From positions 186,001 to 250,000 of the forward strand of contig JAQSCW010000055.1 in assembly GCA_029945625.1 (NCBI GenBank): a stretch of 64,000 bases of DNA, read 5' to 3'. Positions 1 to 64,000 of this stretch are shown here, one piece after another. Position numbers and translations under genes: made by a program. The notes below the pieces were generated by a model. It was not told the DNA's origin. It saw only the letters and a list, made by a program, of their open reading frames with translations, and made no database searches. Source of the DNA: a bacterium (GTDB taxonomy: Bacteria; Bacteroidota; Bacteroidia; B-17B0; Aurantibacillaceae). Each line of letters begins with the position of its first letter. Positions within the stretch are counted from its first letter, which is position 1.

Positions 1-403
1 TTACTGAAGTCAATCAAAGAACACCTTCATGGCTGTAACAAATTGCCTCTTATTCAAAACAAAAAGCCATCACCTTATTCCTTCTCTTGTGCCAATTCCC
101 CAACCACTATTTCTACGAGAAAGGGTGAATAAAGGTTGTGTTTTCTCACTGGTTTCTCCTCGTCAAACCCCCGCCATTGAATAAAATCCAAAGAATAGGT
201 ATAATCGCAAGCCACTTTAGAATGAAATCTCCGCCACACGCCATACATGTTGCAACACCCAACTAGTTCGCCAATCTACAGTTTTGTTAAAGAATTGATT
301 GAGAACGCTAGTTAATCGCAAGTTAGATTAGGAGTTTTGCAAATGAGGCTTAATTATGCAGTGTTTTCTAAATGGATTAAATTTACCGGTAATTAAGGAC
401 AAC
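1..403. other. Intergenic region with no recognised gene
   Basis: No open frame longer than a few dozen codons stands out on either strand. The left edge does not carry the tail of a gene: the minus frame ending in TAA at position 1 meets another stop after two codons. The short sequence AATCGCAAG occurs twice (near 204 and 316) without wider similarity. A frame runs from an ATG at 356 into the thioesterase gene, but its extra 16 residues look like leader sequence. I see nothing else in this stretch. Confidence 0.5.
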
Positions 404-823
404 ATGATAAAAGCAGAAGCAAAAATAAGAGTGCGGTACGGCGAAACAGATCAGATGGGCTATGCCTATTACGGAATTTATGCTCAGTACTACGAAGTGG
501 GAAGAGTAGAGGCCATGCGCCTGTTGGGATTCAGCTACAAGGAAGTAGAGGCCCGCGGAATTTTGATGCCGGTGATTGATTTTTCGATTAACTACCTCAA
601 ACCCGCCTATTACGATGACGAAATCACCGTGGTTACTTATCTCAGGGAAAAACCAAAGGGAATCAGAATCCCCTTCCACTACGAATGTTATAACTCGGCC
701 GGCGAACTTCTCAACACAGGAAAGGTGACACTTGTTTGCCTCGATAAATCCACTTCAAAATTGTGTCAGATGCCCGAATGGTTCTCTAAGGCCTTTGAAC
801 CTTTTTTTCCCGAAAATGGCTAA
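404..823 (+). CDS. YbgC/FadM-type acyl-CoA thioesterase (hotdog fold)
   Basis: A 139-residue single-domain protein of the 4-hydroxybenzoyl-CoA thioesterase family, which hydrolyses acyl-CoA thioesters in the cytoplasm. The family signature is present near the N-terminus: RYGETDQMGY with the catalytic-type Asp at about residue 16, then the helix residues IYAQYYEVGRVEAMR. The length is typical for the family. I start at ATG 404, preceded by AAGGAC, rather than ATG 356, because the signature begins ten residues after this Met as in homologues and the upstream 16 codons show no family resemblance. The natural substrate cannot be read from sequence. It lies 33 bp upstream of an aminotransferase gene on the same strand. 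Confidence 0.85.
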   Translation: MIKAEAKIRVRYGETDQMGYAYYGIYAQYYEVGRVEAMRLLGFSYKEVEARGILMPVIDFSINYLKPAYYDDEITVVTYLREKPKGIRIPFHYECYNSAGELLNTGKVTLVCLDKSTSKLCQMPEWFSKAFEPFFPENG

Positions 824-856
824 AATTCGCTAATTTCGCTCTTCCAAAAGTTGACG

Positions 857-1993
857 ATGATCTCTGCAAAAAAAATTCAAATGGTTGACCTCAAGGGTCA
901 ATACGAAAAAATAAAAACCGAAATTGATGCGGGAATTCAGGATGTGATAAACGCAACTGCTTTCATAAACGGACCTGCCGTAAAAGAATTTCAAAGCGAC
1001 TTCGAAAAGTACCTGGGCGTGAAACATGTGATTCCATGTGCCAATGGTACCGACGCCCTGCAAATTGCCATGATGGCCTTGGGTCTGAAACCGGGAGACG
1101 AAGTGATTACTGCCGATTTTACTTATGTTGCAACTGCTGAAGTGATTGGTTTGTTGGGACTCACGCCGGTACTGGTGGATGTTGATCCCAACACTTTTGA
1201 AATCGACATCGAAGCCTTAGAAAGAAATATCACGTCAAAAACAAAAGCCATTGTGCCCGTTCACTTGTTCGGTCAGTGTGCCGATATGGAAAAAATTATG
1301 ACGATTGCCAAAAATCATAACTTGTTTGTGATTGAAGATGTGGCGCAGGCCATTGGTGCTGAATACACCTTTTCAAACGGCACACGCCACAAAGCGGGCA
1401 CCATTGGAACGGTAGGCTGCACTTCTTTTTTTCCAAGCAAGAATCTTGGTTGTTATGGTGATGGTGGCGCCATGTATACCAATGATGATGAGTTGGCAAA
1501 GAAATTGAGAATGATTGCCAGTCATGGACAAAGTGTGCTATACATGCACGACGTGCTTGGTGTAAATTCACGATTAGATACCATTCAGGCGGCGGTGTTA
1601 AAAGTCAAATTAAAGCACCTTGACGAATATGCGGCTGCCCGAAATAAGGTGGCCGATTTTTATGACAAGGCGTTTGCCAATCATCCAAAACTTAAAATAC
1701 CTTCGCGATCAAAACAGTCAACACACGTTTTTCACCAATACACGCTCTTACTCAATGGAATTGATCGCAGCAAGTTGCGTGAGCAGTTGGCGGAGCGCGG
1801 CGTTACGTCCATGATTTATTATCCAATTCCATTGCACATGCAAAAAGCATACACCAGCGAGCGCTACCAACCGGGCGATTTTCCGGTGACCGAACGTGTA
1901 TGCGCATCTGTTTTATCTCTGCCCATGCATACCGAACTGGATGAAGAAACACTCAGGTATATCACAAAAACAGTATTGGAATTTTGTGCCTGA
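857..1993 (+). CDS. DegT/DnrJ/EryC1/StrS (WbpE-like) sugar aminotransferase
   Basis: PLP-dependent aminotransferase of nucleotide-sugar metabolism, 378 residues. It closely follows the layout I know for WbpE, which aminates UDP-3-keto-N-acetylglucosaminuronate: CANGTDALQI (about 61-70), DFTYVATAE (87-95), GQCADM (139-144), the PLP lysine in FFPSKNLGCYGDGGA (Lys about 195) and GVNSRLDT. A TTG at 851 is in frame, but ATG 857 is preferred. A TAATTTCG box at 831-838 could be a -7 promoter element. The two genes that follow, UDP-glucose dehydrogenase and UDP-glucuronate decarboxylase, support a role in making amino or uronic sugars for surface polysaccharide. The exact ketosugar substrate is an inference. 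Confidence 0.85.
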   Translation: MISAKKIQMVDLKGQYEKIKTEIDAGIQDVINATAFINGPAVKEFQSDFEKYLGVKHVIPCANGTDALQIAMMALGLKPGDEVITADFTYVATAEVIGLLGLTPVLVDVDPNTFEIDIEALERNITSKTKAIVPVHLFGQCADMEKIMTIAKNHNLFVIEDVAQAIGAEYTFSNGTRHKAGTIGTVGCTSFFPSKNLGCYGDGGAMYTNDDELAKKLRMIASHGQSVLYMHDVLGVNSRLDTIQAAVLKVKLKHLDEYAAARNKVADFYDKAFANHPKLKIPSRSKQSTHVFHQYTLLLNGIDRSKLREQLAERGVTSMIYYPIPLHMQKAYTSERYQPGDFPVTERVCASVLSLPMHTELDEETLRYITKTVLEFCA

Positions 1994-2036
1994 CTTAGGT
2001 AAGGAGTCAGTAAAGCAAACATTTATTTTTTGATTT

Positions 2037-3359
2037 ATGAAAATTACAGTAATAGGAACGGGGTACGTAGGATTAGTAACAGGAACTTGCTTTGCCGAGG
2101 TAGGCATGGATGTGACCTGCGTGGACATTGATCAAAAAAAGATCGATAATCTTAAGAATGGCATTTTGCCCATATATGAACCCGGCCTCGATGAAATGGT
2201 GCAGCGCAATGCATTAAAGCACCGTTTGCATTTTTCCACCTCCTTGCAGGAAAGTATTAAAGATGCTGAAGTAGCATTCATTGCGGTGGGCACGCCACCC
2301 GATGAAGATGGTTCTGCCGATTTGAAGTATGTGTTGGCAGTTGCCGCGGGAATTGGGCAGTACATGCAAAAACCCATTGTGGTAGTCACCAAATCTACTG
2401 TGCCCGTTACCACTGCCGAGAAAGTGAGAAAGGCCTTGCAGACCGAATTGGAAAAAAGAGGTTCCGATCTTCAATTTTATGTGGCCTCCAATCCCGAATT
2501 TCTGAAAGAAGGTGCTGCCATAGAGGATTTTATGAAGCCCGACAGAATCGTGGTGGGCACCGATAGTCACGAAGCAGAGGAAATCATGCGACGCTTGTAC
2601 AAACCATTTCTGATGAATGGTCATCCAATTATTTTTATGGATATTCCCAGTGCCGAAATGACGAAATATGCCGCCAACGCCATGCTTGCTACTAAGATTA
2701 GTTTTATGAACGATGTGGCAAACCTTTGCGAGATCATGGGTGCCGATGTGAACATGGTACGTAAAGGAATTGGTAGTGATGGAAGAATAGGGCCTAAATT
2801 TATTTACCCGGGAGTGGGTTACGGCGGAAGCTGTTTCCCGAAAGATGTAAAAGCTCTGATTAAAACGGCGAAAGAAAAAAAATACGACATGCGCATTCTC
2901 AATGCCGTAGAGGAAGTGAATGAGGCACAAAAGGAAGTATTGTTCAATAAAGTCAAAGACCATTTTAAAAACAATCTGAAAGGGAAAAAATTCGCCCTGT
3001 GGGGACTGTCGTTCAAACCTAAGACCGACGATATGCGCGAGGCACCGAGTTTGGTGATTATTGAAAAGTTAGTGAAGGCAGGGGCTTCGGTGGTGGCCTA
3101 CGATCCCATTGCTAAACATGAAACGCAACGCATAATTGGGGATACCATTGGCTACTCCGACGATATGTATGATGCCCTGAATGATGCGGAGGCGCTGTTG
3201 ATTATTACCGAATGGCCCGAATTTAGATCACCCGATTTTGAGGAGGTTACAAAACGGTTGAAGTCGAAACTAATTTTTGACGGACGGAACATCTTTGATC
3301 ACAAGGAAATGAAAAGTTTGGGTTATAATTATTATTGCATAGGAGTAAAAACAAATTAA
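2037..3359 (+). CDS. ugd: UDP-glucose 6-dehydrogenase
   Basis: Oxidises UDP-glucose to UDP-glucuronate with two NAD+ in the cytoplasm. The 440 residues contain the N-terminal NAD-binding motif GTGYVGLVTG (about 7-16), the SNPEFLKEGAA loop (151-161), the conserved Lys220 in AMLATKISF, and the catalytic Cys266 in GYGGSCFPKD. The C-terminal domain contains LWGLSFKPKTDD, the usual second nucleotide-binding region. The length matches the TuaD/Ugd family. It feeds the next gene, UDP-glucuronate decarboxylase, 55 bp downstream. The 43 bp gap before it and the common theme suggest co-expression with the aminotransferase gene. Confidence 0.95.
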   Translation: MKITVIGTGYVGLVTGTCFAEVGMDVTCVDIDQKKIDNLKNGILPIYEPGLDEMVQRNALKHRLHFSTSLQESIKDAEVAFIAVGTPPDEDGSADLKYVLAVAAGIGQYMQKPIVVVTKSTVPVTTAEKVRKALQTELEKRGSDLQFYVASNPEFLKEGAAIEDFMKPDRIVVGTDSHEAEEIMRRLYKPFLMNGHPIIFMDIPSAEMTKYAANAMLATKISFMNDVANLCEIMGADVNMVRKGIGSDGRIGPKFIYPGVGYGGSCFPKDVKALIKTAKEKKYDMRILNAVEEVNEAQKEVLFNKVKDHFKNNLKGKKFALWGLSFKPKTDDMREAPSLVIIEKLVKAGASVVAYDPIAKHETQRIIGDTIGYSDDMYDALNDAEALLIITEWPEFRSPDFEEVTKRLKSKLIFDGRNIFDHKEMKSLGYNYYCIGVKTN

Positions 3360-3414
3360 ACGGAATCTGTTTTGGTTTCGAAATCATTTACGATAATTTA
3401 GTCAGAATAAAATT

Positions 3415-4386
3415 ATGAAGAGAGTTTTGATCACAGGAGCAGCAGGGTTTTTGGGCTCCCACCTTTGCGATCGTTTTATAAAGGAAGGCATGCACGTAGT
3501 GGCCATGGATAACCTTATTACCGGTGACCTCAAAAACATTGAACACTTGTTTAAACTCGAACACTTTGAGTTTTACCATCACGACGTGTCAAAATTTGTG
3601 TTTGTTCCGGGTGAGCTCGATTACATCCTGCATTTTGCATCTCCGGCAAGTCCCATCGATTATTTAAAGATTCCCATTCAAACATTGAAGGTGTCCTCAT
3701 TAGGAACGCATAATGTATTGGGATTGGCACGTGTAAAAAAAGCGCGCGTGTTGGTGGCGTCCACCAGTGAGGTGTATGGCGACCCTCACGTGCATCCGCA
3801 AACAGAAGAATATTGGGGAAATGTAAATCCGGTAGGACCTCGTGGGTGTTACGATGAGGCCAAACGTTTTATGGAAGCCATTACCATGGCTTATCACGAT
3901 TATCATGGCTTGGAAACCCGTATCATCCGCATTTTTAATACCTATGGGCCGCGCATGCGTTTAAATGACGGACGTGTATTGCCGGCGTTTATTGGACAGG
4001 CACTGCGTGGAGAAGACCTCACCATGTTTGGCGACGGGTCTCAAACGCGGAGTTTTTGTTATGTGGATGATCTCGTTGAAGGTATCTTTCGTTTGCTGAT
4101 GAGCGATTACCACTTACCTGTTAACATTGGTAACCCAAGCGAGATTACTATTAAGGAATTTGGTGATGAGATATTGAAACTCACCGGCGCCAAACAAAAA
4201 CTAATTTCTAAACCTTTACCCAAAGACGACCCCAAACAACGTCGTCCCGATATTACAAAGGCGCGCGAAATTTTAGGTTGGGAACCAAAAGTGAACAGGG
4301 CAGAAGGATTGAAAATTACGTTTGATTATTTTAAGTCATTAACCAAAGATGAGCTAAATAAAGTAGAACACCGAAAATTCAATTAG
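3415..4386 (+). CDS. UDP-glucuronate decarboxylase (UDP-xylose synthase-like SDR)
   Basis: Extended short-chain dehydrogenase of 323 residues. It carries the [10 protein letters not shown] dinucleotide motif (8-17), [10 protein letters not shown] (about 115-124) and the catalytic YDEAK (Tyr146, Lys150). The sequence RGCYDEAKR is characteristic of UDP-xylose synthase, which converts UDP-glucuronate to UDP-xylose through an enzyme-bound NAD+ cycle. This fits the UDP-glucose dehydrogenase gene just upstream. A related UDP-sugar epimerase function cannot be ruled out, but the YDEAK context and gene order favour decarboxylation. The 3' end overlaps the convergent phoH gene by 8 bp. Confidence 0.87.
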
Positions 4387-5338
4387 AACTCGTTTTACCT
4401 TCGTATTTGTCGATAATTAGTTTTACCAATTTATGACGGATCACATCCGACGAGTCGAGTTCAATGAGGCTAATGCCTTCCACCTGTTTTAACAATCGCA
4501 TAGCCTGAAGTAACCCGCTTGGGTGTTTGCTGGGCAAATCTATTTGCGTCACGTCTCCGGTAACAATAAACTTTGCGTTGGCTCCCATCCGGGTCAAAAA
4601 CATTTTCATCTGACTTTCAGTGGTGTTTTGTGCTTCATCCAAAATCACAAAGGCATTATCAAGAGTGCGCCCACGCATGAATGCAAGTGGCGCAATTTGC
4701 ACCGTGCGACTTTCGAGGTATTGATTTAGTTTTTCGGTCGGAATCATGTCGTTGAGAGCGTCGTATAAGGGCTGCATGTAGGGATCGAGTTTCTCTTTCA
4801 TGTCTCCCGGCAAAAAACCAAGATTTTCACCGGCTTCCACTGCAGGTCGGGTAAGGATAATGCGTTTCACTTCCTTGTTTTTAAGTGCCCTAACAGCCAA
4901 GGCCACAGCAGTATACGTTTTACCGGTTCCTGCGGGGCCAACGGCAAAAAGCATGTCGTTTTTTCCCACACCATGCACCATTTTGCGCTGATTCTCCGTT
5001 TTCGCTTTTATCACCAAACCATTATTTCCAAACAGGATGATGTCGTTGTTAAGGACTTCGTCTCTTGAATCCAGCAGGTTATCACCGGTTTGGCCCATCA
5101 GTCGTTCAATCACCGTGTCGGTAAGGATTCCGCTCTTATGGTAGTGCTCTACCAATAATTCAAGTTTTTTTTCGAAGCGCGTGATTTCTTTTGGTTCGCC
5201 CAGTACTTTTAAAGAATAGCCCCGTGCTACGAGTTTAAGTTTGGGAAAATGTTTTTTAATAACATTTAGTTTCACATCATTAACACCGTAAATTTCAACC
5301 GGTTCAACAGTATCCAGAATAATTATCTTTTCGTTCAT
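4379..5338 (-). CDS. phoH: PhoH-like ATPase (YbeZ family)
   Basis: Cytoplasmic P-loop ATPase of 319 residues. An N-terminal KH-like segment (about 1-70) is followed by the Walker A motif GPAGTGKT (134-141) and the Walker B-type motif [19 protein letters not shown] and VRHKLV-like segments follow, as in YbeZ. In other bacteria YbeZ works with the endonuclease YbeY in rRNA maturation and RNA quality control; the ybeY gene is not in this window. The gene is convergent with the UDP-xylose synthase gene and divergent from the SAM hydrolase gene at 5441. No TAnnTTTG box was found directly upstream. Confidence 0.92.
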
Positions 5339-5440
5339 TTCCTATACAACACAGGGCGACGGTGTTTGTTTATAACCCTGTTAATCTTCCATCAAGTTTA
5401 GAAAATAATGCGCATAAATAATAATTATTTTTAGAAAATA

Positions 5441-6259
5441 ATGAGCATCATTACTTTAACGACCGATCTGGGTTATCGCGACCCCTACTTAGCCATAGTT
5501 AAAGCAAAATTGCTATCGTCAAAACTCACCCCTCATATCATCGATTTGAGTTGTGATATAAAAGAGAATACCATTTCTGATGCGGCATTCATCTTAAAAA
5601 ATGCCCTCCCTTATTTTCCGGAAGGTACGATACACCTAGTAGCAGTAAAATTTATTGCCGACCGCAGCAAATTAAGTAAAGCGAGCGCCGTTGACAATTC
5701 GCGTTACCTTATTACAAAATACAAAAATCAGTATATTGTATCACCCGACACAGGGCTGTTCACCCTGCTGGACGCCGGGTTTAAAGAACCTGTTTTTCAG
5801 ATCTATTACGAGGGAGATAACAAACATCATTTTTTTTTGAAAGACATTTTTGTGGACACGGCCCTCCATCTCCTAGAACTTAAAAAGCCCGAAGAAATTG
5901 CCGCACTTACCGACGATTATTATAAGGCGTTTCAGTTTGAAAGTTATGTGGACGGAAAGATCTTGCGTGGAAAAGGCATTTATGTGGATGATTTCGGGAA
6001 TATCATTACCAACATTACCCGCGAAAGGTTTGAAGAGGTGGTGGGAAAACGCAATTTTTCAGTCACGCTTCCGGGAAGGCACATCAACAGGTTCCATACC
6101 ACCTACGATGACGTGAAATTTGGCACGCCGCTCATCTTGTTTAACAGTTTTGGTTATCTGGAGGTGGCCGTGAATGGACAGAGTGCGTTTAATTTACTTT
6201 GCCCCCGCGATATTGGCAGCAATTTTGACTTCACGTTATTAATAGAGTTTTATGATTAA
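5441..6259 (+). CDS. SAM hydroxide adenosyltransferase (DUF62, chlorinase/fluorinase fold)
   Basis: A 272-residue member of the S-adenosylmethionine hydroxide adenosyltransferase family, which splits SAM with water into adenosine and methionine. Visible family features are the opening ITLTTDLGYRDPYLAIVK, with the conserved early Asp, and GIYVDDFGNIITNI (about 180-193), which matches the conserved DxFGNxxTNI segment. The C-terminal half forms the second domain. The related halogenases are much rarer, so hydrolysis is the default call. A weak TATTTTTA box lies at 5426-5433. The 3' end overlaps the next gene by 8 bp, so the two are probably translated together. Confidence 0.85.
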   Translation: MSIITLTTDLGYRDPYLAIVKAKLLSSKLTPHIIDLSCDIKENTISDAAFILKNALPYFPEGTIHLVAVKFIADRSKLSKASAVDNSRYLITKYKNQYIVSPDTGLFTLLDAGFKEPVFQIYYEGDNKHHFFLKDIFVDTALHLLELKKPEEIAALTDDYYKAFQFESYVDGKILRGKGIYVDDFGNIITNITRERFEEVVGKRNFSVTLPGRHINRFHTTYDDVKFGTPLILFNSFGYLEVAVNGQSAFNLLCPRDIGSNFDFTLLIEFYD

Positions 6260-6542
6260 GCGAATTGTGAAAATGAAATTTCAACCCAATAAGGTGGAAG
6301 AGTTTAAACGAATTTTTGAGTCCAACTGGGAACGTATCAAAAATTTTGATGGCTGCGAGCACGTTGAATTAGTGCAAGTGGAATCGGAGCCTGAGATCTT
6401 CTTTACATACAGCCATTGGCAAAGTGAGCAGCACCTTAACAACTACCGGAATTCAAAACTATTTGAGAGCGTGTGGGGAGCCACAAAAAAATTATTTAAT
6501 GACAAGCCGCAAGCCTGGACGGTAAAAGAGTTGAAGTTCTGA
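6252..6542 (+). CDS. ABM-domain (antibiotic biosynthesis monooxygenase-like) small protein
   Basis: A 96-residue single-domain protein of the dimeric alpha/beta-barrel (ABM) superfamily. The pattern is an N-terminal strand IVKMKFQPNKVEEFKRIF, a central EPEIFFTYSHWQSEQHLNNYRNS segment and a C-terminal WTVKEL strand. Family members include quinol monooxygenases and haem-degrading enzymes, but many have no known reaction, so I give no specific function. Its ATG lies 8 bp inside the SAM hydrolase gene, which suggests translational coupling. Confidence 0.75.
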   Translation: MIKRIVKMKFQPNKVEEFKRIFESNWERIKNFDGCEHVELVQVESEPEIFFTYSHWQSEQHLNNYRNSKLFESVWGATKKLFNDKPQAWTVKELKF

Positions 6543-6589
6543 TTCCCCGGATTCTGAAACCTGCTGTACTATAGGTCGGGCATAATTCT

Positions 6590-6597
6590 TATCTTTG
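6590..6597 (+). promoter_or_regulatory. TAnnTTTG -7 promoter element of the ECF sigma gene
   Basis: TATCTTTG, an exact match to the Bacteroidetes -7 consensus TAnnTTTG, ends 7 nt before the ATG of the sigma-factor gene. This implies a very short 5' leader. I did not find a clear TTG at the -33 position. Confidence 0.5.
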
Positions 6598-6604
6598 TTT
6601 TAGT

Positions 6605-7177
6605 ATGCCGGAGCAATCGGACAGTTTTGAGAAAATGTACAAGGCCCATTATAAGGCCCTCAGAAATGCTGCCCAGAATGTAATTGGTGATGCAGAGGCC
6701 GCGCATGACATAGTACAGGAAGTGTTCCTGAAGATCTGGCCCCGCAGAGAAGAACTCGCTACGATTCTCAATCAAAAAGCTTATTTATTCAGGGCGGTAA
6801 TTAATTCCTCCATCACCTATTTGGCAAGTAATAAAAAGAAAGTGCGAATGGGTGAAATGAAAATTGAATCTCATGAACGAACCGATAGCCAGGTGATGAC
6901 CCGCGAACTGCGCGAAAAAATTCAACATGCGCTCGATTCACTTCCCCCAAAATGTAAAGCTATTTTTGTGTTGAGTCGATTTGAAGAAATGAAATACAAA
7001 CAAATTGCAGAGGCCCTTGGTCTATCACTAAAAACCGTTGAAAATCAAATGGGAATTGCCCTCAAAAAGATGAAAGACGAATTAAAAAACTATCTGGGAA
7101 ACGAACTCCTTTCGCTTATTTTTCTGGTAGGGACCTCCGCACTTATGGTCGTGTTAAAAAGCAGTAGTATTTGGTAG
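6605..7177 (+). CDS. RNA polymerase ECF sigma-70 factor
   Basis: A 190-residue sigma factor with the usual two regions. Region 2 (about 10-75) contains AHDIVQEVFLKIW. Region 4 (about 105-160) contains LPPKCKAIFVLSRFEEM and the helix-turn-helix YKQIAEALGLSLKTVENQ. The tail at about 168-184 (LLSLIFLVGTSALMVVL) is strongly hydrophobic and could be a membrane helix or a hydrophobic contact surface. Such tails occur in some Bacteroidetes sigma factors. The next gene encodes a FecR-like membrane protein, the expected anti-sigma partner, and the one after it an outer-membrane barrel, a plausible sensor or target. A TATCTTTG -7 box lies just upstream. Confidence 0.92.
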   Translation: MPEQSDSFEKMYKAHYKALRNAAQNVIGDAEAAHDIVQEVFLKIWPRREELATILNQKAYLFRAVINSSITYLASNKKKVRMGEMKIESHERTDSQVMTRELREKIQHALDSLPPKCKAIFVLSRFEEMKYKQIAEALGLSLKTVENQMGIALKKMKDELKNYLGNELLSLIFLVGTSALMVVLKSSSIW

Positions 7178-7295
7178 AAATTAACAACCTGAAATACAAT
7201 AAGTTACAAATAAAAGACAAAAATAATTTGGGGGTATTACGCTTTAAATCAGTCATAGTTAAAACGGGGTAAATAGGCCTCATGAAGAAAAAAAA

Positions 7296-8279
7296 ATGAA
7301 CAAAAAAACAGAGATACTCATTGCCAAATATCTTTCGGGGAATGCGAGTTCTGAAGAAAAAAGCCAGATCCTCTCTTGGTTAGAAAAAGATCCATCCAAT
7401 CAGATTTTTTTTGATCGTTCCAAAAAAATATGGAATGAATCGCAGGGGTTAAAAGTGGAAGGTGAGGCTGACGTAGACTCTGCTTGGAGTGATTTTGTGA
7501 AACGTACTGAGAAACCTCAGGCCAGAATTATCCCAATGCGTAGTAATTTCATGAAGGTTGCTGCCGGTTTGGTGCTCGTAGCAGCATTAAGTGTGGTGGT
7601 TAATTTTATTTTGTCCGATACCACTGAAGAGCTGCCAAAAATCATTTCCCTGAAAGACCCGGTGATACCTTCGCCCATGCCAAATGAATATGAATTATTC
7701 ATCGACAGTTTATTGGCTATGAAAGATTCAGAATTGGTGTTTGATGAGCCGCTGCAAAAGAGCTACAAAAAGTTGATTACAAAAAACGTGGTGATGATTA
7801 CGGTATCCACAGGCGATACGGCAAGAGCATTTATGTTACCCGATAATTCAATTGTTTTTCTCAACGAACACAGTACACTGATATACCCCGAAAGTTTTGG
7901 AATCGAGGGCAGACAACTTACATTAAGTGGGGAAGGGTATTTTGAAATAAGTCGCGACGCAATGCCCTTTGAGGTATCGTGTTTGAGTACGATCACGAGC
8001 GGAACGTTGGCTTCGTTTAACATCCGAAGCAATGAAAATGAGCAGTTGGTGGAAGTAATTATGGCAAGCGGAAATGCTGACTTTTCGGGCATTGGCAGAA
8101 GAGAATTCAAAAAGCTTGAACTAAAGTCGGGCGAACGGGCGACATATGATAAAAATCATAAGATCAGCAAAGCTAAGAATTCGCGTAAAGATTATAAATG
8201 GTGGCAAAAGAAGAATCTACGCGCCAGCTTCAAACGATTCATTCAAAATGTTAAGAATGCCTTTCGAGGAGCAAACTAA
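7296..8279 (+). CDS. FecR-family anti-sigma factor
   Basis: A 327-residue inner-membrane regulator. The cytoplasmic N-terminus (1-70) has the typical FecR opening ILIAKYLSGNASSEEKSQILSWL and KIWNES. One transmembrane segment lies at about 87-106. The periplasmic FecR domain (about 165-290) includes ARAFMLPDNSIVFLNEHSTL, LSGEGYFEI and SGERATYD. The usual C-terminal DUF4974 domain seems absent: the protein ends in a short, very basic tail (KWWQKKNLRASFKRF). It should hold the upstream sigma factor inactive until a signal arrives. An ATG at 7282 opens a five-codon frame (MKKKK) whose TGA overlaps this gene's ATG as ATGA, a possible translational-coupling leader. Confidence 0.85.
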   Translation: MNKKTEILIAKYLSGNASSEEKSQILSWLEKDPSNQIFFDRSKKIWNESQGLKVEGEADVDSAWSDFVKRTEKPQARIIPMRSNFMKVAAGLVLVAALSVVVNFILSDTTEELPKIISLKDPVIPSPMPNEYELFIDSLLAMKDSELVFDEPLQKSYKKLITKNVVMITVSTGDTARAFMLPDNSIVFLNEHSTLIYPESFGIEGRQLTLSGEGYFEISRDAMPFEVSCLSTITSGTLASFNIRSNENEQLVEVIMASGNADFSGIGRREFKKLELKSGERATYDKNHKISKAKNSRKDYKWWQKKNLRASFKRFIQNVKNAFRGAN

Positions 8280-8378
8280 GAACCGCGAAGGAAATAACTT
8301 TTATTACAAAAAAATAATATATAATTTTGATCCCGCTCTAGCAGATGCTCAACAAATAATAATCTAAAAATTCATACT

Positions 8379-8996
8379 ATGAAAAAAGTTTTATTGTTTC
8401 TCACAGGCTTAATTTTGTTATCGATGGTAACAAATGCACAGAAATCTACCGCAAAGTGTTACGATGAAAACACCAAAATTCTCAATCTGGGAATTGGATT
8501 AGGCAACCCCTATTACAGTTTCAACGACGGACCCGGCTATACCAGTCACAATTCACCTGCATTAAGTCTTTCGTACGAACAAGCCTGGCCAAAAAGATTA
8601 GGTCCCGGCTACATGGGCGTTGGTGCCTATTTGGGATTTCAAAGGGCGAGTTACGAATGGAACTACACCTATTATTATGGCACAAATTATAATGAAAAAC
8701 ACAGTTATAATAACATCATGATCGCCTCGCGCGCGGCATATCACTGGGATGGACTTAATTTTGAGAAGGCCGATATTTATGGAGGGGTCATCCTTGGATT
8801 TAGAATTGAAGCAGATAATTATACGTCGAGCGATCCCAATTATTCGGGACATGCAAATTACTCAGAAACGCATATTAACTTGGCCTATTCGCTTTTTGCA
8901 GGAGCACGTTATTATTTTACTCCTAAATTTTCCGTTTTTGGCGAGTTGGGTTACGGCATCTCCTACCTCACGGTGGGTGTAGGGTTTAAGCTCTAA
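8379..8996 (+). CDS. Outer-membrane beta-barrel protein
   Basis: A 205-residue exported protein. Residues 1-20 form a signal peptide (KKVLLFLTGLILLSMVTNAQ, cleavage after the Ala-Gln region). The rest alternates short aromatic strands with Gly/Asn/Tyr-rich turns, for example GVGAYLGFQR, SLFAGARYYF, SVFGELGYG and a final strand ending in VGVGFKL. This is the pattern of a small eight-stranded porin-like barrel. The ligand is unknown. It lies 99 bp after the FecR gene and may be either the sensor or the output of the sigma/anti-sigma pair. It is convergent with idi, with only 3 bp between stop codons. Confidence 0.75.
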   Translation: MKKVLLFLTGLILLSMVTNAQKSTAKCYDENTKILNLGIGLGNPYYSFNDGPGYTSHNSPALSLSYEQAWPKRLGPGYMGVGAYLGFQRASYEWNYTYYYGTNYNEKHSYNNIMIASRAAYHWDGLNFEKADIYGGVILGFRIEADNYTSSDPNYSGHANYSETHINLAYSLFAGARYYFTPKFSVFGELGYGISYLTVGVGFKL

Positions 8997-8999
8997 AAA

Positions 9000-9500
9000 T
9001 TAAAATAGTTTCTCCATTGCAATCTTAAACCAGGACGTAAATTCTGCGGGCCGGTCGGCAATTTTCTTTTTTAGTTCCCCCACTTCTAACCAGCTGTAGT
9101 TTTCCACTTCGAGTGGATTTATGTGTGGTACTGCGTTGCTGTTCCCAACAAAAACATGATCCAATTCATGCTCAATCATCCCGTTTTCATAGTCGCTACG
9201 GTACATAAAACTTGTTTTAAACTGCAAGTCCGCCTCCATTCCCATTTCTTCTCTCAAACGCCGCTTTGCTGCCACAAGCGTGTCTTCGCCGGGCCTTGGA
9301 TGCGAACAACAGGTATTGGTCCACAAACCGGCGCTATGGTATTTATCTAATGCCCTTTGTTGTAGCAATAATTCATTGTTTGAATTAAAAATAAATACCG
9401 AAAATGCCCGGTGTAAGATTCCTTTCTCATGGGCTTCCATTTTCTCCATCGTGCCCGTTTCACGATCTTCCTTGTCTACTAAGATCACTTCCTCCATCAT
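9000..9500 (-). CDS. idi: Isopentenyl-diphosphate delta-isomerase (type I)
   Basis: Nudix-fold enzyme of 166 residues that interconverts isopentenyl and dimethylallyl diphosphate, the first step toward carotenoids, quinones and other isoprenoids. Diagnostic features are HRAFSVFIF, LLLQQRA, the catalytic Cys in TNTCCSHP (Cys65 by alignment with the known VCGHP motif), the Nudix-like AAKRRLREEMG helix and ELDHVFVG. Two consecutive ATG codons (9500 and 9497) start the frame. A TATTTTTG box ends only 4 nt before ATG 9500, so the mRNA may be leaderless. Confidence 0.95.
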   Translation of the reverse strand: MMEEVILVDKEDRETGTMEKMEAHEKGILHRAFSVFIFNSNNELLLQQRALDKYHSAGLWTNTCCSHPRPGEDTLVAAKRRLREEMGMEADLQFKTSFMYRSDYENGMIEHELDHVFVGNSNAVPHINPLEVENYSWLEVGELKKKIADRPAEFTSWFKIAMEKLF

Positions 9501-9504
9501 ACAG

Positions 9505-9512
9505 CAAAAATA
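9505..9512 (-). promoter_or_regulatory. TAnnTTTG -7 element 4 nt from the idi start
   Basis: Read on the minus strand the sequence is TATTTTTG, an exact -7 consensus. Its last base is separated from the ATG at 9500 by 4 nt. The same 4-nt spacing recurs before the genes starting at 25978 and 53006. Confidence 0.5.
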
Positions 9513-9730
9513 TTAAATCCTTTGAGGATAACAGGCATCTTTGGGAAATGTTTAGATCGTTTATCTTAAAACCGGGATTGGCCCACTTTTAAATTAAAAA
9601 GCCAATTATGCCCGAAAGCACGCCACTTATTAGTAGGGTTTCTCATTTCAAACATTAAAGTTTAAATTAGTAAAAAAGATTTATCCTGAATTCCTCTAAA
9701 ATATTCTTTTTTTGTTTTGTCTCAGTTTTC

Positions 9731-12628
9731 ATGAGCGTAAGGGCTCAACAGTTTTTTTTTAAGAATTACAGTGTCGAAAGCGGCTTGCCATTTATTCAAG
9801 TATCATGCATGTATCAGGACTCCAACGGCTATTTATGGGGCGGTGGATATGGCGGACTATCACGTTTTGACGGCAAACAATTTCTGAATTTTAATCGTAA
9901 GAATGGCTTAATCGATCACAATGTGAATGCCATTTGTACCGACGCCCAAGGTTCTGTTTTTATTGGCACCAATAAGGGACTCAGCGTATTGACCGAAAAT
10001 AAATTTTTGAACTTCAACAAATTTAAAGATTACCCCGACCCAACGATCAGTTCTTTTTGCAAAGGCTATCACCATTCCATTTATATTGGCACTGCCCGCG
10101 GCTTATACATGTATAAAGATAAGCAGGTTAACGCGGTCAAAAAGTTGGAAGGTTACAGGATCAATTGTTTATTTAATCCCGACACCAATGTGATTTTTGT
10201 GGGAACCGACAAAGGTTTGGTCTTATTTGGCCATAAAACCTTTAAGCTGGTAAATAAGAATGCCGGCCTGGCCAGCGACAACGTCACGTGTTTGGCACGG
10301 TTCAAACATTTTCTGGTAATTGGAACCACAAAAGGACTTACTCTGTATGACCTCAAAACACAACGCAGCACAAATTACTTTATCGAAAACGGACTCATTG
10401 ACGAAAACATTTCTTCGCTGGCCAATCAAAATAACGACTATTTGTGGGTGGGTTCTGCCAGCGGACTGTTGCGCTTTGACGGGAATCAGTTCAGTTACTT
10501 TAATATCGGCTTCGATATTAATTCCAATCAGGTACGGTGTATCTTGAAGGATCGGGAAGATAATATCTGGCTTGGCACACACAGCGGGCTTTTCCGCTAC
10601 CGCGACAATGCTTTTTCTACGTTCGACAAGGTAATGGGATTAGGAAACTCGCTCATTTTTCAAATATTTAGAGATAAGAACCAGGACTTATGGGTATGCT
10701 CACAAAACAACGGGGTATACCGGCAAAATCAAAATTATTTCAAACGTTTCGGCAGTGCAGAAGGCTTGACTGGGAACACGAGTCACGCGGGCATTGAGGA
10801 CTCAGAAGGAAGATTGATCTTTGGCTCTGATGAGAAGATTCTTATTTTTGAAAATGAACATTTCGTTGAGCTCCCCATGCCAACATCATACAGGGGGCCC
10901 TGTGAAGTAATTTTTGAGGATTCAAAAAAAACAATCTGGATAGGAGGAACTAATTGTCTTGTCGCGTTGACTTGGAAAGATGGGATGCCCCAAACAAAAT
11001 ACTACAAAATCCCTTCCGTTTCGGAATTTGTAGTGTATGGTTTTTGTGAGGATGATCATCATACCCTTTACATTGGCACCTTTAAAGGCGGCCTCTATAC
11101 ACTTAAAAATGACTCATTGCTAAATTTAAGTTCAGAACTTAAATTGAATGAAGAAACGTTTTTTACGCTTAAGTATTTTAAAACACATGTGTTCGCTGCT
11201 TCACTAAACGGTTTACTGGTATTTAATACACAAACCAATGAACTCAAAAAGATCAGCGATGTAGATGGTTTGAATTCTGAACTTATTTATTCGATTGAAA
11301 TTACCCGAGACCAAAAAAGCATGTGGATTGGCACCAATCAGGGCATCAATAAATTGAATCTTGAGAAATATCTTGAAACAGGAAAAATTGACATTCTTGC
11401 ATTCGGCAAACAGGAAGGGTTTGCTGGGGTGGAATGCAATAACAATGGGATCTGGGAAGATGGGGACGGGACGCTTTGGTTTGGAACGGTGAGCGGTTTA
11501 GTGAAACATCAACCTTTTAATTTCAAAAAAAATAGAACAGAAAATAGAACCCTTATTCAAAATATCAAATTACTGAATGAAGACACCTTGCTTCGCGACA
11601 GTGTAACTTTGCCCAGCGATTTTAACGTGATCTCTTTTTATTACCGTGGCATTTGTCTCACCAATCCCGAACGGGTTTTGTATCAGAGAAAGTTAGTAGG
11701 GCTCGACAAAGAATGGAGCACGCCCAATACGGAGGATTTTATTAAATACACCAATCTATCCCCCGGAAAGTACGTCTTCAAGATAAGATCTTGTAACAAC
11801 GAAGGGGTATGGAATGAAGTAGAAACGTCGTTTAGTTTTAATATTAAACCGCCTTTTTATTTAACCTGGTGGTTTATACTCGCGTTGTTCTTGTTCGTGT
11901 TTGGCACAATTTACGCGCTTTTCACGTTAAGAGTGTACGCCATCAAAAAGAGGCAGCAGGTGGAGTTTGAACGCAAAGTAGAAATGAGTAAGATGGAACT
12001 GAAAGCCTTGCGGTCACAAATGAATCCCCATTTTATTTTTAATTCGCTCAACGCCATCCAGCATTATATTCTGCATTCAAAAAGCGATGAAGCCATCAAA
12101 TACCTCAATAAATTTGCCCGGCTGGTGCGGCTCATCCTGAACAGTTCAGAGAAACCTACAGTTACCGTAGGAGATGACCTGGAAGCGTTGAAACTCTATC
12201 TGGAGCTGGAGCAAATGCGATTTGAAGACAAATTTGACTACGAGATCATTGTGGACTCAAGTGTGGATGCCGATTATGATATTATGCCGCCCCTGGTGAT
12301 GCAACCTTATGTGGAAAATGCAATTCTACATGGATTAAATCCCCGACCTGAAAAAGGAATACTGACAATTCGTTTACATTCAGAAAATAATTTTTTAATT
12401 TGCACCATCACCGACAATGGAATTGGCAGGGAGAAATCGGCAGAGATTCGAAAGACCATGCCGGTGAAGAACCATAAATCACTGGGCATGAAAATTACGG
12501 AAGACCGATTAAAAATACTGAACGAGATCAACAACTCACAATTAAGTGTCACCATTACCGACTTAAAGGACGTACATAACAATTCTTTGGGAACCAAAGT
12601 ACAATTGTTTATTCCTTTGATTGGATAA
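9731..12628 (+). CDS. LytS/YpdA-type sensor histidine kinase with periplasmic propeller repeats
   Basis: A sensor of at least 965 residues. It has Reg_prop-type propeller repeats (about 30-600; repeated LWVGS-, IWLGTHSG- and MWIGTNQG-type blades), a Y_Y_Y domain (about 630-700, ending in KYVFKIRSCNNEG), one transmembrane helix (about 707-732), and a His_kinase domain with the H-box NPHFIFNSLN (about 764-773). The C-terminal ATP-binding part includes PYVENAILHGL and ITDNGIGR. The first ATG gives only the tail of a signal peptide (MSVRAQQ). The frame is open back to a stop at 9671 and encodes a complete signal sequence, but without ATG, GTG or TTG, so the true start is unclear (CTG 9686 or ATC 9683 are candidates). 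The response-regulator gene follows after 10 bp. Confidence 0.9.
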   Translation: MSVRAQQFFFKNYSVESGLPFIQVSCMYQDSNGYLWGGGYGGLSRFDGKQFLNFNRKNGLIDHNVNAICTDAQGSVFIGTNKGLSVLTENKFLNFNKFKDYPDPTISSFCKGYHHSIYIGTARGLYMYKDKQVNAVKKLEGYRINCLFNPDTNVIFVGTDKGLVLFGHKTFKLVNKNAGLASDNVTCLARFKHFLVIGTTKGLTLYDLKTQRSTNYFIENGLIDENISSLANQNNDYLWVGSASGLLRFDGNQFSYFNIGFDINSNQVRCILKDREDNIWLGTHSGLFRYRDNAFSTFDKVMGLGNSLIFQIFRDKNQDLWVCSQNNGVYRQNQNYFKRFGSAEGLTGNTSHAGIEDSEGRLIFGSDEKILIFENEHFVELPMPTSYRGPCEVIFEDSKKTIWIGGTNCLVALTWKDGMPQTKYYKIPSVSEFVVYGFCEDDHHTLYIGTFKGGLYTLKNDSLLNLSSELKLNEETFFTLKYFKTHVFAASLNGLLVFNTQTNELKKISDVDGLNSELIYSIEITRDQKSMWIGTNQGINKLNLEKYLETGKIDILAFGKQEGFAGVECNNNGIWEDGDGTLWFGTVSGLVKHQPFNFKKNRTENRTLIQNIKLLNEDTLLRDSVTLPSDFNVISFYYRGICLTNPERVLYQRKLVGLDKEWSTPNTEDFIKYTNLSPGKYVFKIRSCNNEGVWNEVETSFSFNIKPPFYLTWWFILALFLFVFGTIYALFTLRVYAIKKRQQVEFERKVEMSKMELKALRSQMNPHFIFNSLNAIQHYILHSKSDEAIKYLNKFARLVRLILNSSEKPTVTVGDDLEALKLYLELEQMRFEDKFDYEIIVDSSVDADYDIMPPLVMQPYVENAILHGLNPRPEKGILTIRLHSENNFLICTITDNGIGREKSAEIRKTMPVKNHKSLGMKITEDRLKILNEINNSQLSVTITDLKDVHNNSLGTKVQLFIPLIG

Positions 12629-12638
12629 AACATGAGCT

Positions 12639-13388
12639 ATGATAAAAACTCTGATTATTGAAGATGAGCAAAAAAGCAGAGATGTGCTTGCCGCTATTAT
12701 CCAAAAAACATGCCCCGACCTGCGTATTGTGGGTTTGGCAAATAATGTCAAAGAAGGGGTGACCATGATCAAGGAACTGCATCCTGATTTGGTTTTTCTC
12801 GACATCAGTATGCCCGATGGCAGTGGTTTTGACCTGTTGGAGCAGGTTCCAAATGAGAAATTTGAACTGATTTTCGCAACAGCCAGCGATCAACATGCCA
12901 TCCGTGCCATCAAATACAGCGCCTGCGATTACCTGCTAAAACCCATCGATGCAGATGAATTAAAAGTGGCGGTAGAAAAAGTAATCAAAAAGAAGAATGC
13001 CATTCCCAATATGGAAAACCTACAGTTTCTGATCCACCAATTGAAGCGAGCTGATGAGAATTTTCAAAAGATTACTCTTCCCACCGGAAATGCTTACGAG
13101 ATTGTAAACGTGAAAGATATTGTTCGCTGCGAGGCAGATGGCAGTTATACCAATTTCTATTTGAGCGACAAACGTAAGCTCATGATCAGCGCGGGCTTAA
13201 AGCACTACGAAGAACTGCTTCCCGAATCTGATTTTATTCGCGTACACCATCACCATCTCATCAATATGAATCACGTGGTGCGGTTCTTAAAAGAAGACGG
13301 CGGTTATGCGGTAATGAGCGATGGATCTAAAATTGAGATCTCACGTCGCAAAAAAGAAGCCTTTATGGACAAATTGAATAAGTCTTGA
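12639..13388 (+). CDS. LytTR-family response regulator
   Basis: A 249-residue DNA-binding regulator. The receiver domain (1-120) has the acidic pair in IIEDEQKS, the phospho-acceptor Asp55 in VFLDISMPDGSG and the Lys in YLLKPID. The LytTR domain (about 140-245) contains IVRCEADGSYTNFYL, FIRVHHHHLINMNHVVRF and ISRRKK, all typical for the family. It lies 10 bp after the LytS-type kinase gene, so the two form an operon and a cognate pair. Such pairs often control cell-envelope or secretion genes; the target is unknown. Confidence 0.93.
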   Translation: MIKTLIIEDEQKSRDVLAAIIQKTCPDLRIVGLANNVKEGVTMIKELHPDLVFLDISMPDGSGFDLLEQVPNEKFELIFATASDQHAIRAIKYSACDYLLKPIDADELKVAVEKVIKKKNAIPNMENLQFLIHQLKRADENFQKITLPTGNAYEIVNVKDIVRCEADGSYTNFYLSDKRKLMISAGLKHYEELLPESDFIRVHHHHLINMNHVVRFLKEDGGYAVMSDGSKIEISRRKKEAFMDKLNKS

Positions 13389-13559
13389 TTGAAGAAAGAG
13401 AATCCGACTGCCGGTGATAATAGTATCATACAGACCGCCAAATAGCCACATATCAAGAAATCAAAACCACTTGTTTGAATTGGCCAATACCTCCCAAAAC
13501 AAGGCGTAATTTTAGGCCACGTTCTTTTGTAAAAAGTTTTGTTTTACAACAAAAAACGG

Positions 13560-13599
13560 CCGCCTTCGGATTTTGGAGATTTTTCGAAGGCGGTTTTTT
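13560..13599 (+). terminator. Rho-independent terminator between the LytTR gene and guaB
   Basis: A perfect 9-bp stem, CCGCCTTCG (13560-13568) pairing with CGAAGGCGG (13585-13593), with a 16-nt loop and followed by six T residues. It lies in the 347-bp gap between the response regulator and guaB and insulates the two. A run of A residues just upstream could let it work in the other direction too. The rest of the gap holds a -7 element for guaB and no supported gene. Confidence 0.8.
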
Positions 13600-13697
13600 C
13601 ATTTATGGCCTTCTCTGTTGCCGGGGGAAAGGATTTACTCCTAATCCCGCGCTTAAATTGCTTGGCAGGGCCACTTCCCAAATCAAAAATAAAAGCC

Positions 13698-13705
13698 TAT
13701 ATTTG
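13698..13705 (+). promoter_or_regulatory. TAnnTTTG -7 promoter element of guaB
   Basis: TATATTTG, an exact consensus match, lies 30 nt upstream of the guaB ATG. A convincing TTG at about -33 was not found. Confidence 0.45.
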
Positions 13706-13735
13706 CACGAATTTTAAATCTAAAATTCATTTTCA

Positions 13736-15214
13736 ATGGCTTCCAATTTTTTAAGTAACAAGTTTGTTCCGGAAGGACTGACTTACGACGATGTTCTATT
13801 AGTACCTGATTATTCTGAAGTATTGCCACGAGAGGTGAGCATTTCTTCTTACTTTACCCGGAACATTAAACTCAATACACCCATCGTGTCTGCTGCCATG
13901 GATACCGTGACAGAGCATGCCCTTGCTATTGCCATTGCGCAGGAAGGGGGCATTGGGGTACTTCACAAAAACATGAGCATAGAAGCTCAAGCTGCCGAAG
14001 TACGTAAGGTGAAACGAAGTGAAAGCGGGATGATTATGGAACCCTTTACCATACCCGATACCGCCAGCATTGGCGACGCCCTCAAGATCATAAATGATAA
14101 CAAGATTGGCGGAATTCCTGTATTGGATAAGAAAGGCAGATTGGCCGGAATTGTGACCAGCCGCGACTTACGCTTTGAAAAGAACTTCAACAGGTCCATT
14201 TTGGAAGTGATGACCCCATTTTCGAAATTGATCACCGCCCCTAAAGGGATCACCATGAAGAAGGCAGAAGACATTTTGCAAGAGCATAAAATTGAAAAAT
14301 TACCTGTGGTAGATCTCGCAGGCAAACTCGTTGGCCTAATCACTTATAAGGATATTATAAAAATAAAAGTGCGGCCCAATGCCTGCAAAGACGATCGCGG
14401 AAGGTTGCGCGTGGCCGCGGCAGTTGGTGTAACAGCTGATACGATGGCGCGTGTGGATGCCCTTGTAAATGCCGGAGTAGACGCGATTATTATTGATACC
14501 GCACATGGTCACAGCAAAGGAGTGATCGACAAATTAAAAGAAGTAAAGAAAAAGTACAAGAACCTCGATGTGATTGTGGGAAACATTGCAACCGGAAAAG
14601 CGGCACTCGATTTGGTGAAAGCCGGAGCCGATGCGGTGAAGGTGGGTATTGGTCCGGGTTCTATCTGTACCACACGCATAATAGCCGGAGTGGGAGTGCC
14701 GCAATTATCTGCGATTATGGACGTGGCACATGCCTTAAAAGGAAGTAATGTGCCTTTGATAGCTGATGGAGGAATTCGTTTTACGGGAGATGTGGTGAAA
14801 GCAATCGCTGCAGGTGCAGGAACCGTGATGATGGGCGGGATGTTTGCAGGCACTGAAGAGAGTCCCGGTGAGACCATCATATTTGAAGGAAGAAAATTTA
14901 AATCCTACCGTGGTATGGGGTCGTTGGAAGCCATGCAAATGGGTAGTAAGGACCGTTATTTTCAGGACGCAGAAGACGATATTAAAAAACTGGTACCCGA
15001 AGGAATTAGTGGGCGTGTTCCTTATAAAGGAAGTCTGGCGGAGATCATTTACCAAGTAATTGGGGGTTTAAGAGCCGGCATGGGTTACTGTGGCGCCAAG
15101 GATGTAAAGGCTCTGCAAAGTGCAAATTTTATTCGCATCACGGCGGCGGGCGTAAAAGAAAGTCATCCGCATGATGTGGTGATTACCAGAGAAGCACCAA
15201 ATTACAGCAGATAA
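13736..15214 (+). CDS. guaB: IMP dehydrogenase
   Basis: Oxidises IMP to XMP with NAD+, the committed step to guanine nucleotides. The 492 residues follow the bacterial pattern: opening [20 protein letters not shown], two CBS domains (about 95-210, regulatory), NAD-site segments IIDTAHGHS and [10 protein letters not shown], the catalytic loop GPGSICTTR with Cys311, the phosphate-binding [10 protein letters not shown], and the flap region [10 protein letters not shown]. The length and domain order are complete. It has its own promoter box and an upstream terminator, so it is probably transcribed apart from the LytTR gene; def follows 65 bp downstream. Confidence 0.97.
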
Positions 15215-15279
15215 TTAATTAGAAAAATTCTGGATGCGATTGCGAAAAGGCGTGCATCTTACAAAAAAGAAGAGATAAG

Positions 15280-15885
15280 ATGATATTACCAATTGTTGTT
15301 TACGGGGACCCTGTTCTTAGAAAAATGGGAGTAGACATAGATGAAAATTATGAGGGTCTTGATCAGCTGATCCAGGACATGTTTGATACCATGTACAATG
15401 CCAGTGGTGTTGGTTTGGCTGCACACCAGGTTGGAAAACCCATTCGTTTGTTTATAGTTGATACAGAGCCATTTTCCGAAAAGGATGAGGACGATGAGGA
15501 GGATGAGGAGTTCACCCCGAAACAACGAAAAGAATTAAAAGCCTTTAAACGAATCTTCATCAATGCGCGGATTACGGAAGAGCATGGGGAAGAATGGAAA
15601 TTTAACGAAGGATGTTTGAGTATTCCGAAAATACGCGAAGATGTGATCCGGAAGCCGAAATTACACCTTGAATATGTGGATGAGAATTTTAAGAAACACA
15701 AAGAAAAATTTGAAGGGGTCATTGCACGCGTCATCCAGCACGAATACGATCACATTGACGGAAAATTATTTACCGATAAGATCAGCCCCTTTAAACGCAA
15801 AATGATCACAGGAAAACTAAATGATATAGCCAACGGAAAAGTAAGTCCCGATTATAAGATCAAAGTATATAAGTTGAAGAAATAA
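15280..15885 (+). CDS. def: Peptide deformylase
   Basis: Metalloenzyme that removes the formyl group from nascent proteins. All three motifs are present in the 201 residues: GVGLAAHQ (43-50), EGCLS with the metal-binding Cys (110-114) and HEYDH with the metal-binding histidines and catalytic Glu (154-158). Between motifs 1 and 2 there is a very acidic insertion (about 65-79, nearly all Asp/Glu) before the central strands; comparable insertions occur in Bacteroidetes deformylases. The next gene starts on the base after its stop codon. Confidence 0.96.
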   Translation: MILPIVVYGDPVLRKMGVDIDENYEGLDQLIQDMFDTMYNASGVGLAAHQVGKPIRLFIVDTEPFSEKDEDDEEDEEFTPKQRKELKAFKRIFINARITEEHGEEWKFNEGCLSIPKIREDVIRKPKLHLEYVDENFKKHKEKFEGVIARVIQHEYDHIDGKLFTDKISPFKRKMITGKLNDIANGKVSPDYKIKVYKLKK

Positions 15886-16512
15886 ATGATACTACCTTGT
15901 GGAACGACTTGCTTCGGAAAAAAAGCAATACTGTGGAGTGTCCTCTTGCTGGTGACCATTTTTACGGTTGCTTGTTCTAATTCCAGTGAAAATAACAGAT
16001 CGAGTACTGTACCCAAGTTGGGAGCTGATTCCATTTCCCGTTCCAATAAAACATTTTTAACGGATTGCAAAATTCTGTATCAAGAAGCGCATCGCCTCGA
16101 CAGTGTATTGATGCATCAGACGGAAATGGATAAACCTTCCGCCAATGCGGCTATTAAAGCGTTTGTTGATTTTGCCAACTATTGCCATCAGGACACCTTG
16201 AGTCCGGTGTTTTTGATCAAAACCGCGCAAGTAGCAAAAGCCATTAATAATATTCCTCAGGCCAAATTGGTGCTAGACAAATGTGTGAAGGATTATCCTT
16301 TATTCAGAGACAGAGATGCCGCTTTGTTTTTACTGGCGCAGCTCTACGATGAAGATAACTATATGAATGACGAGGTAGAAGCCCGAAGAATCTACGAACA
16401 AATCATTTCAGAATATCCCAAAAGTGATTGGGCATTAAGTGCAAAAGGTGCCATACATTTTTTGGGAAAAAGTGACGAACAAATCATGAAGGAATTGAAA
16501 AAAAAGCACTGA
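15886..16512 (+). CDS. Lipoprotein with tetratricopeptide-like helices
   Basis: A 208-residue predicted lipoprotein. The N-terminus has a basic, hydrophobic signal segment followed by the lipobox TVAC (Cys about 30), then a Ser/Asn-rich linker typical of exported lipoproteins. The C-terminal half (about 95-205) has helical-repeat character: IKTAQVAKAINNIPQAKLVLDKC, FLLAQLYDEDNYMND and RIYEQIISEYPKSDW resemble TPR units as in YbgF/CpoB-type proteins. It starts directly after the def stop codon (TAAATG), so the two genes are co-transcribed. No specific function is assigned. Confidence 0.7.
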   Translation: MILPCGTTCFGKKAILWSVLLLVTIFTVACSNSSENNRSSTVPKLGADSISRSNKTFLTDCKILYQEAHRLDSVLMHQTEMDKPSANAAIKAFVDFANYCHQDTLSPVFLIKTAQVAKAINNIPQAKLVLDKCVKDYPLFRDRDAALFLLAQLYDEDNYMNDEVEARRIYEQIISEYPKSDWALSAKGAIHFLGKSDEQIMKELKKKH

Positions 16513-16562
16513 GATTTACACATGTGCCACCTAAGCCGGGCACCACTAATACGTGACATAAA

Positions 16563-16979
16563 ATGGAAACAACATTCCCCTCAAAAAAACTTGCCACCAT
16601 TGGAATTCTTGGTGCAACTGCTGTAGCACTTGGAGCACTGGGCGCGCATGCCTTGAAGAACCAGTTGGCGGGCGGACTCCTTACGGAGGACCAACTGAGT
16701 GGCTTTGAAACGGCCACAAAATATCAGCTATTTCACACGCTGGGCATGCTGCTTATAATACTTCTGCAACAACACATGAGCAGTAAGTATTTTGTATGGG
16801 CCTACTGCTTTTTTTTGATCGGCATTATTCTGTTTAGCGGTTCCTTATATTTATTGTGTACCAGGGGCTTGATGGGAATGGAGGAGCTAAAAATGTTAGG
16901 GCCAATTACGCCATTGGGTGGCATTAGTTTTATGGCCGGATGGTTATGTCTTACATTGGCGGCTTTTAAAAAAAGTTAA
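16563..16979 (+). CDS. DUF423 family membrane protein (YgdD-like)
   Basis: A 138-residue inner-membrane protein with four hydrophobic segments (about 11-27, 56-71, 76-98 and 114-133). It matches DUF423 in length and pattern: GALGAHALKN near residue 24, FETATKYQLFHTLGMLL at 48-64 and GPITPLGGISFMAGW near the C-terminus are the family hallmarks. The function is not established for any member to my knowledge. It lies 50 bp after the lipoprotein gene on the same strand. Confidence 0.88.
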   Translation: METTFPSKKLATIGILGATAVALGALGAHALKNQLAGGLLTEDQLSGFETATKYQLFHTLGMLLIILLQQHMSSKYFVWAYCFFLIGIILFSGSLYLLCTRGLMGMEELKMLGPITPLGGISFMAGWLCLTLAAFKKS

Positions 16980-17059
16980 AAACTGTTTTTTGGCCCCACC
17001 TTTGTTGTTTATAGAATCAATCGCTATTTAGTAGTTATCTTTACCAATAAATCGACCGT

Positions 17060-17434
17060 ATGAATAGAATCTTAATTTTAGTGACAAGTATTTTTGTGTT
17101 GGCATCGGTTTCTTGCAAATCGCAAAAAAATCCTACGGGACCGCAGGCCACCAAAGAACCTACCGTGTATAAGGGTGTAACTGATCAGGCCTGTGCTGTG
17201 GAAGTGGCCTTTGGCAGTTACGGTTCGGGGATCGACGCAAAGGCTTTGGATAAAGTAATGGCCGCCATTACCTCGAGAAAACTCAAACATACGGCAACAA
17301 ATATCGGACGTGAAGGTGAAACACGTATTTGCCTCCCCCTCAAAGAGCTCAAAGGCAAGAAGAAAACAGCCTTTATTAATGAGCTGAAAAAAATCGCCAA
17401 AGAAGGGCAATTGGTCTCAGTATCAATCAGATAA
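17060..17434 (+). CDS. Small hypothetical lipoprotein
   Basis: A 124-residue predicted lipoprotein: signal MNRILILVTSIFVLASVSC with the lipobox Cys at 19 and the following KSQKN linker. The mature part is compact and contains VEVAFGSYGSGIDAKALDKVMAAI, then a Lys-rich C-terminal half. I do not recognise a family. A TATCTTTA box (17036-17043, one mismatch to the -7 consensus) lies 16 nt upstream, so it may be transcribed on its own. Confidence 0.65.
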   Translation: MNRILILVTSIFVLASVSCKSQKNPTGPQATKEPTVYKGVTDQACAVEVAFGSYGSGIDAKALDKVMAAITSRKLKHTATNIGREGETRICLPLKELKGKKKTAFINELKKIAKEGQLVSVSIR

Positions 17435-17513
17435 AAAACATGATTTAGCGCAGTTTCTCTTTTCAACAGCCTTTTTTTTTGTAATTTCGCACTTTACTAA
17501 AAACCATAATCGA

Positions 17514-19127
17514 ATGAATGAAATTGGAATCAAAGCAGAGAATGCTTCCGTATCGCAATTGGGCCTTTCAAATGTTGAGATGGCATACTGGAATCTTCAT
17601 CCCAGTGAATTAATTGAAGAAACTATTGTAAGAGGTGAAGGCTTTTTGACCGATGTGGGTGCTCTGGCTATTGATACCGGAGAATTTACGGGAAGATCAC
17701 CGAAAGACAAATACGTTGTGTACGATGATAATACCAAAGACAGTGTGTGGTGGGGTGATGTGAACAACCGTTTTGAGTCGCAGCAATTTGATGCACTTCA
17801 TAATCGGATGCTCGCCTATTATGGGCAAAAAGAGATTTGGGTACGCGATTCCTATGTTTGCGCCGATCCAACTTACCGCATGAATATTCGCGTGGTGACC
17901 GAAACCCCTTGGAGCAGTTTATTTGCACATAACTTATTTTTGCGCCCTACTGCCGAAGAGATCAAGACCTTTAAGCCTGAATGGGTGATCCTAAATGCAC
18001 CGGGATTTAAATCTGATCCAAAGATCGACGGCACCCGCCAGCATAATTTTTGCATTATTAATTTTACAAAAAAGGTGATTTTAATAGGTGGAACGGGTTA
18101 TACCGGAGAAATCAAAAAATCGATCTTCTCGGTTCTTAATTATATTTTGCCGCATCAGAAAAAAGTGCTGAGTATGCACTGTTCTGCCAACATCGGCAAA
18201 GATGGAGATACTGCTATTTTCTTCGGATTGTCGGGAACCGGAAAAACAACTTTAAGTGCCGATCCTTTGCGTAAACTGATTGGTGATGACGAACATGGCT
18301 GGAGCGATAAGGGGGTGTTTAATTTTGAAGGTGGTTGCTACGCAAAATGTGTGGACCTTACTGCCGAGAAAGAACCGCAGATTTTCAGCGCCATTAAATT
18401 CGGCTCCTTGTTAGAGAATATTGCCTGTTACCCTGAAACAGCCACCGTGGATTACGCCAATATCGATCGCACCGAAAATACCCGCGTGAGTTATCCGGCC
18501 TATTATATTGATAATGCGGTGACTCCTGCTATTGGAGATATTCCAAAAAATATTTTCTTCTTAACCTGCGATGCCTTTGGCGTTTTACCTCCCATCAGCA
18601 AATTAACGCCGGGTCAGGCGATGTACAATTTTATTAGTGGTTATACTGCGAAAGTAGCAGGAACCGAAATGGGAATTACGGAACCTACCACTACGTTCTC
18701 CGCTTGTTTTGGAAAAGCATTTTTACCATTACATCCAACCAAATACGCTGAACTTTTAGGTGAGAAGTTGAAAAAGAACAAAGTAAACGTATGGCTGCTC
18801 AACACCGGATGGGTGGGTGGAGCCTATGGTGTAGGTAACCGAATTAAATTATCGTACACCCGTTCTTTAATTACAGCGGCCCTTACCGGCGAACTGGATA
18901 AGGTGGAATATGGAACAACTCCTTTCTTCAAATTGGCATTCCCTAAATCTTGTCCCGGTGTTCCAACAGAAATTCTAGAACCAATCAATGCCTGGAAAGA
19001 CAAAGCGGCGTATAAAAAAGTGGCACAAAATTTGGCCGTTTCTTTTGTGAAGAATTTTGAGCAATATGCTTCTGCCGCTAATGAAGAAATTTTATCGGCG
19101 GCTCCTGCAATTGCAGTAGAAGCGTAA
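17514..19127 (+). CDS. pckA: Phosphoenolpyruvate carboxykinase (ATP)
   Basis: Catalyses oxaloacetate + ATP to phosphoenolpyruvate + CO2 + ADP, the entry step of gluconeogenesis. The 537 residues contain TGRSPKDKY (substrate loop), the kinase-1a P-loop GLSGTGKTTLS, the kinase-2 metal site IGDDEHGW, FNFEGGCYAK and NTGWVGGAYG, all diagnostic of the ATP-dependent family. The length is normal. A TAATTTCG -7-like box lies at 17482-17489, 24 nt before the ATG, and a terminator follows the stop. The gene is monocistronic as far as can be seen. Confidence 0.97.
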   Translation: MNEIGIKAENASVSQLGLSNVEMAYWNLHPSELIEETIVRGEGFLTDVGALAIDTGEFTGRSPKDKYVVYDDNTKDSVWWGDVNNRFESQQFDALHNRMLAYYGQKEIWVRDSYVCADPTYRMNIRVVTETPWSSLFAHNLFLRPTAEEIKTFKPEWVILNAPGFKSDPKIDGTRQHNFCIINFTKKVILIGGTGYTGEIKKSIFSVLNYILPHQKKVLSMHCSANIGKDGDTAIFFGLSGTGKTTLSADPLRKLIGDDEHGWSDKGVFNFEGGCYAKCVDLTAEKEPQIFSAIKFGSLLENIACYPETATVDYANIDRTENTRVSYPAYYIDNAVTPAIGDIPKNIFFLTCDAFGVLPPISKLTPGQAMYNFISGYTAKVAGTEMGITEPTTTFSACFGKAFLPLHPTKYAELLGEKLKKNKVNVWLLNTGWVGGAYGVGNRIKLSYTRSLITAALTGELDKVEYGTTPFFKLAFPKSCPGVPTEILEPINAWKDKAAYKKVAQNLAVSFVKNFEQYASAANEEILSAAPAIAVEA

Positions 19128-19150
19128 TAAATTTTTATAGTTTGATAAAG

Positions 19151-19181
19151 ATCCTCGTTAGAAATGACGGGGATTTTTTTT
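19151..19181 (+). terminator. Rho-independent terminator after pckA
   Basis: ATCCTCG (19151-19157) pairs with CGGGGAT (19168-19174), six Watson-Crick pairs and one G-T pair with a 10-nt loop, and is followed by eight T residues. It lies 23 bp after the pckA stop codon. Confidence 0.7.
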
Positions 19182-19212
19182 GACAAAGAAAGTTTCGCAA
19201 AAAAAGTTTACT

Positions 19213-19510
19213 TAGTCGACCCTCAAAAAGTCTGGATGCCTTATAAGTACAAAGGTTATAATGAATATAAGAGGGGCCTAGTTTACTGGAAAAGCTCCAT
19301 GTTGATTTGAAAACTGGAATATTCTCAACACCGACATTTCTAAAAATATATTGATGATTTCGATTTTTATGAAACGGGGATCTGCGCCAGGGACACGCAG
19401 GGGCAGTTCTTTTCGGCCACTTCGGCCGAAAAAACCGAAGCGAAGCGGAGCCCGAAGTGGCCCGCCTGGGCGCCCAAAAAAAATAAAAATAACTTTTTGA
19501 GGTTCGACTA
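19213..19510. repeat. 298-bp intergenic element bounded by 19-bp inverted repeats
   Basis: The left end TAGTCGACCCTCAAAAAGT (19213-19231) is matched in inverse orientation at the right end (19492-19510) with one mismatch. The interior is AT-rich on the left and GC-rich on the right, with a perfect hairpin at 19410-19432 and a GGGCGCCCA box at 19468-19476. It fills the gap between convergent pckA and the nuclease gene; the last three bases of the right repeat form the nuclease stop codon. Partial relatives lie at 20437-20461 and 23394-23482. No transposase is present, so this could be a non-autonomous (MITE-like) element or another dispersed repeat. Confidence 0.6.
19410..19432. terminator. 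Perfect hairpin, possible bidirectional terminator
   Basis: TTTTCGGCC (19410-19418) pairs perfectly with GGCCGAAAA (19424-19432) around a 5-nt loop. The A/T runs at the stem base resemble a terminator for both strands, which fits the position between two convergent genes. It lies inside the inverted-repeat element. Confidence 0.5.
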
Positions 19511-20320
19511 CTTAATATCAAACTCAACAAAAACAGGTAGATGATCCGAAATCTTTCGGGCAATTTTCAACGTGGCAAAACTTTTGTAAAATTCAATCAC
19601 ACCACTGCTTTTAAGCGTCACGCGTGTGCTGTCATAAAACACATTGTCGTATTCGGAAGCCAGACAATTAGTACCCTGGCACTCGTTCTTCAGCGAGGTC
19701 TTTTGATTGATTAAAGCGGGTTTATAGTTCATGGCTTTTAAAGGACCAAAGACCGAATGCGATTGAGGACAATTAAAATCGCCGCAAAACAAAATCGTTT
19801 TACCGGGGTAATGTGCGGGAATAAATCGCAAGTACTTAATTTCTCGCTCGGGCTGTTTCGATTTTGGCACTGCATGCAAGGCCGCTACCATGAATTCTTT
19901 GTTGTTCTCCGAAAAGTTGGCCAGATAGGGCTCACGTTCAATTTCTACTCGGTAATTGGTATCAAGACGGGCATCCCCCAATTTTTTTAGTTTGGACGTT
20001 TTCCACAAAAAGGCATAACGTTCGGTGCTGCCGGGATAACTTTGTGTGGGATCACTTATGCAATAATCCCATTTACTTCCTTTGCGATTGAGTTCATCGG
20101 CCAACCGCGCCACCGCCTGTGCGCCACCATTACCTGCCACCACTTCTACAACGGCCACCAAATCAAAATTAGTTAAGGTGCCTGCTATAAAGGTAATGGT
20201 ACTGTCACTTTTTGATCGGCCGAAATTCTCGAGATTCCAGGAACAGAATTTGATCTGAGCCTGTTGACTCTGAAACAGAACAAAAAAGACAAAAACCAAC
20301 AAGAATCCTTTTACCTTCAT
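19508..20320 (-). CDS. Exported endonuclease/exonuclease/phosphatase-family protein
   Basis: A 270-residue DNase I-like protein with a signal peptide (about 1-21, ending QSQQAQ). Catalytic-core motifs are visible: SWNLENFG near residue 27, VVEVV in place of the usual metal-binding QE segment, AALHAVPKS, CGDFNCPQSH and the C-terminal SDHLPVFVEF. The family cleaves phosphodiester bonds in nucleic acids or phospholipids; an extracytoplasmic nuclease for phosphate or nucleotide scavenging is possible but inferred. The TAG stop is formed by the end of the neighbouring inverted repeat, so the original 3' end may have been changed by insertion of that element. A TACCTTTC box lies 7 nt upstream of the ATG. 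Confidence 0.8.
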   Translation of the reverse strand: MKVKGFLLVFVFFVLFQSQQAQIKFCSWNLENFGRSKSDSTITFIAGTLTNFDLVAVVEVVAGNGGAQAVARLADELNRKGSKWDYCISDPTQSYPGSTERYAFLWKTSKLKKLGDARLDTNYRVEIEREPYLANFSENNKEFMVAALHAVPKSKQPEREIKYLRFIPAHYPGKTILFCGDFNCPQSHSVFGPLKAMNYKPALINQKTSLKNECQGTNCLASEYDNVFYDSTRVTLKSSGVIEFYKSFATLKIARKISDHLPVFVEFDIK

Positions 20321-20436
20321 ACGACCCGAAAGGTAGGAATTATTTTTTCGGAGGGAACGTGATCAAATGAAAATTTGGAGAGAAGTGTTTTTGAGCGGGT
20401 CAAATGGCGATGAAGGCCTGCCATAAGTAGATGAGG

Positions 20437-20461
20437 CCTTCGCTTCATGGTGGGGCGCCCA
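20437..20461. repeat. Dispersed repeat copy with GGGCGCCCA core
   Basis: The 25-bp segment beginning CCTTCGCTTCATGG and ending GGGGCGCCCA is found in inverse orientation at 23459-23482, differing by one inserted G. The GGGCGCCCA core also occurs at 19468-19476. It lies in the gap between the nuclease gene and the coiled-coil gene. Confidence 0.6.
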
Positions 20462-20497
20462 AAGAATGCAAAAAAAGACAATTCTTGATTTGCTTAT

Positions 20498-20965
20498 TTA
20501 ATCATGCAGTAAATGAAGCAATTTATCACTTTCCAATACATGCTCCGTAATGGTAAAGATCTTTTTCTTCAAATCTCTAAACTGTTTTAAATGCTCCGCG
20601 AGTTCGTTTTCCAATTGCACATGTTCCTTTCTAAACCAGTCTTCCTCCTGATGAAAGGCATTTTCCATAAGCAATTGCAAATCGCCGAGGTGCTTTTTTA
20701 GTTTTTCATTCAGCACTTTTTGGTGTTTGTTCATATCACTTAAATGCTGAACCAGAAGTTGTACCTCCGAAACACTTTCCTTTTTAATGAGCCAGATAAA
20801 ATACTTGCCAATGAGGTGATCGAGAAAGGTTAACTCATCGCTGTAAAATTTCAAATCCGAACGCCAGTGGTCGGTTAATGCATAAATTTCCTGCCACGAA
20901 GCAGTGTGCAGAAATTCATTATTGGGCCTAACTCTAAATTCTTTCATGTGATTTGTTTTTTTCAT
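20498..20965 (-). CDS. Hypothetical coiled-coil protein
   Basis: A 155-residue protein of unknown function, rich in Leu, Lys, Glu and His, with long helices of coiled-coil type. It contains EVQLLVQHLSDMNKHQKVLNEK, KKHLGDLQLLMENAFHQEEDW and LENELAEHLKQFRDLKKKIF. No signal peptide or membrane segment was seen, so it is probably cytoplasmic. The frame can be extended to 21064, but the extension lies upstream of a TATCTTTG promoter box at 20998-21005 and has a Cys/Arg-rich non-protein-like composition, so I start at ATG 20965 (ATG 20947 is the next choice). Neighbours give no hint of function. Confidence 0.6.
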   Translation of the reverse strand: MKKTNHMKEFRVRPNNEFLHTASWQEIYALTDHWRSDLKFYSDELTFLDHLIGKYFIWLIKKESVSEVQLLVQHLSDMNKHQKVLNEKLKKHLGDLQLLMENAFHQEEDWFRKEHVQLENELAEHLKQFRDLKKKIFTITEHVLESDKLLHLLHD

Positions 20966-20997
20966 GAATTGATGTTCAGAACAACACCTCGAACACA

Positions 20998-21005
20998 CAA
21001 AGATA
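20998..21005 (-). promoter_or_regulatory. TAnnTTTG -7 element of the coiled-coil gene
   Basis: TATCTTTG on the minus strand, 32 nt upstream of ATG 20965. It argues against the longer frame that would start at 21064. Confidence 0.4.
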
Positions 21006-21094
21006 CGGAAGAGGGGGTTATGTCTGCGCATGATTTTTATCACGCGGGGAGATGATTCAGGCAAAAAAAATAATCTGCCCGGGACAGCGCCGGT

Positions 21095-22303
21095 CTACAG
21101 TTTTAATTTGATGAGTTCTTCCAGTTTTTTTTCGGCAGTGGGACCGAAACTATAACTCGAATAAATGATCTTTCCCTTCTGGTTGATGAGGTAAAAAGTG
21201 GGGTAGGTCCAGATCCTGAACGCGGCGGCAAGTTCTTTTCTTCCCATAGCGGCCGGAAAGGTGATTCCTTTTTGTTTTAAAAAAATAGAAACATCGCCGG
21301 CAACGGCATCATATGTATCGATGCCAATCACCATTAGCCCTTTGTCTTTGTAGGTAGTGTATAACCGTTGAAAAGAGCCCATGGCTCTGGTGCTGGGGAA
21401 AGAGCTGGTGTAGAAGAAATTAACCAAAACTAATTTTCCTTTCAAGTCTCTTGCTTTGATTCTCTCACCCTGAAGTGTGTTCAAGTCGAGTTCCGGAGCC
21501 AGGGTCTCTAAGGGTAAAATGCCCGACGTGTGTGATGAAATATAGCCATGCACGTTGTAATAATTTGGAATCGAATTTAAGCTGAGCATGCTTTGATCCT
21601 TCAAATTATTGAGTTCGTATTTGCCCAGCGTGAATTTTTCGTACTGGTGAAGGGTGTCCGCTTTCACTAGCACATCAAACTGCAGTGAATACTGAATGGG
21701 AATGAGATCCTTTTTATTGATCCAATAATCATACGTGTAAAGCAGGTCGCGGGTACCCTCGTTGCTCTTCACTTTTGGAGTTTCAATTACCCGCACATGA
21801 TAGGCTAGACGCCCGTTTATCATTTCTTCCTTGAGGAGGTTGAACGATTGGGCAGGATCAATGATGTCGGAGTCGTGTTTCATGGGCCAACTGTCGAGAC
21901 TGGTGAGTGGAGTGTAAAACGTGTAATTTTGGTGCAGACGTTTGATCTCGGCCGCCCATCGTTCGGTTGATAGGATCTCAGCACTGCTGTCGGTCGACGA
22001 AAGTTTTGCGAAATCTTTCCCTGTGTACATAAAATCACCAAAATACTTGTCCCTAAAAAAACCACGGTAATTAAAGGCAAAGGTGTACAAGGTATCGTCC
22101 CGTAATTTACTATAGCTGCAATGAAAAGCAGTTTGAAGGGTATCGCTGCTGCTCATAAACTTCATGTGTTTGGTCATTTCGTAATACCCGTTTTTTACCG
22201 CCTGACATTTATAAAAAGAGGAGTGCATGATTTTTTTTGCATCCTGAGAATAGGAAATCACGGAACTAAGAAAGAGGGCATAAAAAAGAAGCGGAAATCT
22301 CAT
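21095..22303 (-). CDS. TlpA/AhpC-like thioredoxin-fold protein lacking the CxxC
   Basis: A 402-residue exported protein. The signal peptide is at 1-20 (LLFYALFLSSVISYSQ). A long N-terminal domain (about 25-260) resembles those of other Bacteroidetes TlpA-like proteins, and the C-terminal thioredoxin-like domain (about 268-402) contains GKLVLVNFFYTSSFPSTRAM, then GLMVIGID and the cis-Pro loop TYPTFYLI. At the position of the usual WCxxC the sequence is SSFPS, so both redox cysteines are serines (about residues 301 and 304). The protein may bind rather than oxidise or reduce partners. ATG 22303 is preferred over an in-frame TTG two codons upstream. It is an isolated gene on the minus strand. 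Confidence 0.78.
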   Translation of the reverse strand: MRFPLLFYALFLSSVISYSQDAKKIMHSSFYKCQAVKNGYYEMTKHMKFMSSSDTLQTAFHCSYSKLRDDTLYTFAFNYRGFFRDKYFGDFMYTGKDFAKLSSTDSSAEILSTERWAAEIKRLHQNYTFYTPLTSLDSWPMKHDSDIIDPAQSFNLLKEEMINGRLAYHVRVIETPKVKSNEGTRDLLYTYDYWINKKDLIPIQYSLQFDVLVKADTLHQYEKFTLGKYELNNLKDQSMLSLNSIPNYYNVHGYISSHTSGILPLETLAPELDLNTLQGERIKARDLKGKLVLVNFFYTSSFPSTRAMGSFQRLYTTYKDKGLMVIGIDTYDAVAGDVSIFLKQKGITFPAAMGRKELAAAFRIWTYPTFYLINQKGKIIYSSYSFGPTAEKKLEELIKLKL

Positions 22304-22559
22304 GTGCAAAAAAAGTACGGTTAAAAAAATTATTCAAAAAAAAGAACGGAATAAAGTTAAGGTTTTATTGCCTTTTGCTGTGCGCGATGTGGCATTTGTG
22401 TAAGAAATAATTTCGTCTTAAACTAATGTCTTTTCGTCTAAAGGATGGAGCCTTTCATCTTGTTTTTTAGGTGAAGAACAGGATTTTTCGCAGGCAGGGG
22501 ATCAATTTTTTTAATGAATATAGTAGAGAGATTGATCTCTCAAGGCTAATTTATCCTCC

Positions 22560-22793
22560 TCACTTACTCATAATAATGAACCAGTCCCACTCAGCGGGGT
22601 CTCCTATCCCCACACTTGGCGTATATAAAAAGTAGCCGATCTTTTTGTTGGTTCTTCGATACTGTGAAACGATCTCCAATTTGTTGATGGCGTTCCAGAG
22701 GAGTGAAAGATCGGCACTTTGACCTTTAAAAAGTCTCTGAAACTTTGAATCTGCGGGTGTTGCAAGCGCATCTTCTATGGGACGTTGGTCATT
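22560..22793 (-). pseudogene. C-terminal remnant of an unrecognised protein
   Basis: On the minus strand 77 uninterrupted codons encode a protein-like sequence with segments LSLLWNAINKLEIVSQYRR, KKIGYFLYTP, GIGDPAEWDW and the end FIIMSK before TGA. It begins right after an in-frame TAA at 22794-22796 and has no early ATG, GTG or TTG, so it looks like the 3' part of a gene whose front is lost. Trp, Tyr and Gly use is normal for a real protein. I do not recognise the family. The remaining parts of the 572-bp gap (22304-22559 and 22794-22875) show nothing I can name. Confidence 0.5.
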
Positions 22794-22875
22794 TTATAAA
22801 TGCAGAAATGGTTCGCGAAATGCTAAACGAGAAAATGCCCCGAATGACGCGATAGGTGCTGTTTTGGGTAGGTCC

Positions 22876-23316
22876 TTAATCTCGGATGCCACTCACTTCT
22901 CTAAAAATAAATTCTGTTTTTGAACTGTCTTGGTAGGTATCAAACTTAAGGCCTTTAAATTCGGCACCTTTATAGCCCAGCATTTTATTTTTTAAAACAT
23001 TTTCAATGCCTTTACGCGAGTCCTTAATGTCCAGAATCATGTCGGCACAAAGATCCTCGCCCTTGAGATGCACGCGGATATGTTCTGTAACACCTGGGGA
23101 GGTGGATGGTTCACTCCAGTAAGCACTCATCCAATAGGTGAGCTTTGATTGATCCGTTTTAGTCAGTTGATTCACCAATTCGTCTTTGTAAACTTTTGTG
23201 TCGGGTGAATACGTGGCAAAGATGTTATTGCTGGTTTTGCACTCGGGACTGCCACAATTGGAGGTAATTAGGACGAGTGCTATGAGCGGCAGAATAAGGG
23301 TTGCAGTTTTTGGCAT
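22876..23316 (-). CDS. Hypothetical lipoprotein
   Basis: A 146-residue predicted lipoprotein: signal MPKTATLILPLIALVLITSNC with the lipobox Cys at 21 and a second Cys shortly after (PECKTS). The mature part contains YWMSAYWSEPSTSPGVTEHI, GEDLCADMILDIKD and a C-terminal FIFREVSGIRD. I recognise no family. The next genes on either side are distant, so it is probably transcribed alone. Confidence 0.65.
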   Translation of the reverse strand: MPKTATLILPLIALVLITSNCGSPECKTSNNIFATYSPDTKVYKDELVNQLTKTDQSKLTYWMSAYWSEPSTSPGVTEHIRVHLKGEDLCADMILDIKDSRKGIENVLKNKMLGYKGAEFKGLKFDTYQDSSKTEFIFREVSGIRD

Positions 23317-23985
23317 GTCGTTTTTTTGTTCTTTAAACGGTTTTTTGTTTGGAATATTGTATACTGTTCCTTAATGAGAGGGTGACCGATAATTAGTCGA
23401 TTTTCAAAAAGTATTTTTTTATTTCTTGGCTCCTACGCTGAAGCTTCTGCGGAAAGCGTGGGCGCCCACCATGAAGCGAAGGTTTCGTGTATTTTGGCCA
23501 GGACCTCTGCTTCATATGGCCCGGCGCAGAGTTTACCCCGACGAAAGTCGAATTGTCGGCATCTAAAATCAAAAAAAACTAAGATAGCCAATTTAATGGG
23601 CGGGTTCCTCTTACTTCTACGATTTGCGGTGGTCCCGACATCCGTCGGGAGCGATTTGGTGCGGGGACTTGCGAGAGCAAGTAGCCAGCCCGTGTAAAGC
23701 AATTTTTCGTTGAATGGGTATTGGGTATTGCACCTCTTGCGAAAAATGAGGGTTGGCAAATCGCCTTGATTTTTTGCCCGTCCGACCGACACAAGAAGAT
23801 GTTTGCTCTGGCCGGGCGGGGTTCTTTTATACTTGTGCTGAGCTATAGCCGAAGTATCAAGGGAAAAGAACGAAGAAAATTTATAACGAATATCCAAAAA
23901 AATTCTATGAAGCCTTGTCCCGAAAGCTTTCGGGATTGGCTCTCCTCTTCCAGTTGTGATTAAAAGAAAAACTAAGCAACCAATA
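23317..23985. repeat. 669-bp gene-free region built of dispersed repeats and hairpins
   Basis: Several repeat pieces follow each other. 23394-23412 matches the terminal repeat of the 19213-19510 element (16 of 19 bases). 23459-23482 is the inverse of the repeat at 20437-20461. 23633-23650 is a perfect hairpin (TCCCGAC/GTCGGGA, 4-nt loop) and 23667-23682 another (ACTTGC/GCAAGT, GAGA loop). 23896-23951 resembles 34292-34349 and contains a CCCGAAAGCTTTCGGG palindrome. A 154-codon open frame crosses this stretch but reads through the repeats and is not a credible gene. Such mosaics are common between genes of Bacteroidetes. Confidence 0.6.
23896..23951. repeat. Dispersed repeat with CGAAAGCTTTCG palindrome, copy 1
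   Basis: The segment starts with an A-run and ATTCTA, continues through GCCTTG and the palindrome CCCGAAAGCTTTCGGG and ends in CTCTTCC. It aligns along its whole length with 34292-34349, which has a shortened palindrome (CGAAAGCTTTCG) and the same ATTCTA and GCCTTG blocks. Confidence 0.55.
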
Positions 23986-24933
23986 TTACCTTACTGTTTC
24001 CAGTGATTTTAAAATCGCTTTCTCTACATCTATGTGAATATTATCATAATCGCCCCGCACAAAAGCCTTACCGGTTACCTTTTCGTATAATTCAATATAA
24101 CGCGCGCTGATCTCATTCACCCATGTTTCATTCATATCGGGCACCTTCTGACCTTCCTTTCCCTGAAAGCCATTTTCGATCAACCACCTTCGCACAAATT
24201 CTTTACTCAGTTGTTTTTGCTCTTCGCCTTTTTTCTGACGCTCCGCATACCCTTCCTGATAAAAATAACGCGATGAATCGGGGGTATGAATTTCATCCAT
24301 CAAATAAATCTCACCTTTATACAAACCAAATTCATATTTGGTATCCACCAAAATCAATCCCATGTTGTTGGCGATCTCTTGACCGCGTTGGTAAAGAGCG
24401 AGCGTATACTGTTCGAGTTGTTCGTAATGTTCTTTGCTTACAATGCCTTGTTTAATGATCTCTTCGCGACTAATGTCTTCGTCATGTCCTTCGGAAGCTT
24501 TGGTTGTGGGAGTGATGATGGGTGTTGGAAATTTATCATTTTCTTTTAATCCTTCAGGCAAGGTAATGCCGCACAAAGTTCTCAAACCACTGTTATAGGT
24601 GCGGGCGGCATGTCCGGCCAAATACCCGCGTACCACCATTTCCACTTTAAAAGGCTGACACATGCGGCCAATGCTCACATTGGGATGCGGTGTGGCAAGT
24701 AACCAATTAGGAACAATGTCGCGGGTGGCGTGTAAAAATTGTTCGGCGATTTGATTCAAAACTTGTCCCTTGTAGGGAATACCTTTTGGCAACACCACAT
24801 CAAACGCACTGATGCGATCACTGGCGATCATTACCAGAATAGAATCTCCGATGGTGTACACATCACGTACTTTCCCTTTATAATAAGCAGTTTGATTGGG
24901 AAATTTAAAGTTGGTAAGATCGAGCGTTTTCAT
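23986..24933 (-). CDS. purC: SAICAR synthetase (phosphoribosylaminoimidazole-succinocarboxamide synthase)
   Basis: Joins CAIR with aspartate using ATP in purine synthesis. The 315 residues have the family landmarks: [13 protein letters not shown] at the nucleotide-binding N-terminus, [48 protein letters not shown], and [29 protein letters not shown]. This is the longer variant of PurC (about 300 residues) rather than the 240-residue form. A second purine gene, purF, is on the same strand at 34.4 kb, but they are not in one operon. The GHMP kinase gene ends its transcript 25 bp upstream, so the two may be co-transcribed. Confidence 0.96.
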
Positions 24934-24958
24934 AGAAAAGGGATTTTAAAATAAAAAA

Positions 24959-25978
24959 TTAGTTGATGCGCCAGGTCACTAAACCTTGTTGGGTGAATTG
25001 AAACGGTTGAATGCGGCCGCCCATAGTTTCAATGGCATGCGCCACATGAATTTTTGTGACGTCGGGACAATAGAAGAACATAAAGCCACCACCGCCGGCG
25101 CCTGAGATCTTTCCGCCGGTAGCGCCATGTTCGAGCGCTTTTTCGTAAATGGAATCAATTAACGTATTGCTGATGCTTTTCGCCATTTGTTTTTTATTGG
25201 ACCAGCCGAATTTGAGAATCTCCCCAATTTTAGTCAACTCTCCGCGCAGCAAGGCATCTTTCATTTGATGGGCCTGTGCTTTTAAATTATGCATGGCATC
25301 GACACTCTTGGTGTTTTTTTCATTTACATTCTTCACCTGCTCATTGATGATAGTGGCCGAAAGTCGTTGCGTATCGGTATAATATAAGAGTAAACTAAAT
25401 TCCAATTCATGAATGATCTCGGGTTTTAACTGCAGGGGATTTACGATCACTTTATCATTTCCTAAAAATTCGATAAAGTTAATGCCACCAAAAGTGGCAG
25501 CGTATTGATCTTGTTTTCCTCCCGACATATTTAGGTCGTTACGCTCGATCTCAAACGCCAAATGCGCGATATCGTATTTTGCGAGTGGCAGATTGAGCCA
25601 TTCCACAAACGCGCCAAGCAACGACACCACAATGGTGGAGGAAGTGCCTAAGCCTGATCCTTGAGGAGCTTCCACCCAAGAGGTGAGTCGGAAGGACAAA
25701 GGTTTTAAATGAAATTGTTTCACAAGGCGGTTGTACACGCCGATGAATAATTCAAAATCTTCGCTGAGTGCCAATTCCTTCTCTGAATCAAGGATAAGCG
25801 TTGCATCTTCTTTTACGAATTCGATTTTGCCATTGGTGAGGGGCTGCAAGGTGGCATAAGCATACAAATTGATGGTCGCATTTAAAATGGCACCGCCGTA
25901 AATTTCCGAATACGGGCTCACATCGGTTCCCCCGCCCGCCAGGCCAATTCGTAAGGGCGCTTTACTCCTAATAAACAT
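24959..25978 (-). CDS. GHMP kinase, D-glycero-D-manno-heptose 7-phosphate kinase-like (HddA type)
   Basis: A 339-residue sugar kinase of the GHMP superfamily. Motif 1 is APLRIGLAGGGTDVSPY (about 7-23), motif 2 the ATP loop PQGSGLGTSST (about 107-117) and motif 3 KISGAGGGGFMFF near 290. The AGGGTDV opening is typical of the HddA/Fkp group, which phosphorylates heptose 7-phosphate or fucose. A heptose 7-phosphate kinase feeding GDP-heptose for surface glycans is the best guess; no other heptose gene lies nearby. A TACTTTTG -7 box ends 4 nt before the ATG, so the transcript may be leaderless. Confidence 0.82.
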   Translation of the reverse strand: MFIRSKAPLRIGLAGGGTDVSPYSEIYGGAILNATINLYAYATLQPLTNGKIEFVKEDATLILDSEKELALSEDFELFIGVYNRLVKQFHLKPLSFRLTSWVEAPQGSGLGTSSTIVVSLLGAFVEWLNLPLAKYDIAHLAFEIERNDLNMSGGKQDQYAATFGGINFIEFLGNDKVIVNPLQLKPEIIHELEFSLLLYYTDTQRLSATIINEQVKNVNEKNTKSVDAMHNLKAQAHQMKDALLRGELTKIGEILKFGWSNKKQMAKSISNTLIDSIYEKALEHGATGGKISGAGGGGFMFFYCPDVTKIHVAHAIETMGGRIQPFQFTQQGLVTWRIN

Positions 25979-25982
25979 GCGG

Positions 25983-25990
25983 CAAAAGTA
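25983..25990 (-). promoter_or_regulatory. TAnnTTTG -7 element 4 nt from the GHMP kinase start
   Basis: TACTTTTG on the minus strand, an exact match to the -7 consensus, separated from ATG 25978 by 4 nt. The spacing equals that at idi (9505-9512) and the inositol monophosphatase gene (53011-53018). Confidence 0.5.
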
Positions 25991-26082
25991 ACTAAAAAAA
26001 CTGTTTTTGGGGAGTGATTTTCTTCAAAATGGCTCGTGAGAGGAACTTTCAGTTCTCCCTTACCGGAGACCGAAAAACGCTC

Positions 26083-26571
26083 TTATTTCATATTAATAAA
26101 CTGCAGGGGAATGTCGTAGTTCCCCTTGCGGCATAGGGTAATGACCGCTTGCAGGTCGTCGATTTTTTTGGCAGTCACCCGAATGATCTCGTCCATAATT
26201 TGGGCAGTGACTTTTAATTTGCTGTCCTTAATGTCCTTGAGGATCTTTTTGGAGGCTTCTTTTTCAATGCCCTGCCGTACGGTAATATCTTTCTTAATTA
26301 GTGGTCCGCTGGGGTAATGTGGTTTTTTCTCATCCAGGCCACGCGGGTCGAGGCCCTGTTTGATCATGCGTGAATGGATAGCATCGAGGATGGCATCGAG
26401 GCGCATATCGTTTTCGGTACTCACATTAATGAGCAGATCTTTTTTATTAAGTTCGATGGTACTTTTACTATCTCTAAAATCCCAACGGTTTAAAATATCT
26501 TTTTTCGCTACATTTATAGCGTTATCTAATAATTGGGCATCGAGTTTACTGGCTATGTCGAATGAAGGCAT
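26083..26571 (-). CDS. YajQ family nucleotide-binding protein
   Basis: A 162-residue cytoplasmic protein of the UPF0234/YajQ family, with two ferredoxin-like halves. Characteristic parts are the start MPSFDIASKLDAQLLDNAIN, DILNRWDFRDSKSTIELNKKD, GLDPRGLDEKKP, the middle ITVRQGIEKE and the end GNYDIPLQFINMK. Members bind nucleotides, and some bind cyclic di-GMP. An open frame continues 231 bp further upstream, but that part lies upstream of a -7 box at 26590-26597, has no family resemblance, and overlaps the divergent dipeptidase gene. ATG 26571 is the family start. Confidence 0.93.
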   Translation of the reverse strand: MPSFDIASKLDAQLLDNAINVAKKDILNRWDFRDSKSTIELNKKDLLINVSTENDMRLDAILDAIHSRMIKQGLDPRGLDEKKPHYPSGPLIKKDITVRQGIEKEASKKILKDIKDSKLKVTAQIMDEIIRVTAKKIDDLQAVITLCRKGNYDIPLQFINMK

Positions 26572-26589
26572 GGTTATTAATTTGTGGTC

Positions 26590-26597
26590 CAAAAATA
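26590..26597 (-). promoter_or_regulatory. TAnnTTTG -7 element of the YajQ gene
   Basis: TATTTTTG on the minus strand, 18 nt upstream of ATG 26571. It supports the short YajQ start and lies in the divergent region shared with the dipeptidase gene. Confidence 0.45.
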
Positions 26598-26633
26598 GGA
26601 ATTTGATTTTAAACAGGTAAAAAGGAAAAATTG

Positions 26634-27425
26634 TTGAAGTTATACGCTCTATATAGTTTGTTTTTTGCGCTGGTTCTTTGTTTTTGGAGTTGTGAACTAA
26701 AACCCGAAAAAGTACGACACAAGGTGAAACGTCAGTTGGTGTTTGCGGTAAACGATGCTGTTGACTCTTCTGCCCTTGTAAAGAAAAGGTATCTTGAAGC
26801 ACATAAAGATACTTCCTATATTGAATATGTGTTTATGGCCTATGATCTGGTGAACATTAAAGACATGGATACCTCCATTCGTGTAGATTTGAGGTATGCC
26901 GATACGGCCAACTTCTTAAAAAGGAATTTGTACGACGGCTTACGCAAAGCTTACTTCACCTGTGAAACGGCCGGAAAATTGTGTGCGGCGCAATATTATT
27001 TGAAGTTGCTTGATCCTGATCTTTCGTTGGTGGTACTGGATGCGACCCGACCGCAACACATACAGCAATTGATGTGGGACAGTTTAAAAATAAGTGTGTT
27101 TAAGAAATTCACGTATTTGTCGCCACCCGATGAAACCTCGCTGCATAATTATGGCTGTGCGGTAGATGCGACCATTTTTAATGAACGCACGAATCAATTC
27201 TTGGAGATGGGCACGAGTTATGATTTTTTTGACAAACTGGCGCAGCCTATTTACGAGGCACATTTTTTAAAAACGGGAGAACTTAGTCGCGAAGCCTTTA
27301 ACAATCGTAAACTGTTGCGGACGGTGATGAAACGAGCGCACCTCAATCCCATCACCAGTGAATGGTGGCATTTCAGCAGCATGAGTCGCGAAGAAGCAGT
27401 TAAGCGCTTTCCTTTGGTGAAGTAG
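26634..27425 (+). CDS. D-Ala-D-Ala dipeptidase (VanX/DdpX, M15D) lipoprotein
   Basis: Zinc dipeptidase of the M15D family, 263 residues. The family motifs are present: LVVLDATRPQHIQQ, SLHNYGCAVDAT with zinc-binding His and Asp, and SEWWHFS with the catalytic Glu and third zinc ligand His. It should split D-Ala-D-Ala released from peptidoglycan; in non-resistant bacteria this serves recycling. The N-terminus has a hydrophobic segment ending in CFWSC, a likely lipobox, so the enzyme faces the periplasm. There is no ATG near the start: two TTG codons (26631, 26634) follow AAAGGAAAAA; 26634 has the better spacing. There is no vancomycin-resistance context here. Confidence 0.85.
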   Translation: MKLYALYSLFFALVLCFWSCELKPEKVRHKVKRQLVFAVNDAVDSSALVKKRYLEAHKDTSYIEYVFMAYDLVNIKDMDTSIRVDLRYADTANFLKRNLYDGLRKAYFTCETAGKLCAAQYYLKLLDPDLSLVVLDATRPQHIQQLMWDSLKISVFKKFTYLSPPDETSLHNYGCAVDATIFNERTNQFLEMGTSYDFFDKLAQPIYEAHFLKTGELSREAFNNRKLLRTVMKRAHLNPITSEWWHFSSMSREEAVKRFPLVK

Positions 27426-27448
27426 GGGAGAGGCAGGATCGGACACAC

Positions 27449-27495
27449 GTTGGGCAGGATTTGTAAACCTGCCCTTTCTAAAGACCCTTCGCCAT
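27449..27495. repeat. Palindromic dispersed repeat, copy 1
   Basis: Contains the imperfect palindrome GGGCAGGATTTGTAAACCTGCCC followed by TTTCTA. The same arrangement is found at 34158-34203, with most positions identical over about 46 bp. The sequence resembles the short palindromes that are scattered between genes in many Bacteroidetes. Confidence 0.6.
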
Positions 27496-27512
27496 CATAC
27501 CGGCACAGTGCA

Positions 27513-27625
27513 AAGGGAAAAAAAACACAGAATTTACAGAGTAGATTTGTCATTCTCTGTGACCTTTGTGCGGCCCTCTATGCCCATTGTGTTTAAAAAG
27601 GAGATAGAAACCACAGAACACACGT
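27513..27625. repeat. CACAGA/TCTGTG-type degenerate repeat
   Basis: Contains CACAGAATTTACAGAG and then TTCTCTGTGACCTTTGTG, CTCTATGCCCATTGTG and TTTAAAAAGG, and continues with AACCACAGAACACACG. These are pieces of the widespread CACAGAG/CACAAAG repeats. A relative lies at 46626-46692. It sits directly upstream of the uvrB promoter and explains the spurious N-terminal extension of the uvrB frame. Confidence 0.55.
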
Positions 27626-27665
27626 GCAGCCGTGAAGTAAGCATCCGCATAAATTCCAATAATCT

Positions 27666-27696
27666 TTTGATTATAAAAAGTTCTCTGCTAACTTTA
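27666..27696 (+). promoter_or_regulatory. Promoter of uvrB (TTTG, 19-nt spacer, TAACTTTA)
   Basis: TTTG at 27666-27669 and TAACTTTA at 27689-27696 are separated by 19 nt, the spacing expected for the -33/-7 elements of Bacteroidetes. The -7 box differs from TAnnTTTG only in its last base and ends 9 nt before the uvrB ATG at 27706. Confidence 0.55.
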
Positions 27697-27705
27697 AAGT
27701 CAATT

Positions 27706-29733
27706 ATGGCATTTCAACTCACTTCCGAATTTCAACCCACCGGGGACCAACCCACTGCCATCAAACAATTGGTGGACGGGGTGAACGGTGGCACGAAACA
27801 TCAGGTATTACTTGGCGTGACGGGCTCGGGAAAAACGTTCACTGCTGCCAACCTCATTGCGCAAGTAGACAAACCCACCCTCGTGCTGTGTCACAATAAA
27901 ACTCTGGCGGCACAGCTTTACTCGGAGTTCAAACAATTTTTTCCGGAAAATGCCGTGGAATATTTTGTGAGTTATTACGATTATTATCAACCCGAAGCGT
28001 ACTTGCCCACCACCGGAACTTATATTGAGAAAGATCTTGCTATTAACGAAGAAATTGAAAAATGCAGATTGAGTGCTACCTCATCGTTATTGTCGGGCCG
28101 ACGCGATGTGATTGTGATTAGCTCCGTGAGTTGCATTTATGGAATCGGAAATCCCACAGATTTCAAAAAAAACATCATTGTAGTAGAAAAAGGACAAATG
28201 ATCTCCCGCAATAAACTGCTCTATCAATTTGTAGGGTCGCTGTATTCGAGAACCACCGGTGACTTTAACAGAGGGACGTTCAGAGTGAAGGGAGATACCA
28301 TTGATATTAATTTGCCGTATGTGGATTATTGCGCCCGCATCAGTTTTTTCGGAGATGAGATTGAGAGTATTGAGACCTTTGATAACGCAAATAATTACGT
28401 GATCAAACAACATGAGGTGCTCACAATTTATCCCGCCAATTTATTTGTAACCGCGCCCGACACCATGAAAAATGCCATGCAGCAAATTCAGGAGGATATG
28501 CAAAAGCAGGTCGTATTTTTTCAGGAGCAGAGTAAACATTTAGAAGCAAAACGCATAGAAGAGCGGGTGAATTTTGACCTGGAAATGATGCGGGAATTAG
28601 GCTATTGCAGCGGCATTGAAAATTATTCACGGTACATGGATGGTCGATTGCCCGGCACTCGTCCTTTTTGTTTGATGGATTATTTTCCGAATGATTTTTT
28701 AATGCTCATTGATGAGAGTCATGTAACTCTTCCGCAGGTGCGCGCTATGTACGGAGGTGATTTCAGCCGCAAACAAAATTTGGTGGAATACGGGTTCCGT
28801 TTGCCTTCGGCGCTGGACAACCGTCCCTTGAAATTTGAAGAATTTTTTACATTATTGAATCAGGTGGTGTACATATCTGCCACGCCGGCCGAATTTGAAT
28901 TGGAGCAAGCCGAAGGAATTGTGGTAGAACAATTGATTCGTCCCACCGGAATTTTGGATCCACTTATAGATGTAAGACCCTGCACCAATCAGGTGGACGA
29001 TTTGTTGGATGAGATTCATAAGGTGGCTGCTTTGGATGAGCGTGTTTTGGTAACGACACTCACCAAACGAATGGCCGAAGAACTGACCAAGTATTTGACA
29101 AAATTAAATGTGCGTTGCCGTTATATTCACAGCGAGGTAGACACGTTGGAACGGGTGGAGATTCTGAGACAATTGCGCGCCGGCATGTTTGATGTCTTGA
29201 TTGGTATTAATTTATTGCGGGAGGGATTGGATCTTCCGGAAGTATCGCTGGTTGCTATTTTGGATGCCGATAAAGAAGGATTTTTAAGAAACGAACGCAG
29301 TTTGGTGCAGACCGTTGGCCGTGCCGCAAGAAATGTGAATGGCAGAGTGATCATGTATGCGGATCGCATCACGGATAGCATGCAAAAGACGATTGATGAG
29401 ACCATACGTCGCCGTAAGAAACAAATTGCGTATAACTACGAAAATAAAGTGACACCTATTCAGGCGGGAAGAAAACAAATAGCACAGAGTGCATTTGGCA
29501 GTATTGAGGTGACCGTGAACGGAAAATTGGTGAAAGCCTATGCAGAGCCGGATAGCCTGGACTTAGCAGCAGATCCCGTAGTACAATACATGAGTGCAGA
29601 AGAATTAAAGAAACAGATCACGAAATTAAAATCAAGCATGATCAAGGCGGCGAAAGATATGGACTTTGTGGAAGCGGCGAGATTGCGCGATGAGATGTAC
29701 GCCATGGAGTCGCTGTTAAAGACCAAAGAATAA
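27706..29733 (+). CDS. uvrB: Excinuclease ABC subunit B
   Basis: DNA-damage recognition helicase of nucleotide excision repair, loaded by UvrA and partner of UvrC. The 675 residues contain the Walker A GVTGSGKT (37-44), the DNA-inserting beta-hairpin region YYDYYQPEAYLP, MRELGYCSGIENYSRY, helicase motifs LMLIDESHVTLPQ, GINLLREGLDLPEVSLV and QTVGRAARN, and the C-terminal UVR motif MIKAAKDMDFVEAARLRDEM, which contacts UvrC. An upstream open frame would add 66 residues, but these derive from repeat sequence and precede the promoter, so ATG 27706 is the start. Confidence 0.97.
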   Translation: MAFQLTSEFQPTGDQPTAIKQLVDGVNGGTKHQVLLGVTGSGKTFTAANLIAQVDKPTLVLCHNKTLAAQLYSEFKQFFPENAVEYFVSYYDYYQPEAYLPTTGTYIEKDLAINEEIEKCRLSATSSLLSGRRDVIVISSVSCIYGIGNPTDFKKNIIVVEKGQMISRNKLLYQFVGSLYSRTTGDFNRGTFRVKGDTIDINLPYVDYCARISFFGDEIESIETFDNANNYVIKQHEVLTIYPANLFVTAPDTMKNAMQQIQEDMQKQVVFFQEQSKHLEAKRIEERVNFDLEMMRELGYCSGIENYSRYMDGRLPGTRPFCLMDYFPNDFLMLIDESHVTLPQVRAMYGGDFSRKQNLVEYGFRLPSALDNRPLKFEEFFTLLNQVVYISATPAEFELEQAEGIVVEQLIRPTGILDPLIDVRPCTNQVDDLLDEIHKVAALDERVLVTTLTKRMAEELTKYLTKLNVRCRYIHSEVDTLERVEILRQLRAGMFDVLIGINLLREGLDLPEVSLVAILDADKEGFLRNERSLVQTVGRAARNVNGRVIMYADRITDSMQKTIDETIRRRKKQIAYNYENKVTPIQAGRKQIAQSAFGSIEVTVNGKLVKAYAEPDSLDLAADPVVQYMSAEELKKQITKLKSSMIKAAKDMDFVEAARLRDEMYAMESLLKTKE

Positions 29734-29908
29734 GTGCCGAGGATGGTCAAACTCGATTTCAATCACCGTAGGAAATCCGGGTACGAGACATTGGTGAAAA
29801 GAACCCGGAAATACACCAATTCGTTAAAATATGAATTGAACTTAGACTATTTCTGCCCTTGAGAGTAGCACCTAAAATCTGATTTTTAATTATCTAACAC
29901 ATAAAATT

Positions 29909-30682
29909 ATGGCATCATTTTATGAATTTAATGCGAAGGATACCGCTTCAGTCGTGGCAATTCTGGCAGTCTCGATAGGGTATTCGATCTATTGGTTCCT
30001 GTCAATCAGCGCAAAGGTGAAGAAGTGGTTTTTTTTACGCTTCACTGAAGACAGGGCCTGGATCACGTATGTTTTATTTCAGAAAATTGCCGGTTTGCTG
30101 TTTATGGGTGTGCTTCCGGGCATTGTTGTAGTGACAAATACGACTTATTCTTTTTCGGACCTAGGGGTCAACCTCTTCCATTTAAACGAGTCGCTCCTGT
30201 ACATCGCCATAATTGGTGTACTCATTGTCACACTTAATTTTTTTGCCTCAAAAAATCAGAACAACCTGAACATGTATCCGCAAATGCGCATTGCGAGTTG
30301 GACCAAAAGACGCATCGCGATTAATTCACTAAGTTGGGCTATTTATTTTGTGGGATACGAATTTATGTACCGTGGTTTGTTGTTGATGATCTGTTATCAT
30401 TCGTTTGGTTTTTGGCCGGCTCTGGCAATCAACTTGTCATTTTACGCAACTACTCATATTGCTAAGGGACTCACAGAAACAATAGCTACCTTTCCTTACG
30501 GATTTATTCTTTGTTTTGCGACCATCAGCACGGGCAGTATTTTGGTGGCTTATACAACGCATTTGATTCTGGCACTCTCCAACGACTTTTCTTCCGTTTT
30601 TCATCAACCGCAAATGAATTTCAACATGAGGGGATCTACTTTAGCGCAGAAGATGAAAGGAGGAGGATCCGAAAGTGAATAA
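29909..30682 (+). CDS. CPBP-family intramembrane protease homologue
   Basis: A polytopic membrane protein of 257 residues with about seven hydrophobic segments. The pair GYEFMYRGLLL (about 151-161) and a later FYATTHIAKG resemble motifs 1 (EExxxR) and 2 (FxxxH) of the CPBP/Abi family of intramembrane glutamic proteases. The first Glu of motif 1 is Tyr here, while the second Glu, the Arg and the His are kept, so activity is uncertain. The C-terminal tail is hydrophilic and ends in an SESE sequence. The gene overlaps the downstream SDR by 8 bp, with AGGAGGAGG before the SDR start. Substrates are unknown. Confidence 0.65.
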   Translation: MASFYEFNAKDTASVVAILAVSIGYSIYWFLSISAKVKKWFFLRFTEDRAWITYVLFQKIAGLLFMGVLPGIVVVTNTTYSFSDLGVNLFHLNESLLYIAIIGVLIVTLNFFASKNQNNLNMYPQMRIASWTKRRIAINSLSWAIYFVGYEFMYRGLLLMICYHSFGFWPALAINLSFYATTHIAKGLTETIATFPYGFILCFATISTGSILVAYTTHLILALSNDFSSVFHQPQMNFNMRGSTLAQKMKGGGSESE

Positions 30683-31544
30683 GTCGAAAATGAAAGATAA
30701 GATTTGTTTGATCACAGGTGCCAGTGCAGGAATAGGAAAAGCCACTGCTCTTGGATTAGCGCAGCAGGGCGCCACGGTGATTATGGTCTCAAGAAATGAG
30801 AACTCCGGTAGGAAGGCTGCTGCCGAAGTTACTGCTACAAGCGGAAACAAACACGTACATTTTTTAGGCGCCGATCTTTCCTCACAAAGTTCAATCAGAA
30901 ATTTGGCAACAACTTTTAACAACAGGTATCCGCGATTGGATGTGCTTATTAATAATGCAGGAACATTTCACACAGAATTGAAACTTTCGGCAGAGGGAAT
31001 TGAAATGCAATTTGCTGTTAACCATCTTGCCGGATTTTTGCTCACTCATTTGCTTTTAGACAAAATTAAGTTAAGTCCTTATGCCCGCATCATTAATGTT
31101 TCAAGCAGGGGGCACAAACTGGGAACGATCCATTTTGAAGATCTTAATCTTGAAAAAAATTACGATGGTTTAACGGCCTATACCCAGTCGAAACTAGCCA
31201 ATGTTCTTTTTACGGTTGTGCTTGCAGAAAAACTAAAACATTTGGGCATTACGGTAAATTGTCTCCATCCGGGGGGAATTAAAACGACTATTGGCACACG
31301 CAATTCTCATGGGCTTTACCATTGGATTTGGAAACTAAATCCTTTTCTTAAATCGCCTGAAGAAGGAGCGCAGACCTCACTATTTTTGGCCGACTCAAAA
31401 AAGGCGGAAGGGATTACAGGAAAGTACTTTTACAAGTGTAAAGTGGTGCCTTCTTCTCCGCTTTCGAACAATCGGGAACTTGGTGAGAAACTATGGGACA
31501 TCAGTAGCAAACTCACCTCACTGGATAAAGGCATACGTCTTTAA
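30675..31544 (+). CDS. Short-chain dehydrogenase/reductase (retinol dehydrogenase-like)
   Basis: Classical SDR of 289 residues: nucleotide motif TGASAGIGKA (about 14-23), NNAG (about 93-96), IINVSS with the catalytic Ser, and YTQSK with the catalytic Tyr and Lys. Similarity is to the retinol dehydrogenase/WW-domain oxidoreductase-like subgroup, which reduces varied carbonyls; the substrate is unknown. The start is taken as GTG 30675, 8 nt after a strong AGGAGGAGG site; ATG 30690 is the alternative. It overlaps the CPBP gene by 8 bp (coupled) and converges on the next gene with 17 bp between stops. Confidence 0.87.
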   Translation: MNKSKMKDKICLITGASAGIGKATALGLAQQGATVIMVSRNENSGRKAAAEVTATSGNKHVHFLGADLSSQSSIRNLATTFNNRYPRLDVLINNAGTFHTELKLSAEGIEMQFAVNHLAGFLLTHLLLDKIKLSPYARIINVSSRGHKLGTIHFEDLNLEKNYDGLTAYTQSKLANVLFTVVLAEKLKHLGITVNCLHPGGIKTTIGTRNSHGLYHWIWKLNPFLKSPEEGAQTSLFLADSKKAEGITGKYFYKCKVVPSSPLSNNRELGEKLWDISSKLTSLDKGIRL

Positions 31545-31561
31545 ACGTGAAGGATGAACCA

Positions 31562-32551
31562 TTACAGATACCCATTTTCTTCAAACCAGGTTTTGAGATC
31601 TTTTATGGACGTTTCGAGTGGACTTACCGGCAGTCCCAATTCGCGGATGGCTTTTTCAGAACTGTAGTAAAGTTTGTTGCAGGCCAAACGCGACATACTA
31701 AAACTAACTTTTGGGGGGATGTTTAGCAATCTGCTTCTTAGGGAATCGGCCATACCTGCCAGCAAGATCAACATATCGGGGATTTCCAATTTTGGATACT
31801 TACTTTGTTCCAGAGCCTGCGCAATTAGTTTCACGGCATCGCGGTAGCTCAGATTGTGACCACCGAGAATATAGGACTCACCGGGTTTTCCTCTTTCCAA
31901 CGCATTTACCATGGCGGTAGCCACATCCTTAGCTGCGACCCAATTTTTTCCTCCCTTTGAAACAAACGGCATTTTCTTTTTGGCAACAGCCAGCACAAAT
32001 TGACCGGGACCGGGTTTGGAATCAAAAGGTCCGATCATGAAGGTGGGGCATACAACCACTGCAGGTAAATTCCGAGTTTTTACGGCATCCAGTACATGTT
32101 CATGAGCAATGCGTTTGCTCTCGATGTAATCGTGTGGATAGGGCGGTTTTCGGGAGCTTGTGTTTTCGTTTCCCGGCCGTTGCAAGGAGCCGGGTGCAAA
32201 CGTACTTGCACTTCCTACATGAACGAATCGTTGCACCTTGTTGATCGCGGCAGCATCAACGGCGTTCTTTGTTCCTTCAAGATTTATTTTGTAATAATGC
32301 GCAGAGCGTGTTGGCCAAAGATCAGTTACTGCCGCAGTATGAATAAAATAATCACACCCTTTCGACAGATCAATAAGGTTTTGTTTGACAGTAATATCGC
32401 CCTCAACAATTTTGATAGGCAGATCCTTAATTGTTTTTGGTTCCCTTCCTTTTTGGGCCATAGCCACTACACTGAAGTTACGGCTGACCAGCTCTCGGAT
32501 TACGTTACTTCCCAAAAGGCCGTCGGGCCCGGTCACAAAAACTGTTTTCAT
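31562..32551 (-). CDS. NAD-dependent epimerase/dihydroflavonol-4-reductase-like protein
   Basis: Extended SDR of 329 residues. The N-terminus has VTGPDGLLGSNVI, a variant of the GxxGxxG dinucleotide motif. The catalytic YIESK lies near residue 145, after a SASTF stretch. RNLPAVVVCPTFMIGP and the loop with GQFVLAVAKKKMPF are typical of the dihydroflavonol-reductase/HpnA-like group. These proteins reduce or epimerise diverse substrates, including sugars and polyketide-derived ketones. No nearby pathway points to a substrate. Confidence 0.8.
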   Translation of the reverse strand: MKTVFVTGPDGLLGSNVIRELVSRNFSVVAMAQKGREPKTIKDLPIKIVEGDITVKQNLIDLSKGCDYFIHTAAVTDLWPTRSAHYYKINLEGTKNAVDAAAINKVQRFVHVGSASTFAPGSLQRPGNENTSSRKPPYPHDYIESKRIAHEHVLDAVKTRNLPAVVVCPTFMIGPFDSKPGPGQFVLAVAKKKMPFVSKGGKNWVAAKDVATAMVNALERGKPGESYILGGHNLSYRDAVKLIAQALEQSKYPKLEIPDMLILLAGMADSLRSRLLNIPPKVSFSMSRLACNKLYYSSEKAIRELGLPVSPLETSIKDLKTWFEENGYL

Positions 32552-32796
32552 GATGTTTAGTATTTGTCGTTAAAAAAAAGTACGTGCTTTTATTTCTGAA
32601 ACAAATCTAGGCGAGGGTAGAGGGTGCTACAAATTGAAAATCACCGCTGTGAAAATAGAAATTGCAAATTCCGGAGAGCTTGGCAGTTTAGTGCCGGATT
32701 TGATTAAATAAAAATGATTGTCGCAAATCGTTTGGCACAATACGCAAAAAACGCAAAACATTTTAGGGGTTGGAATATTAAATCGGCAGAGTTTTT

Positions 32797-33288
32797 CTAG
32801 ATTTCCAGCATCATAACAAAATCATTCATCACATAACCATTTCCAATATTAAAATCGGCCACGCGTTCGATCCTAAAACCGTTTTTAAAATAAAAATTGA
32901 TGGCTTTGTAATTTTGACGGTTGACGGTGAGGGTCATTTGTTTGGCTTGAAGTAGACGCAGTAGGTCAGCTAGTACCTCAGTGCCAAGCCCCTTTCGCGC
33001 TACTTTTTGATCGATGTAAAATTTGTTAAGGTGCCAGTTATTGGGGGATTCATTTGACACCGAAACAAAACCCACACATTCTGATTCAAGCTCAATAAGA
33101 TAAAACAGGTGTGCTTTGGCACCCATTTGTTCGCTCAGACTCTCGTTGCTATACATGAGTTGGAGCATATAGTCGATTTGCTCCTGGGAGATGATGTCGG
33201 GATACACCTGTTTCCAGATGCGGTATGCAAGAGACGAGATGGTGGGAATGTCGCTTGTTAGGGCCTTTATGAGTTTCACATCTTGCAT
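32797..33288 (-). CDS. GNAT-family N-acetyltransferase
   Basis: A 163-residue acetyltransferase of the GNAT superfamily. Motif D/A elements are visible: a strand VGFVSVSNESPNNWHLNKFYID, the acetyl-CoA loop QKVARKGLGTEVLADLL (RxxGxG-type) and the C-terminal NYKAINFYFKNGFRIER. The substrate cannot be deduced. The gene is divergent from smpB, with only 21 bp between the start codons, so the two must share a very compact promoter region. Confidence 0.88.
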   Translation of the reverse strand: MQDVKLIKALTSDIPTISSLAYRIWKQVYPDIISQEQIDYMLQLMYSNESLSEQMGAKAHLFYLIELESECVGFVSVSNESPNNWHLNKFYIDQKVARKGLGTEVLADLLRLLQAKQMTLTVNRQNYKAINFYFKNGFRIERVADFNIGNGYVMNDFVMMLEI

Positions 33289-33309
33289 TTTATTGCGTAA
33301 CTTTACGTA

Positions 33310-33762
33310 GTGGCTAAAATAAGCAATACAATAAACATAGAAAACCGAAAAGCGAAGTTTGATTTCCAGTTTCTGGATATACTTACCGCCGGATTGGTGC
33401 TGAAAGGCACTGAAATTAAGTCAATCAGGGAAGGAAAAGCGGGTCTGGCCGATAGTTATTGTTATTTTAAGAACGATGAATTATTTGTGAAGAATTTTCA
33501 CATTACCGAATACCAGGATGCCTCGTTTTACCAGCATGAACCACTCAGGGAGCGGAAATTGTTGTTGAGCCGACAAGAACTGAACAAACTTTTGAAGAAG
33601 GTAAAAGATCAGGGTCTCACCATTGTGCCAATCAAATTGTTTATCAATGAAAAAGGTTTTGCGAAAATGAATATAGCGCTGGCGAAAGGAAAAAAATCAT
33701 ACGATAAGCGAGATGATATTAAGAAGCGTGATATTGAGCGAGAAATGAACCGAAAATTTTAG
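33310..33762 (+). CDS. smpB: SsrA-binding protein SmpB
   Basis: RNA-binding partner of tmRNA in ribosome rescue. The 150 residues are typical: NRKAKFDFQFLDILTAGLVLKGTEIKSIREGKAGL, then FVKNFHITEY, ERKLLLSRQELNKL, VPIKLFINEKGFAK and the Lys-rich C-terminal tail KSYDKRDDIKKRDIEREM. The start codon is GTG. A TAACTTTA box (33298-33305) ends 4 nt before this GTG, the same spacing as at three other genes in the window. A small lipoprotein gene starts right after the stop. The tmRNA gene itself was not found here. Confidence 0.95.
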   Translation: MAKISNTINIENRKAKFDFQFLDILTAGLVLKGTEIKSIREGKAGLADSYCYFKNDELFVKNFHITEYQDASFYQHEPLRERKLLLSRQELNKLLKKVKDQGLTIVPIKLFINEKGFAKMNIALAKGKKSYDKRDDIKKRDIEREMNRKF

Positions 33763-34092
33763 ATGAAATTTAACGTCGTATATCCGTTTATTCTTTTTGG
33801 GTTGCTGGTCATTCTCAGCTCGTGCGACAAGGGCTATGAGGTGCGTTTTACGAATTATTATATTGAACCCATGGATTCGGTAGTGGTGGGGAATAATGCG
33901 ATAGTATTTAAGAATGTAGAATTACAAAAGACTACCGATTTTACGAAACTCTCGAAAGGGACATACCAGATACGCCTTATTACAACAACCAAAAAGAGAT
34001 TTTATACGTCCCTTACAATTCCCAAAACCGGAACCGGTAAACGCACCATCCAAATTGACGCCATCACTCAGATGGCCATTCTGGAAGAGTAA
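33763..34092 (+). CDS. Small hypothetical lipoprotein downstream of smpB
   Basis: A 109-residue predicted lipoprotein: signal with hydrophobic core FILFGLLVILSSC and the lipobox Cys at about 21, followed by DKGYEV. The mature part looks like a single small beta-rich domain (GTYQIRLITTTKKRFYTSLTIPK). I recognise no family. It starts on the base after the smpB stop (TAGATG), so it is probably co-transcribed with smpB. Confidence 0.65.
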   Translation: MKFNVVYPFILFGLLVILSSCDKGYEVRFTNYYIEPMDSVVVGNNAIVFKNVELQKTTDFTKLSKGTYQIRLITTTKKRFYTSLTIPKTGTGKRTIQIDAITQMAILEE

Positions 34093-34157
34093 AAAATGTG
34101 ACACGTTAAAATAAGGTTTCGCCGTTGCATTTTTACTTTTGCTTTTGATATGCCCCC

Positions 34158-34203
34158 GTTGGACAGGATTTGTTATTCTGCCCTTTCTATAATCCGTTTG
34201 CCA
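34158..34203. repeat. Palindromic dispersed repeat, copy 2
   Basis: GGACAGGATTTGT, a four-base centre and CTGCCCTTTCTA, matching 27449-27495 at most of 46 positions in the same orientation. Confidence 0.6.
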
Positions 34204-34291
34204 GCGCAGGAGCAGATCCTTCACGAGCGTTCAGGATGACCGCTTTGTGGTGGAAGCCTTTGTTTTTGCTCCAATTTGATCAAACAAATTG

Positions 34292-34349
34292 AAAAAATAT
34301 TCTACGATGCCTTGAACTCGAAAGCTTTCGGATTGTTGGTTCTTTTCCA
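34292..34349. repeat. Dispersed repeat with CGAAAGCTTTCG palindrome, copy 2
   Basis: Aligns along its length with 23896-23951; the shared blocks are an A-run, ATTCTA, GCCTTG, CGAAAGCTTTCG and a C/T-rich end. Confidence 0.55.
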
Positions 34350-34416
34350 AAAAGGAAAGAGAATAAAAAAAAAGAAAATTAAAGTTGAGCTCGAAAATTA
34401 GGATTCACAACGCGTT

Positions 34417-36318
34417 TTAATACGCCCTCTTATTATTTCCCTCGATGTAATTTACAAACGCCTGATTACTCACTTTGTTGCCACCCGGTGTAGGGTAATT
34501 GCCGGTAAAATACCAGTCACCCAAATTTAGCGGACAAGCGGCGTGTAAGCCCTCAATGGTTTGGTAAATGAGTTCAAATTCAGCTTTCAAATCTTTGGGA
34601 GTAATTAATGCAGCGATTTTAGCTGAGATTTCGACGGCCGTGAAGGAATCATAAATTTCTTTTACCATGTTCACCTGTTCTTCTTTTGGTTTTAGAAGTT
34701 CGGCCTTTGTACGTTGGTAAATATCGTCGATCATGTGTTGGTTCCCATTTTCTTTTAAGAGCGAAATGGCCGCTTCAAAAGCCACAAATTTGTTCAACAC
34801 AGCCATGTCAATGCCGTAACAATCGGGGTACCTGATTTGTGGAGCTGAACTCACCACGACAATTTTCTTTGGATGAAGGCGGTCGAGTATACGAAGAATA
34901 CTTTGTTTCAAGGTAGTACCGCGAACGATGCTGTCGTCGAGCACCACCAAATTATCCACTCCTTTTTTCACCGTTCCGTAAGTCACATCGTAAATAAGGT
35001 TTACCAGACTATCCCTGCTTTCGTCGTCGGTAATAAAGGTGCGCTGTTTGGCATCTTTAAGAACTACTTTATCTACCCGGGCCCTAGTTTCGAAAATCTT
35101 CTTTACCTGAGCCTCCGAATAATCGCCCTTCAGTTTCAATAATTCGTTAAGTCGCCAGGTATTTACATGCTCGTTGAGTCCTTCCACCAAACCGGCAAAA
35201 GCCACTTCAGCAGTATTGGGAATAAAACTAAATACGGTGTTTTCGAGATCCTGATTCACCGATTTTAAAACACTTTGCGTGAGGTTTTTCCCCAGTAAAA
35301 TACGCTCTTTATAGATTTCTTTGTCGTTGCCGCGGCTAAAATAGATGCGTTCAAACGAACAGGATAATTTTTCCTGAGGCTCGATAATTTCCTCTTCGGT
35401 AACGGTGCCATTCTTTTTAATAATGATAGCATGGCCGGGTTTTACCTCTTCGATGGACTCAAACGGCACGTTAAAAACCGTTTGGATGACCGGGCGCTCG
35501 CTGGCGACTACTACTACTTCATCGTCCTTATAAATATAAGCAGGACGGATACCGTTGGGATCACGCAGCACAAAGGCATCGCCATGTCCCATCATACCGC
35601 ACATGACATAGCCACCGTCCCATTTTTTACTACTTTCTTTTAATATAGCTGCCACATCGATATTGGCTTGTATGAGTTTGCTGATTTCGTAGTTTTTATC
35701 GGTATGTTCTTTAAATTTCCGAAACAAACGATCGTTTTCTTTATCCAAAAAATGACCAATCTTTTCCATCACAGTTACCGTATCGGCCATCTGTACGGGG
35801 TGTTGGCCCAATTCGAGTAAATGGGTAAACAGTTCATCCACATTGGTGAGGTTGAAATTGCCGGCTACCACCAGGTTCCTGCTCATCCAGTTATTTTGAC
35901 GTTTAAAGGGATGGCAACTGGCCACGTCGTTCTTCCCAAAAGTGCCATAACGCAGGTGTCCCAACAAAAGTTCGCCCATAAAAGGAATGTTTTCCTTTTG
36001 CCAGGTGGCGTCTTTGTACAAATGGGGCTGATTTTTTTGAGCTTCGCTGAAATTTTTGTTGATGTTGAGAAAAATGTCTTGAGTCGCTTTGGGTTTGATG
36101 GAGCGTAATCGGTCGAGGTAAGTGGTACCGGGGGGTACATCAAATTTGATGGAGGCCACACCAGCGCCATCTTGTCCCCGATTGATCATTTTTTCCATGA
36201 GCTGATAGAGTTTGTGTAAACCATATCGGGTAGAACCATATTTGGTCTTGTAATAGTCGAAAGGTTTCAGCAAACGGATGAGTGCTACGCCGCACTCGTG
36301 GTGAATAATATCGCTCAT
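34417..36318 (-). CDS. purF: Amidophosphoribosyltransferase (long Bacteroidetes variant)
   Basis: Transfers the glutamine amide to PRPP, the first committed step of purine synthesis. The protein has 633 residues, longer than the usual 470-500. The N-terminal glutaminase domain starts HHECGVALIRL, where Cys9 would become the catalytic N-terminal Cys after removal of a short propeptide. RGQDGAGVAS, GHLRYGTFG and SCHPF follow. The PRPP loop is VVLDDSIVRGTT. The extra length lies in the glutaminase domain (about 60-110 and 160-230) and the C-terminal extension of about 90 residues. ATG 36318 is chosen: an in-frame TTG at 36333 lies inside the promoter box. Confidence 0.88.
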   Translation of the reverse strand: MSDIIHHECGVALIRLLKPFDYYKTKYGSTRYGLHKLYQLMEKMINRGQDGAGVASIKFDVPPGTTYLDRLRSIKPKATQDIFLNINKNFSEAQKNQPHLYKDATWQKENIPFMGELLLGHLRYGTFGKNDVASCHPFKRQNNWMSRNLVVAGNFNLTNVDELFTHLLELGQHPVQMADTVTVMEKIGHFLDKENDRLFRKFKEHTDKNYEISKLIQANIDVAAILKESSKKWDGGYVMCGMMGHGDAFVLRDPNGIRPAYIYKDDEVVVVASERPVIQTVFNVPFESIEEVKPGHAIIIKKNGTVTEEEIIEPQEKLSCSFERIYFSRGNDKEIYKERILLGKNLTQSVLKSVNQDLENTVFSFIPNTAEVAFAGLVEGLNEHVNTWRLNELLKLKGDYSEAQVKKIFETRARVDKVVLKDAKQRTFITDDESRDSLVNLIYDVTYGTVKKGVDNLVVLDDSIVRGTTLKQSILRILDRLHPKKIVVVSSAPQIRYPDCYGIDMAVLNKFVAFEAAISLLKENGNQHMIDDIYQRTKAELLKPKEEQVNMVKEIYDSFTAVEISAKIAALITPKDLKAEFELIYQTIEGLHAACPLNLGDWYFTGNYPTPGGNKVSNQAFVNYIEGNNKRAY

Positions 36319-36330
36319 AATACAGGAAGA

Positions 36331-36362
36331 CAAAGTTAGTCTTTTGATTTGGGAATTAACAA
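36331..36362 (-). promoter_or_regulatory. Promoter of purF
   Basis: On the minus strand, TTG (36362-36360) is followed after 21 nt by TAACTTTG (36338-36331), an exact TAnnTTTG match. The -7 box ends 12 nt upstream of ATG 36318 and rules out the TTG at 36333 as a start. Confidence 0.55.
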
Positions 36363-36425
36363 GAAGAATTTAACAAAAATGGCTTCCGCAAGGACGATTT
36401 TTTATAGTTATTTAACCTTAATGTG

Positions 36426-36433
36426 TATATTTG
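36426..36433 (+). promoter_or_regulatory. TAnnTTTG -7 element of the CotH-like surface protein gene
   Basis: TATATTTG, an exact consensus match, 37 nt upstream of ATG 36471 in the region divergent from purF. Confidence 0.45.
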
Positions 36434-36470
36434 AAAAGTACTAAAGAACTAAAAACAGGAATTATTAATT

Positions 36471-39287
36471 ATGATTACAAGGAAACTTTTATTGGTTTTT
36501 GGATTATTATTTATTCTAAACGCAAGCCGAGGGTTGAGGGCTCAAAACAACTGCATCGCTATCGCCATAAATGAGTATTGCGCTTCCAACATACCGGGCA
36601 ACGGTTTGCCCGATGCGTTTGGTGAGTTGAGCGACTGGGTGGAACTGAAATGTAATTACAGCAGTTCGGTTTCCTTATCAGGCTATTACCTCAGTAACGA
36701 CCGCAATAACCTCTACAAATGGAAGTTTCCGAGCAACTTTGTGATGAACAAAGATGAACACAAACTGATCTGGTTATCGGGTAGAAATACCGTAAAAACA
36801 GTGGGCGGGCAGCAGGAATACCACGCCAGCTTTACACTTGAACAATGTAAAAATCAGTGGATCATTCTTTCTACCTCTACCGGGGTGATTCGCGATTCAA
36901 TTTTTGTAAGACCTACCAAGGGCGGACATTCTTGGGGAAGGATTGATTGTTACAATACCGGCGCCGCGGCGTTTAGATTGTACATGGATGCCGCAAAATC
37001 ACCGGGTGGCCCCAATGGAAGTATTTATTATTTGGGATATGCGCCCACTCCAAAACTTTACGGATCGGTGACCACGCAAACACAAAACGGAACCAGCGGA
37101 TTATTTACGCCAGAGACGCAACTTGCCTATTTTCGCTTAAGTGGAAGAACTTATGACACGGCGAGCACCTGTTACGATATTTTTTATACCGAAGACGGCA
37201 CCTATCCTCAACCTCCGAACCCACCGGGATCTGCCCCTGTAGCACCCACCAAACGGTATATCGATTCTTTGACGCCCATCACGATTGCAAAAACCGAAGT
37301 GGTCCGTTTTTTGTCGGTGGCAAGAACCAGACCAGGATGTCCCCCTTCATCCGATTTTCAGCCCAGTTTTTGTGAAAGTAATACCTATTTCATAGATGCC
37401 ACGCATCAGGACTTTGATACCTCATTTGCAGTAATCTCCTTGTCCATGGATGATTTAGGCTGGTTTCCGGCCGGTGGAACCTACGCCTCTACGGTACACG
37501 TTGAATACTACGATAAAAAGAAACAAATAAGTGAAGGTTATGCGCAGATCAACAGACCGATACAAGAATCGTGGCTGACCAAACAAAAAGGATTCTATAT
37601 ATCAATCGACGATCGTTTTGGTTCGGGTTGTAATTTTGAGGGAGATATCTTCAACGTAGCAGGACTGGGCACCACGCCCCGACGCAAATTTCCTACCCTT
37701 CACCTCAAGGGAGGCGATCTTGAAAGCCACTCTACACCGCTGGCCTTAAGTACCAACACCTCTTTTGGAACTGCTATTCGCGATGTTTTTATTCAGTCCA
37801 TCGCAGCTAAAAACAACCTCCATGTAAATCCGCTTCATATTAAACCGGCAATTGCTTTTATTAATGGCGAATACGTTGGTGTGTATGATTTCAGAGAAGT
37901 GTATGACAAGTATTATGAAAATTATTACAATGGGCAGGCCATGGATTCGTTGGACTTGAATTTGGTGCATTTGCAGGAAGGCAATGTGACCTATTGGGAT
38001 GGCACGCAATCTTCCACCATTTACAACGACTGGAAGACCGGCGTGTATGATTTGATCATCAATAATCCGATGAATGAATCGCCGGGGAAAGTGAATTCGA
38101 AGTACAAACTGGCGATGGATCGTTTGGACAAGGCCAGTTTTATTGATTATATGATCCTCAATAGTTTTGCACAGAACAGCGATCTCTGGAAATTTAACGT
38201 GGCATTTGGACGTGGGCATGACCTCACAAAACCGGGTTATAAGTGGCATTACTATTTATGGAATATGCCAACTTCATTTAACTATACGGCGGTGGGAAAT
38301 CCGGGCGCTACTATTTATAATAATCCTGCGGCATCACCCTGCTATATTCACAGCAGTGTATACGGAATTCAAACCAAAGCGTATGACGGCCATGGCAACA
38401 TCCTGGCATTGTTGATGGGGAATTATGTTGGAAAGCCTACCTGGGGAAATGATAATTTTAAACTGGAATATAAAAACCGGTATCAGGATCTCATGAATGG
38501 CCCTTTGAAATGCGAGAATTTATTGAAGCAATATGAATATGTTGTGTCTCTGTTTCAGAAAGAAATGTATTGTCACGAAGATCCGGCTTGTCAACCTCTG
38601 GGAGATTATCAAACGCAGGTGGGACTTTGGGACACCAATACGGCCGTGTTAAGAAGGTCGCTTCAAAACCGTTGCTACACACTCGAAAATCAATTTGGAA
38701 AAGGAAATTGTTATGGGCAAGCAGGTCCCTACGACCTTACCGTAGATGTGAGACCTGCAGGTGCCGGTAAAGTGAAAGTGAATACAACAGTGCTTGAAAC
38801 CTATAAATGGAGCGGCAAATACTATCAAACAACCATGAGCTTTAAGGCAATTTCAAACAGCACCGTATATGCCTTTCACCATTGGGAAATTACCGGACCT
38901 AATTCAAAGGATCCTTTGAGTATGGATTCGATAGGCGTGAATTTTAATGTTGCAGGCGATCTGGTAGCTGTTTTCACCGATGTGAGGAATGGCATTACGG
39001 GATCGGGTGAGGACGCGAATGTACCAACCGGCTTTACACCCAACGGCGATGGGATTAACGAAGATTTTAGACCACTGGGAAGCGCCGAGTATGCCACCGA
39101 ATATCAGATGACCGTATGGAACCGATGGGGCCAAGAAGTGTTTAGAAGTGTGGATCCCATGAAAGGTTGGGACGGTAATTATAAAGGACAGCAAGCTCAA
39201 ACAGGTGTGTACGCTTATGTAATCACGTATAAGAACATTTATAACGAAAATAAAACTGTAAAAGGAAATGTAACACTCACCCGCTAA
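36471..39287 (+). CDS. Secreted lamin-tail/CotH-like protein with T9SS type B sorting domain
   Basis: A 938-residue cell-surface protein. Signal peptide about 1-25 (ends GLRAQ). A lamin-tail domain (about 30-130: INEYCASN, DWVELKCNY, LSGYYLSNDRNNLYKWKFP) is followed by a chitobiase/hexosaminidase C-terminal-like domain (about 185-290) and a CotH-like region (about 390-650: KFPTLHLKGGD, FINGEYVGVYDFREVYDKYY). The C-terminal 90 residues form a gliding-motility-type (CHU_C, type B) sorting domain: TGFTPNGDGINEDFRP, VWNRWGQEVFRS and GWDGNYKGQQAQTGVYAY. The protein should leave the cell by the type IX system; the next gene encodes its PorP/SprF partner. CotH proteins in other systems are protein kinases, but I cannot confirm the active site here. 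Confidence 0.82.
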   Translation: MITRKLLLVFGLLFILNASRGLRAQNNCIAIAINEYCASNIPGNGLPDAFGELSDWVELKCNYSSSVSLSGYYLSNDRNNLYKWKFPSNFVMNKDEHKLIWLSGRNTVKTVGGQQEYHASFTLEQCKNQWIILSTSTGVIRDSIFVRPTKGGHSWGRIDCYNTGAAAFRLYMDAAKSPGGPNGSIYYLGYAPTPKLYGSVTTQTQNGTSGLFTPETQLAYFRLSGRTYDTASTCYDIFYTEDGTYPQPPNPPGSAPVAPTKRYIDSLTPITIAKTEVVRFLSVARTRPGCPPSSDFQPSFCESNTYFIDATHQDFDTSFAVISLSMDDLGWFPAGGTYASTVHVEYYDKKKQISEGYAQINRPIQESWLTKQKGFYISIDDRFGSGCNFEGDIFNVAGLGTTPRRKFPTLHLKGGDLESHSTPLALSTNTSFGTAIRDVFIQSIAAKNNLHVNPLHIKPAIAFINGEYVGVYDFREVYDKYYENYYNGQAMDSLDLNLVHLQEGNVTYWDGTQSSTIYNDWKTGVYDLIINNPMNESPGKVNSKYKLAMDRLDKASFIDYMILNSFAQNSDLWKFNVAFGRGHDLTKPGYKWHYYLWNMPTSFNYTAVGNPGATIYNNPAASPCYIHSSVYGIQTKAYDGHGNILALLMGNYVGKPTWGNDNFKLEYKNRYQDLMNGPLKCENLLKQYEYVVSLFQKEMYCHEDPACQPLGDYQTQVGLWDTNTAVLRRSLQNRCYTLENQFGKGNCYGQAGPYDLTVDVRPAGAGKVKVNTTVLETYKWSGKYYQTTMSFKAISNSTVYAFHHWEITGPNSKDPLSMDSIGVNFNVAGDLVAVFTDVRNGITGSGEDANVPTGFTPNGDGINEDFRPLGSAEYATEYQMTVWNRWGQEVFRSVDPMKGWDGNYKGQQAQTGVYAYVITYKNIYNENKTVKGNVTLTR

Positions 39288-39391
39288 CGAGCGCGTGACG
39301 AACTGAAATGATTTGCAATTTTAATTGAAAAAAAGAATATAGCTTCCGTCGGATAATTCCCATCGCGGCGGGTAGGCTCAAAAAACAATAT

Positions 39392-40438
39392 ATGAAGAAA
39401 ATAAATTACTTTTCGACTCTTATCATCTTCTCTTTTTGTGGTTTGATCATGCGCGGGCAAGACATCCACTTTTCTCAGGTACATGAAACGCCCTTGTTTT
39501 TGAGTCCTGCAAATACCGGTTTTTACAATGGTTACTTTCGTGCCATTGCCAATTATCGTAATCAATGGTCAAGCATGAACAATGCCTTCCAAACGTATGC
39601 GATCTCGATGGATGGAGGAATATTTAAATCAAAAAAACGCCCCGCTTTTTTAGGATTCGGATTTACGTTATTTAGTGATGTGGCAGGAGCTGCAAAATTA
39701 CGTAAAACCACCGCCATGATAAACGTGAGCGGATTGTTGAAAATAGGAAAGAAAAGTGCGCTGAGTGTGGGACTGGCAGGAGGCGCGGCGGGAACAACGG
39801 CGAGTTACAACAACCTTACGTATGCCTCTCAGTTTAACGGCAATTCACTTGATCCCACATTATCCAGTGGGGAGCCAAGCATTTACCGCCCCTTTACCAC
39901 AGTTGACGTGGGGGCAGGATTAGCCTATGAGTTTGCCACCTTCAGCAGAGATCAGGATCACGATGATGAGATGTCCTTTAAAATTGCCTTTGGAGCTTAT
40001 CACTTAAACAAGGCGGTGCAGGAATATGGCCCGGGTTCGTCATACAGAGAACCTGTTCGTTTAGTGGGAGCAATTACATCGTTACTCGACATAGAGGACA
40101 CAAAATTTACAGTGACACCTTCCGTTGTTTTTCAGCAGCAAGCCAATTATCAAGAACTGGTTTTAGGTTCTTATGTAAAATACCGTATGAGTACCGGAAC
40201 AAAAGTAACAGGCTCTAAAACACAAAATGCCATTGGGCTGGGAGTTTACTATAGAAATAAAGATGCCCTAATTCCAAAATTGATATTTGATTTAGGTGAC
40301 TATTCGGTAGGTATGTCTTACGACGTGAATCTTTCGGGATACCGCTCTGCGTCGAATTACAACGGCGGATTTGAAATCTCATTGCGCTACAATAATCTGG
40401 CCGGTTCCTTGTTTGATACAAGAAGGGAATTCAGATAG
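39392..40438 (+). CDS. PorP/SprF-family type IX secretion membrane protein
   Basis: A 348-residue outer-membrane protein with a signal peptide (about 1-24, ending in MRGQ). It starts the mature part with DIHFSQVHETPLFLSPANTGFYNGYFRAIANYRNQW, the hallmark of the family (FSQ...P...NPA.tG). The rest is a beta-barrel with repeated glycine/aromatic strands and the late NAIGLGVYYRNKDALIPKLIFDLGDYSVGMSYDVN, also typical. Genes of this family usually lie next to a type B cargo, as here, and help present that cargo on the cell surface. Confidence 0.93.
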   Translation: MKKINYFSTLIIFSFCGLIMRGQDIHFSQVHETPLFLSPANTGFYNGYFRAIANYRNQWSSMNNAFQTYAISMDGGIFKSKKRPAFLGFGFTLFSDVAGAAKLRKTTAMINVSGLLKIGKKSALSVGLAGGAAGTTASYNNLTYASQFNGNSLDPTLSSGEPSIYRPFTTVDVGAGLAYEFATFSRDQDHDDEMSFKIAFGAYHLNKAVQEYGPGSSYREPVRLVGAITSLLDIEDTKFTVTPSVVFQQQANYQELVLGSYVKYRMSTGTKVTGSKTQNAIGLGVYYRNKDALIPKLIFDLGDYSVGMSYDVNLSGYRSASNYNGGFEISLRYNNLAGSLFDTRREFR

Positions 40439-40461
40439 TCTTTTCGGAGGCCCTATAACAG

Positions 40462-41505
40462 ATGAAAAAATACGCGTCCTTGTTGATCATACTGGTGCTG
40501 ACGGCATTGGTTGGAATCTCGCTTTACCTTGCTTTTGGGCGATCGCGAACAAGCACTGTTGACGCGGCTTCACGCAGTTTTGGTTACAAAGATACTGCTG
40601 CCATCACCAAAATATTTTTGGCGGATAAGGACCATCATACAGCTACGTTGGTGCGCACAAAAGATGGCTGGATGGTGAATGAAAAACACCATTGTAGACC
40701 TGACGCCATTTTGAATTTGCTGGAGGTGATAAAATTGGTGGAAGTAAAGATGCCGGTTCCCAAAGAAGCAAAAGAAAATGTTCTAAAATTCATGAGTTTT
40801 AATGCGGTGAAGGTAGAGATCTATGCCGGCGATGATAAAGTGAAACAATATTATGTGGGGCACGAAACAGATGATTCTGAAGGCAGTTATATGTTGTTGA
40901 GTGACCCTGAAAACGGAGAAAATTATAAAGAGCCCTATGCGTGTTTTATTCCTGGCTTTAAGGGCTTTCTGCAGCCACGCTACATTGCCGATGAGAACGA
41001 CTGGCGCGACAGGTTGGTGTTGAATTATATTCCCCCGCAAATTAAAGAAATAAAAGTGGAACATGTGGGAGCGGCGCCCGATTCATCCTTCATCATTGAA
41101 TTGCAAAACGCGAATACCTTTAAATTAAAGAATTTGAAGGGAGTGGAATTGGCCTTCGACGATGCCAGGTTACGACAATATTTGGTGTATTATCAAAACA
41201 TTTCCTACGAGGTATTGCTCACCGGTAAAAGTAAAACGTTGCAGGATTCGCTCGCACGCGTGAAGCCGTTTACCGTGATTACCGTTACAAACACCGATGC
41301 AACTTCGGAAGAATATGCATTTTATAGAAAACAACCCCGAAGTGATATACAGCAAGAGCACGGGGTGACGTATGATTTTGATCCCGATCACTTGTATTTG
41401 CGATTTGATAAGGGCCGCGAGTGGGCTCTGGCACAGTATTACGTGTTCGGTAAACTGTTTGTCACCAACAGTTATTTCAGGCCCTTGGGTTCTGTTAAAA
41501 AGTAG
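40462..41505 (+). CDS. DUF4340 domain protein
   Basis: A 347-residue protein with one N-terminal transmembrane helix (about 5-24, LLIILVLTALVGISLYLAFG) and a large extracytoplasmic part of DUF4340 type: DGWMVNEKHHCRPDAILNLLEVIKLVEV, VKVEIYAGDDKVKQYYVGHE, and RYIADENDWRDRLVLNY are similar to domains that accompany ABC-type gliding/export proteins. The function is unknown. It lies 23 bp after the PorP/SprF gene and 73 bp before dnaN, all on one strand. A link to gliding or surface export is an inference from this context. Confidence 0.72.
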   Translation: MKKYASLLIILVLTALVGISLYLAFGRSRTSTVDAASRSFGYKDTAAITKIFLADKDHHTATLVRTKDGWMVNEKHHCRPDAILNLLEVIKLVEVKMPVPKEAKENVLKFMSFNAVKVEIYAGDDKVKQYYVGHETDDSEGSYMLLSDPENGENYKEPYACFIPGFKGFLQPRYIADENDWRDRLVLNYIPPQIKEIKVEHVGAAPDSSFIIELQNANTFKLKNLKGVELAFDDARLRQYLVYYQNISYEVLLTGKSKTLQDSLARVKPFTVITVTNTDATSEEYAFYRKQPRSDIQQEHGVTYDFDPDHLYLRFDKGREWALAQYYVFGKLFVTNSYFRPLGSVKK

Positions 41506-41578
41506 TTTAAAACTCTGCATCCCTTTCCAAGGATATTGCTTTGCTTACTGTAATTTCGCTAGAACTAATATCCATTTT

Positions 41579-42700
41579 ATGAATTTTGTTGTATCGGCAT
41601 CTACCTTATTGAAACATTTAAAATCCATTGGGGGTGTTTTGAATTCAAGTAATACCATTCCCATCTTAGATTGTTTTTTGTTTGAATTAAATAAGAATGA
41701 ATTGCTGCTTTCGGCCAGCGACATGGAAACCACGATCACTACCTCACTCAAAGTGGAATCGAATGACAGCGGCAGCATCGCAGTGCCCGCAAAAACACTT
41801 TTAGATTCACTCGCTAATTTACCTGAGCAGCCCATCTCCTTCATCGTAGATAAAAATAAACACAGCATCAAATTAAAAACTGAAACCGGTGACTATAATA
41901 TTTCGGGACAAAACGGCAACGAATATCCAAAAATGCCAAAACTTGATTCACAGTCTTCGATTGTGATTAAAAGCGATGTGTTGGCCAATGCGATCAATAA
42001 AACGATTTTCGCAACAGGCAACGATGACCTTCGTCCCGTTATGAGTGGAGTATTCTGCCAATTCAGCGAATTGAATTCAATTTTTGTTGCCACCGATGCG
42101 CACAAACTGGTGCGTTACACCCGCAACGATGCAAAGGCGGGTTCTAGCGCTTCGTTTATCATGCCTAAGAAACCACTCAATGTGTTAAGAACCTTGTTAC
42201 TGGGTGTGGATGATGCTGTGAAAGTGGAATTTAATAAAACCAACGCACTATTTAGTTTTGGTAATGTGCATTTAATCTGCCGTTTAATTGATGGAAAATA
42301 TCCGAATTACGAAGCTGTTATTCCAAAACAAAATCCAAATAAACTCACCGTTGACCGCGCTGCATTTTTGGGTGCTCTTAAACGTGTGAGCGTGTTCGCC
42401 AATAAAGCCACACATCAAATCCGCGTGAAAGTGACGGGGAGCCAACTGCGGGTGAGTGCCGAGGATCTTGATTTCGCCAATGAGGGGCATGAATTACTAA
42501 CTTGTACCTATGTGGGAGAAGACATGGAAATTGGATTTAATTCACGTTTTCTGGTAGAGATGGTGAGTAATCTCGATTGCGATGAGATTGTGATTGAAAT
42601 GAGCGCTCCCAATCGGGCGGGAATTATTTTACCCGGAAATAAATCTAATCCTGCAGAGGATGTGCTGATGCTGGTGATGCCCGTGATGCTAAATAATTAA
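41579..42700 (+). CDS. dnaN: DNA polymerase III beta subunit (sliding clamp)
   Basis: Processivity clamp of the replicase, 373 residues in three homologous domains. Recognisable parts are MNFVVSASTLLKHLKSIGGVL, NTIPILDCFLFEL, GDYNISGQNGNEYPKMP, RPVMSGVFCQF, FVATDAHKLVRY, and the C-terminal end EDVLMLVMPVML. A longer frame from 41372 exists but overlaps the DUF4340 gene and lacks similarity. ATG 41579 is the normal start. A TAATTTCG -7-like box lies at 41551-41558, 20 nt upstream. The downstream secreted esterase gene begins 22 bp later and carries a terminator-like hairpin inside its first codons. Confidence 0.96.
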   Translation: MNFVVSASTLLKHLKSIGGVLNSSNTIPILDCFLFELNKNELLLSASDMETTITTSLKVESNDSGSIAVPAKTLLDSLANLPEQPISFIVDKNKHSIKLKTETGDYNISGQNGNEYPKMPKLDSQSSIVIKSDVLANAINKTIFATGNDDLRPVMSGVFCQFSELNSIFVATDAHKLVRYTRNDAKAGSSASFIMPKKPLNVLRTLLLGVDDAVKVEFNKTNALFSFGNVHLICRLIDGKYPNYEAVIPKQNPNKLTVDRAAFLGALKRVSVFANKATHQIRVKVTGSQLRVSAEDLDFANEGHELLTCTYVGEDMEIGFNSRFLVEMVSNLDCDEIVIEMSAPNRAGIILPGNKSNPAEDVLMLVMPVMLNN

Positions 42701-42721
42701 ATTTTTTAATACCTTAGTTCA

Positions 42722-43879
42722 ATGAAACTGAGGCGTCCCTTATTTTTAAGCCTGTTGTTACTGACAGGCTTTTTTTATTATTCTCAAACCGGACTCACGG
42801 TTATTGACAGTATTAAATCGGGAGGGGTATATCGTTCGTATCGCCTCTACATTCCTACAAGTTATAACGGCTCAAAAGCATTTCCGCTGGTGCTGAACCT
42901 TCACGGATTGAGTTCATCGGCTACCGAACAACAAGTTTACAGTAATTTTATGCCGATAGCAGACACGGCCAATTTTTTAGTCGTGCATCCCGAAGGTTCA
43001 AAAAATGGAAGCACACAGTACTGGAATGTGGGAATTTTCGGAACCACTAATGATGTGGGCTTTCTAAATGAACTGATTGATTCGCTGAGTGTGCACTATA
43101 CCATTGATCAAAACGCGGTGTACAGTTGCGGCTTAAGCAATGGCGGGATCATGAGTTATTACTTGGTGTGTAACCTGCCTGCTAAACTGGCCGCTATCGC
43201 GTCTGTTGCAGGTACCATGTTCAGATCCTGGTACTTCAGCTGTGACCCAAAATTTGCCATTCCCGTGATGGAGATTCACGGAACCGAAGATGGCACCATT
43301 CCCTATGTAGGAAACAGCACCGCGGGCGCCAATGGACTTTATATGCCCATTGACACGGTTGTTCAAAGGTGGGTGTTTCACAATCATTGCAATCCCTCGG
43401 TTATTACCAAGTCGCTGCCCGATGTGAATTCATCAGATTTTTCAACCGTGATAAATTACAAATACATCAATGGAGTAGATAAGAGTATGGTGGAACTCTA
43501 TAAAGTGCTTGGGGGAAGTCATTCCTGGCCGGGAGCAATTCCTTTGTTTTTCCACACAAATGAAGACTTTAATGCATCGGCGGAGATCTGGCGGTTTTTT
43601 CGCCAATTTAAGCGGAACCAATTTGTAACCAATGTGGGTGTGCAAGAGCGGGAAACCCTGCTCAATTCTGTAAAAGTCTTCCCGAATCCCGGCTCTACAT
43701 TTCTTACCATCGTTGGACCGGAAGGAGCTCGTTACTCAGTATTAGGGCTTGATGGAAAAAAACTGTTGACGGAAACAGTCGCTACAACGATCGACATTTC
43801 GCAACTAAATGGGGGATTGTATTTCTTAAAAATTGAAAAAGATAATACACGTGCAATGATCAAGATCATTAAAGAATGA
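42722..43879 (+). CDS. Secreted esterase (PHB depolymerase/feruloyl esterase-like) with T9SS type A tail
   Basis: A 385-residue secreted alpha/beta-hydrolase. Signal peptide about 1-21. The catalytic domain (about 30-295) resembles the LpqC/PHB depolymerase-feruloyl esterase group: YIPTSYNG, LVLNLHGLSSSA, the nucleophile Ser139 in CGLSNGG, HGTEDGTIPY with the likely acid, and GGSHSWPG with the catalytic His. The C-terminal 75 residues (VKVFPNPGSTFLTI, ISQLNGGLYFLKIE, MIKIIKE) form a type A sorting domain for the type IX system. The substrate is a polyester or feruloylated glycan by analogy. The gene's 3' end overlaps the convergent HsdR-N-like gene by 11 bp. Confidence 0.85.
   Translation: MKLRRPLFLSLLLLTGFFYYSQTGLTVIDSIKSGGVYRSYRLYIPTSYNGSKAFPLVLNLHGLSSSATEQQVYSNFMPIADTANFLVVHPEGSKNGSTQYWNVGIFGTTNDVGFLNELIDSLSVHYTIDQNAVYSCGLSNGGIMSYYLVCNLPAKLAAIASVAGTMFRSWYFSCDPKFAIPVMEIHGTEDGTIPYVGNSTAGANGLYMPIDTVVQRWVFHNHCNPSVITKSLPDVNSSDFSTVINYKYINGVDKSMVELYKVLGGSHSWPGAIPLFFHTNEDFNASAEIWRFFRQFKRNQFVTNVGVQERETLLNSVKVFPNPGSTFLTIVGPEGARYSVLGLDGKKLLTETVATTIDISQLNGGLYFLKIEKDNTRAMIKIIKE
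42748..42776 (+). terminator. Terminator-shaped hairpin inside the esterase signal-peptide codons
   Basis: AAGCCTGT (42748-42755) pairs perfectly with ACAGGCTT (42764-42771) around an 8-nt loop and runs into T residues (42770-42776). It has the form of a Rho-independent terminator for transcripts coming from dnaN, but it lies within codons 9-19 of the esterase gene. Confidence 0.6.
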
Positions 43880-44309
43880 TGTTTTCGCGATTAGGTAGGG
43901 TCACCATTTCATTTAACTCATTAAAGACCCTGTCGCTCATGCCATTTGTTACCATCACCAATTTGGCTTTTAGGCTAAGGTTGTATCGCAGAACTTGTTC
44001 AAGAACCTGGGTATCGAGGGGAATATAAGGTGCTTTGCATTCCACAATGAGGTAGGGTTGAAGGAGTGAATCAAAGACCACTATATCGAAGCGGCGTTTG
44101 AGGTCGTTAAGCTGGAGTTCTTTCTCAATGGCAATGCTGGAGGCCGGGAACTGTTTTTCGACCACCAGGTAGTTCAACACATGCTGTCGCACCCACTCCT
44201 CAGGTGTGAGCACCAACCATTTTTTACGAATAAAGTCAAAAACATAGGTTTGTTCCTTTTCTTTTTTGAGGCGAATGGCAAATGGTGGATATTTTAACGC
44301 TAGGTTCAA
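43869..44309 (-). CDS. Stand-alone HsdR N-terminal-like (PD-(D/E)XK) protein
   Basis: A 146-residue protein similar to the N-terminal nuclease domain of type I restriction subunit R. VLTPEEWVRQHVLNYLV is the typical opening and RFDIVVFDSLLQPYLIVECKAP carries the Asp ... Glu-x-Lys nuclease motif. No motor domain, HsdM or HsdS gene lies nearby, so it is not a restriction system as such; solitary copies of this domain occur in many Bacteroidetes, with unknown role. The frame has no ATG: TTG 44309 is the only normal start codon after the upstream stop. A TATATTTC box lies 6 nt before it. It overlaps the convergent esterase gene by 11 bp. Confidence 0.8.
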   Translation of the reverse strand: MNLALKYPPFAIRLKKEKEQTYVFDFIRKKWLVLTPEEWVRQHVLNYLVVEKQFPASSIAIEKELQLNDLKRRFDIVVFDSLLQPYLIVECKAPYIPLDTQVLEQVLRYNLSLKAKLVMVTNGMSDRVFNELNEMVTLPNRENIIL

Positions 44310-44385
44310 TTGAGAGAAATATATTTTAAATATATTTACATTAATTGAAGGGCGTGAATTTAGTTATGATAAATAATTCAAGATC

Positions 44386-45159
44386 ATGAAAACGAAAGGA
44401 GAGATTGTGAACGATTGGTTACCCCGTTACACAGGGGTGCCGCTGGAAGGTTTCGGAAAATACATCATTCTGGTTAATTTTTCGAGTTATGTAAAAATGT
44501 TCGCGAAGCAATACCGAGTGCCCGTGCATGGAAAAGATAAACCGATGATCAGTGCCACCGCGAACAACATCACGATCATTAATTTTGGGATGGGAAGTGC
44601 CGGGGCGGCCACTATCATGGACCTTCTCACGGCCATCACCCCAAAAGCAGTTCTTTTTTTGGGGAAAACGGGAGGTTTAAAAAAGAAAAATAAAATCGGC
44701 GATCTGATTTTGCCCATTGCGGCAATTCGCGGAGAGGGAACCAGTGATGATTATTTGCCCCCTGAAGTTCCTGCTCTTCCGGCTTTTAGTTTGCAGAAAG
44801 TAATTTCATACGCCATTCGGCTACACAAATTGGATTATTGGACGGGTACCGTGTACACCACCAACCGCAGAGTTTGGGAACATGATAAAAGTTTTAAAGA
44901 GTATCTCCGTTCCTTACGTGCCATGGCCATTGACATGGAGACGGCAACTATTTTCACCGTGGGTTTTGCGAATAAGATTCCAACGGGTGCCTTGTTGTTG
45001 GTTACCGACCAGCCCATGATTGCAGAGGGTGTGAAAACGGGTGTAAGTGATCTTAAGGTAACCGAAGATCATTCCAAAAATCATTTACAAATTGGCATCA
45101 ATGCCTTAAAGGAATTGATTGCAAAAGGAGTTACGATTAAACATTTACGTTTTGAATAA
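44386..45159 (+). CDS. AMP nucleosidase
   Basis: Hydrolyses AMP to adenine and ribose 5-phosphate. The 257 residues correspond to the short Bacteroidetes form of the enzyme with the nucleoside-phosphorylase fold: ITIINFGMGSAGAATIMDLL, AVLFLGKTGGLKKKNKIGDLILP, and the active-site segment AIDMETATIFTVGF near 185. TGALLLVTDQPM and HLQIGINAL close the domain. The longer N-terminal domain of the E. coli Amn protein is missing, as expected for this group. The meaB gene overlaps its 3' end. Confidence 0.9.
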   Translation: MKTKGEIVNDWLPRYTGVPLEGFGKYIILVNFSSYVKMFAKQYRVPVHGKDKPMISATANNITIINFGMGSAGAATIMDLLTAITPKAVLFLGKTGGLKKKNKIGDLILPIAAIRGEGTSDDYLPPEVPALPAFSLQKVISYAIRLHKLDYWTGTVYTTNRRVWEHDKSFKEYLRSLRAMAIDMETATIFTVGFANKIPTGALLLVTDQPMIAEGVKTGVSDLKVTEDHSKNHLQIGINALKELIAKGVTIKHLRFE

Positions 45160-46141
45160 TTTGGCACTCTCAAAAAATAGTTCTCCCCGAGATTACATCG
45201 ACGGTATTTTGAAAGGTGATGTGACCCTTCTGAGTCGTGCGATCACCCTTGTGGAATCGCAGCAAGACGCGCACCAGAAGCTGGCGCAGCAGATAATTGA
45301 CGGCATTATTTTTAAGACCGGAAATTCGTTTCGTCTCGGGGTGACCGGAGTTCCGGGTGTGGGTAAGAGCACGTTTATTGAGAGTTTTGGAAAGGAAGTG
45401 GTTTCTCAAGGCCATAAATTGGCTGTTTTAGCCATCGATCCTTCGAGCACAAAAAGCAAAGGAAGTATTTTGGGCGATAAGACCCGGATGGAAGAGTTGT
45501 CGGTGTTACCACAGGTTTACATTCGGCCTTCTCCCAGCAGCGGCACTTTGGGCGGCGTTACCCGCGTTACTTATGAAACCATTTTGTTGTGTGAAGCGGC
45601 GGGATATGACTATGTGGTAGTTGAAACGGTGGGAGTGGGACAAAGTGAAATTGCCGTAAGCCGCATCACCGATTTTTTTCTGCTTCTGATGTTGGCCGGT
45701 GCAGGAGATGAGTTGCAAGGCATAAAGAGGGGTATCATGGAAATGGCAGATGCCCTGCTCATCACGAAGGCCGATGGCGATAATGCAGATAAAGCAAGGG
45801 CCGCCCGCTCCGAATATGCTCACGCCATGCATTTGTTGCAGGCGCCCGAAAGCGGATGGACTGCAAGAACGCTTGTATGCTCCGGTTTGCAGAATACCGG
45901 AATTAGAGAAGCTTACAACACGATAGAGGAGTTCCGCCTGTTTGTGAAAGCGAATGGGTATTTCACGCAAAAACGAAAAGACCAGCAGTACGAACTTTTT
46001 TTGAATGCGGTGGATGAGCAATTGAAGGCGCGATTTTACCACGATGAGGACGTGCAGAAAAAATTATTGGAAATAAAACAAAAAGGTTCTATACAACCCT
46101 TTCAAATGGCCCGCGAATTACTCGATCGGAAACTCCGTTGA
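45152..46141 (+). CDS. meaB: Methylmalonyl-CoA mutase-associated GTPase MeaB
   Basis: G3E-family GTPase that protects and loads the B12-dependent methylmalonyl-CoA mutase. Present are DYIDGILKGDVTLLSRAITLVES, the P-loop GVTGVPGVGKST, VLAIDPSS, KGSILGDKTRM, FIRPSPSSG-type TLGG, the G3 region VETVGVGQSE and ITKADGDN. No ATG exists upstream of the conserved domain. Start choices are TTG 45152 (used here, overlapping the AMP nucleosidase stop by 8 bp), TTG 45161 and TTG 45119. The mutase genes are not in the window. Confidence 0.9.
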   Translation: MNNLALSKNSSPRDYIDGILKGDVTLLSRAITLVESQQDAHQKLAQQIIDGIIFKTGNSFRLGVTGVPGVGKSTFIESFGKEVVSQGHKLAVLAIDPSSTKSKGSILGDKTRMEELSVLPQVYIRPSPSSGTLGGVTRVTYETILLCEAAGYDYVVVETVGVGQSEIAVSRITDFFLLLMLAGAGDELQGIKRGIMEMADALLITKADGDNADKARAARSEYAHAMHLLQAPESGWTARTLVCSGLQNTGIREAYNTIEEFRLFVKANGYFTQKRKDQQYELFLNAVDEQLKARFYHDEDVQKKLLEIKQKGSIQPFQMARELLDRKLR

Positions 46142-46372
46142 TAAATATCTGCAAAGTCCTTCCAACAGCAGCAAAGCGGCGCATTCCCAACACAAGTTCT
46201 ACGAATAGTTCATAAGTGTACACAATTTGGCCCAGTAAGGATATATGTACTCTGATTATCAATGTTTTAACTAAAACACTTAAAACGTTAATATTTGAAA
46301 ATATTTCTTTTTAGTTAGCGAAAATTTATTTTCTTTTGCAGGAATTAAAAATCCCACTAAATTTTGTAATAT

Positions 46373-46594
46373 ATGTATTGGACCTTAGAGTTAGCAAGTT
46401 GGTTAGAAGACGCCCCTTGGCCGGCTACAAAAGATGAATTGATTGACTACGCGATGCGAAGTGGTGCTCCAATGGAGGTGATTGAAAATTTGCAGGAGAT
46501 GGAAGATGAAGGGGAAAGTTACGAGAGCATTGAGGAGATTTGGCCCGATTATCCTACCAAAGATGATTTCTTTTTTAACGAAGACGAATTTTAA
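46373..46594 (+). CDS. DUF2795 small acidic protein
   Basis: A 73-residue, strongly acidic protein (many Asp/Glu, C-terminal FFFNEDEF). The central part, WLEDAPWPATKDELIDYAMRSGAPMEVIENLQ, fits the DUF2795 domain. The middle-to-end EEIWPDYPTKDD is a common feature of Bacteroidetes members. No function is established. It has its own terminator and is probably a free-standing gene with a leader of unknown length in the 231-bp gap before it. Confidence 0.8.
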   Translation: MYWTLELASWLEDAPWPATKDELIDYAMRSGAPMEVIENLQEMEDEGESYESIEEIWPDYPTKDDFFFNEDEF

Positions 46595-46601
46595 AAATAG
46601 T

Positions 46602-46626
46602 AAGCCGCCGAAAAGCGGCTTTTTTG
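46602..46626 (+). terminator. Rho-independent terminator after the DUF2795 gene
   Basis: AAGCCGC (46602-46608) and GCGGCTT (46615-46621) form a perfect 7-bp stem with a CGAAAA loop and a T-run, 7 bp after the stop codon. Confidence 0.85.
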
Positions 46627-46692
46627 TTGCCTATAAACCACAAAGCGCACAAAGGGATACACAAAGGGCACAAAGAAGTGACCACACAGAGA
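46626..46692. repeat. CACAAAG-type degenerate repeat
   Basis: Contains AACCACAAAGCGCACAAAGG, then ACACAAAGGGCACAAAGAAG and CCACACAGAGAATTTA. It is the tandem CACAAAG/CACAGAG pattern also seen near 27513-27625. It separates the DUF2795 terminator from the end of the patatin gene. Confidence 0.6.
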
Positions 46693-46694
46693 AT

Positions 46695-48995
46695 TTACTC
46701 GATCGATTTTTTGTTGAAGATGATGTAGCCGATGTGGAAAAATGGTGAGAAGGAGTTCTCATTTTGATCGTAATAATTAACACCCAAACTTACAGGACCA
46801 ATAGGGCTGTGGTAGACCAAGGTGGCGAGTCCCGAAAAATAATGGTAAAGGAAAGGGGAGGTGAGGTAAGCGCGACCCGTGGCATCTTCTTTGATGGAAT
46901 TCACCGGTTGAAACACATACGCCTCCACGCGCACATCCACATTTTTAAACGGACTGGTAATCACTTTTAACCCACCGGCCATATAGTTGTAGGCTCTGTA
47001 AGCATCAATAAAAAAAGTCTGACTCTCGGGTGTGGGATTAAAAGCGGGTGCCGATAAAATAGTAGACTTGTAATTATTAAAGAAGCTTTGTGTGGAATAC
47101 ACACCTTCTGCAAACACCCCAATTCTAAATCGTTTAAAGGTTTTGAAATAATTATCGAACGTGAGTTTAAGCTGAAGCCAGGGCAACTGAGGGTTGTTTT
47201 TAAATGCCGTGGTATCGGGACTGGTACTTCCAGGATAATAACTTTCATTTCCTTGCAGGTAACGTGCTCTCGCATTGAGGAGCATGCCTTCGGTGGCGTA
47301 CATCTTGCGGTTTAACGTGTTTATTCTGTAATTGGCCTGCACATACCAATAGTCGAAAAAGGTCACGTCGGCCGTATCGTAACGTGTGAACACGTCGGTT
47401 TGATAATATTGATTTTTCCATTGAGTGAGTCCGCCCGACACATTGAATTGGGAAATATTTCCCACAGGCACACCCACTTTAAGATCCCCAAACTGATCTT
47501 CTTGAATAAGGTAGGCGGGTTTCTGAAAATCGTAAAACAGCACACTGCTGCTATAATAATCCCAACGCGAATAAGTGAACGAAGGTTCTATGAAAAAGGG
47601 AATCTTGCCCGGGATATCGAACCTCAAATGCGAATAGCTGCCACTGGTTAGTTTGCCCAAATAGCCGTTGGCATAGGCGCTGAAGCCAATGCGTCCCAAA
47701 TAATTATATTGGAGTCCCAGAAAAGCCCCGGTAATGGGTCGGTTGGCAATGATGGCCCCCGGCTCCAAATAAAAAGGCTTTTCTTTTTTGCCGGCTAATT
47801 TTAAGGTATAGGTTTTGGTGAGCGTATCTAACACGGTAACCGGAAAAATATTTTTGATTTTATCGTCGCTGGCCAAACGGAAATAACGTTTCTTTAGTTG
47901 CTCGAGCGTAAACGGCGTTTGGTGGTAAAATAAACTTTTTTGAATGAAGTGGCTTTGTTTTTCATTGAAGCCCGAAACTTCAACATTGGTATACACAATC
48001 TCTCGCGTTTCTCTATAGGATTTGTATTGTTCGCGTTTTTTTTGAAGTGTTACTTCATTTAAATTTGCGGCAATCTGTTTTTTTATTTCGGGAATCCTTC
48101 TTAAAGTGGCCACATATCCGCTGTCGATAAGGCGCTGCGCATCGTCAAAATTAAAGATAGTGACTTCGTTCCAGGGTTCGATAATGATCCCGTTTTCGCA
48201 AACAGGTGTAAAATTAGTTTGACTCATTAACAAGCTCCGCAGCTGAAGGTATAGATTTTCCTCATCGGGCTTGGCATTTTTCTCGGCCACATTGGAACCA
48301 ATAATAAAATCGGGATTAAAATCCTTCAGCATCACGTCGGCCGGAAAATTATTATACAAACCACCATCAAACAATAATTTCCCGTCTACCGAGAGAGGCC
48401 TTAAATAAAAGGGATAACTCATGCTGGCCCGCACCGCTGTTGAAAGGTCGCCATTACGAAAGATGACAGATTTTTTCGCCTCCACATCGGCAGCTACACA
48501 ACGAAAGGGAACAAAGAGGCTGTCGAAATTCCCATTTTTTCTATTGGAGACACCTGTGAAGGCCTCCATTAAATAATAATCGATGGGCACGGAGTTGATC
48601 ACATTGGTAGGTAAATTTCGGAGGTAATCGCCTTTAAAATTATATTTGAGCGTGAACCAGGCGGCATAATCATTTCTTTTTTTGATCATGTATTCATACT
48701 TCACGGGCACATCTCCCTTTGAAATGCTCTGAAAGAAGTATGTTTTTACGATCGCTTCAATTTCGACAGGAGAATAGCCGATGGCGTAAAAAGCGCCAAT
48801 TAAGCCGCCAATGGATGTGCCGGTTACATAATCAATGGGGATCTTGTTTTCTTCAAGGGCTTTGATGACCCCTATGTGACACATGCCGCTTGCTCCGCCA
48901 CCACTCAATACCAGACCAATTTTCTGAGAAAATAGGCGGCTTTGGGAATGACAGAAAAACACTAAAATAAGCAGGTATGTGCTAAACCTTGTCAA
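46695..48995 (-). CDS. Patatin-like phospholipase with C-terminal outer-membrane barrel
   Basis: A 766-residue protein. After a signal peptide (about 1-24) comes a patatin domain (about 25-290) with the oxyanion loop LSGGGASGMCHIG, the nucleophile Ser61 in GTSIGG and the catalytic Asp in LLFDGGLYNNFP. A POTRA-like segment (about 320-395: YTNVEVSGFNEKQSHFIQKSL) precedes a BamA-like surface-antigen barrel (about 400-766; the last strand ends GYIIFNKKS). The layout matches the PlpD-type (type Vd) phospholipases. The enzyme is predicted to be a lipid hydrolase displayed at or released from the outer membrane. It runs opposite to the neighbours on both sides and has no obvious operon partner. Confidence 0.88.
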   Translation of the reverse strand: MTRFSTYLLILVFFCHSQSRLFSQKIGLVLSGGGASGMCHIGVIKALEENKIPIDYVTGTSIGGLIGAFYAIGYSPVEIEAIVKTYFFQSISKGDVPVKYEYMIKKRNDYAAWFTLKYNFKGDYLRNLPTNVINSVPIDYYLMEAFTGVSNRKNGNFDSLFVPFRCVAADVEAKKSVIFRNGDLSTAVRASMSYPFYLRPLSVDGKLLFDGGLYNNFPADVMLKDFNPDFIIGSNVAEKNAKPDEENLYLQLRSLLMSQTNFTPVCENGIIIEPWNEVTIFNFDDAQRLIDSGYVATLRRIPEIKKQIAANLNEVTLQKKREQYKSYRETREIVYTNVEVSGFNEKQSHFIQKSLFYHQTPFTLEQLKKRYFRLASDDKIKNIFPVTVLDTLTKTYTLKLAGKKEKPFYLEPGAIIANRPITGAFLGLQYNYLGRIGFSAYANGYLGKLTSGSYSHLRFDIPGKIPFFIEPSFTYSRWDYYSSSVLFYDFQKPAYLIQEDQFGDLKVGVPVGNISQFNVSGGLTQWKNQYYQTDVFTRYDTADVTFFDYWYVQANYRINTLNRKMYATEGMLLNARARYLQGNESYYPGSTSPDTTAFKNNPQLPWLQLKLTFDNYFKTFKRFRIGVFAEGVYSTQSFFNNYKSTILSAPAFNPTPESQTFFIDAYRAYNYMAGGLKVITSPFKNVDVRVEAYVFQPVNSIKEDATGRAYLTSPFLYHYFSGLATLVYHSPIGPVSLGVNYYDQNENSFSPFFHIGYIIFNKKSIE

Positions 48996-49397
48996 GTAAT
49001 TTTAAGGGCTAATTTACACATATAACGGCATGTTTGGGCTGTTTCGTGCGTCAATTAGGGGGGTATTTACAAATTTTTTAGTAAAACAGTAGGGTCCTCA
49101 TGTGGAACAATTGGATGAATTTATATAAGAAGAAATTCTTTCAATCTATGTCAGTTGCGCCGCTTTTAGTGAAGTACTATTTTTTTCGTTGAGAAACCAA
49201 TCGAATTATTTTTAATGTCCAATACTGGAATTCATTTAATAGCGCCCGGTCATCCTTCTAAATGGCTTCAGGAGCTTCGGTGACAAATTCTTCTTCCGTA
49301 CCATTTTTCACCGGTGCCGTATTATTTTTTAGTGGTCAAAACCATTCTTCCCCGGGACTCAATTCCTCCGAATAAATATTTATATTCGTGCTTCAAG
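48996..49397. other. Intergenic region between the patatin and permease genes
   Basis: About 400 bp without a supported gene, divergent between the two. A 22-codon frame (49214-49282) and an in-frame GTG at 49314 ahead of the permease are not convincing. A TATATTCG box at 49381-49388 could be the permease -7 element. I see no repeats or RNA gene. Confidence 0.45.
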
Positions 49398-50477
49398 GTG
49401 ATACAGTATATTGTCAAAAAATTGTTCTATGGATTGGCCGTCTTGTTCGGCGTGGTCAGTACCATCTTTTTTTTATTCAATGTTTTACCCGGCGATCCTG
49501 CTGCCCTCATGCTTGGTCAGCGCGCCAGTAAAGATGCGATTGACGCCATTCACCGCGATCTGGGAACTAACCGGCCTTTGGTGGTGCAATATGCGAATTA
49601 CCTCAATGACCTCTCTCCCGTTTCTGTTCACAATGAAAAAAACGCGGAAAGTTTCTGGTACCTGAATCCACATAAATATTCATGGACCCCCCTTTTGGCT
49701 GTCGGAAAAAATAAAGTGATCGTTCTCAAATATCCCTATTTGAGGCGAAGTTATATCACCAAACGTGAAGTGTCTGCCATCATTCGTGAAACGCTGCCCG
49801 AAACAGCCGTGCTGGCCTTCAGTGCCATATTTATTGCTACTGTGTTGGGGATTCTTCTTGGTATTGTAACAGCTATTAAAAAAGATTCTTTTATTGACCG
49901 GGCCATTTTTTTGTTTGCAACAGTTTTTGGAATGAGTGCTCCTTCTTTTTTGGTGGGTTTGCTGGTGGCCTGGCTATTTGGTTATGTGCTGGCCGCATAC
50001 ACCGGTTTAAGTCCCTCCGGAAGTTTATACGATATTGATGTGTGGAAAGGCGAACAACTACATTTGAAAAATCTTATTTTGCCGGCCATTACGCTGGGCG
50101 TACGACCTCTAAGCATCGTCATCCAGTTAACCCGGAGTTCGTTATTGGAAGTGTTATCACAAGATTATATTCGCACCGCGAGAGCAAAGGGGCTTTCTTT
50201 TACCCGCGTTATCTTTAAACATGCTTTAAAAAACGCCCTCAATCCGGTGGTGACGGCTATTTCGGGTTGGTTTGCCACTTTAATGGCAGGGGCGGTGTTT
50301 GTGGAAAAGATTTTTAGTTGGAAAGGAATAGGGAATGAAGTAGTGGATGCGTTGAACAACAATGATCTGCCTGTAGTAATGGGTGCCACCTTAATATTTG
50401 CAGTTATATTTGTAGTAATAAATAGTTTGGTTGACATTATTTATGGGATCCTTGATCCGAGGGTGAGCGTAAAATAG
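49398..50477 (+). CDS. ABC transporter permease (DppB/OppB-like)
   Basis: A 359-residue inner-membrane permease of the peptide/nickel ABC family. The N-terminal membrane helix (VIQYIVKKLFYGLAVLFGV) is followed by FLFNVLPGDPAALMLG, the DppB signature. A periplasmic stretch (about 65-125) precedes five further helices, and the EAA-like loop lies near IRTARAKGLSFTRVIFKHALKNALNPV. No ATG opens the frame: GTG 49398 is preferred over GTG 49314 because it matches the family N-terminus and follows a TATATTCG box at 49381-49388. No DppC, ATPase or binding-protein gene is adjacent, so its partners must be elsewhere. tpiA starts 4 bp after its stop. Confidence 0.88.
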   Translation: MIQYIVKKLFYGLAVLFGVVSTIFFLFNVLPGDPAALMLGQRASKDAIDAIHRDLGTNRPLVVQYANYLNDLSPVSVHNEKNAESFWYLNPHKYSWTPLLAVGKNKVIVLKYPYLRRSYITKREVSAIIRETLPETAVLAFSAIFIATVLGILLGIVTAIKKDSFIDRAIFLFATVFGMSAPSFLVGLLVAWLFGYVLAAYTGLSPSGSLYDIDVWKGEQLHLKNLILPAITLGVRPLSIVIQLTRSSLLEVLSQDYIRTARAKGLSFTRVIFKHALKNALNPVVTAISGWFATLMAGAVFVEKIFSWKGIGNEVVDALNNNDLPVVMGATLIFAVIFVVINSLVDIIYGILDPRVSVK

Positions 50478-50481
50478 AACG

Positions 50482-51246
50482 ATGAACATGGAAAGAAAAA
50501 AGATAGTTGCCGGAAACTGGAAAATGAATTTGAACTGGGTGGAGGCCTATGATTTGGTTACCGCGATTAAAGAGCAATCAAAGAAGATTAGCGGGGTGGA
50601 AAAACTAATTTTTCCTCCATTCCCGTATTTGCAAATGCTGAAGGTTATTGTGAAGGACGAACCGAATTTTTATGTGGGGGCACAAAATTGCAGCGAACAT
50701 GCCAAGGGGGCATTCACAGGAGAAGTGTCGGCGGCCATGATTCACTCTGCAGGATGCTCTTATATATTGGTAGGACATAGTGAACGCCGCGCTTACTTTT
50801 CAGAAAACAATGAGCAGCTGTTGGCAAAAATAAAGCAAGCACTTGAAAATAATCTGAAGGTGATTTTTTGCTTCGGAGAACTCTTAGCAGAACGGAAGAA
50901 CGGAAAACATTTCGACACGGTGCAAGATCAACTTACACAGGTGCTGAGTCACTTTCCAAAGGATAAAATACATTCTCTTGTGTTGGCGTATGAGCCGGTA
51001 TGGGCCATTGGTACCGGTGAAACAGCTTCCCCGCAACAGGCTCAGGAAATGCATGCTTTTGTGAGAAAAACGGTATCAGGAATTTTTTCGCCGGAGATTG
51101 CAAACACCGTCAGTATTTTATATGGGGGCAGTTGCAATGCACAAAACGCAAAAGAGTTGTTTGCCGGTGAGGATGTGGATGGCGGTTTGATTGGTGGGGC
51201 CAGTTTAAAGGCAGAAGATTTTTGTACCATAATGGCCTCGTTTTAA
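50482..51246 (+). CDS. tpiA: Triosephosphate isomerase
   Basis: Interconverts dihydroxyacetone phosphate and glyceraldehyde 3-phosphate in glycolysis. The 254 residues contain the substrate-binding Lys in GNWKMN, the electrophilic His in VGHSERR, the catalytic Glu in YEPVWAIGTG and the phosphate-binding SILYGGSCN and GGLIGGASL. Two ATGs (50482 and 50488) are possible starts. The gene is packed between the permease gene (4 bp) and prmA (0 bp), so the three are probably one transcript. Confidence 0.97.
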   Translation: MNMERKKIVAGNWKMNLNWVEAYDLVTAIKEQSKKISGVEKLIFPPFPYLQMLKVIVKDEPNFYVGAQNCSEHAKGAFTGEVSAAMIHSAGCSYILVGHSERRAYFSENNEQLLAKIKQALENNLKVIFCFGELLAERKNGKHFDTVQDQLTQVLSHFPKDKIHSLVLAYEPVWAIGTGETASPQQAQEMHAFVRKTVSGIFSPEIANTVSILYGGSCNAQNAKELFAGEDVDGGLIGGASLKAEDFCTIMASF

Positions 51247-52074
51247 ATGGGATATCTCGCGTATCATTTTAGGGTTCAACCTGTGCAGCCGGGATCTGAG
51301 ATACTGATGGCCCTGATCGCCGATATGGATTTTGAAAGTTTTGACACCACTGAGAGAGGGTTTACCGCCTATATTAAAGAGGAAGAACAATCGCAGGTAA
51401 ATTTTTCAAATTTTCAATTTGATGATTTTACGTTCAACTTCACCATTGAAAAAATAGCGACAACCAATTGGAATGCCGAGTGGGAGAAAAATTTTGAGCC
51501 TGTGGTGGTGGATGATCTGTTGTGTATTCGTGCACCTTTTCATGAAAAGAATTCGGTAGTGAAACAAGAAATAGTGATTATGCCTAAAATGAGTTTTGGT
51601 ACCGGGCATCATCAAACCACGCGATTGATGTGTAAACAGTTGCTTGAGACAGAAGTAAAAGACAAACGCGTTCTCGATATGGGTTGTGGTACGGCGATCC
51701 TTGCTATTCTTGCAATGCAAAGGGGGGCCAAAGAAGTGTTGGGCATTGATATTGACGAATGGAGCGTAGAAAATGCCATTGAAAATTGTGCCGGTAATAA
51801 CTTTCCAAACATTGTGATAAAAAAAGGTGATGTGGGTCTTTTGGAAGAAGAAAAACAGTTCGATATTATTTTGGCCAACATCAATAAAAATATTCTGAAA
51901 TCACATTTGCCCGCGTACTCTAAAAAATTACCTAAAGGGGGAAAATTATTCCTGAGCGGATTTTTCGGCACCGATGTGGAGGAACTGATTGCTGTAGCTG
52001 AGGGGAGCGGGTTGAGATTCTTAAATACGCGAACCGAGAATGAATGGGCGATGTTGGTGTTGGAGAAGGTCTGA
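51247..52074 (+). CDS. prmA: Ribosomal protein L11 methyltransferase
   Basis: SAM-dependent enzyme that trimethylates ribosomal protein L11. The 275 residues have an N-terminal substrate domain (1-90) and a Rossmann methyltransferase domain with FGTGHHQTTRLM, motif I VLDMGCGTAILAI, VLGIDIDEWSVENA and the catalytic-region LANINKNIL. The start follows directly on the tpiA stop (TAAATG). The gene is convergent with the inositol monophosphatase gene; the 113 bp between them shows no clear terminator. Confidence 0.93.
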   Translation: MGYLAYHFRVQPVQPGSEILMALIADMDFESFDTTERGFTAYIKEEEQSQVNFSNFQFDDFTFNFTIEKIATTNWNAEWEKNFEPVVVDDLLCIRAPFHEKNSVVKQEIVIMPKMSFGTGHHQTTRLMCKQLLETEVKDKRVLDMGCGTAILAILAMQRGAKEVLGIDIDEWSVENAIENCAGNNFPNIVIKKGDVGLLEEEKQFDIILANINKNILKSHLPAYSKKLPKGGKLFLSGFFGTDVEELIAVAEGSGLRFLNTRTENEWAMLVLEKV

Positions 52075-52187
52075 CGGGCTTAACCAGAGCTAACAGAGAT
52101 GAATTAATAAATGCAGACTAAATCTTTTTCGCAATTCATCGTGTCATTTTTTGCGCATTATTCGGCTAAAATGTTTGCTTTGAACTA

Positions 52188-53006
52188 CTACTCGGGCGAT
52201 TCCTGAACATCTGGTGCATTAAAGTTCTTCTTGATCACGCCATTAAACTCTTCATCCAGCAGGGAATTTGTGCAGGAAATCTCTCGACCAAACAACCAAT
52301 TCTCTTTTCCTGAAAAATCAGTCACGGTACCTCCGGCTTCTTTAACGATTAAGGCCCCCGCGGCAATGTCCCAGGCATTGAGGTTGTATTCAAAAAAGGC
52401 GTCTACCCGTCCGCAGGCCAAATAACACAAATCGGTGGCAGCCGAACCAATGCGACGCACGCCATGGGTATGTTCCATGAAGTAGTGCAGACAAGCCATG
52501 TAGGGATTAATGCGGCTAAAATTGTAAATAGGGAAACCGGTGGCGATCAAACTTTCTGAGAGCGTTTTGCGAGAAGAAGTATAAATGGCTTTATGATTTA
52601 AGAAAGCGCCTTTGCCTTTTTGAGCGAAAAAACATTCATCACGACTTACTTCATAAACCACCCCTGCACGTATTTCACCCCTATGCTCCAAGGCAATACT
52701 CACCGAATAACAAGGAATTCCATGAACAAAATTTGTGGTGCCATCCAAAGGATCCACAATCCAATTGTATTCTTTCTTTTCGGAACGGGTATTTTCTTCC
52801 ACAATAAATCCGGCTTCGGGAAGCAGCGTGTGCAGATAAGAAACGATCATCTCTTCAGCTGTTTTGTCTACATAACTCACCAGATCATTCAACCCTTTAA
52901 TTTCTACTTTACCATAGTCAAAATTCTCGCGTTCTTTTCGAATGAAGGCGCCTGCTCTTTTTGCGATTAGAATTATATCTTCTAAAATAGTGTCGGGAAG
53001 TATCAT
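52188..53006 (-). CDS. Inositol-1-monophosphatase family protein (SuhB-like)
   Basis: A 272-residue Mg2+-dependent phosphatase. The metal-site motifs are GFIVEENT, WIVDPLDGTTNFVHG and, near the C-terminus, WDIAAGALIVKEAGG. The family dephosphorylates inositol phosphates, and its bacterial members (SuhB) also work in transcription of rRNA. A TATTTTTG -7 box ends 4 nt before the ATG, suggesting a leaderless mRNA. It lies 51 bp after the stop of the pigment-type operon on the same strand, but its own promoter suggests separate expression. Confidence 0.92.
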   Translation of the reverse strand: MILPDTILEDIILIAKRAGAFIRKERENFDYGKVEIKGLNDLVSYVDKTAEEMIVSYLHTLLPEAGFIVEENTRSEKKEYNWIVDPLDGTTNFVHGIPCYSVSIALEHRGEIRAGVVYEVSRDECFFAQKGKGAFLNHKAIYTSSRKTLSESLIATGFPIYNFSRINPYMACLHYFMEHTHGVRRIGSAATDLCYLACGRVDAFFEYNLNAWDIAAGALIVKEAGGTVTDFSGKENWLFGREISCTNSLLDEEFNGVIKKNFNAPDVQESPE

Positions 53007-53010
53007 ACTA

Positions 53011-53018
53011 CAAAAATA
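53011..53018 (-). promoter_or_regulatory. TAnnTTTG -7 element 4 nt from the inositol monophosphatase start
   Basis: TATTTTTG on the minus strand, separated from ATG 53006 by 4 nt. It is the third exact box with this spacing in the window. Confidence 0.5.
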
Positions 53019-53056
53019 AGTAATTGTGGGGCGACAAAATACGGAGGAACCAGATT

Positions 53057-54586
53057 CTAAGATGCCTCTTTAATCTTTTTCACTAAATAATGAGAACCCA
53101 ACAATTCGGAGCACGTAACTACCGAACTCACCGTGACACCCAATACACCGTGCAAATTCAGATTTTGGCCGGTCAACAGCAAATTCGGAATTTTTGTTTT
53201 TGGTGAAATAAATGTCTTTAGAGGATCACGAATATCTTTTGAAATGCCATATAACGTTCCGTCGCGCGTGCCAATGTAATCGCGGTAGGTGAGAGGTGTT
53301 GAAGAATAGTAGGATTCAATATTTCCCTTCAAATTTGTCATCCGTTGCTCCAGGATCTTAATGAGTTTTTGTGATTTTTGCTCTTTAAAATCCTCGTAGG
53401 CGGCACCGCGTGATTGTTTGTGATTGGGAATAATGTTCAAACTACTGTCCCATTCTTTCATGTCGCTGTACTTCATGTACGTGAGCACAATGACACTATC
53501 GGTGTATTCCGGATTTTTTGAGGAGTACTGAGGGAAGAGCGCAAAGCCTTTGGGCCAACTGGCGTCGTCATAATTAAAAACATCCCATACCTCTTCATTT
53601 TCGTAATGGTATACATTGTGATTAAAGTATTTTACACTCTTGCTTTTCAAAACAACATAGAGAATAAAGGCCGACACGGTATTTTCAAGGTGGTTGATTC
53701 TGTTTCGGTAGGCGTGACGAATGTGTCCGGGCTCAATCATATCCATGGTTCGCGACAGATCGCAATTCGAGATAAAGTTCTTTCCCTCAATTACCCTGCC
53801 GTCGCTCAACTGTACATTTTTGATTGTATCGCCGCTGAAGTTGAATTTAGTGGCTTCACTGTAATTAAAAATATCGCCACCCATGCTTCGGATCGATTCG
53901 GCAAGATATTTTGCGATTTGAGCGCCTCCGTCCATACATTTCCAGGCACTTTCAATGTAGGTGTTAACCACCAGGGCATGCACATAGAGCGGAGTTTTAT
54001 TAGGTTCTCCGGCGTAGAGCGGATTTGTGCCGGCGAGCACACTCTGTAATTTTTTATTAGCGGTAACAGATTCGATATAGGCCTTGGTATCTGTTTCTAG
54101 GAAGTTAGCAGAGATAAGGTCTTTTTGCCCCTCTTCCAGATTATACATGGGGAAAAATTTGCAGATCTCTCTAATCTTAGTGCAATAGCGGGTAATGTTT
54201 TCTCTTTCGCCGGGAAATTGTTCGCTGAGTACTCTGATGAAATTATCATATCCTTGAGAATGCATGTAATGTGTGGGATCCCCGCTGAAGCTGATTCGGT
54301 CGAATCCCTCCACGTCCATAAGTTTTAATTTTAGTTTCCCCATCAAATCGAAATACTTGAAATAGCGATTGAGGTTCTGTCCCTCACTCAAGCCCCCGAT
54401 ATAATGAATGCCGGTGTCAAAAATTACTTTTTCACGTGAAAATATTTGTAGGCTTCCTCCAAGTTGCCTGTTTTTTTCCAAGACACATACTTTAAATCCT
54501 TCTTTAGAAAGAATGTATGCCGAGCAAAGTCCGCCCATACCACTGCCAATAATAACGGTATCGTATTTTTTAGGTGTACTGTTCAA
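53057..54586 (-). CDS. CrtI/retinol-saturase-like FAD oxidoreductase
   Basis: A 509-residue flavoprotein. The FAD-binding motif VIIGSGMGGLCSAYILSKEG (about 11-30) is followed by VLEKNRQLGG and GIHYIGG. The C-terminal end NLLLTGQNLNLHGVLGVTVSS is the second FAD-contact region of phytoene desaturase/carotenoid isomerase-like enzymes. It should add or remove hydrogen across a conjugated chain. It overlaps the upstream gene by 17 bp and is the last gene of the operon, where the polyene product would be its substrate; this is inferred from context. Carotenoid-type activity is less likely since no phytoene synthase is seen. Confidence 0.85.
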   Translation of the reverse strand: MNSTPKKYDTVIIGSGMGGLCSAYILSKEGFKVCVLEKNRQLGGSLQIFSREKVIFDTGIHYIGGLSEGQNLNRYFKYFDLMGKLKLKLMDVEGFDRISFSGDPTHYMHSQGYDNFIRVLSEQFPGERENITRYCTKIREICKFFPMYNLEEGQKDLISANFLETDTKAYIESVTANKKLQSVLAGTNPLYAGEPNKTPLYVHALVVNTYIESAWKCMDGGAQIAKYLAESIRSMGGDIFNYSEATKFNFSGDTIKNVQLSDGRVIEGKNFISNCDLSRTMDMIEPGHIRHAYRNRINHLENTVSAFILYVVLKSKSVKYFNHNVYHYENEEVWDVFNYDDASWPKGFALFPQYSSKNPEYTDSVIVLTYMKYSDMKEWDSSLNIIPNHKQSRGAAYEDFKEQKSQKLIKILEQRMTNLKGNIESYYSSTPLTYRDYIGTRDGTLYGISKDIRDPLKTFISPKTKIPNLLLTGQNLNLHGVLGVTVSSVVTCSELLGSHYLVKKIKEAS

Positions 54587-57500
54587 GTTCTTTTGTGTTT
54601 ATATGGTGAATAACAAAGGTAATATTAGAAGTGAGGTGTGTATCGTCGATGACTTTATACCTGAGGAATTCAAATTTATTCAGCACCTCTCGGATGAGGT
54701 TAGCGGAAGAAAAATGCAATCCTTCTCCGGCTGTTTTATTGAACCCCGAATTGGTTGAAAAGAACTCGGTGTAGCGGGTACCCCAATGACGTTGTTTCTT
54801 ATCGGCATCCGCGTCCCGTATGATCATCACGCCTCCCGGATTCAATTTGTGAACACACTGTTCAATAAGTACTTTTTGTTGTTCCTGTGGCAGGTAATGC
54901 AGCACATCGTTGATGATAAATGCATCGGCAGCTCTGAATACGTGTTTTGTTACATCAGAGCAAATAAAATTCACATTGTCTGATCGGGAAACACAATTCG
55001 CTGCGATATTTATTTTTTCTTCATCGTAGTCAATACCGGTGATCCGACGTTCTTTTCCTGTAAAGGAGAGCATCAGGCTCAAAAATCCGTATCCACAGCC
55101 CACATCGGTGATCTCACCTTGTTTAGGAAGATAACTTTCAAATTGTTTGTAATTGCCTTCCAATTGCACTTTGATGCGGCAATACCACTCCAAAACGGGA
55201 CCTTTAAAAATGTAATTCTTTATTAATTTTGGCCTGAAATAATCTACCGTCTCTTGTTCTTTTCGTAAGTGATTGTATTCTTTTCGCATCCTATCACAAA
55301 CATACTTCGACCGGGCTTTGTAGTCTTCACCGGCAATTGGATCGTTTGCAGAAATGCGGGAAAGGTATTTTAGCGTGAGTTTTCCTTCTTTAAAATGAAA
55401 ATCGCCTTTGGTAACCAAATCTCCGGTTCCGTGCATTAAAACGGGAAGGATATCCAATTGTAATTTCTCAGCGAGATAAAAGGCGCCTTTGTGGAAACGC
55501 AAAATATCGCCGTTTACCGAACGGGTTCCCTCAGGAAAGATCAATACCGAATAACCCTGATCGGTAAGTTTCTTAACCTGCTCGATGGAATTCTCATAGC
55601 CCTTTGAAGCCGGGTAAAAATCGGCCAAGCGCACAATAAATCGGTAGAAGGGGGAGTTCCATACCCAATCGTTTGTGAATACGATGAGTTTGGGATGAAG
55701 CATGAGCAAGAATGCCAGATCGATATGCGATTGATGGTTAGCTATTAGGATGGAGGCTTTCTCGAATTTCTCATTCTGCTCATTGATGATCTCTTTTTTA
55801 ACGTTAAAGAAAAAGTACATGATAAAACGACAAATGATCATAAGAATGAAGTGGAAAAGCAATTTCTTTAAATGCCGTGGTGCAGGAATTAGATAAAAAA
55901 GAACAAGGCCGAATAGGCTTAGGAAAATTGTTCCCAACAGAAAGATCAAAAATCCAATGCCGGTAAGAAGCAGGTTAAACGCGGTATAAGGAAGAAGATT
56001 TCTTTTTTTACGATTCAAGATCATAAAATTATAGCATAGAGGCTGTACTATAAATGAAATAAATAGAACCGTGAATAGGCCAATGATTGTAATGGCAGCA
56101 ATAGAGCGCAGGGCGGGATGTTCGGCGAAGATCAACACTCCTATGCCTATGATGTTAGTGGCTGCGGAAAGAACGATAGAGGTTTTATAGGAAGCCATAT
56201 TTTTTCGGCCGTACTTATATTCATGAGAAAGGCCATCCAGAATAAAAATACTGTAGTCGTCACCTAATCCAAAAATAAAAGTGGAAATGATGATGTTGAT
56301 GATGTTGAATTTGAGACCAAAAAGTGCCATGATACCAAGAATCCAGAGCCAACTGATGAACATGGGCAGGAAATTGATGAGGGCCAGTTCTATTCTTCCA
56401 TGCGCCAACAACATAAAACCAAACACGAGTAAACCGGTGATAATAAGAATAAAACTAAAGTCGGAACTAATGGCAGAAATAAACTGAGCCGTAATGGACT
56501 GCTTGTCGAAGACCACTACCGTTGCATTGTTTTCAAATTCTGAATAGACTTCTTTTTTTGACCCGGACGTAACTTTTACCAGATTCACCAAACTGGCATC
56601 TCCTTGCTCTTCATTTACCCAATCGTTTACCAATAGGGCTTTAAGTGTGTCGATTTCAGAACGAGGAATTGCTGCAAATTGTGTTTGCAGCTGAGTATAA
56701 AATTCCTGAAAAGCGTCCTCCCTAAATTTTAACTCTTTTCCAATGCGAATAAGATTATTTTTGAGTGAATCTCTTTTTGAAACTGTCCAGAAATTATTCC
56801 AGCGTTCAATTCTGATCTTCTGAAGAGAGTCGGAAATCAACACAAGTCCCGGACTTGAAAATTTTTGAATGATGCCACGGTCTTTGAGGTCTTGCAATTT
56901 GGCACAGGTTTGTTCGTTGTGCCGCAAGGCATTTTCAAGTGTAGTTCCTTTAGAGACAACATAGACCGAACTCATTGAGAATTTATTGATTTCATCCAAA
57001 TGCGCTTGAGCGTTCGTGAGCTGATCATTCTGGTAACTCATTTTCATCATGTCACTTTCGAAGCTCACGTGCCGGGCCCAAAATGCAAAAACGATGGTGA
57101 GAATAAAAGCGATGAGGACAATGGGTTTGTTTTTATCAAAGCGGTAATCGAGTATTTTTTCATAGAACGGAATTTTCGCCGGAGCTTCTTGTTCAACTTT
57201 TATTTTTTGAGTTCGTAAGAGATGCGGTAGTACGATGATGGAAAACAAAACCGCTCCAATTAAACTGAAACCGGCAAAAAGACCAAAATCATGTAGTGCC
57301 TGCGACTTAGTAAACTGCAAACTCAAAAAGGCGCCCACCGTGGTGGTGCAGCCAATGAGCATGGGCATCGTGAGGTCTTTGATCACTTGTTGAACAGAAT
57401 GTTCGTGTTTGAAGTGCGTAAAAAAGTGCAATGAATAATTAATGGCAATACCCAATACAATAGATCCGGCTCCAATGGCGATGGCCGAAATTTCTTCCTT

Positions 57501-58442
57501 CAAAAAAAACAGAAGTGTTAATGAAAATAGTCCGCCAAAAACAACCGGCAATAAAATGTAAAAGATTACCAGCAGGTTTCTAAAATACAAAAATAGAAGC
57601 AGGACGATCAACGTCAAAGCAATGGCAGAAGTGACAAGGGTATCGGCTCTGATTTGATCGGAATTGCCCACCGAAACAGCGGCTGCGCCGTAATACTCGA
57701 TCTGAACCGTGTTAAACTCTTTCGCGTAAAATGAAATACTATTTTCTAAAAATGTGAGGAATGCCTTGTTGGTGGCATACTCAGCAGGTTTGGCAGCCGG
57801 CGTAATAAATAGCAAGAGATTCTTTTTGTCTTTTGTTTGAATATAGCCTTGATTCACCTCGAAGTTCGCATCAAATTGCAGGCCTTGAATCTTCTTTAGG
57901 GCAAGCGGCGTAACATGAAGTGGATCGCGTTTGATGAATCGCCCAAGTATCACGCCCGATGGCGACAGCAGAGTATAATAGTCGCGTTGTAATATTGCCC
58001 GCAAACTATCGTCACTCAAACAATTGTTGAGATGTCGATAATCTTCCTGTTCTAAAAAGACAGGTAGGTGCTCGTAAAATGTTGCATAAGTGCGCGACAT
58101 CCTATCGTCGGATACTTTATAATTGAGGTCCTTAATGTAAGCGCTTTGACAACGAAGGAGTGTATCGGCCAGTTTATCGGCACAGGCCATCAAATCCTCC
58201 GGCTCAGTTATACTCGTATCGCGATGTGAGAGAATAAGAACAATCTTATCTTTTATTTTTAATTTTTGAAGTGCGATTTGAATGTCGTTTGATTTTTCAT
58301 TTTTGGGAATAAATTTTGTGATGTCGTCTTCCAGTTTTAATTTGGCACTGAAGTACGAAAAAGCTGCAAATGCGCAGAGTACCGAAACCAAAAGAAGTAT
58401 CTTGTGTTTTTGAAAAAAACTATAGACGCGCAGGGCCGGCAT
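54570..58442 (-). CDS. Trifunctional MMPL transporter / lysophospholipid acyltransferase / methyltransferase
   Basis: A 1290-residue fusion. Residues about 1-850 form an RND/MMPL transporter with two repeats of membrane helices (14-30, about 268-410, 440-457, 662-805 and 820-850) and two periplasmic loops. Residues about 860-1065 are a PlsC-type acyltransferase with NHQSHIDLAF (HxxxxD at 903-908) and FPEGTR (969-974). Residues about 1080-1290 are a class I methyltransferase with TDVGCGYGFLSLM, GIDYDEEKI and a late IINDVLHYLP. I recall this three-part architecture from other Bacteroidetes. In flexirubin or aryl-polyene loci the parts would attach the polyene to a lipid, methylate the head group and export it. 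It lies 5 bp after the glycosyltransferase gene. Confidence 0.9.
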   Translation of the reverse strand: MPALRVYSFFQKHKILLLVSVLCAFAAFSYFSAKLKLEDDITKFIPKNEKSNDIQIALQKLKIKDKIVLILSHRDTSITEPEDLMACADKLADTLLRCQSAYIKDLNYKVSDDRMSRTYATFYEHLPVFLEQEDYRHLNNCLSDDSLRAILQRDYYTLLSPSGVILGRFIKRDPLHVTPLALKKIQGLQFDANFEVNQGYIQTKDKKNLLLFITPAAKPAEYATNKAFLTFLENSISFYAKEFNTVQIEYYGAAAVSVGNSDQIRADTLVTSAIALTLIVLLLFLYFRNLLVIFYILLPVVFGGLFSLTLLFFLKEEISAIAIGAGSIVLGIAINYSLHFFTHFKHEHSVQQVIKDLTMPMLIGCTTTVGAFLSLQFTKSQALHDFGLFAGFSLIGAVLFSIIVLPHLLRTQKIKVEQEAPAKIPFYEKILDYRFDKNKPIVLIAFILTIVFAFWARHVSFESDMMKMSYQNDQLTNAQAHLDEINKFSMSSVYVVSKGTTLENALRHNEQTCAKLQDLKDRGIIQKFSSPGLVLISDSLQKIRIERWNNFWTVSKRDSLKNNLIRIGKELKFREDAFQEFYTQLQTQFAAIPRSEIDTLKALLVNDWVNEEQGDASLVNLVKVTSGSKKEVYSEFENNATVVVFDKQSITAQFISAISSDFSFILIITGLLVFGFMLLAHGRIELALINFLPMFISWLWILGIMALFGLKFNIINIIISTFIFGLGDDYSIFILDGLSHEYKYGRKNMASYKTSIVLSAATNIIGIGVLIFAEHPALRSIAAITIIGLFTVLFISFIVQPLCYNFMILNRKKRNLLPYTAFNLLLTGIGFLIFLLGTIFLSLFGLVLFYLIPAPRHLKKLLFHFILMIICRFIMYFFFNVKKEIINEQNEKFEKASILIANHQSHIDLAFLLMLHPKLIVFTNDWVWNSPFYRFIVRLADFYPASKGYENSIEQVKKLTDQGYSVLIFPEGTRSVNGDILRFHKGAFYLAEKLQLDILPVLMHGTGDLVTKGDFHFKEGKLTLKYLSRISANDPIAGEDYKARSKYVCDRMRKEYNHLRKEQETVDYFRPKLIKNYIFKGPVLEWYCRIKVQLEGNYKQFESYLPKQGEITDVGCGYGFLSLMLSFTGKERRITGIDYDEEKINIAANCVSRSDNVNFICSDVTKHVFRAADAFIINDVLHYLPQEQQKVLIEQCVHKLNPGGVMIIRDADADKKQRHWGTRYTEFFSTNSGFNKTAGEGLHFSSANLIREVLNKFEFLRYKVIDDTHLTSNITFVIHHINTKELEQYT

Positions 58443-58447
58443 GTTGG

Positions 58448-59641
58448 TTAGGATACAGATTTGTTTCTTTTACTAAGTAAAGTTAATGTAAGAAATGTAA
58501 AAAGTCCCATGAACAGTGCCATGCTCACTGCTAACACTGTGGCGCCTACCAGATACGTGAACAAATTCGTTTTCATGTTCTCGAGAGATATATTACTGAG
58601 GGTAATATGCGCTTCATCTCCTGTAACGAGTTCTCCCATCTGAAGACTGGCAATAAGAATAAAAGGGATGAAAGGGGGGAAGCTGATATTGGCTGATAAG
58701 ATCACGATGGCCCGATTCAGTTTTAAAAGATAGGCCGCGGCAATGGCAGAAATTAGTTGGTAGCCCCAAATAGGAACAATGCCAAAAAAAATTCCCAGTG
58801 CCACAGAACTCGATTTATGAAGAATTGTTTCCTGTTCACTGAAAAAATGTTTCACAATAAAAGACTTAATATTTTTTGGCGTGAGTCCTTTAAAGAAACG
58901 CATGGGGGTGTACCAACAAAATGCCAGAATTACCAAATAGGCATTGAGCAAGCTGATACGTGCAAAGTCTTTGTTTTTACGAAAATGTGAAATACGCTCG
59001 GCGGCAGGTGCATAGAAAATCTTCACAGGCATGGAGATGATAGGAATACCTTTCCAGGCTGCTTTTACAATGGCTTCGATTTCAAATTCAAAACGGGAAG
59101 TAAAATAGGTGATCTTCCGCATTTTGTGGATGGGATAGAGACGGTAGCCGGATTGTGTGTCCGGGAGAGTAATACCCGTTTCCACGCGATACCAGAAATT
59201 TGAGAATTTGTTTCCAAAACTGCTTCCTCCGGGTACATTTTCAGAATTCATATTTCTTGCTCCGATAATGAGGGAGTCAGGATGATGAACAAGTTTATCG
59301 AGAAAATGTTCAAAGTCCTCTGGAAAGTGTTGCCCGTCACTGTCAATCGTGATCACATAATGGTAGCCCATTTCCAGGGCCTTGTTAAAGCCATTTCTCA
59401 AGGCCAGGCCTTTACCTAAGTTTTGAGGGTGGGTGATGATTGTAATTTGCTCTGCATAGTGAGACAGAATCTTTGCTGTGCCGTCGTTAGCCCCGTCGTT
59501 CACCACCAGAATGTGATTGGTATAGAGCAGACTATCCTCGATCACCTTTTTTAAAGTACGCTCATTATTGTACGTAGGAATCAACACAGCGCACTTGGCG
59601 TGTTCAAATTTCTCGTTGAGAAGGGGAGGCTTTACAGTCAT
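58448..59641 (-). CDS. Family 2 glycosyltransferase fused to DUF2062
   Basis: A 397-residue protein. The N-terminal GT2 domain (about 15-235) has VLIPTYNNERTLKKVI, VNDGANDGT, and the DxD-type site ITIDSDGQHFPED; PDTQSGYRLYPI is typical of DPM1/WcaA-like transferases. The C-terminal part (about 265-390) has three or four hydrophobic segments of DUF2062 type (FFGIVPIWGYQL, ISFPPFIPFILI). It probably adds a sugar or polar group to a lipid-linked intermediate at the inner membrane. The gene is in the middle of the operon, 64 bp after the dehydratase gene. Confidence 0.88.
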   Translation of the reverse strand: MTVKPPLLNEKFEHAKCAVLIPTYNNERTLKKVIEDSLLYTNHILVVNDGANDGTAKILSHYAEQITIITHPQNLGKGLALRNGFNKALEMGYHYVITIDSDGQHFPEDFEHFLDKLVHHPDSLIIGARNMNSENVPGGSSFGNKFSNFWYRVETGITLPDTQSGYRLYPIHKMRKITYFTSRFEFEIEAIVKAAWKGIPIISMPVKIFYAPAAERISHFRKNKDFARISLLNAYLVILAFCWYTPMRFFKGLTPKNIKSFIVKHFFSEQETILHKSSSVALGIFFGIVPIWGYQLISAIAAAYLLKLNRAIVILSANISFPPFIPFILIASLQMGELVTGDEAHITLSNISLENMKTNLFTYLVGATVLAVSMALFMGLFTFLTLTLLSKRNKSVS

Positions 59642-59705
59642 TTAGAGGAGCCCAAAAAAGGTGTGTAAAATTAGCAAAAAAGGGCGGTTTTAACAGCCAA
59701 AAATG

Positions 59706-60092
59706 TTAGGAGCGAGGGGTAAATTTGCCCTTGAACTTCATATAAGATTGGCCGTTTGCACTATAATTCGCCGATACTTCCAATACATGATTGATTTCTT
59801 TTACTGAAAAGCTGATACTAAATTCATTTTGTTGGGTGGGATTGATGAGGATGAGGAATTTGATATTGTCTCCTGAGGTCATGATCAATTCTTTTTGATA
59901 TTTCTCCATTACAATCTCTTTGATAATTTGGGTGAGACATACCCCCGGCGCAATTGGCACCTGTTCAAAATGACCTTGGTAAACGGGGTGCGAGGGATCC
60001 AGCTTAATGATGGAGGAAAATTCCTGCTGATTTGTTTCTGAAAACGTAGAAGAGATTTCGGTATAAAAGTTTTTTAATAAGGTGTTTTTCAT
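59706..60092 (-). CDS. FabZ/ApeI-like hotdog dehydratase homologue
   Basis: A 128-residue hotdog-fold protein with the dehydratase signature YQGHFEQVPIAPGVCLTQ (about 38-55). The catalytic-type His is His41. At the position where FabZ has its catalytic Glu (PGVxxxE) there is Gln55, so the catalytic pair is incomplete. The protein may be a partner in a heterodimer or use an altered mechanism. It should remove water from 3-hydroxyacyl-ACP during polyene extension. It overlaps the upstream lipoprotein gene by 4 bp. Confidence 0.78.
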   Translation of the reverse strand: MKNTLLKNFYTEISSTFSETNQQEFSSIIKLDPSHPVYQGHFEQVPIAPGVCLTQIIKEIVMEKYQKELIMTSGDNIKFLILINPTQQNEFSISFSVKEINHVLEVSANYSANGQSYMKFKGKFTPRS

Positions 60093-60733
60093 GGCTCCGA
60101 TTTTGAAATTCGTTTTAAATTAATTTTTAAGCGCAAAAGTCCTTTGTGTCTTAGTTTGATTTCTTGTGGTTTCAAATCTTCTGCCATCAGATAGTTAATC
60201 TTAACTGTATTAAAAAAAATTCCTTTTCGCCGTACGTGGTCAATCGCATGAGTGGCTCCCACCGTATAATAATCTCTTTTTTTGCCTTTTATTTTGTAAA
60301 TGTTCGACGTGCCGTTTCTAAAATGAAGACTCTCGGTCTTGTAAAGTTGATAAAGCACAATCAGTTTCATGTCACTTTCAAGCATCGTGGTGATCCGCGG
60401 TTGGTTGATGGGTTCGAAAATGCTGATGAGTTTAAAACTACTGTCACTAATTTCATAATCAAACATTTTCATGCCTATTTCTGTTACAAACGTAACGTGC
60501 GCTGTTTTTGGTGCGGTTTGTTTAAGGAGGATGATTCCGCTGTAATGTTTACGATACAACTGAATATTGGTTTTATAAAGAAGCGATTGCGCGGAGTCAA
60601 TGATCGGCAGCACGGTGTTCTTATCCACTTTCGACGTGCCAATTAGTTTGTAACCGCGCACAGGTGAACAACCCCCCAGCCAGAGGAGAAGCAAACTACT
60701 TAAGAATAAATGTTTGTGGCGAAACCGCTGCAT
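60089..60733 (-). CDS. Hypothetical lipoprotein of the polyene-type operon
   Basis: A 214-residue predicted lipoprotein: N-terminal RFRHKHLFLSSLLLLWLGGC with the lipobox Cys at about 22. The mature part has beta-rich segments (SGIILLKQTAPKTAHVTFVTEIGMKMFDYEI) and a basic C-terminus. I do not recognise a named family. It overlaps the LolA-like gene by 38 bp and its own downstream neighbour by 4 bp. The position next to a LolA-like carrier suggests a LolB-like role in delivering the product to the outer membrane, an inference only. Confidence 0.65.
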   Translation of the reverse strand: MQRFRHKHLFLSSLLLLWLGGCSPVRGYKLIGTSKVDKNTVLPIIDSAQSLLYKTNIQLYRKHYSGIILLKQTAPKTAHVTFVTEIGMKMFDYEISDSSFKLISIFEPINQPRITTMLESDMKLIVLYQLYKTESLHFRNGTSNIYKIKGKKRDYYTVGATHAIDHVRRKGIFFNTVKINYLMAEDLKPQEIKLRHKGLLRLKINLKRISKSEP

Positions 60734-61331
60734 TTAATTTTTTGTTGGAGAAATCAATGGTGGTAATGTCGTTGCCGGGTTCAATCATTTCTATTTTAAC
60801 AACAGAGCTCACACTTTTATCGAAGTACATATTAATGGTCTTCAGACTTTCCTGCATTGTCTTCACGGTAGGAGTGAGTTCAAGTTTGAATTGTTTTTCG
60901 TTCTCAAAGTACGTTATTCTGAATTTGTTAGATCGCAAAACATCGCCATTCACGCAGGAAATCATGATATCATTTATTTCCTTAAAAACCTTATTAGCAT
61001 TCATGTCGTATTTTTTGATCTTATTGTTCTCGTCTTTGATCAGAATCTTGTCTTTATTAATTACGATTACATACCGGTATGGCTCGAGGTACTCCCATCG
61101 AAGGTTGTTTTGTTTCATGAAAACAAACTTGCCTTTGCTTACAATTTTTTCCGAAAGCATTTTGAGATCTTTTATTTGCGTAAAATCACTTTCAATGGAA
61201 TTTGTTTCTTTCGACATCTTGTCCACCTTTATTTTAAAGGCAGATGTATCTTTCATGTGTTTGAAGGGCAGCTGCGCACTCACCCCAAAGGAAGTTAAAA
61301 GTAAAAGTACATATAAAATAATACTAGGCAT
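60696..61331 (-). CDS. LolA-like outer-membrane lipoprotein carrier
   Basis: A 211-residue periplasmic protein with signal peptide about 1-20 (IILYVLLLLTSFGVSAQ). The LolA-type half-barrel pattern is visible: SIESDFTQIKDLKMLSEKIVSKGKFVFMKQNNLRWEYLEPYRYVIVINKDKILI, close to the usual LolA core with a hydrophobic pocket. In polyene loci such carriers are thought to ferry the lipid product across the periplasm. ATG 61331 is used: it gives an 8-bp overlap with the deacetylase stop (ATGCCTAG), whereas the open frame to 61367 lacks a signal-like start. Confidence 0.82.
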   Translation of the reverse strand: MPSIILYVLLLLTSFGVSAQLPFKHMKDTSAFKIKVDKMSKETNSIESDFTQIKDLKMLSEKIVSKGKFVFMKQNNLRWEYLEPYRYVIVINKDKILIKDENNKIKKYDMNANKVFKEINDIMISCVNGDVLRSNKFRITYFENEKQFKLELTPTVKTMQESLKTINMYFDKSVSSVVKIEMIEPGNDITTIDFSNKKLNAAVSPQTFILK

Positions 61332-62094
61332 AAGCACGTTGTTGGCTGAGTTCTTCCAAACCCACAATTTTGTAATTTTCTTTTTTTAAATACTGTAGCA
61401 AATCTGTTAGCACATGTTCTGCTCCCCTCATGGAGTCGTGAAGCAAAATAATTGAGCCGGGTTGGAGTCGTTCTTTAATCCTTTCCATAACCTTTCGGGG
61501 GTCTTTTAGTTTAGTGTCAAACGAACGAATATTCCACCCGATGGTATGATAATTGAGTTTTTTAACTGCTCTCGCCAATGCAGGAGTAGTAACACCATAG
61601 GGCGGACGAAAGTAGAGGGGACGAGTGCCGATAACGCGTTCTATTTGTTCTTCTGCTTGTTTGAGATCACGGTAAAATTGTGTTGCCGTATTTAGATCGT
61701 ACCAAAAATTATGGGTGTAACTGTGATTGCCTATTGTATGGCCTTCTGCTTGCATGCGTTTCAGCAACAACTCATTTCCTTCTATGTTTTTTCCAATTAA
61801 AAAAAATCCTGCTTTCGCATTTTCTTCTTTTAGCACATTCAACACGTTTTCGGTAGAAATTCCGGGACCATCATCAAAAGTGATTGCCACCACTTTTTCA
61901 GCCGTACGAGACCTGCAAAAAGCCTGAAGATGAAATTCGGATTGAATGTAGCTCGCTCCATAGAATTGAAGTACAAGAAAAATAAAAGCCAGAATAAAAT
62001 AGGTGTACGCGGGGGCGCTCACACCAATAAGGGTGATAAGTACAAGCAGTGCGCCTACTACTATTGTGCGGTGCTTCAACATGCCGACACACAT
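61324..62094 (-). CDS. Polysaccharide deacetylase (NodB, CE4-type)
   Basis: A 256-residue membrane-anchored deacetylase. Two hydrophobic stretches at the N-terminus (about 9-50) serve as anchor. The NodB domain (about 66-250) has motif 1 AITFDDGPG with the metal-binding and catalytic Asp residues, motif 2 NHSYTHN with both His ligands, motif 3 RPPYG and motif 5 LLHD. All usual residues are present, so activity is likely. The substrate, a polysaccharide or a glycolipid intermediate of the operon, is unknown. Start ATG 62094 overlaps the ketosynthase-like gene by 19 bp; ATG 62082 is an alternative (7-bp overlap). Confidence 0.88.
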   Translation of the reverse strand: MCVGMLKHRTIVVGALLVLITLIGVSAPAYTYFILAFIFLVLQFYGASYIQSEFHLQAFCRSRTAEKVVAITFDDGPGISTENVLNVLKEENAKAGFFLIGKNIEGNELLLKRMQAEGHTIGNHSYTHNFWYDLNTATQFYRDLKQAEEQIERVIGTRPLYFRPPYGVTTPALARAVKKLNYHTIGWNIRSFDTKLKDPRKVMERIKERLQPGSIILLHDSMRGAEHVLTDLLQYLKKENYKIVGLEELSQQRAYA

Positions 62095-63137
62095 ATGAGT
62101 GAATACAGTTCGTCAGAATGATGGTTGACGATTAGAATATTTCTGAGGGAATTCGGCTTCGTTTGATCGGAAGGTATACAACCGGGCACTAGTTGCTTCT
62201 TGATAATTGAGGTACCTAACCACAAGGCAAATGCACCGGAGGTAAAGTACTCGCCACAAAGTGGTTTAAAATAAGCAAGCGGTATGTTCAGCCGGCTTTC
62301 AAACTCTTTTAATTTCAGATCTTTTTCCACGTCACCGCTTCTACCGGATAAAACAAGATCAATTTCGCTTTTCTTTATAGCTAATTCTGAAAGGAATTCC
62401 AGTGCCATTTCAAGCAGTTCTTCGCCTGAATTTGTTTTCTGAATAGTCTTTACACCGCGAATTTTTGCTAAGGAATTGGCATTGCGTTTTTTTGAGAGAT
62501 TAAAAAATGCGGCGCCTTCTCCGGCCACAGATCCCTTGCTGGTGCTTTCCCATAAAAGTTCTTTAAGATCTTCAGCCGCTTTAATATGTCCTGCCCTTTC
62601 AAATAGTTCCTGCAAAGGAGCATTGAGTTCATCAATTCCTCCTACTAGCACCTGTTGGGCTTCCCCTTCCTTTAAGAGCATTAAAGCATCGAGCAGGGCC
62701 GATTCAAAGGAATTATTTTGATGAACATAAGTAAAATTATGTCCCTGACATTTGGTGAGCAAGGCAATCTGACCTGCAACACTGTTATGGGTAGATTGAA
62801 TGAACGAGGTTGGCGTTAACAATTGTTCTTCGTTATCTACCAAGGCGCGCAGAAATTTATCAGTATCTTCAAAACAACCCATGCCTGTACCAACCACGAT
62901 GGCATCGGGACTCTTAATGCCGGCGCGTTCAAGAGTCATCATACCTGCGGTGATGCCCATTTTTAAAATATGAGAGGCCCGACGGCTCATGGCCGAAGGA
63001 ATGTAATTTTTGTGTTCGAAGGGCGCAACTTTAAGGAATGGGGAGGGGGCAAATGGGGAACAGCCTTCGAAAAAGAAGGTCTCATCCACTGTGTTGTGGT
63101 GTGAAATGCAGGTGGCTCCATTGATAAATGCTTCCAT
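62076..63137 (-). CDS. Ketosynthase-like chain-length-factor homologue (inactive)
   Basis: A 353-residue protein with the thiolase fold of beta-ketoacyl synthases. GTGMGCFEDTDKFL and TPTSFIQSTHNSVAGQIA follow the family. The three catalytic residues are missing: the nucleophile-Cys site reads HQNNSFES (139-146), the first His site reads LSGRSGDVEKD instead of NAHGT, and the second reads CGEYF instead of GH. It is therefore best explained as the non-catalytic partner (chain length factor) of the ketosynthase encoded just upstream. ATG 63137 overlaps that gene's stop by one base (TGATG); a start at 63167 would overlap by 31 bp. Confidence 0.82.
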   Translation of the reverse strand: MEAFINGATCISHHNTVDETFFFEGCSPFAPSPFLKVAPFEHKNYIPSAMSRRASHILKMGITAGMMTLERAGIKSPDAIVVGTGMGCFEDTDKFLRALVDNEEQLLTPTSFIQSTHNSVAGQIALLTKCQGHNFTYVHQNNSFESALLDALMLLKEGEAQQVLVGGIDELNAPLQELFERAGHIKAAEDLKELLWESTSKGSVAGEGAAFFNLSKKRNANSLAKIRGVKTIQKTNSGEELLEMALEFLSELAIKKSEIDLVLSGRSGDVEKDLKLKEFESRLNIPLAYFKPLCGEYFTSGAFALWLGTSIIKKQLVPGCIPSDQTKPNSLRNILIVNHHSDELYSLICVSAC

Positions 63138-64000
63138 CAATTTTTGCTGAAAATTAAGGAGGAACAATTTCCTCCAAATCCGAAGGAGTTAGACATCACA
63201 TGTTGCAGTGCGACGTCGTTTTGCAATGTATCAACCGGGCAAATAGTGAGGTCGGTCATTTGATGCTCACGGTTGAGACAAGGAAAGATCGTATTATGCT
63301 GAAGAGACAAAATTGAGATCACCGCTTCGATGGAGGCGGCTGCAGCAAGTGTATGTCCGGTATATGCCTTGGTAGAACTAAATGCAGGAACCTTTGAACC
63401 AAATACCGTTTGCATGGCTATCCCTTCAGATGAATCATTATTAGGTGTGCCGGTGCCGTGCGCATTGATATAATCAATTTGAGAAGGTTCGAGAGAGGCT
63501 ATCTTCAGCGCTTTTTGCATCGCCAAACAGGCACCTTGTCCTTCGGGAGAAGAAGCCGTTTGATGAAAGGCATCATTAGTATTGCTGTAACCGGTTAACA
63601 GGGCCAGACTTTTTTTTGAGGAGGATTTGACCATCTTTTCCGATTCAAGCATCAGGTAAGCAGCACCTTCTCCCAGGTTCAGGCCTTTACGCTGATCGTC
63701 AAATGGTTTGCACCATTCTTTATCAAGAATCAGTAAGGTATTAAAACCATTCAAGGTGAATAAAGACAAGGCGTCAACCCCGCCCACGAGCACCCTGTCG
63801 AGGATGCCATTTCTTATTAACCGCGCCCCCAGCATAATGGCGTTGGCTGCCGATGAGCAGGCGGTACTAATAGTGGTGACATGATCTTCAATTCCTAAAT
63901 GAGACGCGATCACATTCGTGCTTACCCCACTAAAATGAGAGTCGATAAAATTCCCTTGATACCGATTTTCAAAAAAATCCTTGTACAACAATTCGCTATG
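63137..64000 (-). CDS. Beta-ketoacyl-ACP synthase (FabF-like), 5' end outside the window
   Basis: At least 287 residues; the frame is open through position 64000, and about 110 N-terminal residues are beyond the window. The active-site Cys is in TISTACSSAAN (codon near 63857-63859), the two His in NAHGTGTPNNDSSEG and AYTGHTLAAAA, and the C-terminus ends NSFGFGGNCSSLIFSKN, as in FabF-type condensing enzymes. It catalyses the elongation of ACP-bound chains. With the inactive ketosynthase encoded next, it forms a KS/CLF pair typical of aryl-polyene and type II polyketide loci. Confidence 0.9.
   Translation of the reverse strand, partial: HSELLYKDFFENRYQGNFIDSHFSGVSTNVIASHLGIEDHVTTISTACSSAANAIMLGARLIRNGILDRVLVGGVDALSLFTLNGFNTLLILDKEWCKPFDDQRKGLNLGEGAAYLMLESEKMVKSSSKKSLALLTGYSNTNDAFHQTASSPEGQGACLAMQKALKIASLEPSQIDYINAHGTGTPNNDSSEGIAMQTVFGSKVPAFSSTKAYTGHTLAAAASIEAVISILSLQHNTIFPCLNREHQMTDLTICPVDTLQNDVALQHVMSNSFGFGGNCSSLIFSKN

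Follow-up and report, generated by a model that had tools for sequence, protein, structure and literature searches.

The nine minus-strand genes at 53057-64000 of the window are, at a probability of about 94% judged from sequence, the distal part of a complete cluster for flexirubin biosynthesis and export. Flexirubin is an orange outer-membrane pigment of Bacteroidota. The window is the whole stretch of 64,000 nucleotides that was analysed (G000:C55:186001-250000); its genome comprises 4.12 Mb in 55 contigs, and the 415,516-base contig extends beyond the right window edge, which made the flanking sequence readable. The original prediction had claimed nine minus-strand genes in this region, and all were found as described. 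An inositol-monophosphatase family gene lies directly downstream of the FAD oxidoreductase.

52188..53006, minus strand: inositol-monophosphatase family gene (PF00459, 219 bits)
53057..54586, minus strand: CrtD/CrtI-like FAD oxidoreductase (PF13450/PF01593)
54570..58442, minus strand: MMPL/RND exporter-LPLAT acyltransferase-SAM methyltransferase fusion of 1290 aa (PF03176, PF01553, PF13649)
58448..59641, minus strand: GT2 glycosyltransferase with C-terminal DUF2062 domain (PF00535 and PF09835)
59706..60092, minus strand: DH2, hot-dog dehydratase half (PF07977, marginal)
60089..60733, minus strand: LolB2, outer-membrane lipoprotein partner (NCBIfam NF053540 LolB2_flexi; lipobox-like LGGC)
60696..61367, likely start ATG 61331, minus strand: LolA2, periplasmic carrier (NCBIfam NF053544 LolA2_flexi)
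61324..62094, minus strand: CE4/NodB-type deacetylase (PF01522, 125.5 bits)
62076..63167, likely start ATG 63137, minus strand: CLF1, chain-length-factor-like, without catalytic Cys and His residues (PF13723/PF00109, partial)
63137..64000, full gene to 64327 beyond the window, minus strand: KS1, beta-ketoacyl synthase (Pfam PF00109/PF02801)

The FAD oxidoreductase overlaps the MMPL fusion by 17 bases, and gaps of 5 and 64 bases separate the fusion from GT2 and GT2 from DH2. Further overlaps were found between DH2 and LolB2 (4 bases), LolB2 and LolA2 (38 bases), LolA2 and the deacetylase (8 bases with ATG 61331 as start), the deacetylase and CLF1 (19 bases), and CLF1 and KS1 (1 base with ATG 63137 as start). 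Seven overlaps had been claimed (17, 8, 4, 38, 8, 19 and 1 bases); those of 17, 4, 38, 8, 19 and 1 bases exist, and a second one of 8 bases does not. The nine-gene layout goes beyond chance, because the order repeats in Chitinophaga pinensis (24-48% protein identity) and in the genomes G003 and G004. The inositol-monophosphatase gene is retained in place in G003, G004 and L026, has no counterpart among the matches in L032 from C. pinensis, and probably stands outside the pathway. The FAD oxidoreductase follows the MMPL fusion in C. pinensis too and is probably FlxV, by position; it is similar to CrtD and carotenoid isomerase NCBIfam models at scores far below cut-off.

Genes for an ammonia-lyase, a ligase, ACP and DarA/DarB had been forecast past the right edge, and all of them were found within about 25 kb. 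Extended window coordinates are used for genes beyond 64000 (L005 position + 59999, or L006 position + 79999, for the two extension pieces of the same contig), and families were assigned by Pfam and NCBIfam profile searches.

64356-64724, minus strand: ACP1
64618-65259, minus strand: KS fragment, 213 residues
65256-66383, minus strand: KS3
66390-66812, minus strand: thioesterase
66805-67257, minus strand: DH1 (no Pfam hit; weak FabZ similarity in NCBIfam)
67319-68398, minus strand: CLF2
68368-69555, minus strand: KS2
69565-69828, minus strand: ACP2
69838-71869, minus strand: ABC permease and ABC ATPase
71860-72873, minus strand: DarH
72866-73270, minus strand: DarG
73293-74438, minus strand: DarB (NF053539)
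74449-75348, minus strand: DarA (38% identity and position beside DarB in C. pinensis)
between DarA and the LpxL-like acyltransferase, minus strand: small hypothetical protein
75908-76810, minus strand: LpxL-like acyltransferase
76818-77075, minus strand: ACP3
77095-78315, minus strand: KS4
78321-79052, minus strand: KR
79104-80630, minus strand: ammonia-lyase, FlxA (PF00221, 532.5 bits; NF053541 FlxA_rubin_TAL)
beyond the ammonia-lyase, plus strand: O-methyltransferase, halogenase-like flavoprotein and DUF218 protein, in this order
85636-86808, minus strand: LPLAT2 (without a hit in Pfam or NCBIfam; name given from its sequence and its relatives)
86777-88075, minus strand: AMP ligase, FlxY (NF053551 FlxY_rubin)
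88072-89778, minus strand: C45/AAT-like protein

The halogenase-like flavoprotein beside the O-methyltransferase (81847-83088; L006:1848-3089) matches PF04820 Trp_halogenase and carries a WIWIIP stretch. It may chlorinate the aryl ring, and C. pinensis has a 58% identical counterpart.

Seven proteins exceeded the curated NCBIfam cut-offs for flexirubin or dialkylresorcinol (DAR) families: LolA2 (LolA2_flexi, 211.9 bits versus a cut-off of 125), LolB2 (LolB2_flexi, 93.3 versus 60), DarB (617 versus 550), DarG (183.5 versus 170), DarH (457.7 versus 300), the tyrosine ammonia-lyase FlxA (813 versus 700) and the ligase FlxY (641.4 versus 520). DarA had no match in Pfam or NCBIfam. The set of KS/CLF, KR, DH and ACP is complete in the locus, with DH1 and DH2 weakly matched by the family models. 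The gene that might have been taken for an unknown lipoprotein is LolB2, and the former label was rejected.

Comparison with known clusters, proposed beforehand as a check, revealed colinearity with both the flexirubin and the DAR loci of C. pinensis. A scan with the 1290-residue fusion returned 29 loci, one of them from C. pinensis isolate 3 (L032); L036 was dropped as a 29% match to the methyltransferase stretch only, and 28 loci were compared. The C. pinensis reference is record LR632930.1 (isolate 3), and the strain of PMC3992019 is DSM 2588. L032 has the window order KS fragment-ACP-KS-CLF-deacetylase-LolA2-LolB2-DH2-GT2-fusion-FAD oxidoreductase, with identities from 24% (LolB2) to 55% (ACP1) and 42% for the MMPL fusion. 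Two further C. pinensis stretches match the flanking genes: HAL-KR-KS-ACP-LPLAT-DH1 in L039 is colinear with them, and L038 has DarA-B-G-H-ABC-ABC-ACP-KS-CLF in the same order. In the C. pinensis record, however, the polyene cluster maps to about 5.79 Mb, far from DarB at 2.05 Mb, whereas here they form one run of genes. The O-methyltransferase and halogenase-like genes are also placed differently: C. pinensis has them between KS3 and the KS fragment, and in the present contig they are upstream on the opposite strand. For C. pinensis flxP-flxU, which include polysaccharide deacetylase, acyltransferase, LolA, glycosyltransferase and exporter, a role in export has been proposed (PMC3992019). The claim of a flexirubin or aryl-polyene locus is thus supported by the forecast genes together with the colinearity with two C. 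pinensis loci.

Two other readings of the locus were weighed. A pigment-free locus for fatty acids, lipid A or another envelope lipid that has KS/CLF-like genes would account for the LPLAT, LpxL-like acyltransferase, GT2, deacetylase and Lol proteins, which are found in envelope-lipid loci too, and it would fit the KS, DH, GT2, deacetylase and exporter scores, which lie below the equivalog cut-offs of the matched NCBIfam models. Against it stand the colinearity, gene by gene, with both C. pinensis loci and the passing of the FlxA, FlxY and DarB models, on which a plain fatty-acid or lipid A locus was rejected; in addition, no gene was annotated as enoyl reductase, though KR also matches PF13561, which bears that name in Pfam. 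We regard this reading as extremely improbable. An absence of ACP, ligase and starter genes, or a locus with only fatty-acid or lipid A relatives, had been named in advance as the opposing outcome and did not occur.

An aryl-polyene (APE) lipid cluster of the kind known from E. coli or Xenorhabdus, which would lack dialkylresorcinol, has somewhat more in its favor and is still very unlikely. KS:CLF, a DH pair, LolA/LolB-like proteins, an RND transporter and acyl-/glycosyltransferase genes are common to this locus and the ape cluster found in E. coli (PMC8253772, Table 1), and the ape clusters of E. coli, Xenorhabdus and Acinetobacter offer counterparts in ApeO:ApeC, the ApeI/ApeP dehydratase pair, the Lol-like ApeL/ApeN, the RND transporter ApeM and the acyl-/glycosyltransferases ApeD/ApeJ (PMC8253772, PMC8358021, PMC8041823). 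The best solved match of CLF1 also points this way: in the PDB search it was 6qsp_B (E 2e-7), from the X. doucetiae ApeO-ApeC complex (PMC8358021), where chain B is assigned to the ApeC partner because of its length of 239. However, DarA, DarB, DarG and DarH with an ABC/ACP/KS/CLF cassette lie within the same gene run, and the LolA2_flexi and LolB2_flexi models were passed. The passing of the FlxA and FlxY models likewise strengthens the flexirubin reading and weakens that of a plain aryl polyene. An ape-type locus would have no DAR genes and a hydroxybenzoate starter; a DAR cassette and a tyrosine ammonia-lyase were found instead. The E. coli cluster differs accordingly in its 4-hydroxybenzoate starter and the lack of DAR genes in its gene table, and a single gene there, ApeJ, is a predicted glycosyltransferase/acyltransferase, whereas here an LPLAT domain is fused to the exporter (PMC8253772). 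Because of the DAR genes and the flexirubin-named NCBIfam models, the locus is read as flexirubin rather than plain aryl polyene; the DAR cassette plus FlxA and FlxY are what makes it flexirubin-type.

The polyene and export part alone is no proof of flexirubin, since 12 of 25 fusion-bearing genomes had no DarB at E 1e-60; in the other 13 DarB was over cut-off. This check covered 25 of the 28 fusion loci (L011, L023 and L035 were left out), in genomes for which completeness was not given, and the export and polyene part may occur without DarB.

Two other described systems are close to this one. By published description, F. johnsoniae UW101 has one 37-kb cluster with DAR genes, LolA2 and LolB2, in which darB is Fjoh_1102 and lolB2/lolA2 are Fjoh_1084/1085 (PMC3992019, PMC11885536). 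For the arcuflavin of Azoarcus sp. BH72, an aryl polyene is joined to DAR, the genes for PS-deacetylase, exporter, LolA and acyltransferase occur together (arcN-arcR), and the dar genes are accompanied by ABC transporter, ACP and KS; this system differs in its chorismatase starter and in its two unlinked arc loci, with dar about 20 genes from one of them (PMC3949708).

Among 87 genomes of the window's order, LolA2 was over cut-off in 31 and DarB in 31, with both in 30; LolA2 only was found in G001 (78% complete) and DarB only in G062 (58% complete). The pair was present in 4 of 40 genomes of the window's own genus. LolA2 and DarB are no more than 15 kb apart in 3 of the 30 genomes (G000, G003 and G004, all of the window's genus) and about 157 kb apart on one contig in G086. 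For the other 26, the best DarB is on a different contig from LolA2, and in those genomes that are fragmented the two may still be linked; G052 has a second DarB on the LolA2 contig, about 668 kb off. In G003 and G004 there is a single locus, with DarA-B-G-H-ABC-ABC-ACP2-KS2-CLF2 inserted between the LpxL-like acyltransferase and DH1. The dialkylresorcinol cassette thus lies inside the polyene operon in this genus and apart from it in C. pinensis. Since linked and unlinked arrangements have both been reported previously (PMC3949708), its position is variation within a known kind.

Three further arrangements were observed. In a Bacteroidales MAG (L020:2-2349), DarG, DarH and an ABC ATPase adjoin DH1 with no DarA or DarB match there, and at E 1e-60 no DarB turned up in the genome; the MAG may be incomplete, or DarG/DarH may function independently of DarAB. 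In G007 (C20:34932-36041) and G040 (C39:21327-22436), both of the window's genus, a diverged DarB-like stretch scoring 351.6 and 394.4 bits, below cut-off, lies in a 620-residue frame, and no LolA2 was over cut-off. In a close relative (L010:160-7820), the end of the locus is rearranged: ACP2-KS2-CLF2 runs straight into GT2 and the exporter fusion without an intervening KS1 module.

Active sites were compared in alignments that left out L036 and sequences with <70% coverage. The Cys-His-His triad was intact in KS1 (16/16, window included), KS2 (4/4), KS3 (13/13) and KS4 (13/13), and the three positions were lost in CLF1 (13/13) and CLF2 (6/6). The KS fragment had lost its active-site residues in 12 sequences, in an alignment that stops short of the His positions. 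In a FastTree tree, KS1 and KS2 grouped together (support 0.80) and all CLFs stood apart from the KSs (1.0). CLF2 (6 sequences) formed a clade within the CLFs (0.82) and KS2 (4 sequences) a clade of its own; the CLF1 sequences did not form one. The KS from L038, which holds the C. pinensis DAR cassette, grouped with KS1 rather than KS2. By position the DAR cassette has its own KS and CLF, and the tree gives no clean history.

DH2 matched PF07977 at E 9.1e-5, but with 22.5 bits versus a cut-off of 23, and gave weak FabZ matches in the PDB search, where DH1 and the KS fragment had no match. The joint alignment of DH1 and DH2 was about 2 residues out of register at the active site (H in the His column in 1 of 15 DH1 rows), and the residues were therefore scored by within-family alignments and the 14-residue His-Glu spacing. 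In the register of the 6n3p alignment, DH2 keeps the FabZ-type His in 16/16 sequences and has Gln replacing Glu in 16/16. DH1 keeps the Glu in 15/15, and 14 residues before it has I, V, L or P, never His. The active sites of DH1 and DH2 are thus incomplete and complementary, DH2 having the His and DH1 the Glu. The two active-site residues of FabZ come from opposite subunits, so that pairing of DH1 with DH2 would give a single complete site. Acinetobacter ApeI/ApeP are described as "heterodimeric dehydratases with a single active site" (PMC8041823); DH1 and DH2 resemble such a pair in that each keeps one half of the His/Glu pair, and they would have to form one complex.

In 24 of the 28 loci, among them that of C. 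pinensis, matches spanned at least 96% of the 1290-aa MMPL/LPLAT/MTase fusion, and contig ends truncate the other 4; because the fusion itself served as the query that retrieved these loci, the figure shows only that it is widespread. The idea of a novel architecture was rejected on this nearly full-length matching. F. johnsoniae LolA2 and LolB2 lie in the flexirubin operon, and transport of the pigment or of lipoproteins has been suggested for them (PMC11885536).

The deacetylase matched the peptidoglycan GlcNAc deacetylase 2c1g in the PDB (E 3.5e-35) and was under cut-off for every NCBIfam deacetylase model listed. Its FDDGP, NHS..H and RPP.G stretches are conserved in 10 sequences (those with <70% coverage left out), and by eye its N-terminus has two hydrophobic stretches. 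It adjoins LolA2 in all 10 fusion loci where LolA2 was seen; in a second set of seven genomes including C. pinensis, it lies beside LolA2 in five and not in two (L047, L051). Of 28 loci, 21 have GT2 ahead of the fusion and 3 are cut by contig ends; the remaining 4 (L024, L027, L029 and L030) have none, so GT2 is not universal beside the exporter. GT2-DUF2062 showed weak NCBIfam similarity, far below cut-off, to AglJ, PpgS and an undecaprenyl-phosphate aminoarabinose-type transferase, and six weak PDB matches, chondroitin synthase first (E 2.9e-6), then GalT1 and sll0501 (E 4.4e-6). It appears to resemble polyprenyl-phosphate glycosyltransferases weakly.

The known product does not explain GT2 and the deacetylase, because no sugar is part of flexirubin as it has been described. 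Aryl-polyene lipids contain glucosamine. The lipid A aminoarabinose pathway has a glycosyltransferase/deacetylase pair in ArnC and ArnD. By analogy with this pair, we tentatively suggest, as a possibility on the unlikely side, that GT2, the CE4 deacetylase and the exporter-fused acyltransferase could be an ArnC/ArnD-like unit yielding an aryl-polyene amino-sugar lipid, either an intermediate or a by-product of flexirubin. In this scheme, GT2 would attach an N-acetylated sugar to a carrier lipid, deacetylation by the CE4 enzyme would free the amine, and the acyltransferase would add the aryl-polyene chain. A glycolipid anchor for aryl polyenes has been discussed (PMC8253772), and a preprint on aryl-polyene lipid structure is cited (Grammbitter et al.); a literature search on that structure gave the term 'aryl polyene' in none among the matches listed.

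Gene content, gene order, family membership and active-site residues were observed directly. For the proposed pathway, starter chemistry, elongation and the outer-membrane site follow the literature; the export order and the substrates of GT2, deacetylase, LPLAT and methyltransferase are our own proposal. The tyrosine ammonia-lyase FlxA would produce 4-coumarate and FlxY would activate it. For C. pinensis, biochemical work has shown the flxA product to be a tyrosine ammonia-lyase, and flxY encodes a 4-coumarate-CoA ligase; ammonia-lyase substrates are described as not predictable from sequence alone (PMC3992019). The KS:CLF pairs, ketoreductase and two-part dehydratase DH1:DH2 would extend 4-coumarate on ACPs to the aryl polyene, with KS1:CLF1 and DH2 as the share of the window genes. 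DarA/DarB would form the dialkylresorcinol, to which the aryl polyene would then be esterified; flexirubin as described is such an ester of polyene and dialkylresorcinol (PMC3992019). The MMPL domain would take the pigment across the inner membrane, LolA2 would carry it through the periplasm, and LolB2 would insert it into the outer membrane. In this export, the LPLAT domain, GT2 and the deacetylase probably serve to make or use a lipid carrier, perhaps an amino-sugar one.

The cluster is an ordinary flexirubin cluster; its fusion, gene set and linkage variation are of an already known kind, and with it a pigment cluster well known in chemotaxonomy gains a complete member. The dehydratase split over two half-sites is a small testable point, and the recurrent glycosyltransferase-deacetylase-acyltransferase unit in flexirubin producers is a second. 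If the amino-sugar variant were true, flexirubin would pass through, or be accompanied by, an aryl-polyene amino-sugar lipid so far missed by solvent extraction.
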